From: Natrarchaeobius oligotrophus
Lineage (GTDB): Archaea; Halobacteriota; Halobacteria; Halobacteriales; Natrialbaceae
Assembly: GCF_003841465.1 (NCBI RefSeq)
Contig: NZ_REFZ01000006.1
Coordinates: 1-64,000 of the forward strand
Direction of reading: 5' to 3'
Length of the DNA stretch: 64,000 nt
Numbering within the stretch: position 1 is the stretch's first letter; each line of letters opens with the position of its first letter. Below, one piece after another: positions 1 through 64,000 of the stretch. The notes under the pieces were generated by a model, which saw only the letters and a list, made by a program, of their open reading frames with translations, was not told the DNA's origin and did not search any database. Both the position numbers and the translations under genes were made by a program.

Positions 1-52
1 GAATGGAACGGGCAAACTCGCTCTCGCATTCGCGAACAGAGTGAGCGATTCA

Positions 53-85
53 CCGCCGGAGCGGGGTGAAACCCCGCGACGGCGG
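53..85. repeat. Perfect symmetric hairpin with tandem GA internal loop
   Basis: The arms are CCGCCG, then GA, then GCGGGGT, a GAA loop, ACCCCGC, GA and CGGCGG. Thirteen pairs are perfect on both sides of a symmetric GA/GA internal loop, which is typical of sheared tandem G-A pairs in folded RNA. Function is unknown. It could be a terminator or 3' structure, or part of a dispersed repeat. Confidence 0.6.
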
Positions 86-119
86 CCTTTTGGCATCAAC
101 GGGTTTTGCCGGGGGTTGA

Positions 120-142
120 GGCTGGCGTCGCAGACGCCAGCC
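120..142. repeat. Ten-base-pair perfect hairpin
   Basis: GGCTGGCGTC and GACGCCAGCC are exact reverse complements around a GCA loop. The hairpin lies about 100 bases past the stop of the minus-strand DUF354 gene and may help end its transcript. No U-tract is seen. Confidence 0.5.
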
Positions 143-241
143 GATGCCTCCGGTAAAAGAGGTTGCTGTATTCATCGCCGCATATCTATCAGTCTCTGAG
201 GAGTACTGGAGAAAAACTACGGATAGTTCCGGTAATCCCTA

Positions 242-1360
242 TCAGTCGCTTCCGAGCCCGACAGATCGCGAGGGCTCCGCGGCGACCGCGCCGTCGAACT
301 GGCGGACGGACTCGAGGTCGTCGACGCGGCCGTCGGCGGTGGCGACGTCGACGATCACCTCGGTCAGGTTCGCCTTGTCGGAGAGGAACTCGTCCCGTCG
401 TCGACGCCACGTCTCGTCGACGTCGTCCCGTGCGAGCACCGACGTCGATCGCTCGACGATCTCGTCGGTCGAGGCGACGTTGTGGATCAGTCCCTGATTC
501 TCGAGTTCGACGAAGTTCCCCATGTCGTCGTCGCCGACGAACGAGTTCGAGCGGATCGCCGGCGTCCCCAACATCGCCGCCTCGGTGACCATCGTCTGCG
601 TGTCCGCGACCAGGAGCCTGGCCTGGGAGAGCGCGTCGTGCATCAGCGCGGGGTGGAGGTCGAACGGGCGGGCGGGAAGCCCCTCGAGGTCGGTCTCGCC
701 GCTCTCGTCGGAGACGAGGACGGTCGCGTGGTCTGCGAGTCGCTCGACGATTCGGCGGCGGTCGGCCTCGCCGATGCCGCGCTTGCCGACGTCGTGCTGT
801 GAGCCGAAGGCGTTGAGCCGGAGGATGGCGTAGGGCTCGTCCGAGCCGACGCCCAGCCGATCCCGAATCGACGGATTCGGCTCGTACACGTCCGGGTGGA
901 GGTAGGCGCACTCCTTGACGCCGGGGAAGACGTAGTGGCGCTCGCCGAGATCCTTCCGGAACGTATTCGGCGTGAGTACGGCGCGAGCGAACGGCGTGGA
1001 GACCGTGTGATCGAACGAGGCCGGCTCGGAGTCGATGAGCAACACCGTCGGCGTCGCGATCACCGCGCCGGTGTGGGCGGCGTAGCCGCCCATTCCGAAG
1101 ACGAGGTCCGGATCGAACCGGTGGGCGGACCGGATCGCGCGGACGTAGTGGGCGGGGAGGCGACTCAACAGCGACCCCTTCGTCGTTCCACAGCGACCGT
1201 ACACCTCGTAGGGGAGGTCGTACCACTCGAGAAGATCGACCGTGCACGTGTAATCCCGAGCGAGAACGAGCACGTCGTGTCCCCGTTCGTCGAGCCGTCG
1301 GACGGCGTGTTTGTACAGATGGACGTGGGCTGGCGTGTTGGTAAAAAACAGGTATCTCAT
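242..1360 (-). CDS. DUF354 family protein, glycosyltransferase-like
   Basis: A 372-residue protein of the DUF354 family, which shares the two-lobe GT-B fold of UDP-GlcNAc 2-epimerase and MurG-like transferases. The N-terminus has a hydrophobic strand, then TNTPAHVHLYKHAVRRL (about residues 7-23). A glycine-rich VFGMGGYAAHTGA lies near residue 90, and ADTQTMVTEAAMLGTPAIR near 260-280 resembles the nucleotide-sugar binding lobe. I chose ATG 1360 over GTG 1372 because MRYLFFTN is the usual family start. It is divergent from the 1623 gene and preceded by AGATAACAAACCGAGTC (1401-1417), a motif shared across the cluster. The exact reaction is unknown; a role in surface glycan assembly is inferred from context. 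Confidence 0.8.
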   Translation of the reverse strand: MRYLFFTNTPAHVHLYKHAVRRLDERGHDVLVLARDYTCTVDLLEWYDLPYEVYGRCGTTKGSLLSRLPAHYVRAIRSAHRFDPDLVFGMGGYAAHTGAVIATPTVLLIDSEPASFDHTVSTPFARAVLTPNTFRKDLGERHYVFPGVKECAYLHPDVYEPNPSIRDRLGVGSDEPYAILRLNAFGSQHDVGKRGIGEADRRRIVERLADHATVLVSDESGETDLEGLPARPFDLHPALMHDALSQARLLVADTQTMVTEAAMLGTPAIRSNSFVGDDDMGNFVELENQGLIHNVASTDEIVERSTSVLARDDVDETWRRRRDEFLSDKANLTEVIVDVATADGRVDDLESVRQFDGAVAAEPSRSVGLGSD

Positions 1361-1400
1361 TCTGGAGGTCACCGTATCCTGACCGAACTGTGTCAGGCGG

Positions 1401-1417
1401 ACTCGGTTTGTTATCTA
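1401..1417 (-). promoter_or_regulatory. Shared upstream motif, copy 1
   Basis: On the minus strand this reads AGATAACAAACCGAGTC, 41-57 bases ahead of ATG 1360. It resembles the boxes ahead of the genes at 2984, 4091, 6933, 15979 and 18876. It probably contains the TATA/BRE-like element of a cluster-specific promoter, judged by similarity and position alone. Confidence 0.4.
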
Positions 1418-1599
1418 GCTCATACCCGGCGGAACGCACGCCCAGAACTGACTCAGCGCGCCGATAACGGATTCGCGGCGACGGACGGTCGACGCTCGGC
1501 GATCCGACGAGAACGATCGATCCGTTCGCGAGGGGCCGACGACGCACGGATTTGCCGTCGTTCCGTCCGCCGGCGAGTAGCGAGCGTATAATAATGTGG

Positions 1600-1607
1600 A
1601 TATATTC
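1600..1607 (+). promoter_or_regulatory. TATA-like box for the 1623 gene
   Basis: GATATATT ends about 16 bases before ATG 1623, with a second AT-rich GTATAATAA at 1586-1594. The spacing fits an archaeal TATA box and a nearly leaderless transcript, and it supports the internal ATG at 1623 over the upstream start at 1596. Confidence 0.45.
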
Positions 1608-1622
1608 CCTGCTCTCGGTCGG

Positions 1623-2894
1623 ATGCAGTCACACGACGTTCCAGCTGCCGACGCGGCGACCGCGACGTCAGTACCGTACGGGGAGATCGATCGGTATCAC
1701 TCGGTCCTCGACTCGACGCTCGAGTACGCCCGTCGTCGCGAGTACGCCGGCCCGGACTACGGCGACGGAATGAGCAGTCAGCTCCTCCAGTCGTTACCGT
1801 TCGAACACAGGCTCGTCAACCTCGTCGTCCAGGAAGTCGTCAAGCGTGCGCCGGTGGACGTCAGGCCGCTGTTCCGGGTCGAACACCGGCGAAACTACAA
1901 GGGGGCGGCGCTGTTTTCGATGGCCAACCTCAACTACCACGAACTGGCCTGTCGACGGGGCGAGCGGGGGAACCTCGCGTTCGATCCGGTCGCGGAGGCG
2001 ACCGGCCTCGCGGACTGGCTGCTCGAGGAACGGCTCACGGCCTACAGTGGCTTCTGTGGCGGTCACCGCCACGAGATACAGCACCTGCACACGAAGGGCG
2101 AGCCGAGCGATCCGGACATCGTCTCGACGGCGTACGCGGTCAGAGCCCTCCTCCGGGCGGCGGAGTTCGACGAGCGTTACGCCGAAATCGCCAGGACCGC
2201 GTCCGACTTCCTGATCGAGGACCTGAACTACCGCGAAGTGCCGGAGGGTGCGAAGGTCGACTACCACCTGAACCATCCAGACGACTCGTACACGCTCAAC
2301 GCCGCCGCGCTCGGAGCCGGCATGCTCGTCGACCTCTACGAGCACGCCGGCGACGACGACCTCGTCGAGCGCGCGACGAAGATCCTCGATCACGTCGCCG
2401 CCCACCAGACCGACGTCGGCGGCTGGCCGTATCGAATTCCCGCCTCCGCCTCCCACCTCTCGATGGACAGCCACCACAACGGATTCATCATCGAGGCCTT
2501 CCAGCGATACCGCGACGTCGTCGACGAGGATCGCTACGCCGACACGCTCGAGACCGCCCTCGAGTTCTACCGGGACGAACTGTTCGAACTCGACGGCGCG
2601 CCGAACTTCGACGAGGCGAACGCTTACCCCCGCGACATTCACGCGAGCACCCAGGGAATACTCGTGTTTACCCGCGAGGGCGACCTCGAGTTCGCGGACC
2701 GAATCCTCCGGTGGGTGCTCGCGAACCTCCAGGTCGAGGAGGGACGGTTCTACTACCGGAAGTACCGACACCACACCAAACGGGTGACGTTGATGCGCTG
2801 GTGTCAGGGATGGATGTCGTACGCGATGTCGGAGTTTCTCCTCGCGGTCGACGACGCGAACTCGCGCGTGCCGTCGCCGGTACCGACCCGTTGA
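1623..2894 (+). CDS. Alpha/alpha-barrel (six-hairpin) conserved haloarchaeal protein
   Basis: A soluble, helix-rich protein of 423 residues. It has repeated aromatic/His helices (GFCGGHRHEIQHLHT near residue 150, MDSHHNGFIIEAFQRY near 280, YYRKYRHHTKRVTLMRWCQGWMSY near the C-terminus) that resemble an alpha/alpha toroid, as in sugar epimerases or glycoside hydrolases. Homologues are sometimes misnamed antibiotic ABC transporter permeases, but I see no membrane segment here. Its place between a DUF354 protein and a FemAB-like transferase suggests work on a surface glycan. No catalytic residue can be assigned. Confidence 0.65.
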   Translation: MQSHDVPAADAATATSVPYGEIDRYHSVLDSTLEYARRREYAGPDYGDGMSSQLLQSLPFEHRLVNLVVQEVVKRAPVDVRPLFRVEHRRNYKGAALFSMANLNYHELACRRGERGNLAFDPVAEATGLADWLLEERLTAYSGFCGGHRHEIQHLHTKGEPSDPDIVSTAYAVRALLRAAEFDERYAEIARTASDFLIEDLNYREVPEGAKVDYHLNHPDDSYTLNAAALGAGMLVDLYEHAGDDDLVERATKILDHVAAHQTDVGGWPYRIPASASHLSMDSHHNGFIIEAFQRYRDVVDEDRYADTLETALEFYRDELFELDGAPNFDEANAYPRDIHASTQGILVFTREGDLEFADRILRWVLANLQVEEGRFYYRKYRHHTKRVTLMRWCQGWMSYAMSEFLLAVDDANSRVPSPVPTR

Positions 2895-2940
2895 GAGCAA
2901 CCTGTGCGATTCTGTGACTCTCTTCGCTCGTTTACCGACC

Positions 2941-2957
2941 GGATAACAAGGTCCGTC
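2941..2957 (+). promoter_or_regulatory. Shared upstream motif, copy 2
   Basis: GGATAACAAGGTCCGTC lies 27-43 bases ahead of ATG 2984. Its core ATAACAAGGTCCGT recurs exactly, on the minus strand, ahead of the gene starting at 15979. A cluster promoter element is inferred. Confidence 0.5.
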
Positions 2958-2983
2958 GCGGTTCCATCACGGGCTAGATCTCA

Positions 2984-4000
2984 ATGGACGTCACTCGAAT
3001 CGACCTCGCGGACTGGCGCGACGCCCTCCCGGCGACCGGCTACGAACTCTTTCACGATCCCGACGCCCTCTCCGTCCTCGACGATCACACGGACGCCGAA
3101 CTCCGGCTGTACGGCGCGTACAAGGGACAGCAGTCCGTTGGCCTCGTTCCCGTTTTCGTCGGTCGGCGATCGATCGGCAAAACCGCGTTTTCGCCGCCGG
3201 TTTCTCTCGGCGTGCCGCGGCTCGGACCGATTCTCGACCCGAACAGTCCGAAGCCCCGAAAGGCCGAACGGATCAACCGCGAACTGATCGGCGGCGTCGT
3301 CGACGACCTCGAGGTGGGGAGTCGATCGACGCTGTTTCGAATGACCTGTCCGATCGCCTACGACGATCCGCGGCCGTTCGTCTGGAACGACCTCGCGGTC
3401 GAACCGCAGTTTACGTACGTCGTCGACCTCGAGGGCTGCGACGACCTCGAGGACGTCATGGCGGGCTTCAGCAAGAGCCTGCGAAACGAGATGCGACGGT
3501 ACGACGACCTCGACCTCTCGATCGAGACCGAGGGGATCGACGCCGCGCTCCGGATCTACGACGACGTCGTCGCCCAGTACGAGGAGTACGGCGACACCGC
3601 GCCCATGTCGCGGTCGTTCCTGCGCGACCTGCTCTCGAGGCTCGACGAGGACCGGTGGCGGGTCTACGTGGCCAGGACGCCCGACGGCCAGTACAAAAGC
3701 GGCATCATCTCGCTGTTCTCGCCGGATCTCGCCTACTACTGGCAGGGCGGCGTCACCGCCACCTACGAACACGTCAGCGTGAACAACCTCCTCCATCGAC
3801 GCATCCTCGAGGACCTCGTCGCCGATCCCGCCCTCGAGTCGGTGGAGGGCTACGACCTCGTCGGCGCGAACACCGAACGGCTCTGTGAGTACAAGGGCAA
3901 GTTCAACGGCGAACTCAGGCCCTACTACGTGGCCGAGTCGTCGGGATTCGAGATGTCGATCGCAAAGTCGGCCTACCAGAAGTTCACGGGCATGAAGTGA
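2984..4000 (+). CDS. FemAB/GNAT-like acyl- or aminoacyltransferase
   Basis: A 338-residue protein of the FemAB-related GNAT superfamily (BioF2-like acetyltransferase domain). N-terminal half: YELFHDPDALSVL and GLVPVFVGRRSIGKTAFSPP. C-terminal half: GFSKSLRNEMRR, YYWQGGVTATYE and YDLVGANTERLCEYKGKFN. The last motif recurs in the second FemAB-like gene at 17728. Family members transfer acyl or aminoacyl groups to cell-wall or polysaccharide precursors. Decoration of a surface glycan is inferred from the setting. Substrate is unknown. Confidence 0.75.
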   Translation: MDVTRIDLADWRDALPATGYELFHDPDALSVLDDHTDAELRLYGAYKGQQSVGLVPVFVGRRSIGKTAFSPPVSLGVPRLGPILDPNSPKPRKAERINRELIGGVVDDLEVGSRSTLFRMTCPIAYDDPRPFVWNDLAVEPQFTYVVDLEGCDDLEDVMAGFSKSLRNEMRRYDDLDLSIETEGIDAALRIYDDVVAQYEEYGDTAPMSRSFLRDLLSRLDEDRWRVYVARTPDGQYKSGIISLFSPDLAYYWQGGVTATYEHVSVNNLLHRRILEDLVADPALESVEGYDLVGANTERLCEYKGKFNGELRPYYVAESSGFEMSIAKSAYQKFTGMK

Positions 4001-4056
4001 TCGACGGCCCGGCAAACCGAACGACGCGGACGATCCCCTTCGGGCGTTTAGTCGGG

Positions 4057-4073
4057 TTGTAACAAAGTCAGTC
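4057..4073 (+). promoter_or_regulatory. Shared upstream motif, copy 3
   Basis: TTGTAACAAAGTCAGTC ends 17 bases before ATG 4091. It is a divergent copy of the cluster motif, keeping TAACAA-AGTC. Confidence 0.35.
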
Positions 4074-4090
4074 TTCGAGAAGATACGGGT

Positions 4091-5458
4091 ATGTCGAACA
4101 GTCCCGACGTTCTGTTCCTGGTGCTCGATTCGCTCAGGAAAGACCGCGTCTCGACCTACGAGCACGACCGCGAGACGACGCCCGCACTCTCTACGCTCGC
4201 GACGTACGCCACGACGTACGAGAACGCCTTCACCCCGGCTCCGTGGACGCTCCCCTCCCACGCGTCGATGTTCACCGGGTCGTTTCCCTCCGAGCACGGG
4301 GTGACTAACGGCTTTTCCGACGGGATGGGCCAGCTTTCGGCGTCGCAGTCGACGCTCGCCGAAGAGCTCTCCGACGAGGGGTATCGCACCGCCGGCTTCT
4401 CGAACAACCCGTGGGTCGGCCGGCTATCCGGCCTGGATCGAGGATTCGACGAGTTCGTCGAGTGGGATCTCGAGATTTCGACCGAGACGGACGAGCGCTT
4501 GCACACTTCCCGAGAGGAGCTGTACTCGCGGTGTCACTCGATTCTGGGAAAGGGCGCTCGCCAGCCGGTGTTCGCGCTGAAGCGGCGCTTTTTCACCGAC
4601 AGCCTCGTCGATCGAACGAAGCGATGGATCGAACGCGGAGTCGACTCCTCGGAGCCGACGTTCACGTTCGTGAACCTGATGGAAGCTCACAGTCCCTACT
4701 TCCCGCCCAGGGAGGCCTTGGAGGAGCTGGGACTCGAGGCCCCCGGGCCGCTCGAGCCCCGGATCCTCAACACGAAGCTGCTCGCGTACGTGATGGGAAA
4801 GGCGGACCTCGACGCAGACACCAGGCGGCGGGTCATGGAGTACTACGACGCGAGCGCCCGCTACCAGGATCGGAAAGTCGAGGAGGTGTTCGGGCTGTTA
4901 CAGCGCGAGGGATGGTTCGAAGACACGCTCGTGATCGTCTGTGCCGACCACGGGAAGACGCTCGGGGACTACCCACGGGACGAGCACCCGCCGCATTACC
5001 TCCGGGACATCAACCTGAACGTTCCGCTGTGGATCAAGCGGCCGGGCCAGCGCGAGGGCGAAACGGTCGAAGAGCCGTTCGAACTGACGTCGCTGTTCGA
5101 CGTCGTCCGCGACGGCGATGCTCCCTCCGATCGATACACGCGCGAGACGGCGATCGCAGAGGACTTCGTCCCCCACGCTGGGCGGAGCACGCCCGACGAA
5201 GTCGTTCGCTGGCGGATCGCCGCCGACCGGGAGTACAAGTACGTCCGAAACGACGCCGGATCCGAGTTCCTCTACGACCGCTCGAGCGATCGGCTGCTGT
5301 CGTCCGACGCCGATCGCTGCGACGAGTACGCCGACCGCCTCTCCGAGCGCGTTCGGCGATTCGGGGTCGATTCCGACGAGGACGAGGCCGGATCGCCGAC
5401 GAATCGCGAGATCGATTCGGACGTCGAAGCTCAGCTGAAAGACCTCGGCTACATGTAG
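4091..5458 (+). CDS. Sulfatase-fold (alkaline phosphatase superfamily) protein
   Basis: A 455-residue protein with the sulfatase architecture: metal-binding DVLFLVLDSLRKDR at residues 6-19, active-site block PAPWTLPSHASMFTGSFPSEHG at about 49-70 and VIVCADHGKTLGDY near 280. The usual C/S-x-P-S-R nucleophile position is Thr (T53-L-P-S-H), so the formylglycine route is unlikely. It may be a phospho- or glycerophosphotransferase or phosphodiesterase, as in Thr-using LtaS-type enzymes. No signal peptide or membrane anchor is visible. It is convergent with the GT4 gene. A role in modifying a surface polysaccharide is inferred. Confidence 0.75.
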   Translation: MSNSPDVLFLVLDSLRKDRVSTYEHDRETTPALSTLATYATTYENAFTPAPWTLPSHASMFTGSFPSEHGVTNGFSDGMGQLSASQSTLAEELSDEGYRTAGFSNNPWVGRLSGLDRGFDEFVEWDLEISTETDERLHTSREELYSRCHSILGKGARQPVFALKRRFFTDSLVDRTKRWIERGVDSSEPTFTFVNLMEAHSPYFPPREALEELGLEAPGPLEPRILNTKLLAYVMGKADLDADTRRRVMEYYDASARYQDRKVEEVFGLLQREGWFEDTLVIVCADHGKTLGDYPRDEHPPHYLRDINLNVPLWIKRPGQREGETVEEPFELTSLFDVVRDGDAPSDRYTRETAIAEDFVPHAGRSTPDEVVRWRIAADREYKYVRNDAGSEFLYDRSSDRLLSSDADRCDEYADRLSERVRRFGVDSDEDEAGSPTNREIDSDVEAQLKDLGYM

Positions 5459-5700
5459 CACCGTCGCCGACGATCGTCCTCGATCGGCTCCCGGCTGCGA
5501 CCGGGCGTAGCGAGTGGTTGCGACCGCCCACCCATCCCGTCGGTGCCGTCGCTCACTCTTCACTCTTCGATCGGTGTGAGAATCAGTCCTGGTTCGGTCG
5601 GTGCAGAATCAGTCCTCGGTCCGCGCTGTTCGGGGTTCTCGCCGAGTCCGCGTCGTTCGGGGTACTCGCTGAGTGCGTCCCCGATCCGCGAATCGCCGGG
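5459..5700. other. Convergent spacer with short tandem repeats
   Basis: No gene is supported between the two convergent stops. It holds two imperfect direct repeats: AGAATCAGTCCT at 5579 and 5605, and GTTCGGGGTNCTCGCNGAGT at 5628-5647 and 5655-5674. Confidence 0.5.
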
Positions 5701-6933
5701 TCAGTCTCCGCGGTTCGCCCGACCGTCACTCGAGGCAGTCTCGACGTCCCGCTGACGTCTCCCGGTGTCGTTCCGATGGGAATCTGCGCCACCCCGGAGC
5801 GTCTCGAGCATCCGTCGCCAGTCGTCGCGCGCCGCCGCGTAGGAGTACTCGTCGCCGACGGCCGTCGCGTTACCCGCGAGTCGCTCCCGGAGCCGATCGT
5901 CGGTCACGAGTTCCTCGAGGGCGTCGGCGAACGCGGCGGGCGTTCGCCCTTCGACGACGAGCGCCGTCTCGCGGTGGCGAGCGACGTCGGGGACGGAGCC
6001 GACTCGCGAAACGACGCAGGCCGACCCCGTCGCCATCGCCTCGAGCAGCGTCAACGGGAGGGCGTCGCGCGAGGACGTCAGGACGAACGCGTCGGACTCG
6101 TAGTAGTACTCTCTCGGATCGTCGACCCAGCCGGGGAGGTCGACGCAGTCTGCGAGACCGGACGACGCGAGCGCTCGTTCGACCGCGTCGCGTTCGTCGC
6201 CGCTCCCGAGCATCGCCGCCCGAAACTCGAGTCCCCGGTCGGCGAGCACCGCGAGCGCAGCGACGAACAGCAGCGGATCTTTCTCTTCGCTGAACCGGCC
6301 GATCCAGAGGAAGTCGTACCGGCTTTCGACGGACCGTTCCGGCGGCGCGTACCGTTCCGTATCGATCGCGTTCGAGAGGATGCCGATCCGGTCGCCGTCG
6401 ACCCCCATCTCGCGCAGCTGACGGCGGTGGACCGTGCCGGGGACGGACAGCGAGTCGAACCGTCGGAAGGCGACCCGGACCAGCGGGCCGTACCAGGCGA
6501 CCGCGTGGACGTCGAGGTCCGCGCCGATGATCCCGAGGTGGGCTCGCGCACCGACGAACGGTCGCAACAGCAACGCGTAACAGCCGTAGGGGATCAGCGA
6601 GATGGAGACGATCGCGTCGTACTCGTTGCGGACACCCTCGACGAGTGCCGCGACGAACAGTAGCAGAATGCCGAGCGGCCGCCACCCGAGCGTCGGGACG
6701 GTCCGGTAGGCGATCGAGTCGACCGATTCGTTCGGCGTGAGACAGACCATCGTCGTCTCGCTCGCGACGTCCGCCAGCGGCCCGTAGTGGCGTTCGATCT
6801 TCGAAGGGTTGGGGTGATCCGCGACGATCAGCACCGACTCCGGTTCGGTCGCCTCCGGTCGCTCGTCGGACGACGAGACAGTCGACGTCGGTTGCGCTCG
6901 GTGTGCGGTCGCCCCCTTCGTGCCCGCGTTCAT
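5701..6933 (-). CDS. Glycosyltransferase family 4 (GT-B fold)
   Basis: From ATG 6933 the protein is 410 residues. The longer in-frame extension to 7092 is arginine-rich and not family-like. A Rossmann start SVLIVADHPNPSKIERHY follows a low-complexity N-terminus. The C-terminal lobe has DFLWIGRFSEEKDPLLFV and the EX7E-type donor-binding segment SSRDALPLTLLEAMATG. Such enzymes transfer a sugar from a nucleotide-sugar donor to a lipid-linked acceptor on the inner membrane face. GATTAACAAAACGAGTC upstream (about 6955-6972) resembles the cluster motif. Sugar specificity is unknown. Confidence 0.85.
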   Translation of the reverse strand: MNAGTKGATAHRAQPTSTVSSSDERPEATEPESVLIVADHPNPSKIERHYGPLADVASETTMVCLTPNESVDSIAYRTVPTLGWRPLGILLLFVAALVEGVRNEYDAIVSISLIPYGCYALLLRPFVGARAHLGIIGADLDVHAVAWYGPLVRVAFRRFDSLSVPGTVHRRQLREMGVDGDRIGILSNAIDTERYAPPERSVESRYDFLWIGRFSEEKDPLLFVAALAVLADRGLEFRAAMLGSGDERDAVERALASSGLADCVDLPGWVDDPREYYYESDAFVLTSSRDALPLTLLEAMATGSACVVSRVGSVPDVARHRETALVVEGRTPAAFADALEELVTDDRLRERLAGNATAVGDEYSYAAARDDWRRMLETLRGGADSHRNDTGRRQRDVETASSDGRANRGD

Positions 6934-7306
6934 CGTTTGCGAACCGTCACCGCCGACTCGTTTTGTTAATCCGCTTCTATTTCGTCCGGTCGTCACGGTC
7001 CGACCGGGAACCGATCTCGAGACCGGACCGATCGTCGCCGCCTGCTGCCGTCGACGGAACCGACGCCGGCGGTTCGGGTCCGGAGAACGCACAGCGGAGC
7101 CCGACGAGCCTGCGATCGACGTCGGTCGGATCGGGTTCGACTCGAGAACGTCCGACGCCCGGTTTCGTTTTACTTCGTCGTCTGCCCGTCCTCGTCTCGA
7201 CGGTCGCGTAAGGGTCCCGCTACCCGACGCACGTTCGGCCGTCCGATTCAGTGTCGAGAAGTAACAGGTCCAAAACTAATACTGTCACCGGTAACGGTGG
7301 AGCCAC
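6934..7306. promoter_or_regulatory. Divergent promoter region, GT4 and oxidoreductase
   Basis: This is a 373-base gene-free region. It carries the cluster motif on the minus strand (about 6955-6972). Before ATG 7307 it has an AT-rich AAAACTAATACTG (7272-7284) followed by the palindrome CACCG-GTAA-CGGTG (7286-7299). The palindrome lies where a repressor would block initiation, so it may be an operator. This is inferred from position only. Confidence 0.4.
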
Positions 7307-8410
7307 ATGGTCGTTCAAACTGCAGTGGTCGGTGCGGGCACAGTCTCTCGCACCCACCTCTCCGGGATCAGAAAGAATCCGCGAGCGGAACTGATCGGCA
7401 TCTGCGACACGAACGAAAGCGCCGCGAACGAACGGGCGAGGGAGTACGGAACCGTGGCCGTGACGGATCTCGATCGGCTCCTCGAGATGGAGCCCGACGC
7501 CGTCCACGTTTGCACGCCCGTCCAGACGCACTTTGACATCGCGAGCCAGGCGATCGAGAACGGCGTGGCCACGATCCTCGAGAAGCCGGCGACGGTAACC
7601 GTCGAGGAACTCGAAGGGCTCGAAGAGCTGGCCGAGTCCAACGACGTCCCGCTGACGGTCGTCCACAACCACCTCTTTTACCCGTCCGTCCGGCGGGCCC
7701 GCGAGCTGATCGACGCCGGCGAGCTCGGCGAGCTTCGGGGCGTGGACACGATCTTCGCGGGCATCACGCGACCCGACAGCGTCAAGCGCGGCTCGTGGGT
7801 GTTCGAGCTACCGGGCGGCGAGTTCGAGGAGGCGCTTCCCCACCCGATCTACTCGGCGCTCGGCATCAGCGGCTTCCCCGAGAGCAGAGACGACATCTCG
7901 GCACAGACGTCGTGCTCGCGGGAGTACGAGGGCGGGTTCAGCTACGATCAGGCCCAGGTTCAGTACACGACCGCGGACGGGACCCTGTGTACCGTGAAGA
8001 TGCTTTCGGAGACGAAACCGCAGCGACTGCACATCGTCAACGGCTCGGAGCAGTCGCTGATCGTCGACGAGATCAACCAGTCGGTGTACCGCATCGAGGA
8101 CGACTACACCGCCTCGCCCATCGCACGCTCGAAGAAGGGTCTCGACCTCTCGCTGTCGCAGCTCTCGAGCACCGTCGAGAACGCGACGATGATGCTCAGC
8201 TCGCGGATCGACGACGGCTGGGAGCGTGAGACGAAGCTGAACTCCCACTACGCCATCTTCGACCAGTTCGCGGCCGCGGTCGAGACCGGCTCCGACGTGC
8301 CGGTTCCGGTCCAACAGTCGAAGTGGACGATTTGCGCGATGGAAGAGATTCGCGACGCAGCCAGCCGCAACGCGTCCGACCGGGAAGACGTAATCACGAT
8401 CGGTCACTGA
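7307..8410 (+). CDS. Gfo/Idh/MocA family oxidoreductase
   Basis: A 367-residue NAD(P)-dependent sugar or sugar-nucleotide oxidoreductase. The Rossmann loop is AVVGAGTVSRTHLSGI (residues 6-21) and the family motif EKP is at 92-94. The C-terminal half has the usual beta-sheet domain, including VDTIFAGITRPDSVKRGSW. These enzymes make keto-, amino- or uronic-acid-type sugars for surface glycans. Its TGA stop (8408-8410) is also the first triplet of an 86-base hairpin element. The flippase gene lies 213 bases downstream. Confidence 0.88.
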   Translation: MVVQTAVVGAGTVSRTHLSGIRKNPRAELIGICDTNESAANERAREYGTVAVTDLDRLLEMEPDAVHVCTPVQTHFDIASQAIENGVATILEKPATVTVEELEGLEELAESNDVPLTVVHNHLFYPSVRRARELIDAGELGELRGVDTIFAGITRPDSVKRGSWVFELPGGEFEEALPHPIYSALGISGFPESRDDISAQTSCSREYEGGFSYDQAQVQYTTADGTLCTVKMLSETKPQRLHIVNGSEQSLIVDEINQSVYRIEDDYTASPIARSKKGLDLSLSQLSSTVENATMMLSSRIDDGWERETKLNSHYAIFDQFAAAVETGSDVPVPVQQSKWTICAMEEIRDAASRNASDREDVITIGH

Positions 8411-8493
8411 TACGGATTGCTGTGACGAGTTACCGGCGCACCCGCGACCCGGACGGCGGGTGTGCTGGTAATGACTCACAGTAAACCGTATGA
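8408..8493 (+). mobile_element. 86-base hairpin element, copy A, on a stop codon
   Basis: The left end is TGATACGGATTGCTGTGAC and the right end is CACAGTAAACCGTATGA. Everything between the terminal TGA triplets is an imperfect inverted repeat of about 37 bases per arm, with apical stem CGCACCCGC/GCGGGTGTG. TGA occurs in direct, not inverted, orientation at both ends, as a 3-base target duplication would. The left TGA is the stop codon of the upstream oxidoreductase. Copies B (34804) and C (59955) have the same length. Another TGATACGG continues from the right end. A non-autonomous mobile element is inferred; a structured 3' end is the alternative. Confidence 0.65.
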
Positions 8494-8623
8494 TACGGTC
8501 CGCTTTCGGTCACCGCCGGCGCGACCGAGACCCGTCCCCGACCGCGTCGGAACCCGCTGGGGCGGGCCGGACGAGCAAACGCGATGAATCGGGCCGGAAC
8601 CGCCGTCCACTACTCTCACTCGA

Positions 8624-10087
8624 ATGTCAATAGCAGATCGAATCGCGCGTGGAGTCAAAGCGACCCTGGGCGCGGACGTCGCGCGACTCGCCGCGAAGGG
8701 GGCGATCATCCTCTTGCTCACGCGCGTGTTCCTCGATCCGGACGAGTACGGGCTGGTATTCCTTGCGATCGCGGTGTTCTCGATCGCGGCGGTCGTCGGC
8801 TCGCTCGGGATTCCGAAATCGACGGGCAAGTTCCTCGCCGAGTACCGGGAGAAAGACGACGCCCAGGTACGCCACGTCGTTCGCATCTCTGCTCTCTCAC
8901 TCGCGGTCGTCGTCGGCGTCGTCTGCGTCGCGTTTTTCCTCCTCAGCGACTGGATCGCGAACGTCTACGACGAGCCGGCGCTCGCGCCGCTTCTGGCCAT
9001 CGGAACGGCGTTCGTTCTCGCGAAGGTCGCCTACGTCTACGTCCGAATCTCCTTTCAGGGGTTCGGACGGGTACCGCTGTCCGCCGCGACGACGGCCGTC
9101 TCGAGCGTCGGACAGCTCGGATTCATCGTCCTCTTTCTCTCGCTCGGGTTCGGGACGGTCGGCGCGGTCGGCGGCTACGTCGCCGGCTACGCTCTCGGCG
9201 TCGCGTTCGGAGCGGTCTTCATCGGCCGACTCCTCCGTGAGTATCCCGCCGCGGAATCCGCCGAACCCGGTCTCGCCCGCAGAATTCTCGAGTACAGCGT
9301 TCCGCTGACGGCCTCACAGGGTGGAAACTTGCTGTACAAGCGAATCGACACGCTGTTGATCGGCTTCTTTCTCACCCCGCTCGCGGTGGGGTTCTACGAA
9401 CTGGCAAAGCAGATCTCGGAGTTCGTCATCGCGCCGGCGAACTCGCTCGGGTTCACGGTCGCGCCGACGTTCGGCGAGCACAAATCCGGCGCGCAGTTAG
9501 AGCGGGCCGCCCGCGTCTACGAACAGTCGTTCGAGTACATCCTGTTGCTGTACCTGCCGGCGGTGGCCGGAATCGTCCTGCTCGCACGGCCGGGGGTCGT
9601 GTTCGTCTTCGGCGAGGCGTACGGTGGCGCCGTGCCGATCCTTCAGGTCTTTTCGGCGTTCGTCCTCTTTCAGGCGCTCGATAAGATCACGAACGACAGT
9701 CTCGACTACCTCGGACGCGCCAAAGAGCGCGCGATCGGAAAAGGCGTAACCGGGACGTTGAACTTCGGTCTAAACCTCGCGTTGATCCCGACGATCGGGG
9801 CCGTCGGAGCCGCGATCTCGACGGCCGTCTGTTTCGGGCTCATGGTGACGTACAACGTCTACCTGATCGACCGCGAGTTACCGCTCGACCGGCTGCGAAT
9901 GCTGAAGTCGATCGTCGCCGTGTCGGCCGTGACGGGCGGCATGACGGCCGCGGTCTACGTGACCGAGCCGTTCGTCGACGGACTCGTCACGCTGATCGGT
10001 GCCGTCGTCGTCGGCGTCCTCGTCTGGGCGGCGCTTTCGATCGCCGGCGGGCTGCTCGACGTCGACGAGGTTCGATCGCACATCTGA
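8624..10087 (+). CDS. Oligosaccharide flippase (Wzx/MATE-like)
   Basis: A 487-residue polytopic membrane protein with about 14 hydrophobic segments. The N-terminus is MSIADRIARGVKATLGADVARL, and the mid-protein segment GGNLLYKRIDTLLIGFFLTPLAVGFYELA is typical of the polysaccharide synthase/MVF superfamily. It probably flips lipid-linked oligosaccharide across the cytoplasmic membrane, following the glycosyltransferases of this cluster. The start is ATG 8624; the frame is clean from there. Confidence 0.88.
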   Translation: MSIADRIARGVKATLGADVARLAAKGAIILLLTRVFLDPDEYGLVFLAIAVFSIAAVVGSLGIPKSTGKFLAEYREKDDAQVRHVVRISALSLAVVVGVVCVAFFLLSDWIANVYDEPALAPLLAIGTAFVLAKVAYVYVRISFQGFGRVPLSAATTAVSSVGQLGFIVLFLSLGFGTVGAVGGYVAGYALGVAFGAVFIGRLLREYPAAESAEPGLARRILEYSVPLTASQGGNLLYKRIDTLLIGFFLTPLAVGFYELAKQISEFVIAPANSLGFTVAPTFGEHKSGAQLERAARVYEQSFEYILLLYLPAVAGIVLLARPGVVFVFGEAYGGAVPILQVFSAFVLFQALDKITNDSLDYLGRAKERAIGKGVTGTLNFGLNLALIPTIGAVGAAISTAVCFGLMVTYNVYLIDRELPLDRLRMLKSIVAVSAVTGGMTAAVYVTEPFVDGLVTLIGAVVVGVLVWAALSIAGGLLDVDEVRSHI

Positions 10088-10175
10088 TGGGAGCTCGCCG
10101 TGCGCGGCTCGCTTCCTCGAGCCGGCGTTCGACCGGAACGTCGGATCGAGTGCGAGGGGTGGCTGGACTCGTCGA

Positions 10176-12419
10176 TCAGAGCGACAGTCGGCTCGGATCG
10201 ACGGAGACGCCGTTGACGTGGACGGTCGCGCTCTCGTCGACTTCGAGTTCCGTCAGGCGACCGGAGAATCGGAAGCCGTCCTTGCCGCCGCGGACCCAGC
10301 CTTCGATCACGTCGTCGTCGACGAACTCGCCGCCGGTGCCGTACTCGGAGTGGTACTCGCTGCGTTCGATCTCGCCGGTGACGGCGAAGCGGTACTCCGA
10401 GATCTCTCGACCGCCCTCGCCGTCGAAGACGACCGAGTTCAGGAGCGGTTCGTCGGACCCGCTTTCGTCGTCATCGTCGCTCCCGTTCTGGCCGTCGTCG
10501 CCGACGTCGTCCGGATCGATCCGCTCGCCGTCGAGGTAGACCGCCGCGTCGCCGTCGACCTCGAGTTCGAGCAGATCGCCCTCGATGCGGAAGCCGTCGA
10601 CGCCCCCGCGGACCCAGCCTTCGATCACGTCGTCGTCGACGAACTCGCCGCCGGTGCCGTACTCGGAGAGCTCCTCGCTGCGTTCGATCTCGCCGTCGGC
10701 GACGAATCGGTACTCCGAAATCTCCTGGCCGCCCTCGCCGTCGAAGACGAGGTCCGACGGCGAATCGTTCTCATTTCCCTCTTCGTCCTCGTTACCGTAC
10801 TCGTCGGGATCGACTTCGATTCCGTTCACGCGAACGATCGCGTCGCCGTCGAGTTCGACGTCCGCCAGCTCGCCCTCGAAGCGGAAGCCGTCGACGCCCC
10901 CGCGGACCCAGCCTTCGACCACGTCGTCGTCGACGAACTCGCCGCCGGTGCCGTACTCGGAGTGGTACTCGCTGCGTTCGATCTCGCCGTCGACGGCGAA
11001 GCGGTACTCCGATATCTCCTGGCTTCCGTCGCCGTCGAAGACGATCGTGTTCGGGAGTTCGTTCTCGTCTTCGTCCTCGTCGTCTTCCGACTGTCCGTCG
11101 TCGTCGCTGTCGTCGAACGAGGGGTTCGGATAGTCGTGGGCTCGGTCCCAGTCGAACTCGAGGTCGTCGCGGTCGGCCGACGCCGCGCCGTTCGAGAGGC
11201 CGGGACTGACCGAGATGTTGCGGACGGTGCCGTAGTTACTCGAACTGCCGCCGAGCGCGGACGCACCCGAGTCGTTCTCCGTATCGAAGATGCAGTCGCT
11301 GACGTCGACCGTGGTGCGTCGTTGGATGCCGACGCCGGGGACGTTCGACTGATCGAGCAGGAACTGACAGTTTTCGACCGTCAGGCGTCGGTTATCGAAC
11401 ATCCTGACCGCGCCGGTCGCGTTCGAGACGTCGCGGTAGATGAACGAACAGTCCTCGACGGTCCCGCCGTCCGACGCGCGCTCGCGACGGTCGGCCATGA
11501 TCCCGGACGCGTTCGTCACCCCCCGACCGGGGTAGCTCGAGGTGGTTCCGTCGAGCGAGAAGTCGCCGTAGAAGGTGCAGTTGCGGACGACCTCGTTGTC
11601 GCCGCCGAGGCGGATGCTCGAGGGGCTGTTGTTCGCGAAGACGCAGTTTTCGACGAGCATCTCGCCGGGCATTCGCGTGTAGATGGCGTTGTTCGGGAAT
11701 CCGGAGAACACCGAGTTGCGGACCGTGAGCCGGCCGGACCGGGAACACCAGACGCCGACGCGGCTGTGGCCGCCGTTGTACTGCGCGATGTTGCCGTTGT
11801 TGTGGATCGTGATCCCGTCGAGTTCGACGTGACCGTTCGACGACCCCGCGCCGACGGCGAACGCGCGCGTGTGTGCGACGTCCCACGTGCGCGGTCCGTC
11901 GTTAGCGATGTGAATGTCACGGATCGACGCCACGGTGTCGACGATACACCGCATTCCGACTCCCGGTCGGCCGTCGGAGTCGAACGTCAGGTTCTCGACG
12001 AGGACGTTGTCGCCGGTCACGTTCAACAGGAACTCCTGGCGACCGTTCGTTCCCCAGCTGCTGGGGATCATGATCGTCACGTCGCCGTCGCCGCGGATTC
12101 CCCAGTTTCGTCGCGAGAACGAGACGCGGGAGTTCCACTTGTACGTCCCTTCCGGAACGACGAGAAGTTCGCCGTTGCTCGAGTTCGAAACGTGCGAGGA
12201 GAGGTCGTCGCCGTCGGAGACGTCGAGGGTTCGCTCGGACATCGCGCTCGGGTCGGCCGCCTCGGGTTCCGACCGCGAACTCTGGGCCGTGGCGACGCCG
12301 GTCGTCGCCAGTGCCGCAGCGGCCGTCGTCCCGGTCCACTTCAGGAGGGATCGTCGGTCGAGTAGGCGGTCGTTACCGTGCTGTCCGTCGTCATCGGGTA
12401 CCGATTGGTCGCGTGCCAT
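10176..12419 (-). CDS. Tat-exported right-handed beta-helix protein with three C-terminal modules
   Basis: From ATG 12419 the protein is 747 residues. A twin-arginine signal DRRSLLKWTG (RR at 22-23) leads into AAAALATTGVATA. Residues of about 60-400 form a right-handed parallel beta-helix of the pectate-lyase type, with many VENC/VRNC-like turns. Asp/Glu-rich linkers then separate three near-identical modules of about 83 residues (VFDGEGG..EISEYRF..GEIERSE..SEYGTGGEFVDDDVIEGWVRGG). It is probably an extracellular polysaccharide-binding or -cleaving protein. I chose ATG 12419 over 12440 because TATA-like DNA at 12445-12452 sits 26 bases ahead of it. It is convergent with the flippase. Confidence 0.82.
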   Translation of the reverse strand: MARDQSVPDDDGQHGNDRLLDRRSLLKWTGTTAAAALATTGVATAQSSRSEPEAADPSAMSERTLDVSDGDDLSSHVSNSSNGELLVVPEGTYKWNSRVSFSRRNWGIRGDGDVTIMIPSSWGTNGRQEFLLNVTGDNVLVENLTFDSDGRPGVGMRCIVDTVASIRDIHIANDGPRTWDVAHTRAFAVGAGSSNGHVELDGITIHNNGNIAQYNGGHSRVGVWCSRSGRLTVRNSVFSGFPNNAIYTRMPGEMLVENCVFANNSPSSIRLGGDNEVVRNCTFYGDFSLDGTTSSYPGRGVTNASGIMADRRERASDGGTVEDCSFIYRDVSNATGAVRMFDNRRLTVENCQFLLDQSNVPGVGIQRRTTVDVSDCIFDTENDSGASALGGSSSNYGTVRNISVSPGLSNGAASADRDDLEFDWDRAHDYPNPSFDDSDDDGQSEDDEDEDENELPNTIVFDGDGSQEISEYRFAVDGEIERSEYHSEYGTGGEFVDDDVVEGWVRGGVDGFRFEGELADVELDGDAIVRVNGIEVDPDEYGNEDEEGNENDSPSDLVFDGEGGQEISEYRFVADGEIERSEELSEYGTGGEFVDDDVIEGWVRGGVDGFRIEGDLLELEVDGDAAVYLDGERIDPDDVGDDGQNGSDDDDESGSDEPLLNSVVFDGEGGREISEYRFAVTGEIERSEYHSEYGTGGEFVDDDVIEGWVRGGKDGFRFSGRLTELEVDESATVHVNGVSVDPSRLSL
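10194..10446 (-). repeat. C-terminal module repeat R3
   Basis: This is the third copy of the module (LNSVVFDGEGG to HVNGVSVDP). Long stretches match R1 and R2 nearly base for base, notably the part encoding SEYGTGGEFVDDDVIEGWVRGG. Confidence 0.75.
10508..10766 (-). repeat. C-terminal module repeat R2
   Basis: This is the middle copy, running from SPSDLVFDGEGG to YLDGERIDPDD. It shares the GGEFVDDDVIEGWVRGGVDGF core with R1, with nearly identical codons. Confidence 0.75.
10796..11057 (-). repeat. C-terminal module repeat R1
   Basis: This is the first copy after the beta-helix, running from LPNTIVFDGDG to VRVNGIEVDPDEYG. It is separated from the helix and from R2 by acidic linkers (SDDDGQSEDDEDEDENE and NEDEEGNEND). 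Confidence 0.75.
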
Positions 12420-12444
12420 GCCATCGAGTAATTCAAGCATACCG

Positions 12445-12456
12445 GTATAAACTTTC
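12445..12456 (-). promoter_or_regulatory. TATA-bearing arm of inverted repeat, beta-helix promoter
   Basis: The plus strand reads GTATAAACTTTC. On the minus strand GAAAGTTTATAC places TTTATA about 26 bases before ATG 12419. It pairs exactly with GAAAGTTTATAC at 12512-12523, 55 bases away. Both arms contain TATA-like DNA, so this may be a promoter with a mirrored control site. Confidence 0.5.
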
Positions 12457-12511
12457 TGTTAAAAGAGTGCTAATTTTTCCTGAATGTAATTGGTACGTGA
12501 AGAGAAACCAC

Positions 12512-12523
12512 GAAAGTTTATAC
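12512..12523. promoter_or_regulatory. Upstream arm of the TATA inverted repeat
   Basis: GAAAGTTTATAC is the exact reverse complement of 12445-12456. It may be a regulator site or a second promoter. Confidence 0.4.
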
Positions 12524-12809
12524 TATTACTACTGAAAAATGAACGTTCTCAAAATTGTGATTGTCGGAATGGTCGCCGCCGTCTCGTGATTTTCGACCGT
12601 CGAGAGAACCGTCACGTCGAATGATATCGATTTGCAGTACGTATCGGTCGGTGACCGATCAGCAATCCGGACGAAGGAGATTTATTACAATGATTTCATT
12701 AACCGTCAGTGAATGCTGATTCTACGACTTCTCTGACGCTCAGGCGATGGATTACAAAGCGCCAATCGAGCGTCGAAACCGCACGAACTGAAACCCGCTT
12801 TCTCGACCA

Positions 12810-14045
12810 ATGAAACTACAGACGATTCACGACGGGCGAGTGCTCGCGACGTCGGGGCGATCGATCCGTCTCGAGTTCGACCGCGTTCGCGAACCGACCG
12901 ACGACCGACGAGCCGACGGCGGCCTCGAGATCGAGCGCACGCTCGGGCCCGGGACCGACGGCGGATCCGACGACGGCCCGCCGGCCGACTGGATCGCTGC
13001 GACCGGACCGCTCCGCGAGGAGCGGAGTCGGCGGCTTCCCGTTCCGGCGTCCGCGGGGATCGGCTACCGACTGAAAACGACGCCGCCGTTTCGGTCGCTG
13101 GTGACCGCGGCCACCGGTCGGTTTCCGGCCGTGAACGTCTGGTCGATCGACGACGACGCGCTGCTCGCGAGCGCGGACCGATGGCTGTTCCACTCGGACG
13201 ACGGCGGCCGTCGCTGGGACATCGTCGAGACGCTCCCGGATTCGTCGGCACCGATGGGCGTCCTCCCGAGTGCCGTCTGTCCGAACGACGGGTCGGTCTA
13301 CCTCGGCGAGTACCCCCTCGACGGCGACGCGACGCCGCGAGTGCTCGAGTCCGCCGACGGTCGAACCTGGTCGACCGCCGTCGAACTCGAGGGCGTTCGC
13401 CACGTTCACTCCGTTCGGACGGACCCCTACACTGGCGAGCTGTGGGTGACGACCGGCGACGCGGACTCGGAGTGTGCGATCGGACGACTGCGCGACGGGA
13501 CGTTCTCGGTCGTCGGCGGCGGCGACCAGTCCTGGCGGGCGGTCGAGCTCGCGTTCACACCGGACGCGGTCCTCTGGGGCGTCGACAGCGTCTACACCGA
13601 GCGAAAGGCGATCCGAAAGCTCCCGCGCGACCGATTCGGCGACGCCGATCCGACACCCGAGACCGTCCACGACGTCTCGAGTTCGGTGTACTACGCCGAG
13701 ACGATCACGGTCGACGGGGAGCTGTGGGTGCTCTTTTCGACGGCGATGGAAGCGGGCGCGGACAGCACCGGTCCGGAGAGCCAGTCGGTTCACTCGGATC
13801 GGGCGGCCGTCGTCGCGGCCTCGTCCGCGTCCAACTTCACCGACTGGCACGAACTCCTCGCGTACCGGAAGCGAACTGTGCCGGCCGATCGGCTGAACCC
13901 TCGGGGGCTCGTTCCGAAGGCGAACGCCTACGTCTACCTCGAGAGCGATCCGTCCAGGGGCGTGTTCGTAAACCCCTACAACACGGACCGAGACGACGGC
14001 GCGATCCGATTCATTCCGAAGCGCGCGTTCGCGTCTTTCTCCTGA
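12810..14045 (+). CDS. Beta-propeller-like conserved haloarchaeal protein
   Basis: A 411-residue soluble protein without a signal peptide. It has repeated propeller-blade features: LLASADRWLFHSDDGGRRWDIVETLP near residue 115 resembles the Asp-box S-x-D-x-G-x-x-W of sialidase/BNR repeats, with further blades at VYLGEYPLDGDATPRVLESADGRTW and LWVTTGDADSECAIGRL. The family is unknown to me beyond this fold guess. It lies in the polysaccharide cluster, divergent from the beta-helix gene, so glycan recognition is possible but not shown. Confidence 0.6.
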   Translation: MKLQTIHDGRVLATSGRSIRLEFDRVREPTDDRRADGGLEIERTLGPGTDGGSDDGPPADWIAATGPLREERSRRLPVPASAGIGYRLKTTPPFRSLVTAATGRFPAVNVWSIDDDALLASADRWLFHSDDGGRRWDIVETLPDSSAPMGVLPSAVCPNDGSVYLGEYPLDGDATPRVLESADGRTWSTAVELEGVRHVHSVRTDPYTGELWVTTGDADSECAIGRLRDGTFSVVGGGDQSWRAVELAFTPDAVLWGVDSVYTERKAIRKLPRDRFGDADPTPETVHDVSSSVYYAETITVDGELWVLFSTAMEAGADSTGPESQSVHSDRAAVVAASSASNFTDWHELLAYRKRTVPADRLNPRGLVPKANAYVYLESDPSRGVFVNPYNTDRDDGAIRFIPKRAFASFS

Positions 14046-14170
14046 GTTCGTTCATCCACTCTTCGACAACCGGATCGTCCCGACCGTCCGCGAAAAGATC
14101 GGTTCACCGCGTTCCGACCGTCGTTCGAAACCCGACCAGCTCTTTCACCCGTCGGTCGACCGGGGTGCGG

Positions 14171-15979
14171 TCACGCCCGGACGCGGTAGGTCGTCACTTC
14201 TCCGTTGGCGTGGACGCGATCGACGTCCGAGTGCGATTCGATCGAGTCGAAGTCGCCCTCGCTGTAGTGGAGTCCCTGGTACGCACCCACCTCGCGGTCG
14301 TAATCGAGCTGGGAGACGACGAGGTATCGATCGGTTCCGTAGAACTCCGCCGGTCCCTCGTCGAACGTTTCGGGAGTAATTGTCGCGTGCGCACCCGTAC
14401 GCGTCTCCGCGGCGTAGATCGCGTCCGCGTACCGGTTCGGCGCAGCGCCGAAGCCGGCGAAGTCGACGCCGTCCTCTGCCGACTCGAACGACGTCTCGTA
14501 GCCGTGCATCTGGGCCTGCGAGACGTGCTGTGACTGGCTGTAGACGTACGGCGACGCGAACACGGTTGCGAGCGACAGTACGAGCAACACGGCGAGGACG
14601 GCGACGGCGACGGTCCGAACCGACCTCGACGACAGCCGCGCGGAAAGCGACAGGATCGCCTCGTGGAGCGCGAGCGAGCCGAGGATCACACCGAAGACCA
14701 TCATCAGCCCGAACACCCGGAAGTACATCTCGTTGGTGACGCTCACGAAGTAGACGACGAACAGCGCGCCGAGGCCGAAGAGACCGGCGGCCAGATACAG
14801 CGTCACGGCCGGAACGTCGGGGTATCGATGCGGACGCCCCGTCAACAGGACGGCGAGAACGAGGACGGTCGCGAGCGCCGTGACGACGAGGTGCGGGAAA
14901 AAGAGCTTGAAGAAGATTTCGCCCAGGCTCGCTCCGATCGCCGCCAGGGAGCCGCCCTGTGCCGTGATCGACGCGCCGGCCTCGCCACTGCCGGTCAACA
15001 GGTACGCGAGCGCGGACGAGAACGCCCGTTCGACGAACCCCGAAAAGAAGCCGTGGTTGGCCGACCAGAACGCGAACGCACCGATCAGAAACGCGGTCAT
15101 CCCGTACAGGCGGCGGTGGCCGGCCATCCGTCGAACGACGGCCGTCCTCGAGACGAACGGTATTCGGGGAAACAGAAACTGCATGGCACAGATCGCGAGA
15201 CAGACGACCAGGACGTGCGCCACGTACTGCGGATGGTAGACGACCGCGGCCGCGGCCGTGAGCGCGAACGCGAACGCGAGTGCGCCCGACGCGTCGTCGG
15301 CGGTGACGTACTTCACCAGCAGGTAGACGAACAGCGCGAACAGCAGGATCGTCTGCGTCATCGCGTGTGGTTGCATGAACGTCGCGATGGTCGTCACCGG
15401 CAGGAGCAAGAACGCGCCGAAAGCCGCGATTACCACGGCCAGCGGATCGGGTGCGATCGTTCCGACGGTCAGCGGAACGAAGATCACGAACGCGACCGTC
15501 GAGAGCAACACGACGAGCAACAGCGCGTGTGAGATCGGAATTCCCACGACCGCGGTGATGAACGTCGATACCGTGTGTATCCCCGGATACAACAAACTGA
15601 ACGGGGAGATCGATCCGTCGGCGATTCCTCGCGCCCAGCCGAAATGCGTCAGGGCGTCGTGGTGGCCGAAGAAGTGATAGCCGCGAACGATCGGGAGTCC
15701 GGCGACGATGGTGACGACCAGCCCGCCGAGAACTAGGGCGAACGGCCGGTTCCCCCAGCCGTCGATCGACGACGGCGCGAGAGCGACGGCGAGCGAAACG
15801 AACAGCGCCACGCCGAGTGCCGCCCAGACCGGAGACGGCGTCATCGAGTAAATCGACAGTTCGTAGCCTGTCGCGGGCGTGGAGTGGGCGACGAAAACGC
15901 CCACGGCGAGCGCGACGAATCCCATCGAGAGGGCTAGCTTCCGAAACGGCTCGGCGGCCGCGGCGTGATGAAATGACAT
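14171..15979 (-). CDS. Large polytopic membrane protein, possibly GT-C-like
   Basis: A 602-residue protein with about 13 hydrophobic segments and a soluble C-terminal domain of about 100 residues (from SQHVSQAQMHGYETSF). A loop near residue 110 reads GYHFFGHHDALTHFGWARGI, a charged/His segment between the first membrane segments. Such a loop is typical of GT-C polyprenyl-sugar transferases, though the clear DxD or WWDYG motifs are absent. It is possibly a membrane glycosyltransferase or polymerase of the cluster. The upstream box at 16007-16022 matches the cluster motif. Confidence 0.6.
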   Translation of the reverse strand: MSFHHAAAAEPFRKLALSMGFVALAVGVFVAHSTPATGYELSIYSMTPSPVWAALGVALFVSLAVALAPSSIDGWGNRPFALVLGGLVVTIVAGLPIVRGYHFFGHHDALTHFGWARGIADGSISPFSLLYPGIHTVSTFITAVVGIPISHALLLVVLLSTVAFVIFVPLTVGTIAPDPLAVVIAAFGAFLLLPVTTIATFMQPHAMTQTILLFALFVYLLVKYVTADDASGALAFAFALTAAAAVVYHPQYVAHVLVVCLAICAMQFLFPRIPFVSRTAVVRRMAGHRRLYGMTAFLIGAFAFWSANHGFFSGFVERAFSSALAYLLTGSGEAGASITAQGGSLAAIGASLGEIFFKLFFPHLVVTALATVLVLAVLLTGRPHRYPDVPAVTLYLAAGLFGLGALFVVYFVSVTNEMYFRVFGLMMVFGVILGSLALHEAILSLSARLSSRSVRTVAVAVLAVLLVLSLATVFASPYVYSQSQHVSQAQMHGYETSFESAEDGVDFAGFGAAPNRYADAIYAAETRTGAHATITPETFDEGPAEFYGTDRYLVVSQLDYDREVGAYQGLHYSEGDFDSIESHSDVDRVHANGEVTTYRVRA

Positions 15980-16006
15980 TCGAAGCTGCTGCGTCCGTTT
16001 TCGGAT

Positions 16007-16022
16007 AACGGACCTTGTTATT
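16007..16022 (-). promoter_or_regulatory. Shared upstream motif, copy 4
   Basis: On the minus strand this reads AATAACAAGGTCCGTT, 28-43 bases ahead of ATG 15979. Fourteen bases (ATAACAAGGTCCGT) are identical to those at 2943-2956. Confidence 0.5.
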
Positions 16023-16181
16023 CACCGATTGCTGATGGTAAGCAACGAGATACCGTCTTCACCGACGACAATCTCGCCGATCACGTCGGTCACAGAATCG
16101 TCCGACAGCGTCGCGGATCGCGCGATCCGAGCGGAAAACGCGGCGAAAACACGAACCAGTTCCCCCCCGGGTCGCCGTCGG

Positions 16182-17219
16182 TCACTCCTCGACGTCCGCG
16201 TCGTCGACGACTTCGGTCCAGAAGTAGCCGTATCGGTAGGCGTTATCGGTCGTCGGCGTGTCGGGGACGTCGTCACCCTCGTACAGCAACACCGCGATCC
16301 GGACGTCGCCGTCCTCGGCGACCGGTTCGACGTCGTGGTCGCCGTGGGCGGTCTCGCCGGCGCTCACCGCGTACTCACCCCGATCGAGTTCGGTTCGCTC
16401 GATGACGTCGCCGTCGCTCAGCCACTGTTCCTGGACGACGACGGTGTACTCGGCGTCCGTGCCCTCGTGGTTTCCGACGGCGGCCGTGAGCGGGATCGAC
16501 GCGCCGGACTCGATTTCGTCCGGATGGGCGGTGACGAGCTCGCCCGCGTCGTCTTCCGTGAGAATCTCGAGGCTCGTGTACTGTTCGCCCTGCTGTGGTG
16601 CGACCAGGGCGTAGCCGACGGACGTCAGCGCGATCAGCATGCTCGCCACGAGGAGGACGTTGACCGCGGTGTGAACCGTCGTCCGAGCGCCGACGATCGA
16701 CGCGTATGCGGTGTCGAGGCTTCGAAGCAGGCTGAACCGGTACCGATCTTCGACGGGGACGCGCGACCGCCTGATCGCCGCGATCCAGACCGCGACGAGA
16801 GCGTATCCGGCGATCACCGCGACGACGACGGACGTGGAGAACCCCCACGACGCGGCGGCGATGGCCAGCCCGAGAAGCGGCAGGACCGCGAAACTCAGCC
16901 CGAACGCGAGCGCGACGCGTTCGATCGGGCTCACGCCGCCGCCTCTCAGCGGGAGCGTCGTGACGGATTCGCGGTGGGCGTGAGCGCGGGGAAACAGCGC
17001 TGCGACCGTCGCGTAGCCGGGAACCAGAAAGAGAAACGGGAATCCGATCCCGGCCCGAATCAGCGGGTTCGAGACGTCGACGATGGTCAGCAGGACGACT
17101 GCGAGGGTGACGAATCCGATGACGCCGACCAGGTCGGTCGGCAGCTGTGCGGCGAGGTGTTTACTTCCCTGTCGGACGGTCGTGTACGGCCGAAACGTTG
17201 AGGTCGAGCGGTCTTTCAT
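16182..17219 (-). CDS. DUF1616 family membrane protein
   Basis: A 345-residue protein. Four hydrophobic helices (residues about 28-150) come first, with PFLFLVPGYATVAALFP, the signature stretch of DUF1616. A linker, a fifth helix near 190-210 and an extracytoplasmic beta-rich domain (about 215-340) with a DUF1616-like ending RYGYFWTEVV follow. DUF1616 proteins recur in archaeal glycosylation and exopolysaccharide clusters; their activity is not known. It is read in the same direction as the polytopic protein at 14171, 202 bases away. Confidence 0.8.
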   Translation of the reverse strand: MKDRSTSTFRPYTTVRQGSKHLAAQLPTDLVGVIGFVTLAVVLLTIVDVSNPLIRAGIGFPFLFLVPGYATVAALFPRAHAHRESVTTLPLRGGGVSPIERVALAFGLSFAVLPLLGLAIAAASWGFSTSVVVAVIAGYALVAVWIAAIRRSRVPVEDRYRFSLLRSLDTAYASIVGARTTVHTAVNVLLVASMLIALTSVGYALVAPQQGEQYTSLEILTEDDAGELVTAHPDEIESGASIPLTAAVGNHEGTDAEYTVVVQEQWLSDGDVIERTELDRGEYAVSAGETAHGDHDVEPVAEDGDVRIAVLLYEGDDVPDTPTTDNAYRYGYFWTEVVDDADVEE

Positions 17220-17727
17220 CTATTCGGTAGGTATCGGCTGCTCGAGGGGTCCGGGCATAGTTACTCGTCGCATAACCGACGTTTCGGCGAACTCGAGGCG
17301 GTTTCCGCCGAAACGACCGAGGCCGTACGATCGACGAGCCCACGCACGCGGCGTTCTATGCGGCGATTTTTGACGCGGCGTCGCGTTCGCCGGCGATTCT
17401 CGAGACACCTCGATGTCTTCTCCCGCGATTCTCGAGCCACTTCGGCGTTTTCACCCGCGATTCCCGAACCGCGTTGGCAGGTGCTCGAGCCGGTCGTTTC
17501 GCCGGCCGACGAACCGAGCGTCGGCTGACGGACCGTTCCGTCCGACGAAACGGCTCCCGTCCCGCCGGAGCGGCGTGAACCGTCCGAATCGGGCCACCGA
17601 CGGGCGGAAACAGGGGCCTTACAAAGTGCTCGTGAGTCGACCCGTCGGGTATGGGATACCGAGCGATCGATATCGTCGAGCGCCCGATCACTGTCGCCGA
17701 CCGGCCGAACATCTGGGGTGTGTCACC
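17220..17727. other. Divergent spacer with 32-base tandem repeats
   Basis: About 500 bases without a convincing gene. An open frame runs through it into the next CDS, but its translation is Arg/Pro-rich and unlike the paralogue. Three copies of a GCGATTCTCGAG-headed unit stand at 17393, 17425 and 17457, each 32 bases apart. CTTACAAAGTGCTCGT at about 17618-17633 weakly resembles the cluster motif. Confidence 0.5.
17393..17470. repeat. Three 32-base tandem repeat units
   Basis: The units start GCGATTCTCGAG, GCGATTCTCGAG and GCGATTCCCGAA at 17393, 17425 and 17457. The first two also share CAC-TCG-GT-TTC further on. The third decays after its first half. Confidence 0.55.
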
Positions 17728-18738
17728 GTGAGCGTCGACGTACGCGTCGCGACGGCGGACGACCTCGAGCGCTGGAACGAGTACGTCGGACGCTCTCCGC
17801 AGGGGACGCTGTGTCACGAACTCGAGGCGCTTCGCGTCCAGGCGGAACACGCCGACGCGACGCTCCACCCGCTGATCGGGTTCAAGGGCCAGGAGGTCGT
17901 GGGGCTGTTTCCCGTCTTCGAGATCAGAAAGCAGTTCGTCACGACGGCGTTTTCCCCGCCGCCGCACCTCCGGGTGCCGTACCTCGGTCCCGCGTTGTTG
18001 AACCTCGAGAAACTGAAACAGCGAAAGCGCGAGCGACGTCGGCAGCGATTCATGGACGGCTGTTTCGAGTGGATCAGCTCGGAGCTGAGTCCGAAGTACG
18101 GCCACGTCCGGACGTCGACGGCGTTCGACGACGCGCGGCCGTTCAAGTGGAGCGGTTACGAGTCGACGCCGGAGTACACGTACGCGGTCGATCTGACCGT
18201 ACCGGCGGACGACCTGCTGATGTCGTTCAGCAGCGACGCCCGGAGCAACGTCCGAAACACGGACGACGACGCCTACGAGGTAACCGTCGGCGGAACCGAG
18301 GAGATCCGACTGATCCACGAGCAGGTACAGAATCGCTACGAGTCCCAGGGAATCGGGTTCGACGTCCCCGTGGAGTTCGTCCTCGAGCTCGCGGACCGAT
18401 CGGAGAACGGGCACGTTCGTCCGTACGCGCTCCGCGTCGACGGCGAGTTCGTCGGCGGTATCCTCGCTCTCGAGTACGGGGGCACAACCGGCCGCTGGAT
18501 GGGGGGCGTTCGGACCGACGCCGACGTCGACGTGCCGACGAACGACCTGCTCGACTGGGCGATCATGAAAGACGGACTCGAGGCCGGGCTCGAGACGTAC
18601 GACCTCGTCGGGGCCGACACCCGGCGAATCAACCGGTACAAGGCGAAGTTCAACCCCGAACTCCGGACCTACTACAGCCTCGAGTACGGCTCGTGGGGAA
18701 TGCGGACGGTCGCGTCGCTGTACGACAACGTGAAGTGA
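17728..18738 (+). CDS. Second FemAB/GNAT-like transferase
   Basis: GTG 17728 gives 336 residues, close to the 338 of the paralogue at 2984. An in-frame ATG at 17413 would add about 105 Arg-rich residues and is rejected. Shared features are RSPQGTLCHELEAL near the N-terminus, a VGLFPVFEIRKQFVTTAFSPPPHLR block, SFSSDARSNVRN, GRWMGGV and the C-terminal YDLVGADTRRINRYKAKFNPEL. The same role is likely: transfer of an acyl or aminoacyl group to a glycan or wall precursor. Substrate is unknown. Confidence 0.75.
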   Translation: MSVDVRVATADDLERWNEYVGRSPQGTLCHELEALRVQAEHADATLHPLIGFKGQEVVGLFPVFEIRKQFVTTAFSPPPHLRVPYLGPALLNLEKLKQRKRERRRQRFMDGCFEWISSELSPKYGHVRTSTAFDDARPFKWSGYESTPEYTYAVDLTVPADDLLMSFSSDARSNVRNTDDDAYEVTVGGTEEIRLIHEQVQNRYESQGIGFDVPVEFVLELADRSENGHVRPYALRVDGEFVGGILALEYGGTTGRWMGGVRTDADVDVPTNDLLDWAIMKDGLEAGLETYDLVGADTRRINRYKAKFNPELRTYYSLEYGSWGMRTVASLYDNVK

Positions 18739-18837
18739 GGCGCCAGCAGTCCGTTCTTCCGGTCAGTTCGTCACGGCCTGCGGGCGCGAAGGCGTCGGTG
18801 GCCGATCCGAAGGCGTCGGATTCCACGAATTAACACG

Positions 18838-18854
18838 ACGCATAACCAAGGGAC
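18838..18854 (+). promoter_or_regulatory. Shared upstream motif, copy 5
   Basis: ACGCATAACCAAGGGAC lies 22-38 bases ahead of ATG 18876, a diverged form of ATAACAAGG. Confidence 0.3.
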
Positions 18855-18875
18855 GAGCCGGTGGAGTCGTCGACG

Positions 18876-20489
18876 ATGAACGACGGATCCTCCCTTCGGA
18901 CCCTGCTCGTCGGCATCGACGCCGCCTGCGATCGGGTGCTCGCACCGCTTTTCGAGGACGACGCGGTTCCCACGCTCGAGTCGATCTACCGCGACGGGAC
19001 CTCCGGCTCGCTCGAGTCCCAGATCCCGCCCTGGACGGCAAGCGCCTGGCCGTCGCTGTACACCGGGATGAATCCCGGCAAACACGGCGTGTTCGGCTTC
19101 CTCTCGTTCGACGGCTACGACTGGGACGTGGTGAACGCGACGGACGTCCGCGAGCGGACGCTGTGGGAGCTGCTCGACCGACACGGCATCACGAGCGTCG
19201 TCGTCAACGTTCCCGTCACCCACCCGCCGCGCGCGTTCGACGGCGCGTTGATTCCCGGCTATACGGCCCCCGAGAATCCGGACTGTCACCCCGACGGACT
19301 GCTCGCGGACGTCCGCGATGCGATCGGCGAGTACCGCGTCTACCCCGACGAGGACGCGGCCGACCTCGGCGCGGCCTACAGCGATTGCGTCCGCATGCGG
19401 GGCGAAGCGTTTCGATACCTCGCGGACCGCTACGATCCGGAGTTTGGCTTCCTCGAGTTTCAGGCGACCGACTCGATCTTCCACGAGGAACCCGAAAACG
19501 AGGGGGCGATCCGGTCGATCTACCGGGAACTCGACAGCCAGCTCGAGGCGATTCTCGAGGAACACGAGCCGGACAACGTCGTCGTCGCGAGCGACCACGG
19601 CATGGGGCCGTACGGGGGAACCGAGTTTCGCGTCAACGAGTTCCTCCGGGACGAGGGGTTCGTCGAGATCAGACGCGGCGGCGACGGGATGCCGACGTGG
19701 GCGACGGTCAGAGACGGCGCGCTCAAAGACGGCGTCGACGCCGGAGAGTACGAACCAGGATTCGGCGAGCGGGCGATGGCCGGTGCGGCGGCGGTCGGAC
19801 TGACGAGCCAGCGGATCGCCGGGGTACTCGAGCGACTCGGCCTCGACGGCGTCGTCGCCAAACGCGCCCCGTCGAGACTCGTCAGCGCCGGCGCGACGCA
19901 GGTCGACTTCCCGGCGTCGGCGGCCTACGTCAGGTCGCGGATCGAACTCGGCGTTCGGATCAACCTCGAGGGACGCGAGCCGAACGGCGTCGTTCCGGCC
20001 GAAGAGTACGAGGTCGTCCGTACGCAGCTCATCGACGCGCTTCGGTCGGTCACGACGCCGGAGGGAGAACCGCTGTTCGAGTCGGTGCGCCCGCGCGAGG
20101 AATACTTCCACGGACCGGAGAGCGAGAACGCGGTCGACGTCGTCACCGTCCCCACAGAGTTCGAACACTTTCTGTCGGCGTCCCTCCGGGGCGAACGGTT
20201 CGGTCCGCCGACCGAGCCCTGGAACCACAAGCTCCAGGGGACGTTCGCCGCCCGCGGTCGGGACGTCGACCACGCGGCCGGCGTGGGGGATCCACACCTC
20301 TTCGACGTCGCGCCGACGGTCCTCGCGACCCTCGGCGTGCCGTTCGACGAACGGATGGACGGCCGTCCGCTCCCGTGCGTCGACGCGCCGAACTCCCGAT
20401 CGTACCCGCGCTTCGACGGAGCGTCCTCGGTCTCGACGGACGACGAAGCCGTCGAGCGGCGGCTGGCCGATCTCGGCTACCTCGAGTGA
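18876..20489 (+). CDS. Type I phosphodiesterase/alkaline phosphatase superfamily protein
   Basis: From ATG 18876 the protein is 537 residues. The metal and nucleophile blocks are LLVGIDAACDR (10-20), WTASAWPSLYTGMNPGKHG (53-71, Thr54 the likely nucleophile), VVASDHGMGPYGG (near 240) and a final GDPHLFDVAPTVLATLG (near 470) typical of the superfamily. It has no signal peptide. It probably hydrolyses or transfers a phosphodiester on a nucleotide, lipid or glycan. Position at the cluster end suggests a role in glycan modification. Confidence 0.8.
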   Translation: MNDGSSLRTLLVGIDAACDRVLAPLFEDDAVPTLESIYRDGTSGSLESQIPPWTASAWPSLYTGMNPGKHGVFGFLSFDGYDWDVVNATDVRERTLWELLDRHGITSVVVNVPVTHPPRAFDGALIPGYTAPENPDCHPDGLLADVRDAIGEYRVYPDEDAADLGAAYSDCVRMRGEAFRYLADRYDPEFGFLEFQATDSIFHEEPENEGAIRSIYRELDSQLEAILEEHEPDNVVVASDHGMGPYGGTEFRVNEFLRDEGFVEIRRGGDGMPTWATVRDGALKDGVDAGEYEPGFGERAMAGAAAVGLTSQRIAGVLERLGLDGVVAKRAPSRLVSAGATQVDFPASAAYVRSRIELGVRINLEGREPNGVVPAEEYEVVRTQLIDALRSVTTPEGEPLFESVRPREEYFHGPESENAVDVVTVPTEFEHFLSASLRGERFGPPTEPWNHKLQGTFAARGRDVDHAAGVGDPHLFDVAPTVLATLGVPFDERMDGRPLPCVDAPNSRSYPRFDGASSVSTDDEAVERRLADLGYLE

Positions 20490-20684
20490 GGAGCGCTCGA
20501 GCGCTTCACCACCGACCGAAACACAGATTTAGCGCCGTGAAACAGTATCGAACGAACGGATGTACCTTCGTGTCGATCGCGGGACCGCCGTCGCCCGGTT
20601 CGTCACGCACCGTTGGTCGCTCCCGCGGGCGGCCCGCCGAGGCCCGTCGCGCGGCTCTCGAGTCGACCGCGAGGTGGACGTACC

Positions 20685-21818
20685 GTGAGCGACGTCGCGA
20701 TCGCGGACGCCGTCGACGCCTACCTCCAGCGAAAGGCCGTCGGCGACCCCGACGGGCCCGGCGCGGGAAGCTACGCCTCCAACGCCGAATCGATCCTCAG
20801 ACGGTTCGCGACGTGGGCACAGCGCGAACACGGCGTCGAATCCCTGCGCTCTCTCGAGGCCGATCACGCGCGCTCGTACGCCCTCGACCTTCGAGAGCGG
20901 GCGGACCGCGGCGAGTACACCGCGTCGACGGCCCGCACCTACTTCGCCGTCGTCCGCGCGTTCCTCTCGTGGTGCGTCCGCGGCGGGATCATCCCGGAGA
21001 ACCCAGCGGCGACCGAGACGGCGGAGTCGGCTCTCCCGAGTGCCCCGGCGGAGTCGGCCGACGACGGCTGGACCGACGACCGTCGGCGTCGGCTCGAGGC
21101 GTACGTCCGCGATCGGGCGCTCGAGTCGACGGCCGACGGCGTCGATCCGGACGAGCGACGAAATAGGCTGCGCGAGTACGCGCTCGTCGCCGTGCTCGCC
21201 CACTCCGGCGCCCGCGGCTCGGAACTGTTTCGCGTTCCCGAAGACGACAGGCGAAGCGGGGCGACGTGGGCCGACGTCGACTTTTACACCGGCACGATAC
21301 GAGTGCTCGGTCGCTCACAGCGGACGGAGGAGGTGAGCCTGCTCGCTCGAGCCCGGACGCCGCTGCGGCGTTATCGCGTCGTGCTCGACCCGCCGACGAA
21401 CGACTGGCCGCTGTTTCCGACCCGCCACGCGCCGTCGATCGCCGGCCACGTGAGAGAACGGCTTCGCGAGCGCGGCCACGCGGACGACGAAATCGAGGCG
21501 ATGTTCGAGGACCGGACGGCGACCGAACTCGCTCGAGAGCGGGCGATCGCGCCCCCGGCGATCACGACGGAGGGCGCGCGCTCGGTGCTCAAACGCCTCT
21601 GTTCGGACGCGAACGTCGACGTCGACGGGGACTACCTCACGCCCCGGAGCGTCCAGGGCGATTCCGACGACGAGGTGACCAGAGACGAGGCGAGCGGTTC
21701 GAAGCCGGCGCTGCGAACGTCGGTCCGCGAGCGTTCGATCGCGGTTCCGGTCGATCTCCGGTCCGGAACCGACTCGAGCGCACCCGAGGAAACCGGGGCG
21801 GAATCCGAAACGAACTGA
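20685..21818 (+). CDS. Tyrosine recombinase-like protein lacking the catalytic C-terminus
   Basis: GTG 20685 gives 377 residues. Residues of about 1-115 are a SAM-like core-binding domain (YLQRKAVGDP, SYASNAESILRRFATW, TARTYFAVVRAFLSWCVRGG). The catalytic domain starts normally with ALVAVLAHSGARGSELFRV, which supplies the first catalytic Arg. After DGDYLTP, an active enzyme has H-x-x-R, then H/W, then Tyr. Here the last 60 residues contain no His and no Tyr. It is likely inactive, or a DNA-binding relic. It marks the border between the glycan cluster and the Mrp operon. Confidence 0.7.
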   Translation: MSDVAIADAVDAYLQRKAVGDPDGPGAGSYASNAESILRRFATWAQREHGVESLRSLEADHARSYALDLRERADRGEYTASTARTYFAVVRAFLSWCVRGGIIPENPAATETAESALPSAPAESADDGWTDDRRRRLEAYVRDRALESTADGVDPDERRNRLREYALVAVLAHSGARGSELFRVPEDDRRSGATWADVDFYTGTIRVLGRSQRTEEVSLLARARTPLRRYRVVLDPPTNDWPLFPTRHAPSIAGHVRERLRERGHADDEIEAMFEDRTATELARERAIAPPAITTEGARSVLKRLCSDANVDVDGDYLTPRSVQGDSDDEVTRDEASGSKPALRTSVRERSIAVPVDLRSGTDSSAPEETGAESETN

Positions 21819-21938
21819 GCAGCGGCTGACGGGTCGTGCGAAGCGCGAACGGTCGAGCGCGATCGAAGCGCCTCCTCGTCCGGACCCTCGCGAGTCATTA
21901 CTACCTGATTGCACCGTAAATCGTCACACCTGATCGGA

Positions 21939-23771
21939 TCAGACGACGAGCAGCCAGAGAATCACCGTCAGCACGATCGTCAACAGCAGGACGGTGGTGC
22001 CGATGCTCATCCGCAGGTGGATCCTCGAGGGACGGCCGCCGTCGGCGGGCTGACGCTCTTCGACGTCGACGATCGGGAGCCGTCGTGCGGCTTCGTCGGC
22101 CGCCAGCGCCGGGTTGTTCCCGACCCAGTAGCAACGTGTGACAAAGCCGACGACGGCGGCGTCGACGGCGGCGTACAGTTCGGTGACCGACAGCATCGAG
22201 ATGCGACCGACGTAGTACGACGCCGGGTTGACGATCAGCGCGGGGTCGGAGTAGTCGATCTTCGAGAGCGGTTTGCGGATGAGTTTGAAGCCGACGGCGG
22301 AGACGGCGATCAAGATCGCGGCGTCGGTCAGGTGGCCGGCGCTGTAGGGGGTAAGCGCCGTGTCCATCTCCGTCACCGTGACGCCGTCGACCAGCGGCAG
22401 CAGGTCGGCGAACACCGGCCAGCCGACCGCCGGCAGGCCGAGGACGACGCAGGCTCCGCCGACGGAGAACATCGCGACCGTCTGTCCGGTCGTCGCGTCC
22501 GTGACGGTGTACTCGGCTGGTCCGTGCAGGAACACGTAGTAGCCGAGCTTGATGAACGAGAGGAAGGTTCCGATCGCGCCGATGAACAGCAACCAGTACA
22601 GCGCCTGGTACTCGGGCGCGCCGTAGTAGTGGGGGTCGGCAGCGTCGAGCACCATCCCCTTGCTGATGAAGCCGCTGAAGCCGGGGACGGCGGTGATCGA
22701 GAGCGCGCCGATCGCGAACGCGATCGCCGTCAGCGGCATCTCGCGCCAGAGCCCGCCGAGCTTGTAGAGGTCGTTCTCGCCGGTGCGGTAGATGACGACC
22801 CCGACGGCCATGAACAGCAGGCTCTTGTACAGGATATTGTTGAACAGGTGTCCCATCGCGCCGGCGACCCCGATCGCCGTGCCGATCCCGATCCCGGCGA
22901 CCATGTAGCCGAGCTGGGCCTGGATGTGATACGACAGCAGCGCGCGCATATCGTGCTGGAGCAGCGCGAAGACGACGCCGTAGACGGCCATCGCGCCGCC
23001 CATGTACGCCAGATACAGGTGGCCGTCCGGGATCGCCCGGAAGAGCACGTACGCGCTCGTCTTCGTCGTAAAGGCCGCGAGGAACACCGACGCGGCGAAG
23101 TGCGGCCGCGGGTAGGTGTCGGGCAGCCAGGTGTGGAAGCCGACGAACGCGACGTTGACGCCGATGCCGAGGACGGCGAGCAACAGCGGCAGGCCGTCGG
23201 CCATGCCGACCGTTTCCCCGGCGTCCGTGACCATCGCGAACGAGCCGGTGACGGCGTACTGGGCGATCACCGCGAACAGCACCAGACTGCCGCCGATGCC
23301 GTGGGCGATGGCGTACCGGTAGCCCGCCCGGACCGCGTCGCCGCCGTGGTGCCAGACGAGCAGCGTGCTCGTCAGCGCCATGATCTCCCACATGAACACG
23401 AGGACGAGCCAGTCGCCCGCGAACGCCGCGCCGAGGGCCGACGCGACGTACGCAAGCGCGAACGCGGCCATCACCCGCGGCGCGTCGCTCGAGTAGGCGT
23501 AGATCACGCCGAAGGTACCGAGGAACGCCAGCCCGCCGCCGACCATCCGGGTGAACTCGTCGACGTAGAACGGCTGAACGTCGGCAAAGCCGAGGAACGT
23601 CGTCGTCAGGTGCGCGCCCTCCGGTGCGAACAGTGCAACGGCGACGACGGACGCGAGCGAGAGCGCCCCGGCCGCAAAGCCGAGCGCTCTCGGCAACACG
23701 AGCACGAGCAGCGCCGCCGCGAAGACGAGTAGCGGCGGGTAGGCGTACGTTAGCAGCTCGGGTTCGATCAT
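21939..23771 (-). CDS. Mrp-type antiporter, third NuoL/MrpD-like subunit
   Basis: A 610-residue protein, mostly about 14 membrane helices, of the proton-pumping NuoL/M/N-MrpA/D family. The conserved Glu of helix 5 is in FMWEIMALTSTLLVW. Where homologues have a Lys just before the HTWLPD motif, this protein has Asn (GVNVAFVGFHTWLPDTY). Lys residues are kept in FTTKTSAY and NNILYKSL. Its start overlaps the stop of the preceding subunit by four bases. It is the last gene of the operon. It probably forms part of the membrane ion channel array; a cation/proton exchange role is inferred from the family. Confidence 0.85.
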   Translation of the reverse strand: MIEPELLTYAYPPLLVFAAALLVLVLPRALGFAAGALSLASVVAVALFAPEGAHLTTTFLGFADVQPFYVDEFTRMVGGGLAFLGTFGVIYAYSSDAPRVMAAFALAYVASALGAAFAGDWLVLVFMWEIMALTSTLLVWHHGGDAVRAGYRYAIAHGIGGSLVLFAVIAQYAVTGSFAMVTDAGETVGMADGLPLLLAVLGIGVNVAFVGFHTWLPDTYPRPHFAASVFLAAFTTKTSAYVLFRAIPDGHLYLAYMGGAMAVYGVVFALLQHDMRALLSYHIQAQLGYMVAGIGIGTAIGVAGAMGHLFNNILYKSLLFMAVGVVIYRTGENDLYKLGGLWREMPLTAIAFAIGALSITAVPGFSGFISKGMVLDAADPHYYGAPEYQALYWLLFIGAIGTFLSFIKLGYYVFLHGPAEYTVTDATTGQTVAMFSVGGACVVLGLPAVGWPVFADLLPLVDGVTVTEMDTALTPYSAGHLTDAAILIAVSAVGFKLIRKPLSKIDYSDPALIVNPASYYVGRISMLSVTELYAAVDAAVVGFVTRCYWVGNNPALAADEAARRLPIVDVEERQPADGGRPSRIHLRMSIGTTVLLLTIVLTVILWLLVV

Positions 23772-25732
23772 TCGTCGATCACCTCCACGGCCTCGGCCAG
23801 CGAGAGGCCGCCCAGTTCGTCGAAGGAGTCGACGTCGAAGACTCCCTCGACGATGTAGATCGCGAGCTCGAGGAAGACGGCGTAGTCGGGGACGACGCCG
23901 AGGGTGACCGCGCCCGTCGCGATGACGGCGATCGGGGCGATCATGAGCCAGGTACTCTCCGCGAACGGCGACCGGCGCTCCCAGCCGCCGGCCGGCGGCC
24001 CACCGTGGTGGTCGCCGTGGTCGTGGTGGTCGTCGGCGTGGTCCTCGTGGTCGCCGCGACCGCCCGGAACGTCCGCGTCGCTCGGATACTGATCGACGGC
24101 GTACTCGTAGTCGTCGTCTTCGTCGTCCTCGAGGGGCGTGCCCGCTCCCTTCGCTTCCGTGTCTCCCTCGGCGTCGTCGACGGGCCGAGGCTGGCCGCCG
24201 GGAGCGCGTTCGTCGTCATCGTCGTCAACTCGCTCGCCGCCGTCCGTCGCGACCGCGTCGTAGGACTCCCGCTTGCCGCCCGGCGGGAACTCGAGCAGCG
24301 GTTTGGCGTCGTGGCGCTGTTCGCTCTCGAAGAACGCGGTGTAGACGACCGGCCAGAGGTAGGCGACGTTGAGAACGCCGGAGACGATCAACGCGGCGGC
24401 GAAGAGCCAGTAGCCGCCGCCGACGGTGCCGGAGCCGATCAGCATGTAGAACTTGCTGACGAAGCCGGCGATCAGCGGCATGCCCGCCATTCCGGCCGCG
24501 CCGATGGCGAACGCCGACATCGTCAGCGGCATCCGCTTGCCGATGCCGGCCATCTCGCTGACGTAGTCGGTGTGGGTCTCGACGTGGACGGCCCCCGCAC
24601 AGAAGAACAGGGTGAGTTTGCCGAACGCGTGCGCGGGGATGTGAAAGAGCGCCCCGAGGACGGCGTAGGGGTGAAGCAGCGAGAGCCCGAGCACGATGTA
24701 CGACAGCTGTGCCGTCGTCGAGAACGCGAGCCGGCGCTTCAAGTGATCCTTTCGAAGCGCGATGATGCTCGCCGCGGTGAGGGTAAACGCCGCGAGTATC
24801 GCCACCGGAACGTTCAGCCCGACCTCGCCGACGCCCGGCACGGAAAGCGGCAGGTCGTGGATGAGTCCGGGTCCGAACACCTCGAGTATCACCCGCGCGA
24901 CGCCGAACGCGCCGGACTTGACGACGGCCACGGCGTGGAGCAGCCCGGAGACGGGCGTCGGCGCGACCATCGCGTCGGCAAGCCAGGAGTGAAGCGGCAT
25001 CACGGCGGCTTTGACGCCGAAGCCGGCGATCAGGAGGAAGAAGGCGGCCTGCGCGAAGACGGGTTCGGCCGCGGCCGCCTCCGCGAGCAGTTCGATGCCG
25101 CCGGTTTCGAACGCGAGGGTTCCCTCGCCGGCGGGATCGACGCCGCTCGTGAGCCAGTAGACGAGGACGGTGCCTGCGAGCAAGAAGACCCCGCCGCCGA
25201 AGAACGTGTAGGCGAGATACTTCCGGCCAGCGATGCGGGCCTCGTCGTCCTCGTTGTGGGCGACCAGCGGGTAGGTGACCAGCGACAGCAGTTCGTAGAA
25301 GATGAAGATCGTCACCAGGTTACCCGCGAACGCGATCCCCAGCGCCGTCGAGAGGCTGGCGGCGAACGAGGCGAAAAATCGGGTCTGGGCGTGTTCGTCC
25401 AGCCCGCGCATGTAGCCCGCGGCGTAAAACGACGTGAAGATCCAGAGGAAGCTCGCGAGCATCGCAAAGAGCATTCCGAGCGGATCGGCACGCAGGACGA
25501 AGTCGATTCCCGCGAGGAACTCGACGCCGAGCGAGTCGGCGAGGCTCCACTCGTAGACGGTACCGTCCATGACGCCCGGGAGCATGCTCGCGACGATTCC
25601 GAACTTGACCAGCGCGGCAAGCACCGACCAGCCTTCGCGAACGTTCGGGTAGCGATACGACGCGACGATCAGAAATACCGCGACGGCCGAGACGAGAACG
25701 GCGGCCAGCGGCAGGACGGATTCTTCTGCCAT
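23768..25732 (-). CDS. Mrp-type antiporter, second NuoL/MrpD-like subunit with His-rich loop
   Basis: A 654-residue membrane protein of the proton-conducting subunit family. The helix 5 Glu is in FIFYELLSLVTYPLV, the helix 7 Lys is in GVKAAVMPLHSWLADAM, and a later Lys is in HAVAVVKSGAFG. Unlike its partners it carries a hydrophilic insert of about 110 residues (about 480-590) rich in Asp/Glu and ending in a His-Asp cluster with many HDH/DHH patterns, just before the last helices. It overlaps the previous gene by one base and the next by four. Probably the MrpA-like half of the complex. Confidence 0.85.
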   Translation of the reverse strand: MAEESVLPLAAVLVSAVAVFLIVASYRYPNVREGWSVLAALVKFGIVASMLPGVMDGTVYEWSLADSLGVEFLAGIDFVLRADPLGMLFAMLASFLWIFTSFYAAGYMRGLDEHAQTRFFASFAASLSTALGIAFAGNLVTIFIFYELLSLVTYPLVAHNEDDEARIAGRKYLAYTFFGGGVFLLAGTVLVYWLTSGVDPAGEGTLAFETGGIELLAEAAAAEPVFAQAAFFLLIAGFGVKAAVMPLHSWLADAMVAPTPVSGLLHAVAVVKSGAFGVARVILEVFGPGLIHDLPLSVPGVGEVGLNVPVAILAAFTLTAASIIALRKDHLKRRLAFSTTAQLSYIVLGLSLLHPYAVLGALFHIPAHAFGKLTLFFCAGAVHVETHTDYVSEMAGIGKRMPLTMSAFAIGAAGMAGMPLIAGFVSKFYMLIGSGTVGGGYWLFAAALIVSGVLNVAYLWPVVYTAFFESEQRHDAKPLLEFPPGGKRESYDAVATDGGERVDDDDDERAPGGQPRPVDDAEGDTEAKGAGTPLEDDEDDDYEYAVDQYPSDADVPGGRGDHEDHADDHHDHGDHHGGPPAGGWERRSPFAESTWLMIAPIAVIATGAVTLGVVPDYAVFLELAIYIVEGVFDVDSFDELGGLSLAEAVEVIDE

Positions 25733-27327
25733 CAGTTGAACACCTCCGAGACGAACGGCTCGAGCAGGTCACCGAACGCACCGCCCGCGAAGCCGAGGAC
25801 GACTGCGGTCACCGTGACGGTGACGAGAACCGCGAGCATTCCGAACGAAACCGCACCGGGCGAACCCCGACGCGCCGACTCCCTCAGCAGTCCGCCGTCT
25901 CCGGCGACCGCCGGTGCTTCGTCGGCGTCGACGTCGCCGCCGTCGGTCGCGACCGCCTCGGGCGCGTGGGGCGACTCGAGCGTCGACGCCGGCGTGAAGT
26001 ACATCTTCTCGAGCAGTCTGGCGGCGTACGCCAGCGTGAGCATGGTGCTGAGGAAGATGACGCCGGCGACGAGCCAGGATTCGGCCTGGACGGCTCCGAC
26101 GGCGATGTACCACTTGCCGATGAAGCCGATCGACGGCGGGATGCCGACCAGCGCGATCAGGAGGACGGCCATTCCGGCGGCGGTGACCGGGCGCTCGTCA
26201 GCGAGGCCGGCGTACTGGTCGACGGTTCGTGCGCCGTAGCCGAGCGCGACGATACCGACCGCGACGAATAGGCCGGCTTTCATCATCCCGTGGCCGATCA
26301 GGTGAACGATCGCGCCGAGGAGCGCGGTCTCCGTGACGAGGCCGTAAGCGGCGACGACGAGGCCGAACTGCGACACTGACGAGTACGCGAGCATGCGTTT
26401 GACGTCGAGTTGGACCACTGCGAGCGTGCTGCCCGCGACGACGCTGACGGCACCGACCGTCACGACGATCTCGGTCAGGTACGGCGTGGCCGTCAGGAAC
26501 TCCGGTCCGAAGACGGTGAACATCACGCGCCCGAGCGCGTACGCGGAGACGGTCGAAACGAGCGCGGCGATCAGCGGCGTCACGCCGTCGGGTGCGTGCT
26601 GGTAGGCGTCGGGCTGCCAGGTGTGCAGCGGCCACTGGGCGACCTTCAGCGCGAAGCCGACGAACATGAACGCGAAGGCGGCTCGAAGCAGCGTCGGCTC
26701 GCCCTCGGCGGCCATCAGCTCCGGGACGAGGTCGCCGAGAACGACCATGTTCAACGCGCCGGTCGCCATGAACAGGAAGCCGACGCCGATCAGGTACAGC
26801 GACGCGCCGACGGTGCCCAGGATGAGATACTTCAGGGCTGCGACCGCGGACTCGGGGCCGTCGCCGCTCGAGATCATCGCGTACGTTCCCAGCCCGACGA
26901 TCTCGAGGAAGACGAACATGTTGAAGACGTCGCCGGTCATCGTGAGCCCGAGCAACCCGCCGGTCAACAGCAGGTAGCCGGCGTAGAACGTGTTTCCGCG
27001 GGGGCCGCCGGCGCGCGTGTACGCGAGCAACCCGGCCGTAGTGGCGGCGACGAGCAGCGCGATCAGCGCGGAGAACTCGTCGGCGACGAGTTCGATGCCG
27101 ATCCCCTGCGGTTCGTCCCAGCCGCCGAGGACGTGAACGACCGGGCCAGTCGCGTAGACGTCGGCCGCGAGGTACGCAGTCGCCGCGAACACGCCGGCGG
27201 TCGTGATCGCCGTGACGGACCAGCCCGTCCGGTCGAATCGGAGTCCGAGGACGATCGGAACAGTCGCCATGAGGATCGGCACGGCGACCAGCAGCGCCGG
27301 CAGCAACTCGACGCTACTCATCGGCAC
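25732..27327 (-). CDS. Mrp-type antiporter subunit D-like
   Basis: A 531-residue polytopic membrane protein. Helix 5 Glu: NMFVFLEIVGLGTYAM. Helix 7 Lys: ALKVAQWPLHTWQPDAY. Position directly after MrpC and the best match to the usual MrpC-MrpD order make it the canonical MrpD. It overlaps mrpC by 14 bases and ends sharing one base with the next start. It conducts protons in exchange for sodium or other monovalent cations, with the other subunits. Confidence 0.87.
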   Translation of the reverse strand: MPMSSVELLPALLVAVPILMATVPIVLGLRFDRTGWSVTAITTAGVFAATAYLAADVYATGPVVHVLGGWDEPQGIGIELVADEFSALIALLVAATTAGLLAYTRAGGPRGNTFYAGYLLLTGGLLGLTMTGDVFNMFVFLEIVGLGTYAMISSGDGPESAVAALKYLILGTVGASLYLIGVGFLFMATGALNMVVLGDLVPELMAAEGEPTLLRAAFAFMFVGFALKVAQWPLHTWQPDAYQHAPDGVTPLIAALVSTVSAYALGRVMFTVFGPEFLTATPYLTEIVVTVGAVSVVAGSTLAVVQLDVKRMLAYSSVSQFGLVVAAYGLVTETALLGAIVHLIGHGMMKAGLFVAVGIVALGYGARTVDQYAGLADERPVTAAGMAVLLIALVGIPPSIGFIGKWYIAVGAVQAESWLVAGVIFLSTMLTLAYAARLLEKMYFTPASTLESPHAPEAVATDGGDVDADEAPAVAGDGGLLRESARRGSPGAVSFGMLAVLVTVTVTAVVLGFAGGAFGDLLEPFVSEVFN

Positions 27328-27685
27328 GCACCTCGCGGAGGGTGTCCTCGCGGAGGGTTCCGTACTCCGCGTAGATGCGGACGATGAGCGCGAGGCCGAC
27401 GGCGGTCAGCGCGATCCCGACGACGATGGCGGTCAGCACGATGACGTGTGGTAGCGGGCTGGCCATCGCGAGCTCACCGGGGTTCGGATCGGCCGGGACG
27501 ATCGGCGCGGAGCCGCCCTCGACGTAGGCGACCGCGACGAAAAACAGGAAGATCGCGGTCTGAAAGAGGTTGACGCCGATCAGCTTCTTCACGAGGTTCT
27601 CGTTGGCGATCATCATGTACAGCCCGACCCCGAGCAGGACGAACATGAGCGCGTACGCGTACCGGGACGCCAGCAGTTCAATCAT
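27314..27685 (-). CDS. mrpC: Mrp-type antiporter subunit C (NuoK-like)
   Basis: A 123-residue protein with three membrane helices in the NuoK/MrpC pattern: ALMFVLLGVGLYMMIANENLVKKLIGVNLFQTA, then a helix, then HVIVLTAIVVGIALTAVGLALIVRIY. The ANENLVKKLIGVNLFQ stretch is the family signature. It overlaps subunit B by 8 bases and subunit D by 14, suggesting translational coupling. It is part of the small membrane core of the antiporter. Confidence 0.88.
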   Translation of the reverse strand: MIELLASRYAYALMFVLLGVGLYMMIANENLVKKLIGVNLFQTAIFLFFVAVAYVEGGSAPIVPADPNPGELAMASPLPHVIVLTAIVVGIALTAVGLALIVRIYAEYGTLREDTLREVRADE

Positions 27686-28178
27686 CGTCGGTCACCTCCG
27701 CCTGGTAACTCTCCTCGCCGCGACCGTCGGGCGTAAAGCCAGCGGCCGTGGCGAAAAAGAGCGTGATGACGACGCCGGCGACGATCAGGGCGACGCCGCC
27801 GACCTCGATCGCCTCCATCCCCCAGTAGTGGGCGATGCCGAACGTCTCGACGAACGCGTCGTACTCGAGGAAGTTCCCGCCGAGTGCGATCGTCGCGAGA
27901 CCGGTTCCGATGAAGATCGCGACGCCGGCGGTGACGAGGCCGACGACGAACGAGTTCTTCAGCCAGCGGCGGGTGGGTTCGATGCCGAACGCGAACGCGA
28001 GCATCAACACGGTGACGCCGATGATCGCGCCGCCCTGGAAGCTTCCGCCGGGAGTGTCGGCACCGTGGAGACTCATGAACATGCCGTAGGTGAGCGTAAA
28101 CGGTGCGATGATCCTGACCGACGTCATGATCACCTGACTCTCGGTGTAGGTATCGTCGTAGGTATCGGTGCGAGACAT
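27678..28178 (-). CDS. mrpB: Mrp-type antiporter subunit B (MnhB domain)
   Basis: A 166-residue protein with four helices. The MnhB signature HGADTPGGSFQGGAIIGVTVLML lies near residues 39-60. The hydrophilic acidic tail GRGEESYQAEVTDDD is typical of haloarchaeal versions. It shares one base with the upstream gene. It acts in the Mrp membrane complex. Confidence 0.88.
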   Translation of the reverse strand: MSRTDTYDDTYTESQVIMTSVRIIAPFTLTYGMFMSLHGADTPGGSFQGGAIIGVTVLMLAFAFGIEPTRRWLKNSFVVGLVTAGVAIFIGTGLATIALGGNFLEYDAFVETFGIAHYWGMEAIEVGGVALIVAGVVITLFFATAAGFTPDGRGEESYQAEVTDDD

Positions 28179-28726
28179 TACGTGAACACCTCCCGTTTCA
28201 ACACGAGCAAAACGGCGACGCCGGCGGCGAAGACCACGACCGCCTCGCCGAAGGTGTCGAACCCTCGGTAGGACGCCAGCACGGCCGAGACGGCGTTCTG
28301 CGCGCCGGTATCAGCGAACGTTTCCTGGACGTAGTAGACCGACGGCGTCGTCTCGAGCGCCTCCCAGCCCCAGACCGGCGCGTCCGAATCGCCGACGGCG
28401 TACATGTCCCCGAGCAGGGTAAAGAGGACGAGTACGAACGCGCCGACGGCGACGACCGCCGGCAGGTGGATCCGCTCGAAGAGCCGGTCGGTCGGCGGCC
28501 GGGACGTGCGCGCGATGGTCAACAGCAACAGGATGGTCGTGACGCCGGCCCCGATGGCCGCCTCGGTCATCGCCACGTCCGGCGCGAGCAAGAAGGTATA
28601 GAGGATCGCCATCCCCAGGCTGTACGCGCCGAAGACGACGATCGCCGAGAGGACGTCCCTGAACAACGCCGTCGCCAGCGCCGCGAGCAGGATGAACACC
28701 ACGAGCGTGTAGGCGATCGCGCTCAC
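28178..28726 (-). CDS. DUF4040/MbhD-MbhE-like antiporter subunit
   Basis: A 182-residue membrane protein. The first half (SAIAYTLVVFILLAALATALFRDVLSAIVVFGAYSLGMAILYT...APDVAMTEAAIGAG) matches DUF4040, which elsewhere is the C-terminal end of MrpA or separate MbhD. The last part (NAVSAVLASYRGFDTFGEAVVVFAAG) resembles MbhE. In bacteria these domains are fused to MrpA; here they are a free gene, so MrpA is split. It overlaps subunit G by four bases (ATGA). Confidence 0.83.
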   Translation of the reverse strand: MSAIAYTLVVFILLAALATALFRDVLSAIVVFGAYSLGMAILYTFLLAPDVAMTEAAIGAGVTTILLLLTIARTSRPPTDRLFERIHLPAVVAVGAFVLVLFTLLGDMYAVGDSDAPVWGWEALETTPSVYYVQETFADTGAQNAVSAVLASYRGFDTFGEAVVVFAAGVAVLLVLKREVFT

Positions 28727-29133
28727 GCGGTCTCACCTCCGTCGACGTCGGAGCCGGCGTCGGGTTCGCTCGAGTTCCGGTCCGGCGCTCCGGTACCCGA
28801 GTCCGGGCTCCCGTCGTCGGTCGCCGAATCGGCGGTCACCGGTTCGATCCCGGTTTCGGCTGCCGAGCGGGCGATCGCGTGGGCCGCGGTCGGGTTCGTG
28901 ATGAACACGAAAAAGAGCAACAGGACGGTGTAGACCGACGCTTGCTGCCAGCCGAGCGCCAGCGCGACGGCCGCGAGCGCGAGGCCGGCACCCAGCGTGT
29001 CCGTCTGGGAGGCGGTGTGAGCGCGGGCGTAGATGTCGGGCAGGCGGATCACGCCGACCGCCGAGACGAACGTGAAGAACAGCCCGGCGACGACGAGGAC
29101 GACGATCGCCCAGAAGCGCGCGGCCTCGATCAC
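28723..29133 (-). CDS. mrpG: Mrp-type antiporter subunit G (MnhG)
   Basis: GTG 29133 overlaps the subunit F stop (GTGA) and gives 136 residues. The longer frame to 29226 has a non-family leader and is rejected. The MnhG signature is FTFVSAVGVIRLPDIYARAHTASQTDTLGAG (about residues 17-47), then two more helices. A low-complexity acidic tail of about 45 residues follows and is poorly conserved in general. Part of the membrane complex. Confidence 0.88.
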   Translation of the reverse strand: MIEAARFWAIVVLVVAGLFFTFVSAVGVIRLPDIYARAHTASQTDTLGAGLALAAVALALGWQQASVYTVLLLFFVFITNPTAAHAIARSAAETGIEPVTADSATDDGSPDSGTGAPDRNSSEPDAGSDVDGGETA

Positions 29134-29417
29134 AGCACACCACCCCGTTCGACGGTGAACTTCGAGATGGCGACGGCCATCAGGAAGTTCAACAGGGCGT
29201 AGATCAACGCGATGTCGAGGAACCACGGCTCGTCGAGTCCAGCCGCGAGCAACGCGAGGATGACGACCGTGTTCGTTCCGAGCACGTTAACCGCGAGCAG
29301 CCGATCCTGGGTCGTCGGCCCGGCGACCGCCCGGTAGAACATCACGATCGCGAGGACGACGAACAGCGCGGCCGCCAGCAGGAAGATCTCCTCGATCGAG
29401 ACGCCCGCGGGGATCAC
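29130..29417 (-). CDS. mrpF: Mrp-type antiporter subunit F
   Basis: A 95-residue protein with three membrane helices. The family core is MFYRAVAGPTTQDRLLAVNVLGTNTVVILALL, then FLDIALIYALLNFLMAVAISKF. It starts inside the end of subunit E (ATGA overlap) and ends inside the start of subunit G, so translation is probably coupled. Confidence 0.88.
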   Translation of the reverse strand: MIPAGVSIEEIFLLAAALFVVLAIVMFYRAVAGPTTQDRLLAVNVLGTNTVVILALLAAGLDEPWFLDIALIYALLNFLMAVAISKFTVERGGVL

Positions 29418-30451
29418 AGTTCGTCACCTCCGATAATCTCGGCGTCGCCGCGTTCGCGCGGCGACGGAATTCTGGCCGACTCGCGTCCGTTGAAGACGAA
29501 CCGGACGGCGCGCTCGAGCGAGCCGTCGAAGAGATCCTCCCGGGCCGACGGGATCAGCGTGTGGACGATCAGGCGCTGGTCGTTTGCCCTCACGGTGAGC
29601 GTCCCCGGCGTGAGCGTGATGCTGTTCGCAAGCGCGAGCAGCGGGAGTCCGCTCCTGACCCGGGTGTTCACCCGCGTTATCGTGGGCGCGATCGGCATCG
29701 ACGGACGCAGGATGACGACCGAGATCGCGACGTTCGCCTTGACGATCTCCCAGATGAGGTAGGGAACGTAGAACGCGAAGCGAACGGTTCGAATCGGCGA
29801 CTCGATTCGGTCCAGCGGAAAGGAAAACGTCACGTTCGCGAGCGAGGCGGAGACGATGCCGGCGACCGCGACGCCGGTCACGAGATCGAACCAGTAGGTC
29901 GGATCGCCCAGTACGAGGTAGAAGCCGAAGGAGATCCAGAACAGCGCGAAGTAGCGATCGAAGCGTTCGGTGCCTTCGCCGACCAGCCGCTCGTGGCGGG
30001 CCGGTCGTTCGACCGCAGCCTCGTCGTAGGAGAGTCCGGCCGCGTCGAGTTCGCGCTCGAGGGGCTGGAGAATAGACGACGTGACGCCGGGCTTGTACTC
30101 GGGATCGATGACGACGAGGTCAACGCCGTGTTCGTCGGCGTACTCCTCGAACGCGTCGGCGTAGTCGCGGGGGCCGAACAGGTACTCGTCGTCGCCCAGC
30201 ACCGCGGACTCGACGGTCACGTCCGCGTCGCCGGCGTCCTCCGCGAGCCAGCGTCTGGCCCGCGCGAGGAGCTGGTTCGCCTCCTCGCGTTGCTCGTCCC
30301 CTTCCGGTACTTCGGTGTCGTGCGGGAGCGCGACCACCAGGTGGACCTCGAGGGAATCGGCGTCCTCGAGTCCGGACCGGACGGCGTAGCTCACGGTCTG
30401 TCGGACGGTCACCGTGTCCGACAGCGGCACGAGCACGCGGTTACCCGCCAC
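29414..30451 (-). CDS. mrpE: Mrp-type antiporter subunit E with N-terminal USP-like domain
   Basis: A 345-residue protein starting at GTG 30451, with an AGGAGG ribosome site 8 bases ahead. Residues of about 1-135 resemble a universal-stress-protein/nucleotide-binding alpha/beta domain (RVLVPLSDTVTVRQTVSYAVRSG ... VDLVVIDPEYKPG). Residues of about 160-320 are the MnhE domain with two or three helices (YLIWEIVKANVAISVVILRPSMPIAPTITRV, then NSITLTPGTLTV). It is the first gene of the nine-gene operon. The N-terminal domain may sense a nucleotide or stress signal; this is a guess. Confidence 0.87.
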   Translation of the reverse strand: MAGNRVLVPLSDTVTVRQTVSYAVRSGLEDADSLEVHLVVALPHDTEVPEGDEQREEANQLLARARRWLAEDAGDADVTVESAVLGDDEYLFGPRDYADAFEEYADEHGVDLVVIDPEYKPGVTSSILQPLERELDAAGLSYDEAAVERPARHERLVGEGTERFDRYFALFWISFGFYLVLGDPTYWFDLVTGVAVAGIVSASLANVTFSFPLDRIESPIRTVRFAFYVPYLIWEIVKANVAISVVILRPSMPIAPTITRVNTRVRSGLPLLALANSITLTPGTLTVRANDQRLIVHTLIPSAREDLFDGSLERAVRFVFNGRESARIPSPRERGDAEIIGGDEL

Positions 30452-30459
30452 GGTTCTTT

Positions 30460-30465
30460 CCTCCT
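30460..30465 (-). promoter_or_regulatory. Strong Shine-Dalgarno of the Mrp operon
   Basis: The minus strand reads AGGAGG, 8 bases before GTG 30451. It decides the GTG start and suggests a leadered transcript, unlike most genes in this window, which look leaderless. Confidence 0.6.
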
Positions 30466-30733
30466 GGCGACCGTCGTTGATTACTCATGGCTCCGGCTGT
30501 TAGTCGACTCAAGCGGCACCCGCAGGAAAACGATTTCGTTATCCGCTGGCTCTCACCCGGTTTCGGCGTCTTTTGCCGGATGTTCACGACAGCTAACCGG
30601 AAACGATCGACGGATCGGAGTGCTCTCGAGTCGGGCGAGGAAGCCGATCCGTCGAGTGTGCCATCACGTACCCAGGTTCCCGCCGGTCTTCGAGACGTTT
30701 ACGTACCGTCCCTGCACAGTACCGTCAACCACA

Positions 30734-31804
30734 ATGACGCTGTACTCGCGAGTTCGGCCACTCGCGTTCAAACTTCCGCCCGAGCGAGCCCACAACGTCG
30801 GCAAGCGGACGCTCCGGGCGGCCCAGTCGACGATGCCGACGCGGGCGGCGCTGTCGTACGCCTACCAGTACGAACACCCCGCTCTCGAGGTGGAGCGCTT
30901 CGGGACGACGTTTCCGAACCCTGTCGGCATGGCCGCGGGGTTCGACAAGAACGCCGAAGTGACGCACGCGCTGGAGGCGCTCGGCTTCGGCTTCGTCGAG
31001 ATCGGCACCGTCACGCCGTATCCCCAGTCCGGAAACGAACGACCCCGCCTCTTCAGGCTGCGAGAGGACCGCGCGATGGTCAACCGGATGGGGTTCAACG
31101 GCCACGGGATGGAACGGGTCCGATCCCGCATCGAGCGCGACGGACTGCCGGAGATCCCTCTCGGAGTGAACGTCGGGAAGATGAACACCTCGAGCGAGAG
31201 TGAGGCGATCGAGGACTACCGGCGGGTCTTCGATCGGCTCTCGCCGTACGCCTCCTACGTCGTCGTCAACGTCTCCTGTCCGAACACGCCCGACGAGTTT
31301 CGGGAGTCCTCCCCCGAGCATCTCAGACGAATCTTCGAGACGCTCGAGGCGGAAAACGACGAGGGGAAGCCGATCCTGGTGAAGATCGGTCCGGACTCGA
31401 CGATCGACTCCATCCTCGAACTCGTCGACATCGCACGGGAGTACGGCGTCGACGGAATCGTCGCGACGAACACGACGATCGAGCGCGAGAACCTCACGTC
31501 CGACGGCTGCGATGAGTGGGGTGGTCTGAGCGGCGACCCGCTCGCGGATCCGTCGACGCGCGTGATCCGTTCGATCGCCGAACACACCGACGGCGACGTG
31601 CCGATCGTCGGCGTCGGCGGCGTCGACTCGGCCGAACGTGCCTACGAAAAGATTCGAGCCGGCGCGTCGCTCGTTCAGCTGTACACCGGATTCGTGTACG
31701 AAGGCCCGTCGACCGCGAAGCGAATCAATCGAACGCTCGTCGAGATGCTCGAGCGCGACGGCTTCTCCTCGGTCGAGGACGCCGTCGGCGCGGATCTCGA
31801 GTGA
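30734..31804 (+). CDS. pyrD: Dihydroorotate dehydrogenase (class 2-like)
   Basis: ATG 30734 gives 356 residues; the upstream extension of the frame is shadow sequence. The N-terminal helix MTLYSRVRPLAFKLPPERAH is the quinone/membrane-facing extension of class 2 enzymes. Core motifs are FPNPVGMAAGFDKNAE, EIGTVTPYPQSGNERPRLFR, VNVSCPNTPDEFRE, VATNTTIERENL, GGLSGDPL and GVGGVDSAERAYEKIRAGASLVQLYTGF. It oxidises dihydroorotate to orotate in UMP synthesis with FMN. The catalytic-base position has Cys (SCPN), where class 2 enzymes usually have Ser. Confidence 0.92.
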   Translation: MTLYSRVRPLAFKLPPERAHNVGKRTLRAAQSTMPTRAALSYAYQYEHPALEVERFGTTFPNPVGMAAGFDKNAEVTHALEALGFGFVEIGTVTPYPQSGNERPRLFRLREDRAMVNRMGFNGHGMERVRSRIERDGLPEIPLGVNVGKMNTSSESEAIEDYRRVFDRLSPYASYVVVNVSCPNTPDEFRESSPEHLRRIFETLEAENDEGKPILVKIGPDSTIDSILELVDIAREYGVDGIVATNTTIERENLTSDGCDEWGGLSGDPLADPSTRVIRSIAEHTDGDVPIVGVGGVDSAERAYEKIRAGASLVQLYTGFVYEGPSTAKRINRTLVEMLERDGFSSVEDAVGADLE

Positions 31805-31890
31805 CGCGTCCGGGAACGCACGCTCGGCGAGTCCACGGAGACGTCGGCGTCGTCGGAGTCCGCGGCCGGTGTGGAACCCCGGCCCGCGAT

Positions 31891-33507
31891 TCAGTCGAAG
31901 TGAAACCGCTCTATCGAGCGGATCGCGTGCCGGGCCGAAAGCAGGCCGACGGTGGCCGCGAGAAACCCCGTTCCAGCCGTGCCGAGCACAGCCACGAGCA
32001 CTCGGGACGTGTCGAACGCAGACGCGATCGCGCCCCCGACCAGCGCGCTGTGGGCGGCGAGCGTCGGGGCGGCGACGAGAAGGACGACCACGGAGTAGAC
32101 GCCGAAGGCGATCGTGCTCGGAACGATCGCCTTCGTGCTTCGGGAGACGCTAACCGCGTCGAACCGGGGGAAAACGGTGCCGATTCCGGACGCGATTGGA
32201 CCCGCACAGGCCACCAGAACCGCAGCGCTCGCCGTGAGCGTCCCCGCGGTTTCGATCGGATGCGGACTCAGGATCGCGAGCGCAGCCGTCGTCACCACGA
32301 CGACCGGGCCGGCCAGAAGCGCCCCCGCGAGCACGTGTCCCCCCACGAGCGTTCGTCCGGGATCGACGCCTAACAGGGTGGCGGGAAGGACGGCCCCCTC
32401 GTTCCCGACGACGTTGAGCGTGAACAGCGCACCGGCGATCCAGACCCCACAGAGGACGATCCACAGCGGAAACGAGCGCCCGATCGTTCCCGTCTGTATC
32501 ACCGTAATGACGGGATTGATCAACACGATGAGCGGGTAGAGGACGAACGAGAGCGTAATCGGTGAACGGCGCGCTCGCGTCCAGTCGGTCTGGACGACGC
32601 CGGCGATCGGTCGCGAAACGTACCGGTCGAGTCGCGATTCGGCGGTCGACCCCGCGTCGGTCGTCGCGTTCGTCTCCGACTCGACGTGAACGCCGTCGGC
32701 GTACCAGAGCCAGGCTGCGAGGCGAGCCAGCACCGGCATGCTCGCGAGCAGTATCGCGGCGCTCGCGACCACCGCGCCGACTCCACGGCCGATCGAGGCC
32801 TGCGGCGCAGTTCCGAGCAGCGCCAGATCGCCGTACCAGCCGACCGGCGTCGGCTCGAGCAGCCAGAACACCGGTTCGAGGACGGCCGCGAAGTTTTGCG
32901 TGTAGATGAGCCCGAGGTACGCGATCGCCAACCCGACGAAAAAGAGCGTTCGCAACCGCGTGAGCAGCTGCGATCGAATGCCGGCGTTTCTGATCGCGAG
33001 CGCGATGAGAAAACCGACCGACAGCGCGGTCGACAGCGACAGACAGACGGCGAGAAACGAAAGCGGTGCCGCGATCGGCGACCGCGCGCCGGCGGCGAAC
33101 GCGAGCGACGCCGCCGCGGCGTACGTCGTGGCCGGCACCCCCCACAGGAGGACCTCCGAGAGCGTGATCCCGCCGAGCAGCTCGCGATGCGAGATCGTCG
33201 TCAGGAGCCCGTCGAGACGGTCGGGGCGCAACGCCGTCGCGTAGGCGCGGTAGCCGCCGAAGGCGACGACGACGATCCAGGCGTAGCCGAAGACGATCGT
33301 CCCCCACTCGAGGGGCGTCTCGAGCGTTCCGGACGCGATCGCCGCGCCGAAGACGTACGCGCCGACGATCCCGCCGAGCGAGAACGGGACGAAAAACAGC
33401 GCCACGAACGCGATCGCGATCAACTGACCGGCGTTTTCTCGCGTGGCGCGCCACTTCCGCCGAAGCTCGACGTGCGCGATCGCTCGCACGTGCGTCCACG
33501 CGGTCAT
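31891..33507 (-). CDS. ABC-2 type exporter permease-like protein
   Basis: A 538-residue membrane protein with about 12-14 hydrophobic segments. It begins with TAWTHVRAIAHVELRRKWRATRENAG, the cytoplasmic entry of ABC-2-type permeases, and has a soluble loop near 290-320 (ESETNATTDAGSTAESRLDRYVSRP). It overlaps the ATPase gene by four bases, so the two form one exporter. Substrate is unknown. Confidence 0.8.
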   Translation of the reverse strand: MTAWTHVRAIAHVELRRKWRATRENAGQLIAIAFVALFFVPFSLGGIVGAYVFGAAIASGTLETPLEWGTIVFGYAWIVVVAFGGYRAYATALRPDRLDGLLTTISHRELLGGITLSEVLLWGVPATTYAAAASLAFAAGARSPIAAPLSFLAVCLSLSTALSVGFLIALAIRNAGIRSQLLTRLRTLFFVGLAIAYLGLIYTQNFAAVLEPVFWLLEPTPVGWYGDLALLGTAPQASIGRGVGAVVASAAILLASMPVLARLAAWLWYADGVHVESETNATTDAGSTAESRLDRYVSRPIAGVVQTDWTRARRSPITLSFVLYPLIVLINPVITVIQTGTIGRSFPLWIVLCGVWIAGALFTLNVVGNEGAVLPATLLGVDPGRTLVGGHVLAGALLAGPVVVVTTAALAILSPHPIETAGTLTASAAVLVACAGPIASGIGTVFPRFDAVSVSRSTKAIVPSTIAFGVYSVVVLLVAAPTLAAHSALVGGAIASAFDTSRVLVAVLGTAGTGFLAATVGLLSARHAIRSIERFHFD

Positions 33508-34271
33508 CGCCCTTCGGCCGCCGCCGCTCCGTGATCGGTCGTCACCGCGAGGAAGACGTCCTCGAGCGTCGAGTCGGTCTCGCTTTCTACCTGCGCGGTC
33601 AACTCGCCGGGCTCGCCCTCGGCGACGATGCGGCCACCGGAGAGAACGCCGACGGCGTCGGCCAGTTCCTCCACGACGGGAAGGATGTGCGTCGAGAGAA
33701 ACACCGTGTGGCCGTCGTCGGCCAGCTCCGCGATCGAGTTCATCACCGTCCGGGCGGCCCGGGGATCGAGGCCGCTGGTCGGCTCGTCGAGGAAGACGAC
33801 CTCGGGTTCGTGCAACAGCGCCTGCACGAGGCCGACCTTCTGGCGCATCCCCTTCGAGTAGTCGTCCATCCGTTTGCCGGCGTCGTCGGTCAGCCCGAAG
33901 CGCTCGAGCCAGCGGTCGATCCGGCGTTCGGCCCGCTCGGCGGGGACGTCGCGGAGCCGGGCCGCGTACTCGAGTTGTTCCCGGCCCGTGAGTTCGTCGA
34001 AGACGGGCGGCTCCTCGGGGAGATAGCCGATCGAGTCGCGAACGGCGTCTCGGTCGGTGACGGGGTCGCCGGCGATCCGGGCCTCGCCGGTCGTCGGTCG
34101 CGTGAGCGTCGTCAGCATCCGCATCGTCGTGGTCTTTCCGGCCCCGTTCGGTCCCAGAAAGCCGTACACCGTCCCGGGTTCGACCGACAGGTCGACGCCG
34201 TCGACCGCGGTCGCGGACCCGAACCGCTTCGTCAATCCGTTCGCGTCGATCGCGAGTGGTACAGAGGGCAT
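33504..34271 (-). CDS. ABC transporter ATP-binding protein
   Basis: A 255-residue ATPase. Walker A GPNGAGKTT (near residue 38), signature YSKGMRQK, Walker B VVFLDEPTSGLD and H-loop STHI are all intact. The type matches ABC-2 drug/lipid/polysaccharide exporters. ATG 34271 begins MPSVPLAIDANGLTKRFGS. It heads the two-gene operon with the permease at 31891. Confidence 0.9.
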   Translation of the reverse strand: MPSVPLAIDANGLTKRFGSATAVDGVDLSVEPGTVYGFLGPNGAGKTTTMRMLTTLTRPTTGEARIAGDPVTDRDAVRDSIGYLPEEPPVFDELTGREQLEYAARLRDVPAERAERRIDRWLERFGLTDDAGKRMDDYSKGMRQKVGLVQALLHEPEVVFLDEPTSGLDPRAARTVMNSIAELADDGHTVFLSTHILPVVEELADAVGVLSGGRIVAEGEPGELTAQVESETDSTLEDVFLAVTTDHGAAAAEGR

Positions 34272-34803
34272 GGCAGGCTACTCCCCGGTTCGGGATCGAT
34301 CGTCACTAAACTTTGGTTGTCCGACACGGACGGGCTGTAATGAAACTCGACGAACGGCGCGATCCCAGGTCGAACGTCCGGACAGCGATCGTCTGCGGCC
34401 AGTAGCCAACTCAGCGGTGAACCATCCCGATCGCTTCTCGGTCGATCTCGATCGCACGACGTGAGTAAGTCGGCCGAAACCCGCTCCGGCGACCTGAAAA
34501 ACTCACGTTACGCTCCCTCTGAAATTCTGCGCGCTCTATAGCTACTCTCTGTTTCAACATTCGCTTCGATCGATGGGTGGATTCGCCATACGGCACGGAC
34601 GGAGTTGTACCGTTCCGACAGGTATCAGACGTAACGCGACGATGGAAGGCGACGTCGATGCGGATCGACTGCAACGGGTGGTTCGATGACGACCGTGACT
34701 CGCGCTCGAGCGCGGCGCTCGGCTCATCCGGTCCGACGAAACGGTTTTCCGGTCCAGCCGCGACCGTCCTGGGGTTGCAGGTATCAGCTGACAAGAGTCC
34801 GTC
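34272..34803. other. Gene-free spacer before pyrC
   Basis: About 530 bases lie between the ABC pair and pyrC's hairpin. Short frames here have no family likeness. It is patchily AT-richer (34500-34560). Weak echoes of the hairpin element's ends appear at 34589-34635 (ATACGG ... TGTACCGTT ... TATCAGACG), perhaps a decayed copy. Confidence 0.4.
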
Positions 34804-34889
34804 TCATACGGTTAACTGCAAGTCATTTCCGGTGCACCCGCGACGCGGGCGACGGGTGCACCGGTACATCGGTACAGTAATCCGTCTCA
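34804..34889 (-). mobile_element. 86-base hairpin element, copy B, on the pyrC stop codon
   Basis: Read on the minus strand, the left end is TGAGACGGATTACTGTACC and the right end is CAGTTAACCGTATGA. The direct TGA triplets lie at both ends, and the left one is the pyrC stop (34889-34887). The apical stem is CCGGTGCACCC/GGGTGCACCGG. Length is exactly 86, as in copies A and C. The arm ATACGGTT.ACTG..AGTCATT.CCGG is very close to the right arm of copy A, so the copies are related, not chance palindromes. Confidence 0.65.
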
Positions 34890-36257
34890 CTCGTCGACGT
34901 CGACGCGAGTTCCGTACCCCGAGTCGCCGACGACGTCGCCGTTCTCGTAGACGACCTCGCCGCGGACGATCGTTGCGACCGTTTTGCCGGTGAACGACTC
35001 GCCCTCGAACGGCGTCACGCAGTGTTTCGAGTGGAGGTCGCGTCGGTCCTCGAGCGTCCACTCGGCGTCGGGATCGACGATCGTCAGATCCGCGTCCGTG
35101 CCGATCTGCAACGATCCCTTCCTCGGGTACATTCCCCAGACCTGGGCCGGACGGGTCGAGTGGCGACGGACCCACTCTTCTATGGTGAGTCGTCCCCGGT
35201 CGACGAACGTGAGCATCGCCGGCACCTCGGTCTCGAGGCCGACGAAGCCGGAGATCGACTCCCAGGTGTCCGCGAAGGGGTCGTCGACGCCTTTTTCCTC
35301 GGGAGTGTGAGGAGCGTGGTCGGTCGCGATACAGTCGATCGCGCCGTCGTCGATTCCGATCGCCCAGAGGCGCTCTCGCTCGTCGGCGTCGCGAATCGGC
35401 GGCTGAACGCGAGCGACGTTACCCTTCTCGCGGAGCACGTCCTCCGTGAACCAGAGGTAGTGGGGGGTCGTCTCGGCGGTGACGTCGACGCCGCGCGCTT
35501 TGCCGCGGGCGACGGCCTCGGCGGCGGCACCCGAGGAGACGTGGAACATGTGGATCTTCGTGCCCGTCTCCGCAGCGAAGGTGATCGTCCGCTCGACGGC
35601 TTCACGCTCGGCGATCACTGGCCTCGAGTGGGCGTGATCGATCGGCCGATTGCGTCCCTCCGTTTTGAATCGCTCCGTGTAGTGGTCGACGATCTCGCCG
35701 TTTTCCTCGTGAAACCCGAGCCGTTTGCCGGTTTCGCGAATACGCTCCATCGCCTCGAGCACCTCGCCGTCGTTCGGCGGCGGAACGTCTCCGACCGTCG
35801 ATCCGAGAAAGATCTTGAACCCCAGCGCGCCGGCTTCGTCGAGATCCGGAATCAGATCGAGGTTTTCGGAGGTGACGACCGCGTAACTCTGGAAGTCGAC
35901 GTGAGCCGACGCCTCACCCCGATCGAACTTCAACTCCAGGTGTTCGGGTCGGTCGATCACGGGATCGGTGTTGGGCATCCCGACGACCGTGGTCACGCCG
36001 CCCGCGGCGGCCGCCCGCGTCGCGGACCTCCAGTCTTCCTTGTATTCGAGACCGGGTTCGCGGTTGTGGATGTGGCAGTCGACGATACCGGGAACCAGCA
36101 CGTTCCCCGCCGCGTCGACGACGCGGTCGCCGTCCGGCAGTCGATTGCTCCTGCCGACGGCGACGATCGTTCCGTCTTCGACCGCGACGCCGGAGTCGGG
36201 CGAGCGCCCGTTCGGGGTAACGACGGTACAGTTGCGAACGACGAGATCGACGCTCAT
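34887..36257 (-). CDS. pyrC: Dihydroorotase
   Basis: ATG 36257 gives 456 residues. Type I (AllB-like) features are metal-binding DCHIHNREPG (His62, His64), GFKIFLGSTVG with the likely carboxylated Lys, FHEEN, HMFHVSSG, TPHYLWF and the catalytic ATDHAPHTPEEK. It catalyses reversible cyclisation of carbamoyl-aspartate in pyrimidine synthesis. A TATA-like CTATATGC lies 24-33 bases upstream. pyrD lies 3 kb away on the other strand, so the two are not one operon. Its TGA stop begins an 86-base hairpin. Confidence 0.92.
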   Translation of the reverse strand: MSVDLVVRNCTVVTPNGRSPDSGVAVEDGTIVAVGRSNRLPDGDRVVDAAGNVLVPGIVDCHIHNREPGLEYKEDWRSATRAAAAGGVTTVVGMPNTDPVIDRPEHLELKFDRGEASAHVDFQSYAVVTSENLDLIPDLDEAGALGFKIFLGSTVGDVPPPNDGEVLEAMERIRETGKRLGFHEENGEIVDHYTERFKTEGRNRPIDHAHSRPVIAEREAVERTITFAAETGTKIHMFHVSSGAAAEAVARGKARGVDVTAETTPHYLWFTEDVLREKGNVARVQPPIRDADERERLWAIGIDDGAIDCIATDHAPHTPEEKGVDDPFADTWESISGFVGLETEVPAMLTFVDRGRLTIEEWVRRHSTRPAQVWGMYPRKGSLQIGTDADLTIVDPDAEWTLEDRRDLHSKHCVTPFEGESFTGKTVATIVRGEVVYENGDVVGDSGYGTRVDVDE

Positions 36258-36561
36258 TGGCGTGGCGTTGCCGAGGGCCGTGCATATAGCTTCTGTTGAC
36301 CGACGAGCGCGACGGTCCGGCTTGCGCGAGACCAACGACGCATCGGACCGATCCGATCGGCTCCGGCAGCCGGTCGCCGTTCGCGTTCCGCACGATTGGC
36401 GGAGACCGTCGCCGTTCACACCCGTCGACCGGCGACCGGGACGGCCGTCGCCGTCGAACGGGATCGAAACTGAGCGGTAAAACGTAATTACGGACGATAG
36501 GATCGGGATACGGGCCGGTACGACTGTCATACTAAACGGACCCGGTGTCCTCGCGCAAACA
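36258..36561. promoter_or_regulatory. Divergent promoter region, pyrC and epimerase
   Basis: A 304-base region without a gene. The minus strand has CTATATGC (about 36282-36290) for pyrC. Toward ATG 36562 the plus strand has CATACTAAACGG (about 36528-36539), a plausible TATA region. Confidence 0.4.
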
Positions 36562-37503
36562 ATGGACTCGCCAGCGATTCGCGACAGGACGGTGCTCGTG
36601 ACCGGCGGCGGCGGCTTCATCGGAAGCCATCTCGTCGAGGCGCTCGCCCCGCACAACGACGTTCGAGTGCTGGACGACTTCTCGACCGGCACCCGGGCGC
36701 ACCTCCCCGAAGACGTTACGGTGGTCGCCGGCGACGTCGGCGATCCGATCGCGCTCCAGCGGGCGGCTCGCGGCGTCGACGTCATCTTTCACCACGCGGC
36801 GGTCGTCAGCGTCGACCGGAGCGTCGACGATCCGCGGGCGACCAACCGAACGAACCTCGAGGCGAGCCTGCTCGTCCTGGAGCAAGCGCGCCAGGAGGAC
36901 GCCCGCGTCGTCGTCGCCTCGAGCGCCGCGGTGTACGGCCACCCGGACGAACTTCCGGTCAGCGAAACCGCGTCGCGGAACCCGACGTCGCCGTACGGCG
37001 TCCAGAAGCTCGCACTCGATCAGTACGCGCGCCTCTACGCGGAGCTGTACGATCTGCCAACGATCGCGTTGCGGTATTTCAACGTCTACGGTCCCCGACA
37101 GCGCGGCCCGTACAGCGGCGTCATCTCCACGTTTCTCGAGCAAGCGCGGGCGGACGATCCGATCACGATCGAGGGCGACGGAAGACAGACGCGCGACTTC
37201 GTTCACGTCAGCGACGTCGTTCGGGCGAACGTCCGGGCGGCGACGACGGAGTCGGTCGGATCGGCGTTCAACGTCGGAACGGGCGAGCGGCTGTCGATCC
37301 GAGAACTCGCAGAGACGATCCGAACGGCGACGGATTCGTCTTCGCCTATCGTTCACCGCGATCCGCGACCGGGCGACATCAGACACAGCGGTGCCGACGT
37401 CTCCAGGGCGAAACGCGAACTCGACTTCGAGGCTCGCGTGACTCTCGAGTCCGGCATCCGAGCACTGGTCGACGGAACGGAACTCGCGAGCCAGGTCGCC
37501 TGA
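36562..37503 (+). CDS. NAD-dependent epimerase/dehydratase (UDP-glucose 4-epimerase type)
   Basis: A 313-residue extended SDR. The NAD site is VLVTGGGGFIGSHLVEAL (residues 12-29), the catalytic pair is SPYGVQKLALDQY (YxxxK), and the substrate block is RYFNVYGPRQRGPYSGVISTF. The full domain length fits GalE/WbpP-like sugar-nucleotide enzymes. It probably supplies sugar nucleotides to surface glycans, perhaps for the cluster at 1-20 kb. Exact substrate is unknown. Confidence 0.87.
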   Translation: MDSPAIRDRTVLVTGGGGFIGSHLVEALAPHNDVRVLDDFSTGTRAHLPEDVTVVAGDVGDPIALQRAARGVDVIFHHAAVVSVDRSVDDPRATNRTNLEASLLVLEQARQEDARVVVASSAAVYGHPDELPVSETASRNPTSPYGVQKLALDQYARLYAELYDLPTIALRYFNVYGPRQRGPYSGVISTFLEQARADDPITIEGDGRQTRDFVHVSDVVRANVRAATTESVGSAFNVGTGERLSIRELAETIRTATDSSSPIVHRDPRPGDIRHSGADVSRAKRELDFEARVTLESGIRALVDGTELASQVA

Positions 37504-37688
37504 TCGTCGGATACGTCGATCGAGTGATCGACGAGGGCACCCACATAATCCTTTGGGAGGTACTAGCGTATTTCGTCCGAGTAACCGCGGTTGTGCGTCC
37601 CAGCGGTCGGGATCGGTCGTATCGTCGTCCGGGACTGATTCGTGTAGGTGAAAGATAACTAACGGTATCGCCCCTCTCAGAAAGTAGT

Positions 37689-38042
37689 ATGATCGACAGC
37701 CTCATTGTGTTCGCCGTCAGCCTGCTGATCGGTGCACTCGGCATCTACGCGGGCGCGAAAGTGATCGTTGACGCAGAAGACTACACGTACGCGATCATCA
37801 CCGCACTGATCGGCGCGATCGTCTGGGGTCTCGTCGGGTTCTTTTTCGGGTGGATCCCGCTTCTCGGACCGCTGCTGGTCTTCGTCGCCTACCTCGCCGT
37901 GATCAACGCACGCTACCCCGGCGGATGGGTGGACGCGGCCGCGATCACGATCGTCGCATGGCTGTCGGTGCTCGTCGTCCTGTACGTGCTCGCGTTCCTC
38001 GGTGTGACCGGGTTCGACGCCGTCGGCGTTCCCGGCGTCTGA
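37689..38042 (+). CDS. Small haloarchaeal membrane protein
   Basis: A 117-residue protein with four hydrophobic helices and very short loops (IVFAVSLLIGALGIYAGAKVIV, YTYAIITALIGAIVWGLVGFFF, LGPLLVFVAYLAVI, AAAITIVAWLSVLVVLYVLAFL). No catalytic motif is seen. Function is unknown. Its TGA stop begins a degenerate hairpin element (38040). Confidence 0.7.
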   Translation: MIDSLIVFAVSLLIGALGIYAGAKVIVDAEDYTYAIITALIGAIVWGLVGFFFGWIPLLGPLLVFVAYLAVINARYPGGWVDAAAITIVAWLSVLVVLYVLAFLGVTGFDAVGVPGV

Positions 38043-38123
38043 TACGGACCGTTACACGTCATTATCGGTGTCGCCGCTGGTTAGCCGTGGTTGCACCGCT
38101 CGTCGGTACAACAGACCGCACGA
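38040..38123 (+). mobile_element. Degenerate hairpin element, copy E
   Basis: It starts TGATACGGACCGTTACACGTC exactly on the stop codon of the small membrane protein. It ends GTCGGTACAACAGACCGCACGA, aligning with copy B's ATCGGTACAGTAATCCGTCTCA. The inner stem CGGTG..CACCG survives. Length is 84 against 86 for the intact copies. Confidence 0.4.
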
Positions 38124-38630
38124 GGGCGATTCGAGCCGACAACGTGTTTTCCCGACCGCGTTCGACCCACACGCCGACACGGCGGCGACGATCCTCCCCA
38201 GCGTCTTTCGGCGCGTCGGCGTTCGACTGTCTCATCCTAACGTCAGCAGCCGCTTTCCAGACGTCTCAGTACTACAGACTGTCTGTGAAAAATATTATTA
38301 CTAGATAAACCGGGCGAGAATCGGTGTAAAGCGTTTCGAACGTCCTGCCTAGTTTATGCGGGTCGTCGAAGAATCGTTTCTCGAACGAACACATGACTTT
38401 CGCCAGACGCAGCTCCGTCGGTGATCGGTTCGCCGGCGACTATCTCGAACCCGTGGCCGAACGGAATCCTCCAGACGCGGTCTCACGATCTCCCGACCGA
38501 ATTAGCTCGTCGGAACGTTCAGTTCCAGTGACTTACAGACAGATAATACCAATTCGTGATCTATGAAAAATACTTTGGTGAGCGGCGTCGACTGTACGAC
38601 GAGTAACTGAAACACGAGCTCTCCATCGCT
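38124..38630. other. AT-rich spacer with a short palindrome
   Basis: No gene is supported. It contains ACAGAC-T-GTCTGT (38274-38286) followed by an AT-rich run GTGAAAAATATTATTAC. A related ATGAAAAATACTTTGG lies near 38562. These may be promoter or operator parts for the downstream HTH gene or an undetected RNA. Confidence 0.35.
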
Positions 38631-39122
38631 ATGAATATTCAGTTTCGACCCACGATCGCCAGCCTGGTTACGGGAACGGCCACCGGAACGGTCGTCGCCA
38701 CGGCTGACGGATCGCGGGTATTCGAACTCGCACCGACGTCCCCGCTGGCGATCAGGAACGATCCGCATCTGGTGGCACTGGCAAGTATCGTCGCACTCGT
38801 TTTACTCGGCGGCGTCCTCGTTATACGAAACCGACTCGAGGGACGAGATTCGCTCGCGACCTCCCAGGAGACACGGATCAATGAGTTCAAGACCGATCGC
38901 GAGCGGGTGCACGAACTCGTCAAAGAAAACGGCGGACGGATGAAGCAATCGAAGATCGTCGACTCCGTCGACTGGTCGAAAGCCAAAGTTAGTCGATTGC
39001 TTGCCGACCTTGAAGACGACGGCCAGATAACGAAGCTCCGTCTCGGACGCGAGAACCTGGTCTGTTTGCCCGGAAACGAGCCGACGGCCTCGAAGTCGCC
39101 CGAACACCCGAACAACGAGTAA
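38631..39122 (+). CDS. Membrane-linked winged-helix regulator
   Basis: A 163-residue protein. It has a hydrophobic N-terminal segment and a clear membrane helix (LVALASIVALVLLGGVLVI, about residues 48-66). A C-terminal winged helix follows (INEFKTDRERVHELVKENGGRMKQSKIVDSVDWSKAKVSRLLADLEDDGQI, about 83-133), with the KVSRLLADLE recognition-helix pattern of MarR/IclR-like families. Haloarchaea have many such membrane-tethered HTH proteins, and targets are mostly unknown. It lies 142 bases before the acidic secreted protein, so control of it is possible. Confidence 0.75.
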   Translation: MNIQFRPTIASLVTGTATGTVVATADGSRVFELAPTSPLAIRNDPHLVALASIVALVLLGGVLVIRNRLEGRDSLATSQETRINEFKTDRERVHELVKENGGRMKQSKIVDSVDWSKAKVSRLLADLEDDGQITKLRLGRENLVCLPGNEPTASKSPEHPNNE

Positions 39123-39264
39123 CGCGGCCGAACAATCGCGTTTTTCTCGAGGTGAATGCTCTGCCTAACGTCGGCTGGCGGTCGTATGCTCCTGTTTCCA
39201 CCCGAAATGGTTGCCTCGGTTTATGCGTCGAAACCACGTTGAGCCGTTGCCTTCACGGCACAAC

Positions 39265-41586
39265 ATGAACGCACGCAATCAGCTACTCGTAGTACTCACC
39301 GCGCTGATGATGGTGTGCTCGAGCGGGGCGATGGTCGCCGGGGCTGCACCCGCGACCGTCGACGAGCACGACGCTGACGCCGGTGACGAGGAGCTAGTCG
39401 ATGACGTGGAATCGCACTCAGTAACGATAGAACAGGCGGACATCTACGTGGTCACTGACTTCGATCAGGTCACGGACGAGGTAGATGACGAACTCGACGA
39501 CGAAGGAGTAGACGACGATGAACTCGACGACGAGGGGGTTAACGACGACGAACTCGACGACGATGACGCCCTCGACGACGAGGCCAACGACGATGACGAG
39601 TACGTCGAGATTAGCGACGCCGAACTCGACGTCACCATCGAACAGGCGACCGTTACAGAGTTCCTCGACGACGAGGACGACGAGGTCGACGAAGTAGATG
39701 ACGACGACGGTCTCGACGATGAGGCCAACGACGATAACGACCTCGAGAACGACGTCGACGACGACCTCGAGAACGACGTTGATGACGACCTCGACGAGAA
39801 CGACGAGGTCCACGAAGTTACGGTCGGCCAGGCAACGATCTTCGTCGTGATCGAGGATGTCGACTGGGACGACGAGGCTAACGACGACGGTCTCGACGAC
39901 GAGGCTAACGACGATAACGACCTCGAAAACGACGTTGATGACGACCTCGACGAGAACGACGAAGACGCGGACGTCACCGTCGAACAGGCGACTATCTTCG
40001 TCGTCGCGGAAGACGTCGACACCGGACCCGTCATGGATGACGACGAGGTCGACGACTTCGAGAACGACGATGACGACCTCGACGACGAGGTCAACGACGA
40101 CGGTCTCGACGACGAGGCCAACGACGATACCGACCTCGAGAACGACGTCGATGACGACCTCGAGGACGACGACGCACACAGCGTCACGATCGAGCAAGCG
40201 ACGATCGTCGTCGTCGCCGACCTCGAGGAATTGCCGCACGAGGAGATGAACGACGATGACGCCCTCGACGACGAGGTCAACGACGACGGTCTCGACGACG
40301 AGGCCAACGACGACGGTCTCGACGACGAAGCTAACGACGACGATCTCGAAGCTAACGACGATGACGACTTCGAGAACGACGGTGACGGTCTGACCGCGGA
40401 GCAGACGCTCACCGACGAGCGACTCGACGTCACGATCGAACAGGCGGACATCTTCGTGTTCATCGACGTCGAGGAGGTGCCGATCGAAGAAGAGCCGGTT
40501 GAGGAAGAACCAGTTGAGGAAGAACCCGAAGAAGAGCCAGTTGAAGAAGAACCGGTTGAGGAAGAACCAGTTGAGGAAGAACCCGAAGAAGAGCCAGTTG
40601 AAGAAGAACCGGTTGAGGAACCGGTCGAGGAGGAGCCTGAAGAGCCGGTCGAGGAGCCGACCGAGTCGTTCACCGTTGACACGCTCGAGGCACCCGAGTC
40701 GGCCGAGGTCGGTGAGACGATCACCGTCACGGCGACCGTCTCGAACCCCGGCGAGGAACAGGCCACCCAGGACGTCCAGTTCCGAATCGACGGTGACCTG
40801 ATCCTGTCGCAGGAAGTGTCCCTCGATGCGGACGAGACCGCTGAGGTCGTCTTCGAGATCGAAACCGACGAACTCGAGGCTGGCGATTACGTCCACATGG
40901 TCTTGACCGACGAGTTCGGTGAGGTCGCCTTCCTCGAGCTAACGGAGCCTGTCGAGGAGGAACCTGAAGAAGAGCCGGTTGAGGAAGAGCCGGTTGAGGA
41001 AGAGCCGGTTGAGGAAGAACCGGTTGAGGAAGAGCCAGTTGAGGAAGAACCGGTTGAGGAAGAGCCAGTTGAGGAACCCGAGGAAGAGCCGGCTGAGGAA
41101 CCCGAGGAGGAGCCACAACCCGCGCACGTGACCTTCGAGGATCAGGCCACTGACGGAGAGACCGTGGTGGTCGACGAGGTGACGATGGCCAGCGGCGGCT
41201 TCGTGGTGATCCACGACAGCAGCCTGCTCGTCGGTGACGTGTTCGGTAGCGTCATCGGCGTCTCCGAGTATCTCGAGGAAGGCACTCACGAGAACGTCGA
41301 GGTGACGCTCGAAGAGCCACTCGAGGAGGACGAGACGCTGATCGCGATGCCCCACCGCGACACGAACGATAACCAGGAGTACGACTTCGTCGAAACTGAA
41401 GGCCTCGAGGACGTGCCGTACGAGTTCGCCGGAGAGCCGGTGACCGACGATGCGGTCGTCACGCTCGAGGACGCGACGGAACCCGAGGAGGATCCCGTCG
41501 ATCCTGACGACGACGCGGTCGAGAACGGCGACGCCGAGGAGAACGGAGCGACCGAGGCCGAGCCGTTGATCAACGCACCGAACTAA
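39265..41586 (+). CDS. Very acidic, repeat-built secreted protein with DUF7282-like domain
   Basis: ATG 39265 gives 773 residues with a Sec-type signal (NQLLVVLTALMMVCSSGAMVAGAA). Six copies of a short motif V-T-I/V-x-Q-A-D/T-I/V-x-V (coded near 39418, 39631, 39818, 39973, 40183 and 40429) alternate with Asp/Asn/Glu linkers built of LDDEANDD and LENDVDDD. Two VEEEP runs follow (near 40490-40660 and 40960-41110), framing a CARDB-like domain (about 470-560). A DUF7282-like domain comes near residues 620-730 (VTFEDQATDGETVVVDEVTMASGGFVVIHD). It is probably an extracellular or wall-associated protein. Function is unknown. Confidence 0.82.
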   Translation: MNARNQLLVVLTALMMVCSSGAMVAGAAPATVDEHDADAGDEELVDDVESHSVTIEQADIYVVTDFDQVTDEVDDELDDEGVDDDELDDEGVNDDELDDDDALDDEANDDDEYVEISDAELDVTIEQATVTEFLDDEDDEVDEVDDDDGLDDEANDDNDLENDVDDDLENDVDDDLDENDEVHEVTVGQATIFVVIEDVDWDDEANDDGLDDEANDDNDLENDVDDDLDENDEDADVTVEQATIFVVAEDVDTGPVMDDDEVDDFENDDDDLDDEVNDDGLDDEANDDTDLENDVDDDLEDDDAHSVTIEQATIVVVADLEELPHEEMNDDDALDDEVNDDGLDDEANDDGLDDEANDDDLEANDDDDFENDGDGLTAEQTLTDERLDVTIEQADIFVFIDVEEVPIEEEPVEEEPVEEEPEEEPVEEEPVEEEPVEEEPEEEPVEEEPVEEPVEEEPEEPVEEPTESFTVDTLEAPESAEVGETITVTATVSNPGEEQATQDVQFRIDGDLILSQEVSLDADETAEVVFEIETDELEAGDYVHMVLTDEFGEVAFLELTEPVEEEPEEEPVEEEPVEEEPVEEEPVEEEPVEEEPVEEEPVEEPEEEPAEEPEEEPQPAHVTFEDQATDGETVVVDEVTMASGGFVVIHDSSLLVGDVFGSVIGVSEYLEEGTHENVEVTLEEPLEEDETLIAMPHRDTNDNQEYDFVETEGLEDVPYEFAGEPVTDDAVVTLEDATEPEEDPVDPDDDAVENGDAEENGATEAEPLINAPN
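40486..40660 (+). repeat. VEEEP codon repeat run 1
   Basis: A run of 12-15-base units of the form GAAGAGCCGGTTGAG, coding VEEEP/EEEP, within the acidic secreted protein. The DNA-level repetition invites slippage. Confidence 0.7.
40951..41118 (+). repeat. VEEEP codon repeat run 2
   Basis: A second run of GAGGAAGAGCCGGTT-like units, after the CARDB-like domain. It has nearly the same sequence as run 1, so recombination between them is plausible. Confidence 0.7.
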
Positions 41587-41710
41587 CGTCCCTGTCCAAC
41601 GGACGGAGCTCTTTTGCGGTCACCGCTGATCGATCCCATCGATCGTCGGATCCGGACGCCGATCGATCGGCTGCGAACAGTATAATTCGCTGGAAATCGT
41701 ACCGGTGGGC

Positions 41711-42232
41711 GTGACCGATTACGACGCCGTCGTCTACGACCTGGATGGAACGCTCGTCGAACTCGACGTGAACTGGAGTGCCGTCGCCACCGACGTGCTC
41801 GCCGTCTACGAGTCCGCGGACGTCGAACCGCCGAGTTCGGATCTCTGGACGCTGCTCGAGGAGGCTGGCGAGTTCGGATTGCGAGCGCCCGTCGAGTCGA
41901 CGATCGCGGAGTACGAACGGGACGGCGCGAGGACCGCGCCGCGACTCGACCGAGCGGACGAACTCCTCGACCGCAGGGTTCCCGTCGGCGTCTGTTCGCT
42001 CAACTGCGAGCGAGCCTGTCGGATCGCGCTGACCGAACACGACCTGGCCACCGCGGTCGAGACGGTCGTCGGACGCGATACGGTCGCGACGCAGAAACCG
42101 GACCCGGAACCGCTGTTGACCGCCGTCGACGAACTCGACGCCTCGCCGGGTCGAACCCTGTTCGTTGGCGACTCCCGAACCGACGAAATAACGGCCGATC
42201 GCGCGGGAACCGCCTTCGAGTACGTCGCGTGA
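41711..42232 (+). CDS. HAD family hydrolase
   Basis: GTG 41711 (VTDYDAVVYDLDGTLV) gives 173 residues; GTG 41705 adds two residues. I prefer 41711 because TATA-like GTATAATT (41680-41687) then sits at the normal distance. The nucleophile motif is YDLDGTL, then KPDPEPLL and the metal loop VGDSRTDEI. It is a small phosphatase of the phosphoglycolate phosphatase subgroup by motif. Substrate is unknown. Confidence 0.82.
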   Translation: MTDYDAVVYDLDGTLVELDVNWSAVATDVLAVYESADVEPPSSDLWTLLEEAGEFGLRAPVESTIAEYERDGARTAPRLDRADELLDRRVPVGVCSLNCERACRIALTEHDLATAVETVVGRDTVATQKPDPEPLLTAVDELDASPGRTLFVGDSRTDEITADRAGTAFEYVA

Positions 42233-42296
42233 GACGGAGTCACGGACGGCGAACTGGACCGGCGCGGACGGACGACGTTTCCAACCTCGGGCCGTC

Positions 42297-42542
42297 TTAC
42301 TCCTCCTGCGTCCGTTTCGCGTAGGCGAAGACCGCGAGCGCCGTGACGAACCAGACCGGAGCACCGACGCGGACCGCAAACTCCGCTCGAGCCCCCCAGG
42401 TCGGAAGGTCGACGGCCGTCGACAGGACGGCAACGAGTGGCGCGCCGACGACGATCGTGATGACGAAGGTGGTCTGCATCACCCAGCCGAAGTCGACGCC
42501 GTCGGGATCCGTCGTTTCGACGCGTTCTGGCACGTCCGACAC
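42297..42542 (-). CDS. DUF5822-like small membrane protein
   Basis: An 81-residue protein with two membrane helices (TTFVITIVVGAPLVAVLSTAV and APVWFVTALAVFAYA) and an acidic N-terminus PERVETTDPDGVDFGWVM. It is divergent from panB with a shared 95-base spacer. The DUF5822 assignment is from pattern memory. Function is unknown. Confidence 0.65.
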   Translation of the reverse strand: MSDVPERVETTDPDGVDFGWVMQTTFVITIVVGAPLVAVLSTAVDLPTWGARAEFAVRVGAPVWFVTALAVFAYAKRTQEE

Positions 42543-42637
42543 TCCCGACCCGGTCCTCTTAAGCCTCGCGGGTCACCGGTTCGAGGCGGCCGGGCGGAGA
42601 GCGATGACGTTTAACGATCGAAGCCGAATCTGGAGCT

Positions 42638-43450
42638 ATGCCAACGGTACGGGACATCAGGGCACAGGCGGGGGACGAACCGATCACGATGCTGACGGCG
42701 TACGACGCACCGACGGCCGAAATCGTCGACGAAGCCGGCGTCGACGTCGTTCTCGTCGGAGACAGCCTCGGCAACGCGAGCCTCGGTTACGAGACGACCC
42801 TGCCGGTCACCGTCGACGACGTGGCTCGTCACGTCGGTGCCGTGGTGCGCGCGACGGACGACGCCCTGGTCGTCGCCGACATGCCGTTTCTCTCGTTCGG
42901 CGTCGACGAGGCCGACAGCATCGAAAACGCCGGCCGGATGCTCAAAGAGGAGGGTGCTCAGGCGGTCAAACTCGAAACCGGTCCACACACCGTCTCGCTC
43001 ACGGAGCGGATGGTCCAACTCGGTATTCCGGTGATGGCCCATCTCGGACTGACGCCACAGCACGTCAACCAGTACGGCGGCTACCCGCGACAGGGCACCG
43101 ACCAGGACGGTGCAGAGCGTATTCTCGACCTCGCGAGGGCGCACGAAGACGCCGGCGCGTTCGCGCTCGTCCTCGAGCACGTTCCCTCGAACCTCGCCGC
43201 CGACGTGACCGACGCCCTCGAGATTCCGACGATCGGAATCGGTGCCGGACCCGACTGCGACGGGCAGGTGCTGGTCGTCGACGACGCCGTCGGGTTGAGT
43301 TCGTGGTCGCCCTCGTTCTCGAAGCAGTTCGGGTCGGTCCGCGAGGAGATGTCGTCCGCCGTCGAGGAATACGTCTCGGCCGTCGAATCCGGCGAGTTCC
43401 CCGGCGAGGAACACAGCCACGAGGAGGGTGACCTCGAGGACGTCTACTGA
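42638..43450 (+). CDS. panB: 3-methyl-2-oxobutanoate hydroxymethyltransferase
   Basis: A 270-residue protein of normal length. Motifs: MLTAYDAPTAEIVDEAGVDVVLVGDSLGN (metal-binding Asp), KLETGPHTVSLTERM, PVMAHLGLTPQHVNQYGGY and LEHVPSNLAADVTDALEIPTIGIGAGPDCDGQVLV, with the catalytic Glu in LEHV. It makes ketopantoate, the first step of pantothenate and CoA synthesis. The acidic His-containing tail is haloarchaeal. It abuts the convergent alpha/beta hydrolase gene. Confidence 0.93.
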   Translation: MPTVRDIRAQAGDEPITMLTAYDAPTAEIVDEAGVDVVLVGDSLGNASLGYETTLPVTVDDVARHVGAVVRATDDALVVADMPFLSFGVDEADSIENAGRMLKEEGAQAVKLETGPHTVSLTERMVQLGIPVMAHLGLTPQHVNQYGGYPRQGTDQDGAERILDLARAHEDAGAFALVLEHVPSNLAADVTDALEIPTIGIGAGPDCDGQVLVVDDAVGLSSWSPSFSKQFGSVREEMSSAVEEYVSAVESGEFPGEEHSHEEGDLEDVY

Positions 43451-44227
43451 TTACGCGTCGATCGCCGTCAGAAAGTCGCGAACGACGTCGTTGAACGCGT
43501 CGGGTTGCTCGAGCATCACCAGGTGGGCGGCGTCCTCGACCGCGACGGCGTCGCAGTCGGGGAGTTCGTCGGCGAGATACTCGTGGAACCAGGGAGGGGT
43601 GAGCCTGTCGCGTTCGCCGTAGATCGCGAGCGCGGGAACGTCGATCTCGGAGAGGTGGTCTCGAGTGTCGAACGCGTGACAGGTTTCGAAGTCCCGCCGA
43701 ACGACGCGCTGTCCGACGCCGCGCATGGTTTCGATCGATCGATCGCGCAGCTCCGGATCGGGATCGAGAAAGAGGTGTCCCGGTTCGTGCAGGAACTCGA
43801 GCGCACGGTCGAAATCGGCCTCGAGCCAGACGCGAAGATCGTCGAGAACGCCGAGTCGGGCGCCGGTACCCACCAGGACGATTCCGTCGGGTTCGAGCTC
43901 GCGCTCGAGGAGGAGGTGTATGATGACGGCTCCGCCGAGCGAGCTCCCGACGAGCACTCGCGCGTCGGTCGCTCGCACGACCGCCAGAACGTCGTCGGCG
44001 TACGCCGATAGCGTCGAGTAGCCCGCCGCGGCGTCGACGTCGTCGGAGTCGCCGCGGCCGCTCAAGTCGAGCGTGACGACGGGATTGCTCGCGGCGAGGT
44101 CGTGCTGTGCTCGCCACCGAACGCGCGAGCTTCCGGTTCCGTGGACGAAACAGATCGGCGGACCGACGCCGCCGCGATTGGCGACGTCGTAGGCCGTCGA
44201 TCGGCCGTGATGAGTTACCGTGGACAT
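43451..44227 (-). CDS. Alpha/beta hydrolase
   Basis: ATG 44227 gives 258 residues, 24 bases after TATA-like CTTTATAC (44251-44258 on the minus strand). Motifs: oxyanion VHGTGSSRVRW, nucleophile elbow LVGSSLGGAVI (Ser), acid in ALAIYGERDRLTPP and catalytic His in VEDAAHLVMLEQPDAFN. It is a generic esterase or lactonase; substrate is unknown. The stop is directly next to panB's stop. Confidence 0.87.
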   Translation of the reverse strand: MSTVTHHGRSTAYDVANRGGVGPPICFVHGTGSSRVRWRAQHDLAASNPVVTLDLSGRGDSDDVDAAAGYSTLSAYADDVLAVVRATDARVLVGSSLGGAVIIHLLLERELEPDGIVLVGTGARLGVLDDLRVWLEADFDRALEFLHEPGHLFLDPDPELRDRSIETMRGVGQRVVRRDFETCHAFDTRDHLSEIDVPALAIYGERDRLTPPWFHEYLADELPDCDAVAVEDAAHLVMLEQPDAFNDVVRDFLTAIDA

Positions 44228-44250
44228 ACCTGTTCGAACGAGCGGAAGCT

Positions 44251-44260
44251 GTATAAAGAC
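44251..44260 (-). promoter_or_regulatory. TATA box of the alpha/beta hydrolase gene
   Basis: The minus strand reads GTCTTTATAC, 24-33 bases before ATG 44227. It rules against the longer start at 44290. Confidence 0.55.
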
Positions 44261-44414
44261 TCGATCGACGGATCGGAATGGGGACGCCACGGCGATCGGA
44301 TTCGGGTACCCGGGGGCACCCGAGCGAGTCCATCTGACGAATCCGCTGGTGTGAACTGCGAACAGTCATTTTCGCACCCGTCGTGTCGCCGTCTTCGAAT
44401 TCACCTACGAAAGA

Positions 44415-44425
44415 TTTATATATTA
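44415..44425 (+). promoter_or_regulatory. TATA box of the DUF7127-Cdc48 operon
   Basis: TTTATATATTA is the strongest TATA-like sequence in the window, 29-39 bases before ATG 44454. A short leader is likely. Confidence 0.65.
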
Positions 44426-44453
44426 GTACCACTTACCTGTAGTTAGTCATAGC

Positions 44454-44699
44454 ATGAACATCGATCAATTCACCCGCAACGCGGGACAGCCCGTCCGCCG
44501 GTTCGAGTACGACGATCGCTCGCTGCTGGCGGTCGATTTCGGTCCCGAGACCGACGCATCGGTCGATCTGGTCGACGACACCGTCATCGTCGTTCTCGCG
44601 GACGATCAGTACGAGTTCGATCTCCCCGAGTGGGCAGATGACGCGCACACGTTTATGAAAAACGGCGTGCTCACTGTCGAACTGGAGGCCGAAGCATGA
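44454..44699 (+). CDS. DUF7127 family Hsp20-like small protein
   Basis: An 81-residue acidic protein. Its short beta-rich pattern ([45 protein letters not shown] ... [11 protein letters not shown]) resembles the alpha-crystallin/Hsp20 fold end, where GVLTVE is a typical strand. It overlaps Cdc48 by four bases (ATGA), so they are probably made together. It may be a chaperone-like adaptor for the unfoldase, inferred from linkage. Confidence 0.7.
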
Positions 44700-46960
44700 A
44701 ACTCACCGTCAAACCCCTCAAACAGAAGGACGCGGGGCGCGGACTCGCCGCGGTCGACCGCGTTTCGATGCGCGAGCTCGATCTCGAGAACGGGGACTAC
44801 ATCGTTCTCTCCGGCAGCGGCGACGGCCAGGCCGTCGCTCGCGTCTGGCCGGGCTACCCCGAGGACGAGGGCCGAGGAATCGTCCGGATCGACGGACGGC
44901 TCCGCCAGGAGGCCGACGTCGGGATCGACGACAGCGTGACCGTCGAACCCGCCGACGTCAAACCGGCCAACTCCGTCACGGTCGCGCTCCCCCAGAACCT
45001 TCGCATTCGAGGGGACATCGGGCCGCTCGTCCGCGACAAACTCTCCGGCCAGGCCGTCACCGAAGGACAGACGGTGCCGTTTTCGCTGTCGTTCGGTCCG
45101 ATGGCGAGTTCGGGACAGTCGGTGCCCCTGAAGATCGCGAACACGTCGCCCGGCGGCACCGTGGTCATCACCGACTCGACGAGCATCGAGATCTCGGAGA
45201 CGCCAGCCGAACAGGTGAGCGCCGGCGGCGGTCCGTCGGCCGAAGGCGTTCCGAACGTCACCTACGAGGACATCGGCGGCCTGGACGACGAGCTCGATCA
45301 GGTTCGCGAGATGATCGAGCTGCCGATGCGCCACCCCGAACTGTTCCAGCAACTCGGCATCGAACCGCCGAAGGGCGTCCTGTTGCACGGCCCGCCCGGC
45401 ACCGGGAAGACCCTGATGGCGAAGGCCGTCGCCAACGAGATCGACGCCTACTTCGAGACGATCTCCGGGCCGGAGATCATGTCGAAGTACTACGGCGAGA
45501 GCGAAGAGCAGCTGCGCGAGGTCTTCGAGGAGGCAGAGGAGAACGCGCCGGCGATCATCTTCATCGACGAGCTCGACTCGATCGCCGCAAAGCGCGAGGA
45601 GGCCGGCGGCGACGTCGAACGCCGCGTCGTCGCCCAGCTGCTCTCCCTGATGGACGGGCTAGAAGAGCGCGGGCGCGTCACCGTCATCGCCGCGACCAAC
45701 CGCGTCGACGACATCGACCCCGCGTTGCGACGCGGCGGGCGCTTCGACCGCGAGATCGAAATCGGCGTCCCCGACAAGGACGGCCGCAAGGAGATCCTGC
45801 AGGTCCACACACGGGGCATGCCGCTTTCGGACTCGATCGACCTCGATCGCTACGCCGAGAACACTCACGGCTTCGTCGGCGCGGACCTCGAGTCGCTGAC
45901 CCGTGAGAGCGCGATGAACGCGCTCCGGCGTATCCGCCCCGAACTCGACCTGGAAGAAGACGAGATCGACGCGGACGTCCTCGAGTCGCTGCACGTCACC
46001 GAAGGCGACCTGAAGGAGGCGCTCAAGGGCATCCAGCCCTCGGCGATGCGCGAGGTGTTCGTCGAGGTGCCGGACGTCACCTGGAACGACGTCGGCGGCC
46101 TCGAAGACACCAAAGAGCGCCTGCGCGAGACGATCCAGTGGCCGCTCGACTACCCCGAAGTGTTCGAGGCCATGGACATGAAAGCCGCAAAGGGCGTCAT
46201 GATGTACGGTCCGCCGGGGACCGGCAAGACGCTGCTCGCGAAGGCCGTCGCCAACGAGGCCCAGTCGAACTTCATCTCGATCAAGGGGCCCGAGCTGCTG
46301 AACAAGTACGTCGGCGAATCCGAGAAGGGCGTCCGGGAGATCTTCGAGAAGGCGCGATCCAACGCGCCGACCGTGATCTTCTTCGACGAGATCGACTCGA
46401 TCGCGGGCGAGCGCGGCCAGCGTCAGAGCGACTCCGGCGTCGGCGAGCGCGTCGTCTCGCAGCTGCTGACCGAACTCGACGGCCTCGAGGAGCTCGAGGA
46501 CGTCGTCGTCATCGCGACGACCAACCGGCCGGACCTGATCGACAAGGCGCTGCTCCGTCCGGGACGGCTCGACAGGCACGTCCACGTTCCCGTCCCGGAC
46601 GAGGAGGCCCGCAAGAAGATCTTCGAGGTCCACACCCGAAACAAACCGCTCGCGGACGCGGTCGATCTCGACTGGCTCGCGGGCGAAACCGAAGGCTACG
46701 TCGGCGCCGACGTCGAGGCGGTCTGTCGCGAGGCGTCGATGGCGGCGAGTCGAGAGTTCATCAACTCCGTCGACCCCGAGGAAATGTCCGACACCATCGG
46801 TAACGTCCGCATCAGCAAGGAGCACTTCGAACACGCCCTCGGAGAGGTCCAGCCGAGCGTGACGCCGGAGACCCGAGAGCGATACGAAGAGATCGAAGAG
46901 GAGTTCGATCGGGCCGAACCTGCTCAGGAACAGGACCAGCTCGGTCGCACGTTCCAGTAG
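44696..46960 (+). CDS. Cdc48/VCP family AAA+ ATPase
   Basis: A 754-residue protein with the full Cdc48 layout: N-domain (double-psi barrel, about 1-190), D1 with Walker [18 protein letters not shown] (near 230) and Walker [11 protein letters not shown], then D2 with [17 protein letters not shown] (near 503) and [15 protein letters not shown]. Arg fingers are visible as [17 protein letters not shown] and [17 protein letters not shown]. It unfolds proteins, probably feeding the proteasome. The acidic tail [15 protein letters not shown] replaces the eukaryotic HbYX. It is translationally coupled to DUF7127. Confidence 0.93.
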
Positions 46961-46987
46961 CCGCGTTTGTATCCGAAGCGCTCGCCG

Positions 46988-47497
46988 CTACTGATCGTCC
47001 GCGGGTGCGCCCTCGCGGACGTTGACCGCCATTCCGGTTTCGAAGTCGGTGATCGCGTCACCGTCGAGTTCCGCCCGTCCGACGGCGAGCAACTCCCCGC
47101 GCTCGTGGACGACGAGCACCTCGTCGCCGGGCCGAATGCCGGGATCGACCGCGAGAACGAACTTCGCGAACACGTTTTTTTCGTCACGGACGAACGGCTC
47201 GCTCTCGTCGTCGACGACGACGCGGTATGACGAATCCGCCAGTCCCTCGAGGAGGCGACGGCCACCCTCGAGTCCGAGGGTGAACCGGCCGTCGACGCCG
47301 AAGGAGACGACTCGTCCGTCGTCGGAGTGAACCTGCTGGGGGCGGCCGGACGACGTCCGTTTGATCGCGAGGGATTCCTCGGGCGGAAAGAGGGCGCTGC
47401 CCGCGCCGGCACCGAACTGGTAGTCGGCGATCGTCCGGAGGTTCGAGAGTCCCGCCCGCCCGTCGGTCGGCTCGACGTCGTCGGCTGATTCGCTCAT
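46988..47497 (-). CDS. PUA domain protein
   Basis: A 169-residue protein. LRTIADYQFGAGAGSALFPPEE is the stretch seen in archaeal PUA-type proteins, and the C-terminal PUA fold is visible in FAKFVLAVDPGIRPGDEVLVVHERGELLAVGRAELDG. PUA domains bind structured RNA, as in archaeosine transglycosylase. No catalytic domain is present, so it may be an RNA-binding accessory. It is convergent with cdc48. Confidence 0.8.
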   Translation of the reverse strand: MSESADDVEPTDGRAGLSNLRTIADYQFGAGAGSALFPPEESLAIKRTSSGRPQQVHSDDGRVVSFGVDGRFTLGLEGGRRLLEGLADSSYRVVVDDESEPFVRDEKNVFAKFVLAVDPGIRPGDEVLVVHERGELLAVGRAELDGDAITDFETGMAVNVREGAPADDQ

Positions 47498-47596
47498 GGC
47501 GTTTGCGTTCGGACGGCGTGTGCGAAAGCCCTTCGATCGACGGCGGCGACGAACCGACTCAGCCGCCGCTCGTAATCGCTCCCGTAATCAGGGCGG

Positions 47597-47604
47597 TTAT
47601 ATAG
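47597..47604 (+). promoter_or_regulatory. TATA box of small membrane gene
   Basis: TTATATAG lies 25-32 bases before ATG 47629, the normal distance for a leaderless transcript. Confidence 0.55.
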
Positions 47605-47628
47605 TGCGAGGGAGTATCCGCTAGACAG

Positions 47629-47811
47629 ATGGATCTCACGCAGATCGGGCTCGGTATCGGGCTCCTCGTGGTGAGCGGCCTGACTTTTCTCGGACCGTCG
47701 GTGCTCGATTCCGGCGTGATCGCGGCGCTGGCGGGAACGGCGCTGCTGATCGGTGCGATCGCGGTGCTCACGAGCGTGGCACGTGACGCCCGGACGCCAC
47801 AGGAACAGTAG
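47629..47811 (+). CDS. Two-helix small membrane protein
   Basis: A 60-residue protein with two hydrophobic helices (IGLGIGLLVVSGLTFLGPSVL and GVIAALAGTALLIGAIAVLTSV). It resembles small haloarchaeal DUF families. Function is unknown. A good TATA box supports expression. It is convergent with the NYN gene, separated by only four bases. Confidence 0.65.
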   Translation: MDLTQIGLGIGLLVVSGLTFLGPSVLDSGVIAALAGTALLIGAIAVLTSVARDARTPQEQ

Positions 47812-47815
47812 GTAC

Positions 47816-48313
47816 CTAGAGCAGGAATGTTTCGTGTCGTTCGCCCAGGTCCAGAAACGTGTCCGCTTCGTCGATGAGTTCTTCGGCGGTCGACGATTCG
47901 AAGGCCATCACCTCGACCCGGACGCCCTCGTGACGGAGGTGCGAGCACAGCCGCGAGAAGTCGCCGTCGCCGGTGCACAGGATCATCGTATCGACGTGGT
48001 TCGCGAGCGTGACCGCGTCGAGGCTCATGCCCACGTCCCAGTCGGCCTTTTTCGTCCCGTCCGAGAAGCGCTTGATGTCCTTGATCTTCGTCTCGAAACC
48101 GATGTCGACGAGCGCGTCGAAGAAGCTCTCCTCCTCGGGCGCTTCGGCCCGGATGACGTAGGCGATAGCGCGTGTCAGCCGGCGGTTCTGGACGGCCTTC
48201 TCGAGCAGCGCGGAGTAGTCGATGTTCCGGCTGTGGAGGCTCTGTGCCGTGTGATAGAGGTTCTGGGCGTCGACGAGGACGGCGACGCGCTGGTTGGGGT
48301 GGATTTCAGTCAC
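47816..48313 (-). CDS. NYN domain (LabA/PIN-like) protein
   Basis: A 165-residue protein with the NYN fold acidic residues: RVAVLVDAQNLYHTAQSL (Asp15), KKADWDVGMSLDAVTLA and LCTGDGDFSRLCSHLRHEG. The family is a predicted metal-dependent ribonuclease of the PIN-like superfamily, related to LabA. Target RNA is unknown. Confidence 0.88.
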   Translation of the reverse strand: MTEIHPNQRVAVLVDAQNLYHTAQSLHSRNIDYSALLEKAVQNRRLTRAIAYVIRAEAPEEESFFDALVDIGFETKIKDIKRFSDGTKKADWDVGMSLDAVTLANHVDTMILCTGDGDFSRLCSHLRHEGVRVEVMAFESSTAEELIDEADTFLDLGERHETFLL

Positions 48314-48369
48314 GGTCGATACTGTGACGGGCTACCGTAAAAGTCGCGTCGGTCGAACGAGTCTCGTCG

Positions 48370-49194
48370 CTAGCTTCGTAGTTTCTGAATCCGCTTTTCG
48401 GTCGGCGGGTGGGTCGCGAACAGTTTCGCCAGGAGGCTCTTGTCCGCGTTGAAGATACAGAGCGCACTCACGCTGTCGTCGAGGGTGGACTCGCGGCCTT
48501 CCGACCCCTGCGAGATCTTCTCGAGGGCGCGCGCGAGCGGATCACCGCTGCCGATGTACTGGCGGGCGTCGTCGTCGGCGACGTACTCCCGGTAGCGCGA
48601 GATGGCGAGGACGAACACCATCACGAGCATCTGTGCGATGTTCGAGATGATCATCCCGACGATGATGCTGCCGAAGTTGCGCTCGTTGCCCATGATGTAG
48701 ACGAGGTAGGCGACCCAGCCGACCATCATCCCGATGGATTGGCCGATGACCATCGTGACGACGTCGCGGTTTTTGATGTGGGCGAGTTCGTGGGCGATCA
48801 CGCCCTCGAGTTCGTCGCGCTGGAGCAGCCGCATCAGCTCCGTCGAGACGACGACGACGCCGTTGCCCTTTCGACCGGTCGCGAAGGCGTTCGGGACGCC
48901 CATCTCCATGACCATCAGCTTCGGCTTCTTGATGCCCATGTCTCGAGACAGCGACTCGGTCATCCGGTGGATATCCTGGTACTGGCCCTCCTCGGGCATC
49001 GGCTCGGCCCGTCTCGTCGCGGACCACGTCCCGATCTTGTACTGGATTACGGGTAAGACGAGCAGGCCCGCCAGCACGAGTGGCCACGCGCCGAGACCGA
49101 ACATCGCCAGTCCGAACGCGCCGACGAACATGTAGAACGCGAATAGGATCGATCCGACGATCGCCATCCGAACTTTCAATCCGAAATCGGTCAT
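48370..49194 (-). CDS. htpX: HtpX-type membrane zinc protease (M48)
   Basis: A 274-residue protein. Two N-terminal membrane helices (about 10-50), the zinc site GVIAHELAHIKNRD (H135-E136-x-x-H139), two more helices (145-195) and the third ligand Glu in REYVADDDA (near 202). It degrades damaged membrane proteins. TATA-like TAATTTATAC (49219-49228, minus strand) lies 25-34 bases upstream. The length and the C-terminal FATHPPTEKRIQKL are typical. Confidence 0.93.
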   Translation of the reverse strand: MTDFGLKVRMAIVGSILFAFYMFVGAFGLAMFGLGAWPLVLAGLLVLPVIQYKIGTWSATRRAEPMPEEGQYQDIHRMTESLSRDMGIKKPKLMVMEMGVPNAFATGRKGNGVVVVSTELMRLLQRDELEGVIAHELAHIKNRDVVTMVIGQSIGMMVGWVAYLVYIMGNERNFGSIIVGMIISNIAQMLVMVFVLAISRYREYVADDDARQYIGSGDPLARALEKISQGSEGRESTLDDSVSALCIFNADKSLLAKLFATHPPTEKRIQKLRS

Positions 49195-49218
49195 AGTCGC
49201 TTCTACGTACCGCTTCCC

Positions 49219-49228
49219 GTATAAATTA
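49219..49228 (-). promoter_or_regulatory. TATA box of htpX
   Basis: The minus strand reads TAATTTATAC, 25-34 bases before ATG 49194. Confidence 0.6.
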
Positions 49229-49549
49229 CGCGAATTGTTCTGTCACGAGTTGGACGTTTCGATCGGAGTCGACGGGAGCGTCCGATGCTGACGAAAGACG
49301 TAACAGATAAGACCGTCCGCGTACGCGTTTGTCACATGCGCCACGTCGCTCACCGGATCGTCCGACCGGCCGCGAGCGACGCGTCCGTTCGTTTTCCGAA
49401 ACGTAAACGCCCGTGAGAGTGCTCGAGGCGGGAGTGGCACCCCCGTCCCGGGCACGCCTGGGCGCGAGTTCGATCGATCAACGACTACAACCCGATCGGA
49501 AGTACACGACGACTGAACCCGATCTCACCGACACGCATCCACCGAATCC
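49229..49549. other. Divergent spacer htpX-dapA
   Basis: About 320 bases without a supportable gene. No tRNA was found, although GCGCGAGTTCGATCGATC near 49460 resembles a T-arm at a glance. No clear TATA box for dapA was seen. Confidence 0.4.
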
Positions 49550-50503
49550 ATGAGCACACCACTCGACCTCACGGGCGTCTTCCCGGCGATGTGCACGCCC
49601 TTCGACGACGACGAACGTATCGACTTCGAAACGCTTCAGACCGACGCACAGCGCCTCGAGGCCGCTGGCGTCGACGGCCTCGTCCCCGTCGGCTCGACCG
49701 GCGAATCCGCGACGCTGACCCACGACGAACACGTCCGGGTCGTCGAGGCCGTGATCGACGCCGTCGACGACGTACCCGTCATCGCGGGTACCGGCTCCAA
49801 CAACACCCGCGAGGCGCTCGAACTCTCCGAGCGCGCGGCCGACGCGGGCGCCGACGGCTTGCTGTTGATCTCGCCGTACTACAACAAGCCCGAACAGCGC
49901 GGGCTCGTCGACCACTTCCGGACGATCGCCGACGCCGTCGACCTGCCCCAGATCGTCTACAACGTCCCCTCGCGGACCGGCCGGTCGATCCAGCCGGACA
50001 CGGCCGTCGAACTGGCCGACCACGAGAACGTCGCGGGCTACAAGGCCGCGAGCGGCGACCTCGGGCTGATCGGCGAGATCGTCGAGCGAACGGCCGAGAA
50101 GGACTTTTCCGTGCTCTCGGGCGACGACGCCCTGACCGTGCCGGTCGTCTCCGTCGGCGGTGCGGGAACGATCAGCGTCGCGGCCAACGTCGAACCCGAG
50201 CGGACGTGTGCGATGGTCGGCGCGGCCCTCGACGGCGACTACGAGCGCGCCAGGGCGCTCCATCACGAGCTTGGACCGCTGTTCCGGCAGCTGTTCGTCG
50301 AGACCAACCCGATCCCCGTCAAGGAGGCGATGGCGATCCGCGGCTACGGCCCGGCTCGACTGCGGCCGCCGCTCACCCGCCTCTCCGAGGAACACCGCGG
50401 CGACCTCGAGGCGATCCTCGCCGACCTCGAGTCCGAGCCGGCTACCGAGAGCGAGGGCTCCGGAGCGGACGACGGCGACGCGACGGCGGAGCGCGATCGA
50501 TGA
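49550..50503 (+). CDS. dapA: 4-hydroxy-tetrahydrodipicolinate synthase
   Basis: A 317-residue protein. Motifs: GVFPAMCTPFDDDERID, VGSTGESATLTHDEH, ISPYYNKPEQRGLVDHF (catalytic Tyr), VAGYKAASGD (Schiff-base Lys near 165) and GGAGTISVAANVEPE. It condenses pyruvate with aspartate semialdehyde, the first committed step to lysine/DAP. The acidic tail of about 25 residues is haloarchaeal. It overlaps dapB by four bases (ATGA). Confidence 0.93.
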   Translation: MSTPLDLTGVFPAMCTPFDDDERIDFETLQTDAQRLEAAGVDGLVPVGSTGESATLTHDEHVRVVEAVIDAVDDVPVIAGTGSNNTREALELSERAADAGADGLLLISPYYNKPEQRGLVDHFRTIADAVDLPQIVYNVPSRTGRSIQPDTAVELADHENVAGYKAASGDLGLIGEIVERTAEKDFSVLSGDDALTVPVVSVGGAGTISVAANVEPERTCAMVGAALDGDYERARALHHELGPLFRQLFVETNPIPVKEAMAIRGYGPARLRPPLTRLSEEHRGDLEAILADLESEPATESEGSGADDGDATAERDR

Positions 50504-51267
50504 CGGTCCGGATCGGCGTCACCGGCGCGACCGGTCGCATGGGACGGGAAGTGATCGCCGCTGCGGACGCACACACGGACTGCGACGTCGTCTTCGCGGT
50601 CAACCGGAGTCCGGACGACGAGACGGTCGCCGGCCGCGAGGTCGAAGCCGCCTCGGCGTTCGACTCGCTGCTTTCGGCCCGCGAGCCGGCCGTCGTCGTC
50701 GACTTCACGGGACCGGCGTCGGCCCTCGAGTACGCACGCGGCTGCGCCGAGGCGGGCGTCGCCTTCGTCACGGGAACGACCGGCTTCGCGGACGACGACC
50801 TCGCAGTTCTCGACGCCGCGAGCGAGGACGCGCCGATTCTCCGGGCGCCGAACTTCGCCCGCGGCGTCCAGGCGCTCGTCAACGTCGTCGGCGAGGCCGT
50901 CCGGAACCTGCCGGGGTACGACGTCGAACTCGTCGAGACCCACCACAACGGCAAACGCGACGCGCCAAGCGGGACGGCAAAGCGCCTGCTCGAGGAGATC
51001 GAAGCCAACGGCGACTTCGCGGGACGGACGCACGGTCGCGAGGGCGAGACACCACGCGAAGCCGGCGAGATCGGCGTCCACGCGCTCCGAGCAGGCGACG
51101 TGACGGGCGAACACGAGATCGTCATCGCCGGCAACCACGAGGAGGTTCGACTGACCCACCGCGCCGAGGACCGCGGCGTCTTCGCCGCGGGCGCGGTCGA
51201 CGCGGCCGTCTGGCTCGCGGGACGCGATCCCGGCCGGTACGAGTTCGCCGACGTCATCGCCGACTGA
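50500..51267 (+). CDS. dapB: 4-hydroxy-tetrahydrodipicolinate reductase
   Basis: ATG 50500 gives 255 residues, overlapping dapA. The NAD(P) site is VTGATGRMGREVI (7-19), and the signature is ELVETHHNGKRDAPSGTAKRL, with the catalytic His pair and Lys. GVQALVNVVGEAV and the GNHEEVRLTHRAEDR ending are typical. It reduces the DapA product. Its TGA stop starts a degenerate hairpin element, and dapD follows 231 bases later from its own promoter. Confidence 0.93.
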   Translation: MTVRIGVTGATGRMGREVIAAADAHTDCDVVFAVNRSPDDETVAGREVEAASAFDSLLSAREPAVVVDFTGPASALEYARGCAEAGVAFVTGTTGFADDDLAVLDAASEDAPILRAPNFARGVQALVNVVGEAVRNLPGYDVELVETHHNGKRDAPSGTAKRLLEEIEANGDFAGRTHGREGETPREAGEIGVHALRAGDVTGEHEIVIAGNHEEVRLTHRAEDRGVFAAGAVDAAVWLAGRDPGRYEFADVIAD

Positions 51268-51349
51268 GACGGATCGCTGTACCGGTTCGTCGGTTTTTTC
51301 GCGATCGTTCGACGACCGAGCCGGCAGCGACGGATAGCAGTCCGACCGA
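51265..51349 (+). mobile_element. Degenerate hairpin element, copy D, on the dapB stop codon
   Basis: It begins TGAGACGGATCGCTGTACCGG on the dapB stop, matching copy B's left end. The inner stem CCGGTTCGTCG pairs imperfectly with CGACGACCGAGCCGG around a loop with TTTTTTCGCG. The right end GGATAGCAGTCCGACCGA is a worn form of CAGTAATCCGTCTGA. The T-run may make it act as a terminator between dapB and dapD. Confidence 0.45.
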
Positions 51350-51463
51350 GGGGACGATCGGGTCTACGCCGACCGCCGATCCGGCCTCGAGCCGGCTCGC
51401 GATCCGTGCGGACGGCTCGACTCGAGTCATGCGCGTCGGGAGGCCCGCGACGAGAACGGGTGG

Positions 51464-51471
51464 TATTTTAG
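51464..51471 (+). promoter_or_regulatory. TATA-like box of dapD
   Basis: TATTTTAG lies 28-35 bases before ATG 51499. It suggests that dapD and the genes after it have their own transcript. Confidence 0.5.
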
Positions 51472-51498
51472 CCCTGCACCCGCCATCTCCGGACGATC

Positions 51499-52335
51499 AT
51501 GAGTACGCTCGAGACGGACGTGCTGGAGCTGTGGGAACGCAAACAGAGCGGCGACGTCGACGCGGAGTCGGCCGGCGAAGACGAACTCGCGACCCTCGAC
51601 GAGTTCGTCGCCGCGCTCGAGGCCGGCGAGGTACGCGCGGCCGAGCCCGTCGACGGCACCTGGGAGGCCAACGAGTGGGTCAAACAGGGGATTCTGCTGA
51701 ACTTCGGCCTGCGTGAAACCAGACCGCGGGAGTACGGCGGCGTCACGTACAACGACGTGTTGCCGCTCGCGGACACGAGCGACTACGCGGAGCGTGGCTC
51801 GCGGAACACGCCGGACGGCACCGTCGTCCGCCAGGGCGCTCACGTCGGCTCGGACTGCATCCTGATGAGTCCCGCGTTCGTCAACGTCGGCGCGTACGTC
51901 GGTGACGGCACCCTCGTCGACTCCTGTGACACCGTCGGGTCGTGCGCTCAGATCGGTTCGAACGTCAAACTCGGCGCGAACACCCTGATCGGGGGCGTCC
52001 TCGAACCCGTCGAGGACGCGCCGGTCGTGATCGAGGATAACGTCTCGCTGGGCGCGGGCTGTCGCGTCACCAGCGGATTCGTCGTCGGCGAACACAGCGT
52101 CGTCGGGGAGAACACCCTCCTGACGCCGCGCATCCCGGTGTACGACCTCGTCGAAGAGGAGGTCGTCTACGGCGAGTTGCCGGCGAACCGTCGCGCGTTC
52201 ACGCGGTTCGTCGAGTCCTCGATCAGCGACCACGACCTCTTCGAGGGCGGCGCGTACAAGCCGGCGGTCGTCGCGACCGACCTCGAGGACGAAACGCTCG
52301 AGGCGACCGAACGCGAGGACGCGCTGCGAGAGTGA
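51499..52335 (+). CDS. dapD: Tetrahydrodipicolinate N-succinyltransferase
   Basis: A 278-residue left-handed beta-helix (hexapeptide) transferase. Features: GTVVRQGAHVGSDCILMSPAFVNVGAYVGDGTLVDSCDTVGSCAQIG, NVKLGANTLIGGVLEPVEDAPVVIEDNVSLGAGCRVTSG and the EHSVVGENTLLTPRIPVYDL ending. It succinylates tetrahydrodipicolinate, which commits the cell to the succinylase branch of DAP synthesis and fits the dapE gene downstream. Confidence 0.9.
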   Translation: MSTLETDVLELWERKQSGDVDAESAGEDELATLDEFVAALEAGEVRAAEPVDGTWEANEWVKQGILLNFGLRETRPREYGGVTYNDVLPLADTSDYAERGSRNTPDGTVVRQGAHVGSDCILMSPAFVNVGAYVGDGTLVDSCDTVGSCAQIGSNVKLGANTLIGGVLEPVEDAPVVIEDNVSLGAGCRVTSGFVVGEHSVVGENTLLTPRIPVYDLVEEEVVYGELPANRRAFTRFVESSISDHDLFEGGAYKPAVVATDLEDETLEATEREDALRE

Positions 52336-52379
52336 CGGGCCCAAAGCCCATGTAGGCTGTAGATCGTAGTTTCGACCGG

Positions 52380-53795
52380 ATGGACTCCGGGGAACGGGGC
52401 CGAGAGCGCGAACGCACGCAAGGACGGACAAGCGCCGCGTCCCGAACGCCGGCCGTCCTCAGATCGGAGTTCGCGACGGCCGACCTCTGTCGCCACCTCG
52501 CGCTGTTCTACGAATTTCGGGACGTCCAGCTGACGTCCGCCGCCGCGTTCGTCGATCACGGACTTCGAACCGGCCACCGGTGTCTGTACCTGGTCGACGA
52601 CACGGACCGCGAGGAGATCGAGTCGGCGCTCCGACGGGCGGGCGTCGACGTCGACGATCGGATCGACGCTGGCGACCTCGTCGTTCGCGACGCGACCGAC
52701 GTCTACCTCGAGTCGGGCTTCGATCCCGACCGCATGGTACAGACGGTGACCGACGCCTGCCACGAGAGCGTCTCCGAGGGGTACGAGGGACTGTTCGTGG
52801 CGGGCGAGAACACGTGGTGTTTCCGCGCGGAGGGGTCGTTCGACCACGTCCTCGAGTTCGAGGCGTCGTTCGACGCGGCCTGTCCGGAGCTTCCGGTCGT
52901 CGCGCTCTGTCAGTACGACCTCTCGCGGTTCAGCGGCCGCTCGGCGGCCAAGGCGCTCTGGACCCACGAGCAGGTCGTCTACCGGAACACGATCTGTGAG
53001 AATCCGTACTACGTCCCGCCCGAGGAGTACCGATCGGACGCGTCGCCGGAATCGAACGCGCGATTGCTGCTCGCACAGACCCACGATCTCACCCGCAACC
53101 GGCGACTCGTCGAGGAGCGAGAGCAGCGGCTGTCGGTCGTCAACCGGGTGCTCCGGCACAACATCCGAAACGACCTCAACACGATTATCGGAACCCTCGG
53201 GCTGCTCGCGGAGTCCGACCGGCTCGGCTCGGACGAACGCGAACACCTCGAGGTGGCCACGGAGTACACCGAGCGCGTCGTGCAGATGGCCGAGAAGGCA
53301 CGCTACGTCCAGCGAACGGTCGAGAATCCGACGGTCGAGCCGACCGACCTCGAGTCGGTCGTCGAACGGGCGGTCAACCACGTCGAAGAGGCCTACCCCG
53401 ACGCGCGGGTGACGGTGACGAACCGGCCGCGGGGAACCGTCCTCGCCGACACGAACCTGGACGTCGCGCTCGTCGAGGCGCTGACGAACGCCGTGATCCA
53501 CCAGGACGATGAGCCCCCCTCGGCGACGCTCACCGCGTCGGAATCCGCGGACGTGATCGAACTCGAGGTGAGCAATCCGGGACCGCCGATTCCGGAGCCG
53601 GACCGACGGGCGCTCCGGCAGGGTCACGAGACGCCGCTCGAACACGGCAGCGGCCTCGGGCTCTGGCTCGTCAAGTGGGTCGTCGAGAACGGTCACGGAA
53701 CGCTCTCGTTTCCCGAAGAGGAGACGTGCATCCTCCGACTCGAGTTGCTTCGCGCTTCGACCCGCGAACGCGACGAGGAGAACCCAAAGCCTTGA
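52380..53795 (+). CDS. MEDS-domain sensor histidine kinase
   Basis: A 471-residue soluble protein. Residues of about 35-200 form a MEDS (DcmR-type sensory) domain: HLALFYEFRDVQLTSAAAFVDHGLRTGHRCLYLVDD and LFVAGENTWCFRAEG. A short coiled region follows. The dimerisation/phospho-acceptor box is VVNRVLRHNIRNDLNTI (His near 259). The ATPase domain has ALTNAVIHQD (N-box with one Asn) and HGSGLGLWLVKWVV (near 421). No response regulator is next to it. It lies 44 bases after dapD and 26 before lysA in the same direction, so it is probably cotranscribed with lysine genes. Confidence 0.87.
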   Translation: MDSGERGRERERTQGRTSAASRTPAVLRSEFATADLCRHLALFYEFRDVQLTSAAAFVDHGLRTGHRCLYLVDDTDREEIESALRRAGVDVDDRIDAGDLVVRDATDVYLESGFDPDRMVQTVTDACHESVSEGYEGLFVAGENTWCFRAEGSFDHVLEFEASFDAACPELPVVALCQYDLSRFSGRSAAKALWTHEQVVYRNTICENPYYVPPEEYRSDASPESNARLLLAQTHDLTRNRRLVEEREQRLSVVNRVLRHNIRNDLNTIIGTLGLLAESDRLGSDEREHLEVATEYTERVVQMAEKARYVQRTVENPTVEPTDLESVVERAVNHVEEAYPDARVTVTNRPRGTVLADTNLDVALVEALTNAVIHQDDEPPSATLTASESADVIELEVSNPGPPIPEPDRRALRQGHETPLEHGSGLGLWLVKWVVENGHGTLSFPEEETCILRLELLRASTRERDEENPKP

Positions 53796-53821
53796 ATCCT
53801 CGCGGTCACTCGGGGTGAGTA

Positions 53822-55057
53822 ATGACCGATCCCGCGGATTCGCCGGCGGTTCGCCGGCTCGCCGACTGGGACGCACCGACGCTCGAGTCTCTCGCCGAGG
53901 AGTACGAGACGCCGCTGTACGTGATCGACCTCGACCGCGTCGCGGAGAACTACGCGCGATTTTCGGCCGCCTTTCCCGACGCCGACGTCATGTACGCCGC
54001 GAAAGCGCACACCGGCAACGCGGTACTCGAGACCATCCTCGCGACCGGCGGCGACATCGAGTGCGCCGCCTGGGGCGAACTACAGCGCTCGATCGACGCC
54101 GGTGCCGATCCGAACACGCTGCAGTACACCGCGGTGAACCCGCCGGACCGCGACCTCGACTACGCCACGGACCTCGCCGCCGACGCGCCGGGGCTGACGA
54201 TCACGATCGGCGCGACCGACACCCTCGAGCGACTCGCAGAGCGGGGCTACGACGGTCGGATCGCCATCCGGATCAACCCCGGCATCGGGACGGGCCACCA
54301 CGAGAAGGTCGCGACCGGCGCGGACGCGAAGTTCGGCATCCCCTACGAGCGGGTGCCCGCCGTCGCCGATCGGGTTCGCGAGGGGTTCGACCTCGTCGGC
54401 CTGCACGCCCACGTCGGAAGCGGCGTCCTGAGAGACGGCCTCGAGGAACACTGTCGAGCGCTCGCCCGCGTCGGCGAGATGGCACGCCGCGTCGGCGACG
54501 AGGAGCTCGAGTTCGTCGACGTCGGCGGCGGCTACGGCGTTCCCTACCGCGAGGACGAACCGCCGCTCGACCTCGCGGAGACGGCCGAGAAGATCCGCGA
54601 GGCCGTCGGCGAGATCGACGCGACGCTCAAACTCGAGCCCGGCCGGTACGTCGTCGCCGACGCGGGACTGATCCTCACGACGGTCAACACGATCAAGGAG
54701 GCCCCCGACACCACCGTCGTCGGCGTCGACGCCAGCCTCTCGACGCTGATCCGCCCCGCGATGTTCGGCTCCTACCACCCCATGCTGAACGTCTCCGCGC
54801 CCGACCGCGAGTCGATCGAGGCGACCGTCGGCGGCCCCGTCTGTACCAGCGCGGACGTCTTCGCCCACGATCGCCCGATCGCCGGCCCCGAACGCGGCGA
54901 CGTTCTCGCCATCGGCAACGCCGGCTCCTACGGCTACGAACTGGCCAACCAGTTCCACTCCCAGCCCAGGCCCGCCGAGGTCGCCCTCGAGGACGGCGAG
55001 AGCCGCGTCGTCCGTCGTCGGGAGACGCTCGAGGACGTCACGCGACTCGAGCGGTAA
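53822..55057 (+). CDS. lysA: Diaminopimelate decarboxylase
   Basis: A 411-residue PLP enzyme of fold type III. The PLP Lys is in YAAKAHTGN (Lys60). Others: GLHAHVGSGV, VGGGYGVPY, LEPGRYVVADAG, GPVCTSADVFAHDRPI and GNAGSYGYELANQFHSQPRP. It decarboxylates meso-DAP to lysine. GGTGAG before the ATG may serve as a ribosome site. It is followed by dapE after 12 bases. Confidence 0.92.
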   Translation: MTDPADSPAVRRLADWDAPTLESLAEEYETPLYVIDLDRVAENYARFSAAFPDADVMYAAKAHTGNAVLETILATGGDIECAAWGELQRSIDAGADPNTLQYTAVNPPDRDLDYATDLAADAPGLTITIGATDTLERLAERGYDGRIAIRINPGIGTGHHEKVATGADAKFGIPYERVPAVADRVREGFDLVGLHAHVGSGVLRDGLEEHCRALARVGEMARRVGDEELEFVDVGGGYGVPYREDEPPLDLAETAEKIREAVGEIDATLKLEPGRYVVADAGLILTTVNTIKEAPDTTVVGVDASLSTLIRPAMFGSYHPMLNVSAPDRESIEATVGGPVCTSADVFAHDRPIAGPERGDVLAIGNAGSYGYELANQFHSQPRPAEVALEDGESRVVRRRETLEDVTRLER

Positions 55058-55069
55058 CGTGGTGAGCCG

Positions 55070-56167
55070 ATGAGCTTCGATCCCGTCGAGTTCCACGCCG
55101 AGGCCGTTCGCACGCCGTCACACGAGGGCGTCGACGAGATGCGCGAGCTGTTGCTCGGGACGCTCCGGAGCGAAGGCGTCGAACCCGAGGTCGACGAGTT
55201 CGGAAACGTACTCGCGACCCGCGGGCCCGGGCCGGACGCGGACGGCGGGGGAGGCGGGACGCACGTCGTTCTCAACACCCACGTCGACACCGTCGCACCA
55301 CACGTTCCCTACGAGCGCGACGGCGACGTCGTCCGCGGCCGGGGGGCCTGCGACGCGAAGGGGCCGCTCGCCGCCTTGCTCGCCGCGTTCTTCGAGGTCG
55401 ATCCCACGGCGGGCGAACTGACGCTCGCGATCACGCCCGACGAGGAGACGCTGATGACCGGCGCTGCCGGGCTCCAAGACCGACTCGATGCGGACGGCTA
55501 CGTCGTCGGCGAGCCGACCGGCCTCGACGTCTGTATCGCCGCCCGCGGGCAGTGCGAGGGGACGATCACCGTCGAGGGCGAGAGCGGCCACGCCGCGAGC
55601 GTTCCCGCCGAGCGAAACCCCGTCTTCGGCCTCGAGCGCGTCCTCGAGGCACTGCGGCGGTACGACGACGAGGCGGGTCCGGGCGGCGACGCCGTCCTCG
55701 GCGAGCCGAAACTGACGGCGACGGGCCTCGAGGCCGGCGGCGCGCCAAACCGCGTCCCCGGTCGCTGTCGGCTCACGTTCGACCGACGGAGCGTCCCCCC
55801 GGAGACGGGGGACTCGTTTCGCGCGGACCTCGAGCGCTACCTCGCGGCGCGGGTTCCGGAGCCGCTTTCGGTCTCCGTCGACCTGATCCGTCCCGACACC
55901 CCGTTCCCGCGGGCGTTCGTCACCGACGAGGACGCGACGCTGGTCCGCACGCTGCAGGAGGCAAGCGGCGGCGACGTCCGCCCCTTCGGGGCCGCGACCG
56001 AAGCCGGCTTCTTCGCAGCCGACGCGCCGACCGTCGTCTTCGGGCCGGGCGTCCTCGCCGACGACGAGGGTGCGGTCGCTCACGCCGAGCGCGAGTACGT
56101 CCGGCTGTCGGAACTCGAAGCGGCGGCCGACGCGCTCCGTGAGAGCCTCGAGGGGCTGCTCGAGTAG
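55070..56167 (+). CDS. dapE: M20 peptidase family, succinyl-diaminopimelate desuccinylase
   Basis: A 365-residue protein. M20 metal motifs are HVVLNTHVDTVAPH (His-x-Asp), VRGRGACDAKGPLAALLAAF, AITPDEETLMTGAAG (Glu-Glu) and the C-terminal TEAGFFAADAPTVVFGPG ... AVAHAEREYVRLSE (final His). The dimerisation domain is near 170-290. Assignment as DapE rests on the cluster; related M20 enzymes remove acetyl or other groups. The GGTGAG upstream fits a leadered ribosome site. Confidence 0.85.
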   Translation: MSFDPVEFHAEAVRTPSHEGVDEMRELLLGTLRSEGVEPEVDEFGNVLATRGPGPDADGGGGGTHVVLNTHVDTVAPHVPYERDGDVVRGRGACDAKGPLAALLAAFFEVDPTAGELTLAITPDEETLMTGAAGLQDRLDADGYVVGEPTGLDVCIAARGQCEGTITVEGESGHAASVPAERNPVFGLERVLEALRRYDDEAGPGGDAVLGEPKLTATGLEAGGAPNRVPGRCRLTFDRRSVPPETGDSFRADLERYLAARVPEPLSVSVDLIRPDTPFPRAFVTDEDATLVRTLQEASGGDVRPFGAATEAGFFAADAPTVVFGPGVLADDEGAVAHAEREYVRLSELEAAADALRESLEGLLE

Positions 56168-56617
56168 ATTCGCAGCGTCTCACGTGGCCGGCGGTGGTCG
56201 ACCGACCGTGCTCGGGAACTGCAACGGAAGGGCATTCGACTTCGTGTCACGCCGGCGGGGCCCTCGTCTGGCTTCGATCCCCGACGAGTTTCAGACTGTC
56301 GGACAGAAGTCAACGAGATGTCGATCGAGAACGCGTTATCACCTCGATCGAACCCAAGCGGGTGAGCGCGTTCGAGCGGCAATCGTCCGGTTCGAGGCGT
56401 TCCTGTCTTTACTTCGATTTCCGAAGTAACTTCTAAAGTCGAATTGAAAACTCGCCGAGGCAACGCAACCGCGTACGGAATCCGGATAGATCGGATCCAA
56501 TGAGACGGTGACCGGCGCACAGTACGCGCACTGAGAGTAAATCCATACGGACGAACCCGCGCGTTCGATCGGACGGCCGTCGTCGCCGGGTTCACTGGCG
56601 ACACAGCGCCCCTTCGA
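56168..56617. other. Convergent spacer dapE-purB
   Basis: A 450-base spacer between convergent stops. It includes ACTTCG-ATTTC-CGAAGT (56411-56427), a perfect 6-base-pair hairpin that may end dapE or purB transcripts. TGAGACGG at 56501 followed by GAGAGTAAATCCATACGG near 56534-56551 is a weak, shortened echo of the hairpin element. No gene is supported. Confidence 0.45.
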
Positions 56618-58003
56618 TCACTCCAGCTCGTCGACCAGGTCGTCCGCGACGCCGGTGTACCCCGTCGGCGTCAGCTCGCGCAGCTCCTCGCGGACCGACT
56701 CGTCGACCGCGAGGTCGTCGAATAGTTCCCGGAAGTCCGCGAGCGTGACGTCCTTGCCCCGCGTGAGATCTTTGACCTGCTCGTAGGCGTCTTCTTGACC
56801 CTCTCGGCGAAGGATCGTCTGGACGGCCTCGCCGATGATTTCGGGGGTCGACTCGAGGTCTTCGCGCATGACGTTCTCGTTGGGGACGACCTTCTCGAGG
56901 CCGGCGGCGGTCTTGTCGTAGCCGATCAGACAGTGGGCGAAGGCGGCTCCGACGTTGCGTTTGACCGTCGAGTCCGAGAGGTCGCGCTGGAGCCTCGAGG
57001 TGGTGACGTAGTCGGCGAGGAAGGTGAGATCCGAGTTGGCCTTCGAGAGGTTGCCCTCGCTGTTTTCGAAGTCGATCGGGTTGACCTTATGGGGCATCGT
57101 CGACGAACCGGTCTCGCCGGAAACGGCCTCCTGGCCGAGGTATCGATCGGAGACGTAGAGCCAGACGTCCAGATCGAGGTCGAGCAGGACGTCGTTCGCG
57201 CCGCGGACGGCGTCGAACAGCGCCGCCAGGTCGTCACAGGGGTTGACCTGCGTCGTCAGCGGCTCGAACTCGAGGCCGAGGTCCGTGACGAACGCCTCGG
57301 CGAACGCCGGCCAGTCGACGTCCGGATAGGCCGCGTGGTGGGCGGCGTAGGTGCCCGAGGCACCGCCGAGTTTGCCGCGGAGGTCGTCCGTCGCCTCGCG
57401 AATCCGACCGGTGGCGCGACCCAGACGAGCGGCGTAGACGGCCATCTCCTTGCCGAAGGTGGTCGGCGTCGCGGGCTGGCCGTGGGTGCGTGCCAGCATC
57501 GGGAGGTCGCGGTGCTCGCGGGCCATCTCCGCGAGCGCGTCCCGCACGTCGTACAGCGAAGGGAGCAGGACCTCGTCGACGGCGTCCCGGACGAGCAGCC
57601 GGTGGGCGAGGTTGTTCACGTCCTCGCTCGTGAGTCCGAAGTGGATCCAGGGCGAGGCGTCGCCGTCCTCCGGCAGGCGGTGGCGCACGAAGTACTCGAC
57701 GGCCTTGACGTCGTGGTTGGTCGCGTCGAACTCGGCGTAGCCCTCCGTCTCGAGGGTCTTGATCAGGCGCGCGTCCTCCTCCGCGAAGTGCTCGTAGAGC
57801 CCGCGAATCCGATTTCGGTCCTCGAGGTCGAACTCGAGGGGCGTGGCCTCGAGGTCGGCGAGCGCGATGAGGTACTCGGCTTCGACGCGAACGCGGGCGC
57901 GCATGAGCGCGGCCTCGCTCGCGTACGGCGAAAGCGGCGCGGTCCGGCCGCCGTATCGCCCGTCCAGCGGCGAGACGGCGTACAGCGCGTGGGTGTCGGT
58001 CAT
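56618..58003 (-). CDS. purB: Adenylosuccinate lyase
   Basis: ATG 58003 (MTDTHALYAVSPLDGRYGGRT) gives 461 residues, with the classic SPLDGRY start. The upstream extension of the frame is not family-like. Motifs: TSEDVNNLAHRLLV, MLARTHGQPATPTTFGKEM and the fumarase/lyase signature SGETGSSTMPHKVNPIDFENSEGN. It cleaves SAICAR and adenylosuccinate in purine synthesis. It is divergent from purNH with a 176-base shared promoter region. Confidence 0.94.
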   Translation of the reverse strand: MTDTHALYAVSPLDGRYGGRTAPLSPYASEAALMRARVRVEAEYLIALADLEATPLEFDLEDRNRIRGLYEHFAEEDARLIKTLETEGYAEFDATNHDVKAVEYFVRHRLPEDGDASPWIHFGLTSEDVNNLAHRLLVRDAVDEVLLPSLYDVRDALAEMAREHRDLPMLARTHGQPATPTTFGKEMAVYAARLGRATGRIREATDDLRGKLGGASGTYAAHHAAYPDVDWPAFAEAFVTDLGLEFEPLTTQVNPCDDLAALFDAVRGANDVLLDLDLDVWLYVSDRYLGQEAVSGETGSSTMPHKVNPIDFENSEGNLSKANSDLTFLADYVTTSRLQRDLSDSTVKRNVGAAFAHCLIGYDKTAAGLEKVVPNENVMREDLESTPEIIGEAVQTILRREGQEDAYEQVKDLTRGKDVTLADFRELFDDLAVDESVREELRELTPTGYTGVADDLVDELE

Positions 58004-58179
58004 CGTGGGACACTTTCCAGCGCGGTCCAAAAGCGTGTCGAAACCCGTGCCGGAAGGAGCCACGTGCGTGCATATTCGGGCCCGCCGTTCGCGAAATACC
58101 GCTCGAGAGATACACGAACGTGAATATCGACGGCCTCGAGACCGCAACCACTTTGCCCCTCGCGGGCGGCGACGTATCC

Positions 58180-59820
58180 ATGACGCGAATCGCCGGGATG
58201 GCCGGCAACCGAGGGCGCAACCTGTTGAACATCGCCGACCGAGCGCCGGGCGGTGCCGAACTCGCCGTGGTGCTCGCGACCGACGCGGACGCGCCGGTGC
58301 TCGAGGCCGCCGCAGACCGCGACGTCGCGACCGAGGTCGTCCCGCTCGAAGAGGGGATGAGCCGCCGCGAGCACGAGGAGGCGGTGCTCGAGGCGCTGTC
58401 GGACCACGAGTTCGACCTCGTCTGTCTCGACGGCTACATGCGCATCCTCTCGGATACCTTCCTCGAGCAGGCCCCGACCACGCTGAACGTCCACCCGTCG
58501 CTGTTGCCGTCGTTCCCCGGCATGGACGCCTGGGGCGACGCGCTCGAGGCTGGCGTTTCGGTGACGGGCTGTACGGTCCACGTCGTCACCGACGCGACCG
58601 ACGACGACGGCGAGGTGATCGAGAGCGAGGTCGACGCCGGTCCGATCGTCACCCAGGAGCCGGTTCCGGTCTACGAGGGCGACGACGCCGACTCGCTAAA
58701 AGAGCGGGTCCTCTACGAGGGCGAGTTCCGCGCGTACCCCCGCGCGGTGAAGTGGTTCGCCGAGGGCGCACTCGAGGTGAACGCGGCCGACGGCGAGGTG
58801 ACGGTCGATTCGGACCTTCCGAGCGTCGGCGACGCCGATCACGGCGGCCTCCCGACCCGCCGCCTCGTCTCGAGCGACCGCCTCGACGCGTTGCGCTACG
58901 GCGAGAACCCACACCAGGACGCCGCGGTGTACGCCGATTACACCTGCGACGAAGCCAGCGTCGTCCACGCAGACCAGCTGAACGAGGGTGCGAAGGCCCT
59001 CTCGTACAACAACTACAACGACGCCGACGGCGCGTTGAACCTCATCAAGGAGTTCGACGAGCCCGCTGCAGCCGTGATCAAGCACACGAATCCGGCCGGC
59101 TGTGCGACGGCGGATTCGCTCGAGACGGCCTACGAGAGGGCCCTGTCGACGGATCCCATGAGCGCCTTCGGCGGCATCGTCGCGCTCAACCGCGAGTGTG
59201 ACGCCGAGACCGCCGAGTTGATCACGGACTCGTTCAAGGAGGTCGTCGTCGCGCCCGGCTACGACGACGACGCCCTCGGGGTGCTCTGTGAAAAGGAGAA
59301 CCTGCGCGTGCTCGACGTCGGCGAACTGGGCGAGAGACGGACCGAACGGTTTACCGAGAAACCGCTCGTCGGCGGCCGGCTCGTCCAGGAGCGGGATCTC
59401 CAGTCGATATCGGTCGACGACCTCGAGGTCGTCACCGAACGCGAGCCGACCGAGGAGCAACTCGAGTCGATGGTCTTCGCCTGGCAGACGCTGAAACACG
59501 TCAAATCGAACGGCATCCTCTTTGCCGACGGCACCGAGACGGTCGGCATCGGGATGGGGCAGGTCTCGCGCGTGGACGCGGTTCGGCTCGCGGCGATGAA
59601 AGCCGACGAGCACGCCGAGGGCAAGGACGCCGAGGGCGCGGTGATGGCCTCCGACGCCTTCTTCCCGTTCCCCGACGGCATCGAGGAGGCCGCGAAGGCG
59701 GGCATCGAGGCCGTCGTCCAGCCCGGCGGCTCGGTCAACGACGACGACGTGATCGCGGCGGCCGAGGAACACGGGATGGCGATGGCGCTTACGGGCCAGC
59801 GGTCGTTCAGACACGATTAG
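58180..59820 (+). CDS. purNH: PurN-PurH fusion: GAR transformylase plus AICAR transformylase
   Basis: ATG 58180 gives 546 residues. Residues of about 1-195 are a PurN-type formyltransferase: MTRIAGMAGNRGRNLLNIAD, then LDGYMRILSDTFLEQAPTTLNVHPSLLPSFPG and GCTVHVVTDATDDDGEVIESE. Residues of about 225-546 are the AICAR transformylase half of PurH: RYGENPHQDAAVY, YNNYNDADGALNLI, VIKHTNPAGCA, SAFGGIVALNR and VQPGGSVNDDDVI ... MALTGQRSFRHD. The PurH IMP-cyclohydrolase half is absent, so a PurO-type enzyme must act elsewhere. The last 37 bases recur downstream at 59917. Confidence 0.9.
   Translation: MTRIAGMAGNRGRNLLNIADRAPGGAELAVVLATDADAPVLEAAADRDVATEVVPLEEGMSRREHEEAVLEALSDHEFDLVCLDGYMRILSDTFLEQAPTTLNVHPSLLPSFPGMDAWGDALEAGVSVTGCTVHVVTDATDDDGEVIESEVDAGPIVTQEPVPVYEGDDADSLKERVLYEGEFRAYPRAVKWFAEGALEVNAADGEVTVDSDLPSVGDADHGGLPTRRLVSSDRLDALRYGENPHQDAAVYADYTCDEASVVHADQLNEGAKALSYNNYNDADGALNLIKEFDEPAAAVIKHTNPAGCATADSLETAYERALSTDPMSAFGGIVALNRECDAETAELITDSFKEVVVAPGYDDDALGVLCEKENLRVLDVGELGERRTERFTEKPLVGGRLVQERDLQSISVDDLEVVTEREPTEEQLESMVFAWQTLKHVKSNGILFADGTETVGIGMGQVSRVDAVRLAAMKADEHAEGKDAEGAVMASDAFFPFPDGIEEAAKAGIEAVVQPGGSVNDDDVIAAAEEHGMAMALTGQRSFRHD
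59780..59816 (+). repeat. 37-base direct repeat, copy 1 (purNH 3' end)
   Basis: This copy runs from the codons of MALTG to the HD codons, with the gene stopping at TAG just after. It is identical over 37 bases to 59917-59953. It could be an integration (att-like) site. Confidence 0.7.
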
Positions 59821-59916
59821 ACCCGCGAACGAACGGAGTGAGTGAGGGGCTTTTTGGTCGAGATTTTTCGAGGAGGGGTGAACGACGTGAACCCGACGAG
59901 AAAAAGGTCGATGCGC

Positions 59917-59953
59917 CGATGGCGCTTACGGGCCAGCGGTCGTTCAGACACGA
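59917..59953 (+). repeat. 37-base direct repeat, copy 2
   Basis: Exactly the same as 59780-59816 and 137 bases downstream. Here the coding end reads RHD followed by TGA, where the hairpin begins, as at other genes with this element. This copy may be the older 3' end of purNH. Confidence 0.7.
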
Positions 59954-59954
59954 C

Positions 59955-60040
59955 TGATACGGTTTACTGTCCGTCAGTACCGGAGCGACCGTGGGACGGA
60001 ACCCGGTCGCTCCGGCACACAGTTACGGTAATCCGTCTGA
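59955..60040 (+). mobile_element. 86-base hairpin element, copy C
   Basis: The left end is TGATACGGTTTACTGTCCG and the right end is ACGGTAATCCGTCTGA. TGA is direct at both ends. The stem arms carry CCGGAGCGACCG and CGGTCGCTCCGG, so the apical stem differs from A and B but still pairs. The left TGA closes the reading frame of the second purNH end copy. Length is exactly 86. Confidence 0.65.
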
Positions 60041-60182
60041 CCTCGAGCGAATATCGCGACTCGAGTTGCCGAAACAATAGTTCACCCCCTCTACCTTGTC
60101 CGGTACGCGTGATGACCTGACGTGGAAGGAACTGCTCACGTGGGTGATTGGTGATGGTGAGATGTCGAGACGGCACGCTTTC

Positions 60183-60965
60183 TCAGTAGTGTCCCAGAGT
60201 GCCATGATCGCGTGTCCGTTCGACGAGCCGATCGAAAGCTGCGTATCCGATCACAAGGTACACACCGCTGTTGGCGAGCAGTACGATCAGTTCTGCAGCC
60301 GGAAACTGCCACAATCTAACCCCTTCGGTCATCGCACTCGTAATCATCCCACTGCCGAAACTGAGCGGTACCACGCCCAGCACGATACCGTCGAGAACAC
60401 TGGGAAGTGCGATTAGTCCGATAAACACGAACTGCAGTAACTGCTGGACGTTTTCGATCCGTTTGTACAGCAGTGAGAGGCCTGCTATCACGTAACCGAG
60501 CCCGATGACGCTGAGCAGGGTCACGACAAGCAACGGGAAAACCGTGATGACATCGACGCTGAGCGATCGTCCAGTCGTCAACAGCATGAGACCGAGCAAT
60601 ACCAGCGAAACTCCCGAACTGAACAGAATATTGAACACCGTTCTGGCCGCAAGCACGCTTCCAAGTCCGAATCGGGACATGTACAGCTGTTCGAGGGTTC
60701 CCCACTGCGCCTCCTCCATTACGCTACGGGCGACATCGAAGTACGCCGCACTGGCTGCGATGAACAGAAAGAATCCGACGACAGTAACATCGAGCGTGCT
60801 TTCAAAGCCGTCCCCAGCGATTCTCTGGCCGCCGAAAAACACCATCGCGAACATGATGTACATGGCAACCAGTAACATCAGCGTATTGAACCAGTACCGC
60901 TTCAGGAGGATCGTCTGCTTCTCAAAGACCGCGGCGAAGAGCCTGCCGTACTCACTCATCGACAC
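60183..60965 (-). CDS. ABC-2 type transporter permease
   Basis: A 260-residue membrane protein with six helices. An N-terminal amphipathic start LFAAVFEKQTILLKRYWFNTL is typical of ABC-2 permeases, as is EEAQWGTLEQLYMSRF. It overlaps the ATPase gene by 14 bases. GC is lower than in the neighbouring genes, which suggests later arrival. Substrate is unknown. Confidence 0.85.
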   Translation of the reverse strand: MSMSEYGRLFAAVFEKQTILLKRYWFNTLMLLVAMYIMFAMVFFGGQRIAGDGFESTLDVTVVGFFLFIAASAAYFDVARSVMEEAQWGTLEQLYMSRFGLGSVLAARTVFNILFSSGVSLVLLGLMLLTTGRSLSVDVITVFPLLVVTLLSVIGLGYVIAGLSLLYKRIENVQQLLQFVFIGLIALPSVLDGIVLGVVPLSFGSGMITSAMTEGVRLWQFPAAELIVLLANSGVYLVIGYAAFDRLVERTRDHGTLGHY

Positions 60966-61968
60966 TCACCTCTCCCTCGTCGACGACGCGCAAGAACACG
61001 TCTTCGAGATCGGGCGTGAGCGTATCGACCTCAACGAGTGTCGGTTGTGCCGGTTCGATCAGATCGAACACCTCGTAGAAACCGTCTTCGTCGATTCCGA
61101 CGACCTCGAGTTGGTGCCGGTTTCGCGTATCGGTCCCATGACGGACTTCGAACCGGGAGTCCAATACCGTTCGTAACTCCGGTGGTGGTGCAGCGTCGAG
61201 GGTGAGCCGGAGCGTCCGCGTACTGAACGATTGTAACAGGCTTTCGACGGTATCGTCGGCGATTATCTCCCCATCGGCCATGATAATGACCCGATCACAC
61301 AGATCCTGAATAACCTCCATATCGTGACTCGAGACGAGGACAGTGCGTTCGTCGCGTCTGACGAGATCTTTGAGCGACTCGCGGAGTTCGATCGAACTCT
61401 CGACATCGAGACCGAGCGTTGGCTCGTCGAGAAAAACGGTTGGGGTGTTTCTGACGAGCGTACACGCGATCGATGCTTTCTGTTTCATGCCGCGTGAGAG
61501 GTCGTTAATCGGTTCGTCGGCCTTCTCTTCGAGTCCGACCTGTGCGATCAACCGTTCGATCCGATCGGGATTCGCTGGTTCGTTCCCGATGCGGGAAAAA
61601 AACCGAAGGTTCTCTCTTACTGTCAGCCGCCAATAAACGTTACGTGCCCCTTCTAGCATCCCCGAGACGTAATCGTATATTTCGCTGGATGCCGAATCGA
61701 CGTCCACCCCGTGGATACTCGCAGTCCCGCTCGTCGGGCGCACCAGTCCGAGCAACATCTTGATCGTCGTCGTTTTTCCGGCACCGTTCGGGCCGAGCAC
61801 CCCGACGACGGTGCCCTCGTCGATGGCAAACGAGACGTCATCGACCGCGACGATTTCGCCCGATTCGGTCGCAAACGATTTCGTCAACCCACGCGTTTGA
61901 ATGACAGTCTCGGAAGCGGTTTGCGTCTGTCCGTTGTCACTGTGTGTCACGGCCGATTCAGTCTCCAT
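60952..61968 (-). CDS. ABC transporter ATP-binding protein
   Basis: A 338-residue ATPase. Walker A GPNGAGKTT (near 55), signature NDLSRGMKQK, Walker B TVFLDEPTLGLD and H-loop SSHD. The C-terminal extension of about 100 residues (from TRTLRLTLDAAPPPELRTVLDS) resembles the regulatory tail of the DrrA/CcmA drug-exporter class. It forms a pair with the permease at 60183. ATG 61968 is preceded by ATAAATGGTG direct repeats. Confidence 0.9.
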   Translation of the reverse strand: METESAVTHSDNGQTQTASETVIQTRGLTKSFATESGEIVAVDDVSFAIDEGTVVGVLGPNGAGKTTTIKMLLGLVRPTSGTASIHGVDVDSASSEIYDYVSGMLEGARNVYWRLTVRENLRFFSRIGNEPANPDRIERLIAQVGLEEKADEPINDLSRGMKQKASIACTLVRNTPTVFLDEPTLGLDVESSIELRESLKDLVRRDERTVLVSSHDMEVIQDLCDRVIIMADGEIIADDTVESLLQSFSTRTLRLTLDAAPPPELRTVLDSRFEVRHGTDTRNRHQLEVVGIDEDGFYEVFDLIEPAQPTLVEVDTLTPDLEDVFLRVVDEGEVSVDE

Positions 61969-61973
61969 AATTC

Positions 61974-61997
61974 CACCATTTATGCCTCACCATTTAT
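61974..61997 (-). promoter_or_regulatory. Tandem CACCATTTAT boxes before the ABC operon
   Basis: Two CACCATTTAT copies (61974-61983 and 61988-61997) lie 14 bases apart, 6-29 bases before ATG 61968. On the minus strand each reads ATAAATGGTG. The upstream one is well placed for TATA, and the repeat may also bind a regulator. Confidence 0.45.
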
Positions 61998-62363
61998 TAC
62001 TTCTGTGCTTATTTTTGGTTCAGTAGTAGGTGAACTAGTCAGCTGGCACCAAAGAGAGAGCAAAGTCGGAGAAGAACGTCAGCTTCGAGACCGAAACGGC
62101 ACAACAGACACAATTGGATGTTATTTTCTAGACGGAACAGCGACAGAAATCCCACAGAACTGATCTAACCGGAAGAAACACACCCGCTTGCCCAACGTAC
62201 GTTGTCAATCGGGCGAGAGAGCACGCAGGGATGTTTGACGAGACGTACTCGGCCTACACTCGACTCGCCGCACTCACGAAATCGATTTTGAAGTCGAGAT
62301 ACCTGATTGAAACCAGCTCGTTAGGGGTGGCCGTTAATCCGCTGGCTACCGTAGAACGCGGTA
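61998..62363. other. AT-richer spacer, possible gene relic
   Basis: About 365 bases without a supportable gene. Bases 62031-62163 stay open in one plus frame (GELVSWHQRESKVGEERQ ... FLDGTATEIPQN) and end in TGA. This short segment has no start and no family I recognise. It may be a relic of a broken gene. Confidence 0.35.
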
Positions 62364-63989
62364 ATGACCACGGTTCTCGTGATCGGCGGGGGAATCGGCG
62401 GCCTCACGGTCGCCCACGAACTCGCCGAGGACGGCGTCGACGTCACCGTCCTCGAGGCCACCGACCGTTTCGGCGGGAAGGCGCGCTCGATGCCGATCGA
62501 CGACGGCCCAGCCCCGCTCCACGGCGAGCACGGCTTTCGGTTCTTCCCCGCGTTTTACCGCCACGTGGTGGAGACGATGGCGCGCATTCCCGACGGAAGC
62601 GGTACCGTCGCGGACAACCTCGTCGAGACCGAGGCGACGCTGCTCGCGAGCACCACCGGTCCGGATCGGATCGCGGAGACGCGGACGCCCGACTCCGTTC
62701 GGGGCTGGCTCGAGGCGCTCCGGCCGGCGTTTTCCGACGAGTTGCCGGCCCGCGACGTGCAGTTTCTGCTCGAGCGGCTGGCGTACCTGCTGACGTCCTG
62801 CGAGCGCCGGCGGGAGGAGGAACTCGACGACGTCACCTGGTGGGAGTTCGCCGACGCCGAGAACCGCTCGCGGGCGTTTCGGAACCGTCTCGCGTCGACG
62901 ACTCAGTCGCTCGTCGCGCTCAGGCCCCAGGCCGCCAGCGCCCGCACGATGGGGACGATCTACCTCCAGTTGCTGTTCGGCCAGCTCGATCCGACGCGGC
63001 CGACCGAGCGGGTGTTGAACGCGCCGACGAACGAGGCCTGGATCGACCCCTGGCTTCGCCACCTCGAGGCCCTCGGCGTCGACCTCCGTCCGAACACCGC
63101 CGCCCGCTCGCTCTCGTTCGATGGCCGCCGAATCGACGGCGTCGACCTCGCGGACGGAGCGACGCTTTCGGCCGACGAGTACGTCCTCGCCGTTCCGGTC
63201 GACGTCGCACCGACGTTCGTCACCCCCGATCTGGCCCGCGCCGCCCCCGAACTCGGCCGGATCGAGCGACTCGAGACGGCCTGGATGAACGGCATTCAGT
63301 TTTACCTCTCCGTCGACCTCGAGTTGAGCCCCGGCCACCAGGTGTACACCGACTCGCCGTGGGCGCTGACGTCGATCTCCCAGCGCCAGTTCTGGACCGG
63401 CTACGATATCGACGAGCGGGGGCCGGACGACGTCGCCGGCGTCCTCTCGGTGATCGCCTCCGACTGGACCACGCCCGGGATCGTGTACGACAAACCGGCC
63501 CGAGAGTGCACCCGCGAGGAGATCGCCACGGAGATCTGGGCGCAGCTCCGGGCGCACCTCCGCGGCGCGGAACCGCGGCTCACCGACGACGCGCTCGTCG
63601 ACTGGTTTCTCGATCCCGCGATCGTCGAGACCGACGACGGCGTCGAGAACCGATCGCCGCTTTTGATCAACACCGCCGGCTCGCTTCGCAACCGGCCGCC
63701 GGCCGACGTCGGCGTCGAGAACCTCACGCTTGCGGCCGACTACGTCCGCACGAACTCGGACCTCGCGTCGATGGAGTCCGCCAACGAAGCCGGCCGCCGC
63801 GCGGCGAACGCGATCCGACGACGCCACCGTATCCGTCCGAGCGCCAGGATCTGGAATCTCGAGGAGCCGGTCGTCTTCGAGCCGTTCAAGCGCGAGGACG
63901 GACTCCGTTACCGTCTCGGACTGCCCCACCCCGCGGAAGTGACCCAGTCGCTGCGCTCGATCACGGCTCGACTCGGCGGACGCCGATGA
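62364..63989 (+). CDS. FAD-dependent oxidoreductase (phytoene desaturase/HpnE-like)
   Basis: A 541-residue protein. The FAD/NAD(P) binding motif is TTVLVIGGGIGGLTVAHELAEDGVDVTVLEATDRFGGKARS (GxGxxG at 8-13). It has the amine-oxidase-superfamily layout and a C-terminal FAD contact (ENLTLAADYVRTNSDLASMESANEAGRRAANAI). It resembles carotenoid desaturases and hydroxysqualene dehydroxylases, so a role in carotenoid or isoprenoid metabolism is likely. The product is not assignable. It is complete at the window edge. Confidence 0.8.
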   Translation: MTTVLVIGGGIGGLTVAHELAEDGVDVTVLEATDRFGGKARSMPIDDGPAPLHGEHGFRFFPAFYRHVVETMARIPDGSGTVADNLVETEATLLASTTGPDRIAETRTPDSVRGWLEALRPAFSDELPARDVQFLLERLAYLLTSCERRREEELDDVTWWEFADAENRSRAFRNRLASTTQSLVALRPQAASARTMGTIYLQLLFGQLDPTRPTERVLNAPTNEAWIDPWLRHLEALGVDLRPNTAARSLSFDGRRIDGVDLADGATLSADEYVLAVPVDVAPTFVTPDLARAAPELGRIERLETAWMNGIQFYLSVDLELSPGHQVYTDSPWALTSISQRQFWTGYDIDERGPDDVAGVLSVIASDWTTPGIVYDKPARECTREEIATEIWAQLRAHLRGAEPRLTDDALVDWFLDPAIVETDDGVENRSPLLINTAGSLRNRPPADVGVENLTLAADYVRTNSDLASMESANEAGRRAANAIRRRHRIRPSARIWNLEEPVVFEPFKREDGLRYRLGLPHPAEVTQSLRSITARLGGRR

Positions 63990-64000
63990 GGAGGGAGGGA

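Follow-up and report, generated by a model that had tools for sequence, protein, structure and literature searches.

The hairpin at positions 59955-60040 of the window, by which we mean the whole 64,000-nt stretch of DNA analyzed here, raises the question of why the two sides of its inner stem have changed together. The inverted repeat has arms of 33 nt (59959-59991 and 60004-60036) that are 76% complementary and enclose a loop of 12 nt. The RNA fold of 59955-60040 reaches -43.7 kcal/mol (z -4.1), a stability attained by one of 200 dinucleotide shuffles, and a search of the window with Rfam 15 at the gathering score gave 0 matches to known structured RNAs. In an earlier note, this hairpin (copy C) was compared with copy A (8408-8493, minus strand) and copy B (34804-34889, plus strand), and was taken to reflect either an RNA/DNA hairpin under selection or an invasion by distinct members of the family. 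The inner arms quoted there for copy C, GGAGCGACCG and CGGTCGCTCC, are found in the sequence, and the stems of copies A and B are as quoted. The outer arms are indeed alike and the inner arms have changed together: at alignment pair 30-57 copy C has A-T where most copies have C-G, and at pair 33-54 it has G-C where most have A-T. Because 6 of 98 distinct aligned copies have both of these C-type pairs, copy C is a member of a small subfamily and not a one-off.

Copy C, recognized by its sequence, inverted repeat and fold, consists of an 80-nt element on the plus strand (59958-60037) between two copies of TGA, the left (59955-59957) and right (60038-60040) sides of a 3-bp target duplication, of which the left doubles as the stop codon of a residual purH 3' end. 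Within it, the left inner arm CCGGAGCGACCG (59980-59991), part of the covarying helix, faces the right inner arm CGGTCGCTCCGG (60004-60015). Copy C belongs to a large dispersed family of 80-nt imperfect palindromes, TACGG...CCGTA, which lie between direct 3-base repeats. A covariance model built from 40 copies found the family at no fewer than 75 places in the source genome, at least (150 scored rows over both strands, all with E 0.0021 or less, the E-values of this model R2 being rough), and a DNA search of the same genome gave 44 rows over both strands.

The anatomy of the element was drawn from two alignments, one of 98 distinct copies (from 110 matches in 100 loci, best strand only, with the weakest matches left out) and one of 188 distinct 80-nt copies picked on the outer arms alone. 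The outer arms, TACGGTTTACTGT and ACAGTAATCCGTA, contain a conserved T.T mismatch and are followed inward by a GTCA/ATCG internal loop, a 13-pair inner helix and an apical loop of about 10 nt, while the foot of the element reads TSA|TACGG. The mismatches are conserved, as columns 9/78 and 19-22/65-68 pair in only 4-12% of the 98 copies. RNAalifold returned a wrong, weak fold and was set aside; the complete hairpin has an energy of -38.8 kcal/mol when evaluated on the alignment given to RNAalifold. The length is exactly 80 nt in 188 of 234 distinct arm pairs. A long form of 136-138 nt, enlarged internally by about 57 nt, accounts for 11 of the 234; it was first seen in genome G022 (L151-L155, L161), occurs also at L203, L217, L234, L239 and L295, and is spread over several genera, and several of these copies have flanking 3-mers of their own. 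The apical segment is present in two mutually inverted orientations (124 normal and 42 inverted among the 188 copies), which look as if the arms recombine or a cruciform flips; 37 apical flips were counted on an arms-only tree versus 2 on the full tree.

The earlier note had proposed a covariation test on the aligned family, and the inner stem passes it at the level of events, judged by a tree-based permutation null and slid-pair controls, within the approximations of parsimony on short sequences. The tree of 98 copies has 49 same-branch changes of paired columns versus 25.4±4.5 expected (maximum 38 of 1000), the inner helix alone contributing 28 such changes versus 8.5 expected, and 39 compensatory changes versus 2-7 for slid pairs. 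Because the 98 copies had been found with a structure model, the test was repeated on the 188 copies selected on their outer arms only. Here the inner helix has 25 same-branch paired changes versus 6.3±2.4 expected (maximum 15 of 1000) and 23 compensatory changes versus 0-2 for slid pairs; the outer helix has no excess of same-branch paired changes (12 versus 10.9 expected). The inner excess grows to 71 versus 22.1 on the arms-only tree, but this tree is weak and poorly resolved. Among the 188 copies, the inner helix has a substitution rate of 0.0122 on internal and 0.0305 on terminal branches, and the apical loop one of 0.0317 on internal and 0.0521 on terminal branches, with the same direction on the tree of 98 copies. 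The constraint is stronger on internal branches, so the lineages that spread are those that have best preserved the pairing. Some constraint in place, or error in the tree, may lie behind the slower evolution of the stem on terminal branches, where the inner stem has about 60 breaks versus 16 restorations.

The flanks of the copies show how the family has come to its many sites. In a combined set of 205 copies, purged of repeated flanks (the 93-copy and 107-copy sets used below are not independent of each other), the left and right 3-mers are identical in 178, being TGA or TCA in nearly all of these, and are not identical in 27. In the 93-copy set, TGA/TGA or TCA/TCA flanks 82 copies, and both kinds are found with the asymmetric arms in either orientation (25, 19, 18 and 20 copies); the direct 3-mers are independent of orientation. 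Matched flanks other than TSA are one TCG/TCG and one TTA/TTA in the 93-copy set and one TAA/TAA and one TTA/TTA in the 107-copy set. Columns 2 and 85 are identical (C/C in 48 and G/G in 44 of 98 copies) where an extended palindrome would need them complementary, and the flanks are therefore a direct repeat. In genome G016 (L077-L083), seven identical 80-mers lie at seven unrelated sites with seven different flanks, as expected from recent movement in a burst. On this sequence evidence, the identical flanking 3-mers and the identical copies at seven sites point to a mobile element that is non-autonomous and duplicates 3 bp of its target.

The copies of the window are variably present in congeneric genomes. 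G002 has no element at the stop where copy A lies, although the global alignment of this empty site is poor and indicates absence rather than an exact junction. Both copy B and copy C are missing from G001 and G002; in G003, copy B is decayed and copy C is present but truncated. Together with the stronger constraint on internal branches, these absent, truncated or decayed copies suggest that selection probably acts on propagation of the element and not on host RNA. Both alternatives of the earlier note are thus supported, since the inner stem covaries as a selected hairpin would, and copy C represents a distinct subfamily of a mobile family.

Many copies begin where a gene ends. With gene ends taken from our own codon-usage gene caller, trained on the 64-kb window, a GFO/IDH/MocA oxidoreductase gene has its stop codon in the TGA at 8408-8410 of copy A, and an amidohydrolase gene on the reverse strand has its TGA stop in the TCA at 34887-34889 of copy B. 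Two faint, decayed copies also start at TGA stops: copy D (38040-38123, plus strand, E 0.0079) at that of a predicted 117-aa gene, for which no Pfam match was found, and copy E (51265-51349, minus strand, E 0.0015) at that of a DapB-like gene. Side-by-side copies with a common 3-mer occur as well, as at copy A, whose decayed tandem neighbor (8491-8576, plus strand) has the intervening TGA in common with it; other copies likewise adjoin old element ends, hinting that element ends are favored targets. In the source genome, 25 of 44 copies start exactly at the TGA of a predicted gene. Among annotated plasmid records, which are independent of our gene caller, a CDS ends exactly at the element in three of four, namely an archease CDS in Natrinema thermotolerans, a VOC protein CDS in Natribaculum luteum and a PHP protein CDS in Halomontanus rarus, but not in Natronococcus sp. 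CG52.

For the whole set, 164 of the 205 copies were testable, after removal of the 27 without identical 3-mers and of a further 14 that have other 3-mers, lie inside predicted genes or are without a usable gene on both sides. Of these, 90 start exactly at the stop codon of a gene, and only 14 lie between divergent genes. The target flanks resemble a palindromic GAC|TSA|GTC, which includes the ends of genes closing with Asp and a stop, and this accounts for most of the excess of starts at stop codons. A flat null over intergenic TGA/TCA predicts 48.8 such starts, and a null weighted by the flank preference learned from non-stop insertions predicts 74.6±3.5 (maximum 89 of 50,000), which leaves only a small excess; strict targeting of stop codons was therefore rejected. 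Since flank preference alone lifts the expectation so far, the stop-codon excess is mostly, not wholly, a by-product of DNA target preference, and selection for harmless sites could supply the modest remainder.

The best overall explanation, and one that we hold to be likely, is that copy C belongs to a MITE-like family of haloarchaeal non-autonomous mobile elements. A transposase supplied in trans, probably of the DDE type, would recognize the ends and cut with a 3-bp stagger at TSA. A 3-bp duplication and a symmetric target argue for double-strand staggered insertion by a DDE-type enzyme, and some IS5-group elements duplicate TNA. At a gene end of the form GAC-TGA, the duplication would keep the stop of the gene intact and place another TGA at the far side of the element, and for this reason the insertion would be almost harmless. 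The folded inner stem may then aid propagation, as a cruciform or hairpin during replication or synapsis, and the copy would decay once inserted. Such a part of the hairpin in movement is suggested by the branch constraint, the covariation and the apical orientations. A classical MITE, however, needs neither a covarying inner stem nor a fixed length, so insertion by a DDE enzyme leaves the hairpin unexplained. It is conceivable, though doubtful, that the family stands for a class of mobile elements in which a covarying hairpin required for movement is combined with a staggered 3-bp duplication that rebuilds the host stop, in which an undescribed haloarchaeal enzyme moves the element, and in which the duplication target is a palindrome coinciding with Asp-stop gene ends, so joining two features so far known apart.

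In the loci examined for an autonomous partner, no arm pair with matching 3-mers was found at a distance of 160-6000 nt. Matching ends were found at none of 30 PF01609 loci (30 of 85 matches, in 5 genomes), at none of 30 PF13358 loci (30 of 44 matches, in 6 genomes) and not at the one PF00665 locus, and the neighbors of the copies include no recurring gene and no recurring transposase-like family. The family is filed as MITE-like only, because in the sampled transposase families and genomes no parent transposon with the same ends was found.

The matched changes in the stem might owe themselves to mutation and not to selection, if template switching in a quasi-palindrome or recombination between the arms copied one arm onto the other. 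Template switching gives whole-pair changes in one step, and the two apical orientations mean that the arms may interact; yet copying of this kind would be expected to remove the conserved T.T mismatch and the GTCA/ATCG internal loop as well, both of which persist in most copies, and one-sided breaks are common, so that we consider this origin unlikely. It is quite improbable that the copies are RNA 3' elements kept by the host just after stop codons for mRNA ends, stability or attenuation. The starts at stop codons, the scarcity of copies between divergent genes and the covarying stems would speak for such a role. Without an insertion, however, there would be no direct 3-mer repeats at the two ends, and most of the stop excess follows from DNA target preference. 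The orientation of the element relative to TGA is nearly even (45 same and 37 opposite in the 93-copy set) despite the asymmetric hairpin, congeners have no copy or only a truncated or decayed one at the three sites tested, and inner-stem breaks exceed restorations on terminal branches. The earlier note had not seen the direct repeats of 3 bp, the junction with stop codons or the wide occurrence in Halobacteriales; these make propagation rather than host RNA function the likely reason for the pairing.

Movement of the folded hairpin as a single strand by an HUH/Y1 enzyme, as in REP/RAYT or IS200/IS605-derived PATEs, would turn the flanking TGA into cleavage sites and dispense with a staggered-cut duplication. 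Such a route would suit the fixed length, the constrained hairpin with its conserved mismatches (columns 9/78 and 19-22/65-68) and the failure to find a DDE partner in the loci examined, but it seems rather unlikely, as both 3-mers vary together (TCG/TCG, TTA/TTA, TAA/TAA), the element lies in either orientation, and Haloquadratum PATEs are reported without target duplications in the available part of their description (PMC3119063).

The MITE-like reading can be set against the systems already known. Prokaryotic MITEs are described in the available text of a review as short, non-coding elements with terminal inverted repeats, target duplications and many copies, moved in trans (PMC10969869). 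The present family resembles them in its shortness, terminal inverted repeats, lack of coding capacity, high copy number and target duplication (178 of 205 copies), and differs in its constrained, covarying central hairpin, its nearly fixed length of 80 nt and the lack of an identified parent transposon. The nearest described elements, as far as the accessible text goes, are the MITEs, PATEs and SMRs of Haloquadratum (PMC3119063). There, SMR-A is reported as an element of about 110 bp with inverted ends, many copies and no related transposon, all points of likeness within the haloarchaea, which inserts into PATEs and IS605 elements without target duplication; the present family has a 3-bp duplication, prefers GAC-TSA-GTC and often lies at stop codons. 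Haloarchaeal PATEs, according to the same portion of that source, have neither terminal inverted repeats nor target duplications (PMC3119063). Like PATEs and IS200/IS605 elements, the present elements are palindromic, small and haloarchaeal, but their ends are the palindrome itself and duplications are present. REPs, in the part of the paper at hand, are 20-40 bp long with a GTAG or CGTC tag (PMC3733652). The likeness to REP/RAYT systems lies in extragenic palindromes of high copy number, sometimes in tandem; the present elements differ in their 80 bp, their direct repeats on both sides, the absence of a recurring neighbor gene among those seen, and a hairpin foot of TSA|TACGG in place of the tag. 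The portions seen of the MITE review (PMC10969869) and the REP paper (PMC3733652) do not describe the family, and no description was found in the literature searched, in which most subscription papers were missing.

The family sets hairpins just after many haloarchaeal stop codons, and its copies complicate the annotation of 3' ends and RNA structures in haloarchaea. As a clear system it invites two questions, what makes some tiny elements retain their folded stem and by what means an element reaches a harmless site, and the burst in G016 is the best place to look for the mobilizing enzyme.

The surroundings of copy C record a further event. The purH-type gene (58120-59820, plus strand), with formyl transferase and AICARFT/IMPCHase domains, ends in a TAG at 59820, and its last 37 nt (59780-59816) recur 137 nt downstream (59917-59953, plus strand), where the second copy continues into the TGA stop abutting the element. 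In G003, an element with a right inner arm equal to that of copy C lies exactly at the purH stop with its 3' side cut off; in G001 and G002 no element was found at this stop. The duplicated end and the abutting TGA suggest that the 3' end of purH was replaced by recombination, and the second copy is probably the original end. Copy C would have inserted at the former purH stop when the G003 lineage had not yet split off, and later recombination upstream would have given purH a new TAG-ended 3' end, leaving the old one beside the element. The 100-nt spacer beside purH has its best match (76% over 68 nt) in L064, where no purH match was found.

Relatives of the element are present in 98 of 293 Halobacteriales genomes, 44 of 63 in family f1 and 54 of 230 elsewhere; in a smaller sample, 21 of 41 genomes were positive (19 of 25 in family f1), often with dozens of copies. 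Among the matches listed, all 113 loci bear Natrialbaceae genus or family names, and these loci and the plasmid matches hinted at a distribution confined to Natrialbaceae, which was rejected on the positive genomes outside f1. Viral matches were likewise dismissed, as none of their nine loci holds a full element. The matches outside family f1 are weaker, and one such copy was inspected in each of G030 and G031. Both are diverged relatives (L064, 1501-1586, and L066, 1501-1584) with nearly perfect outer arms of different sequence, and the one at L064 is flanked by TCA on both sides.
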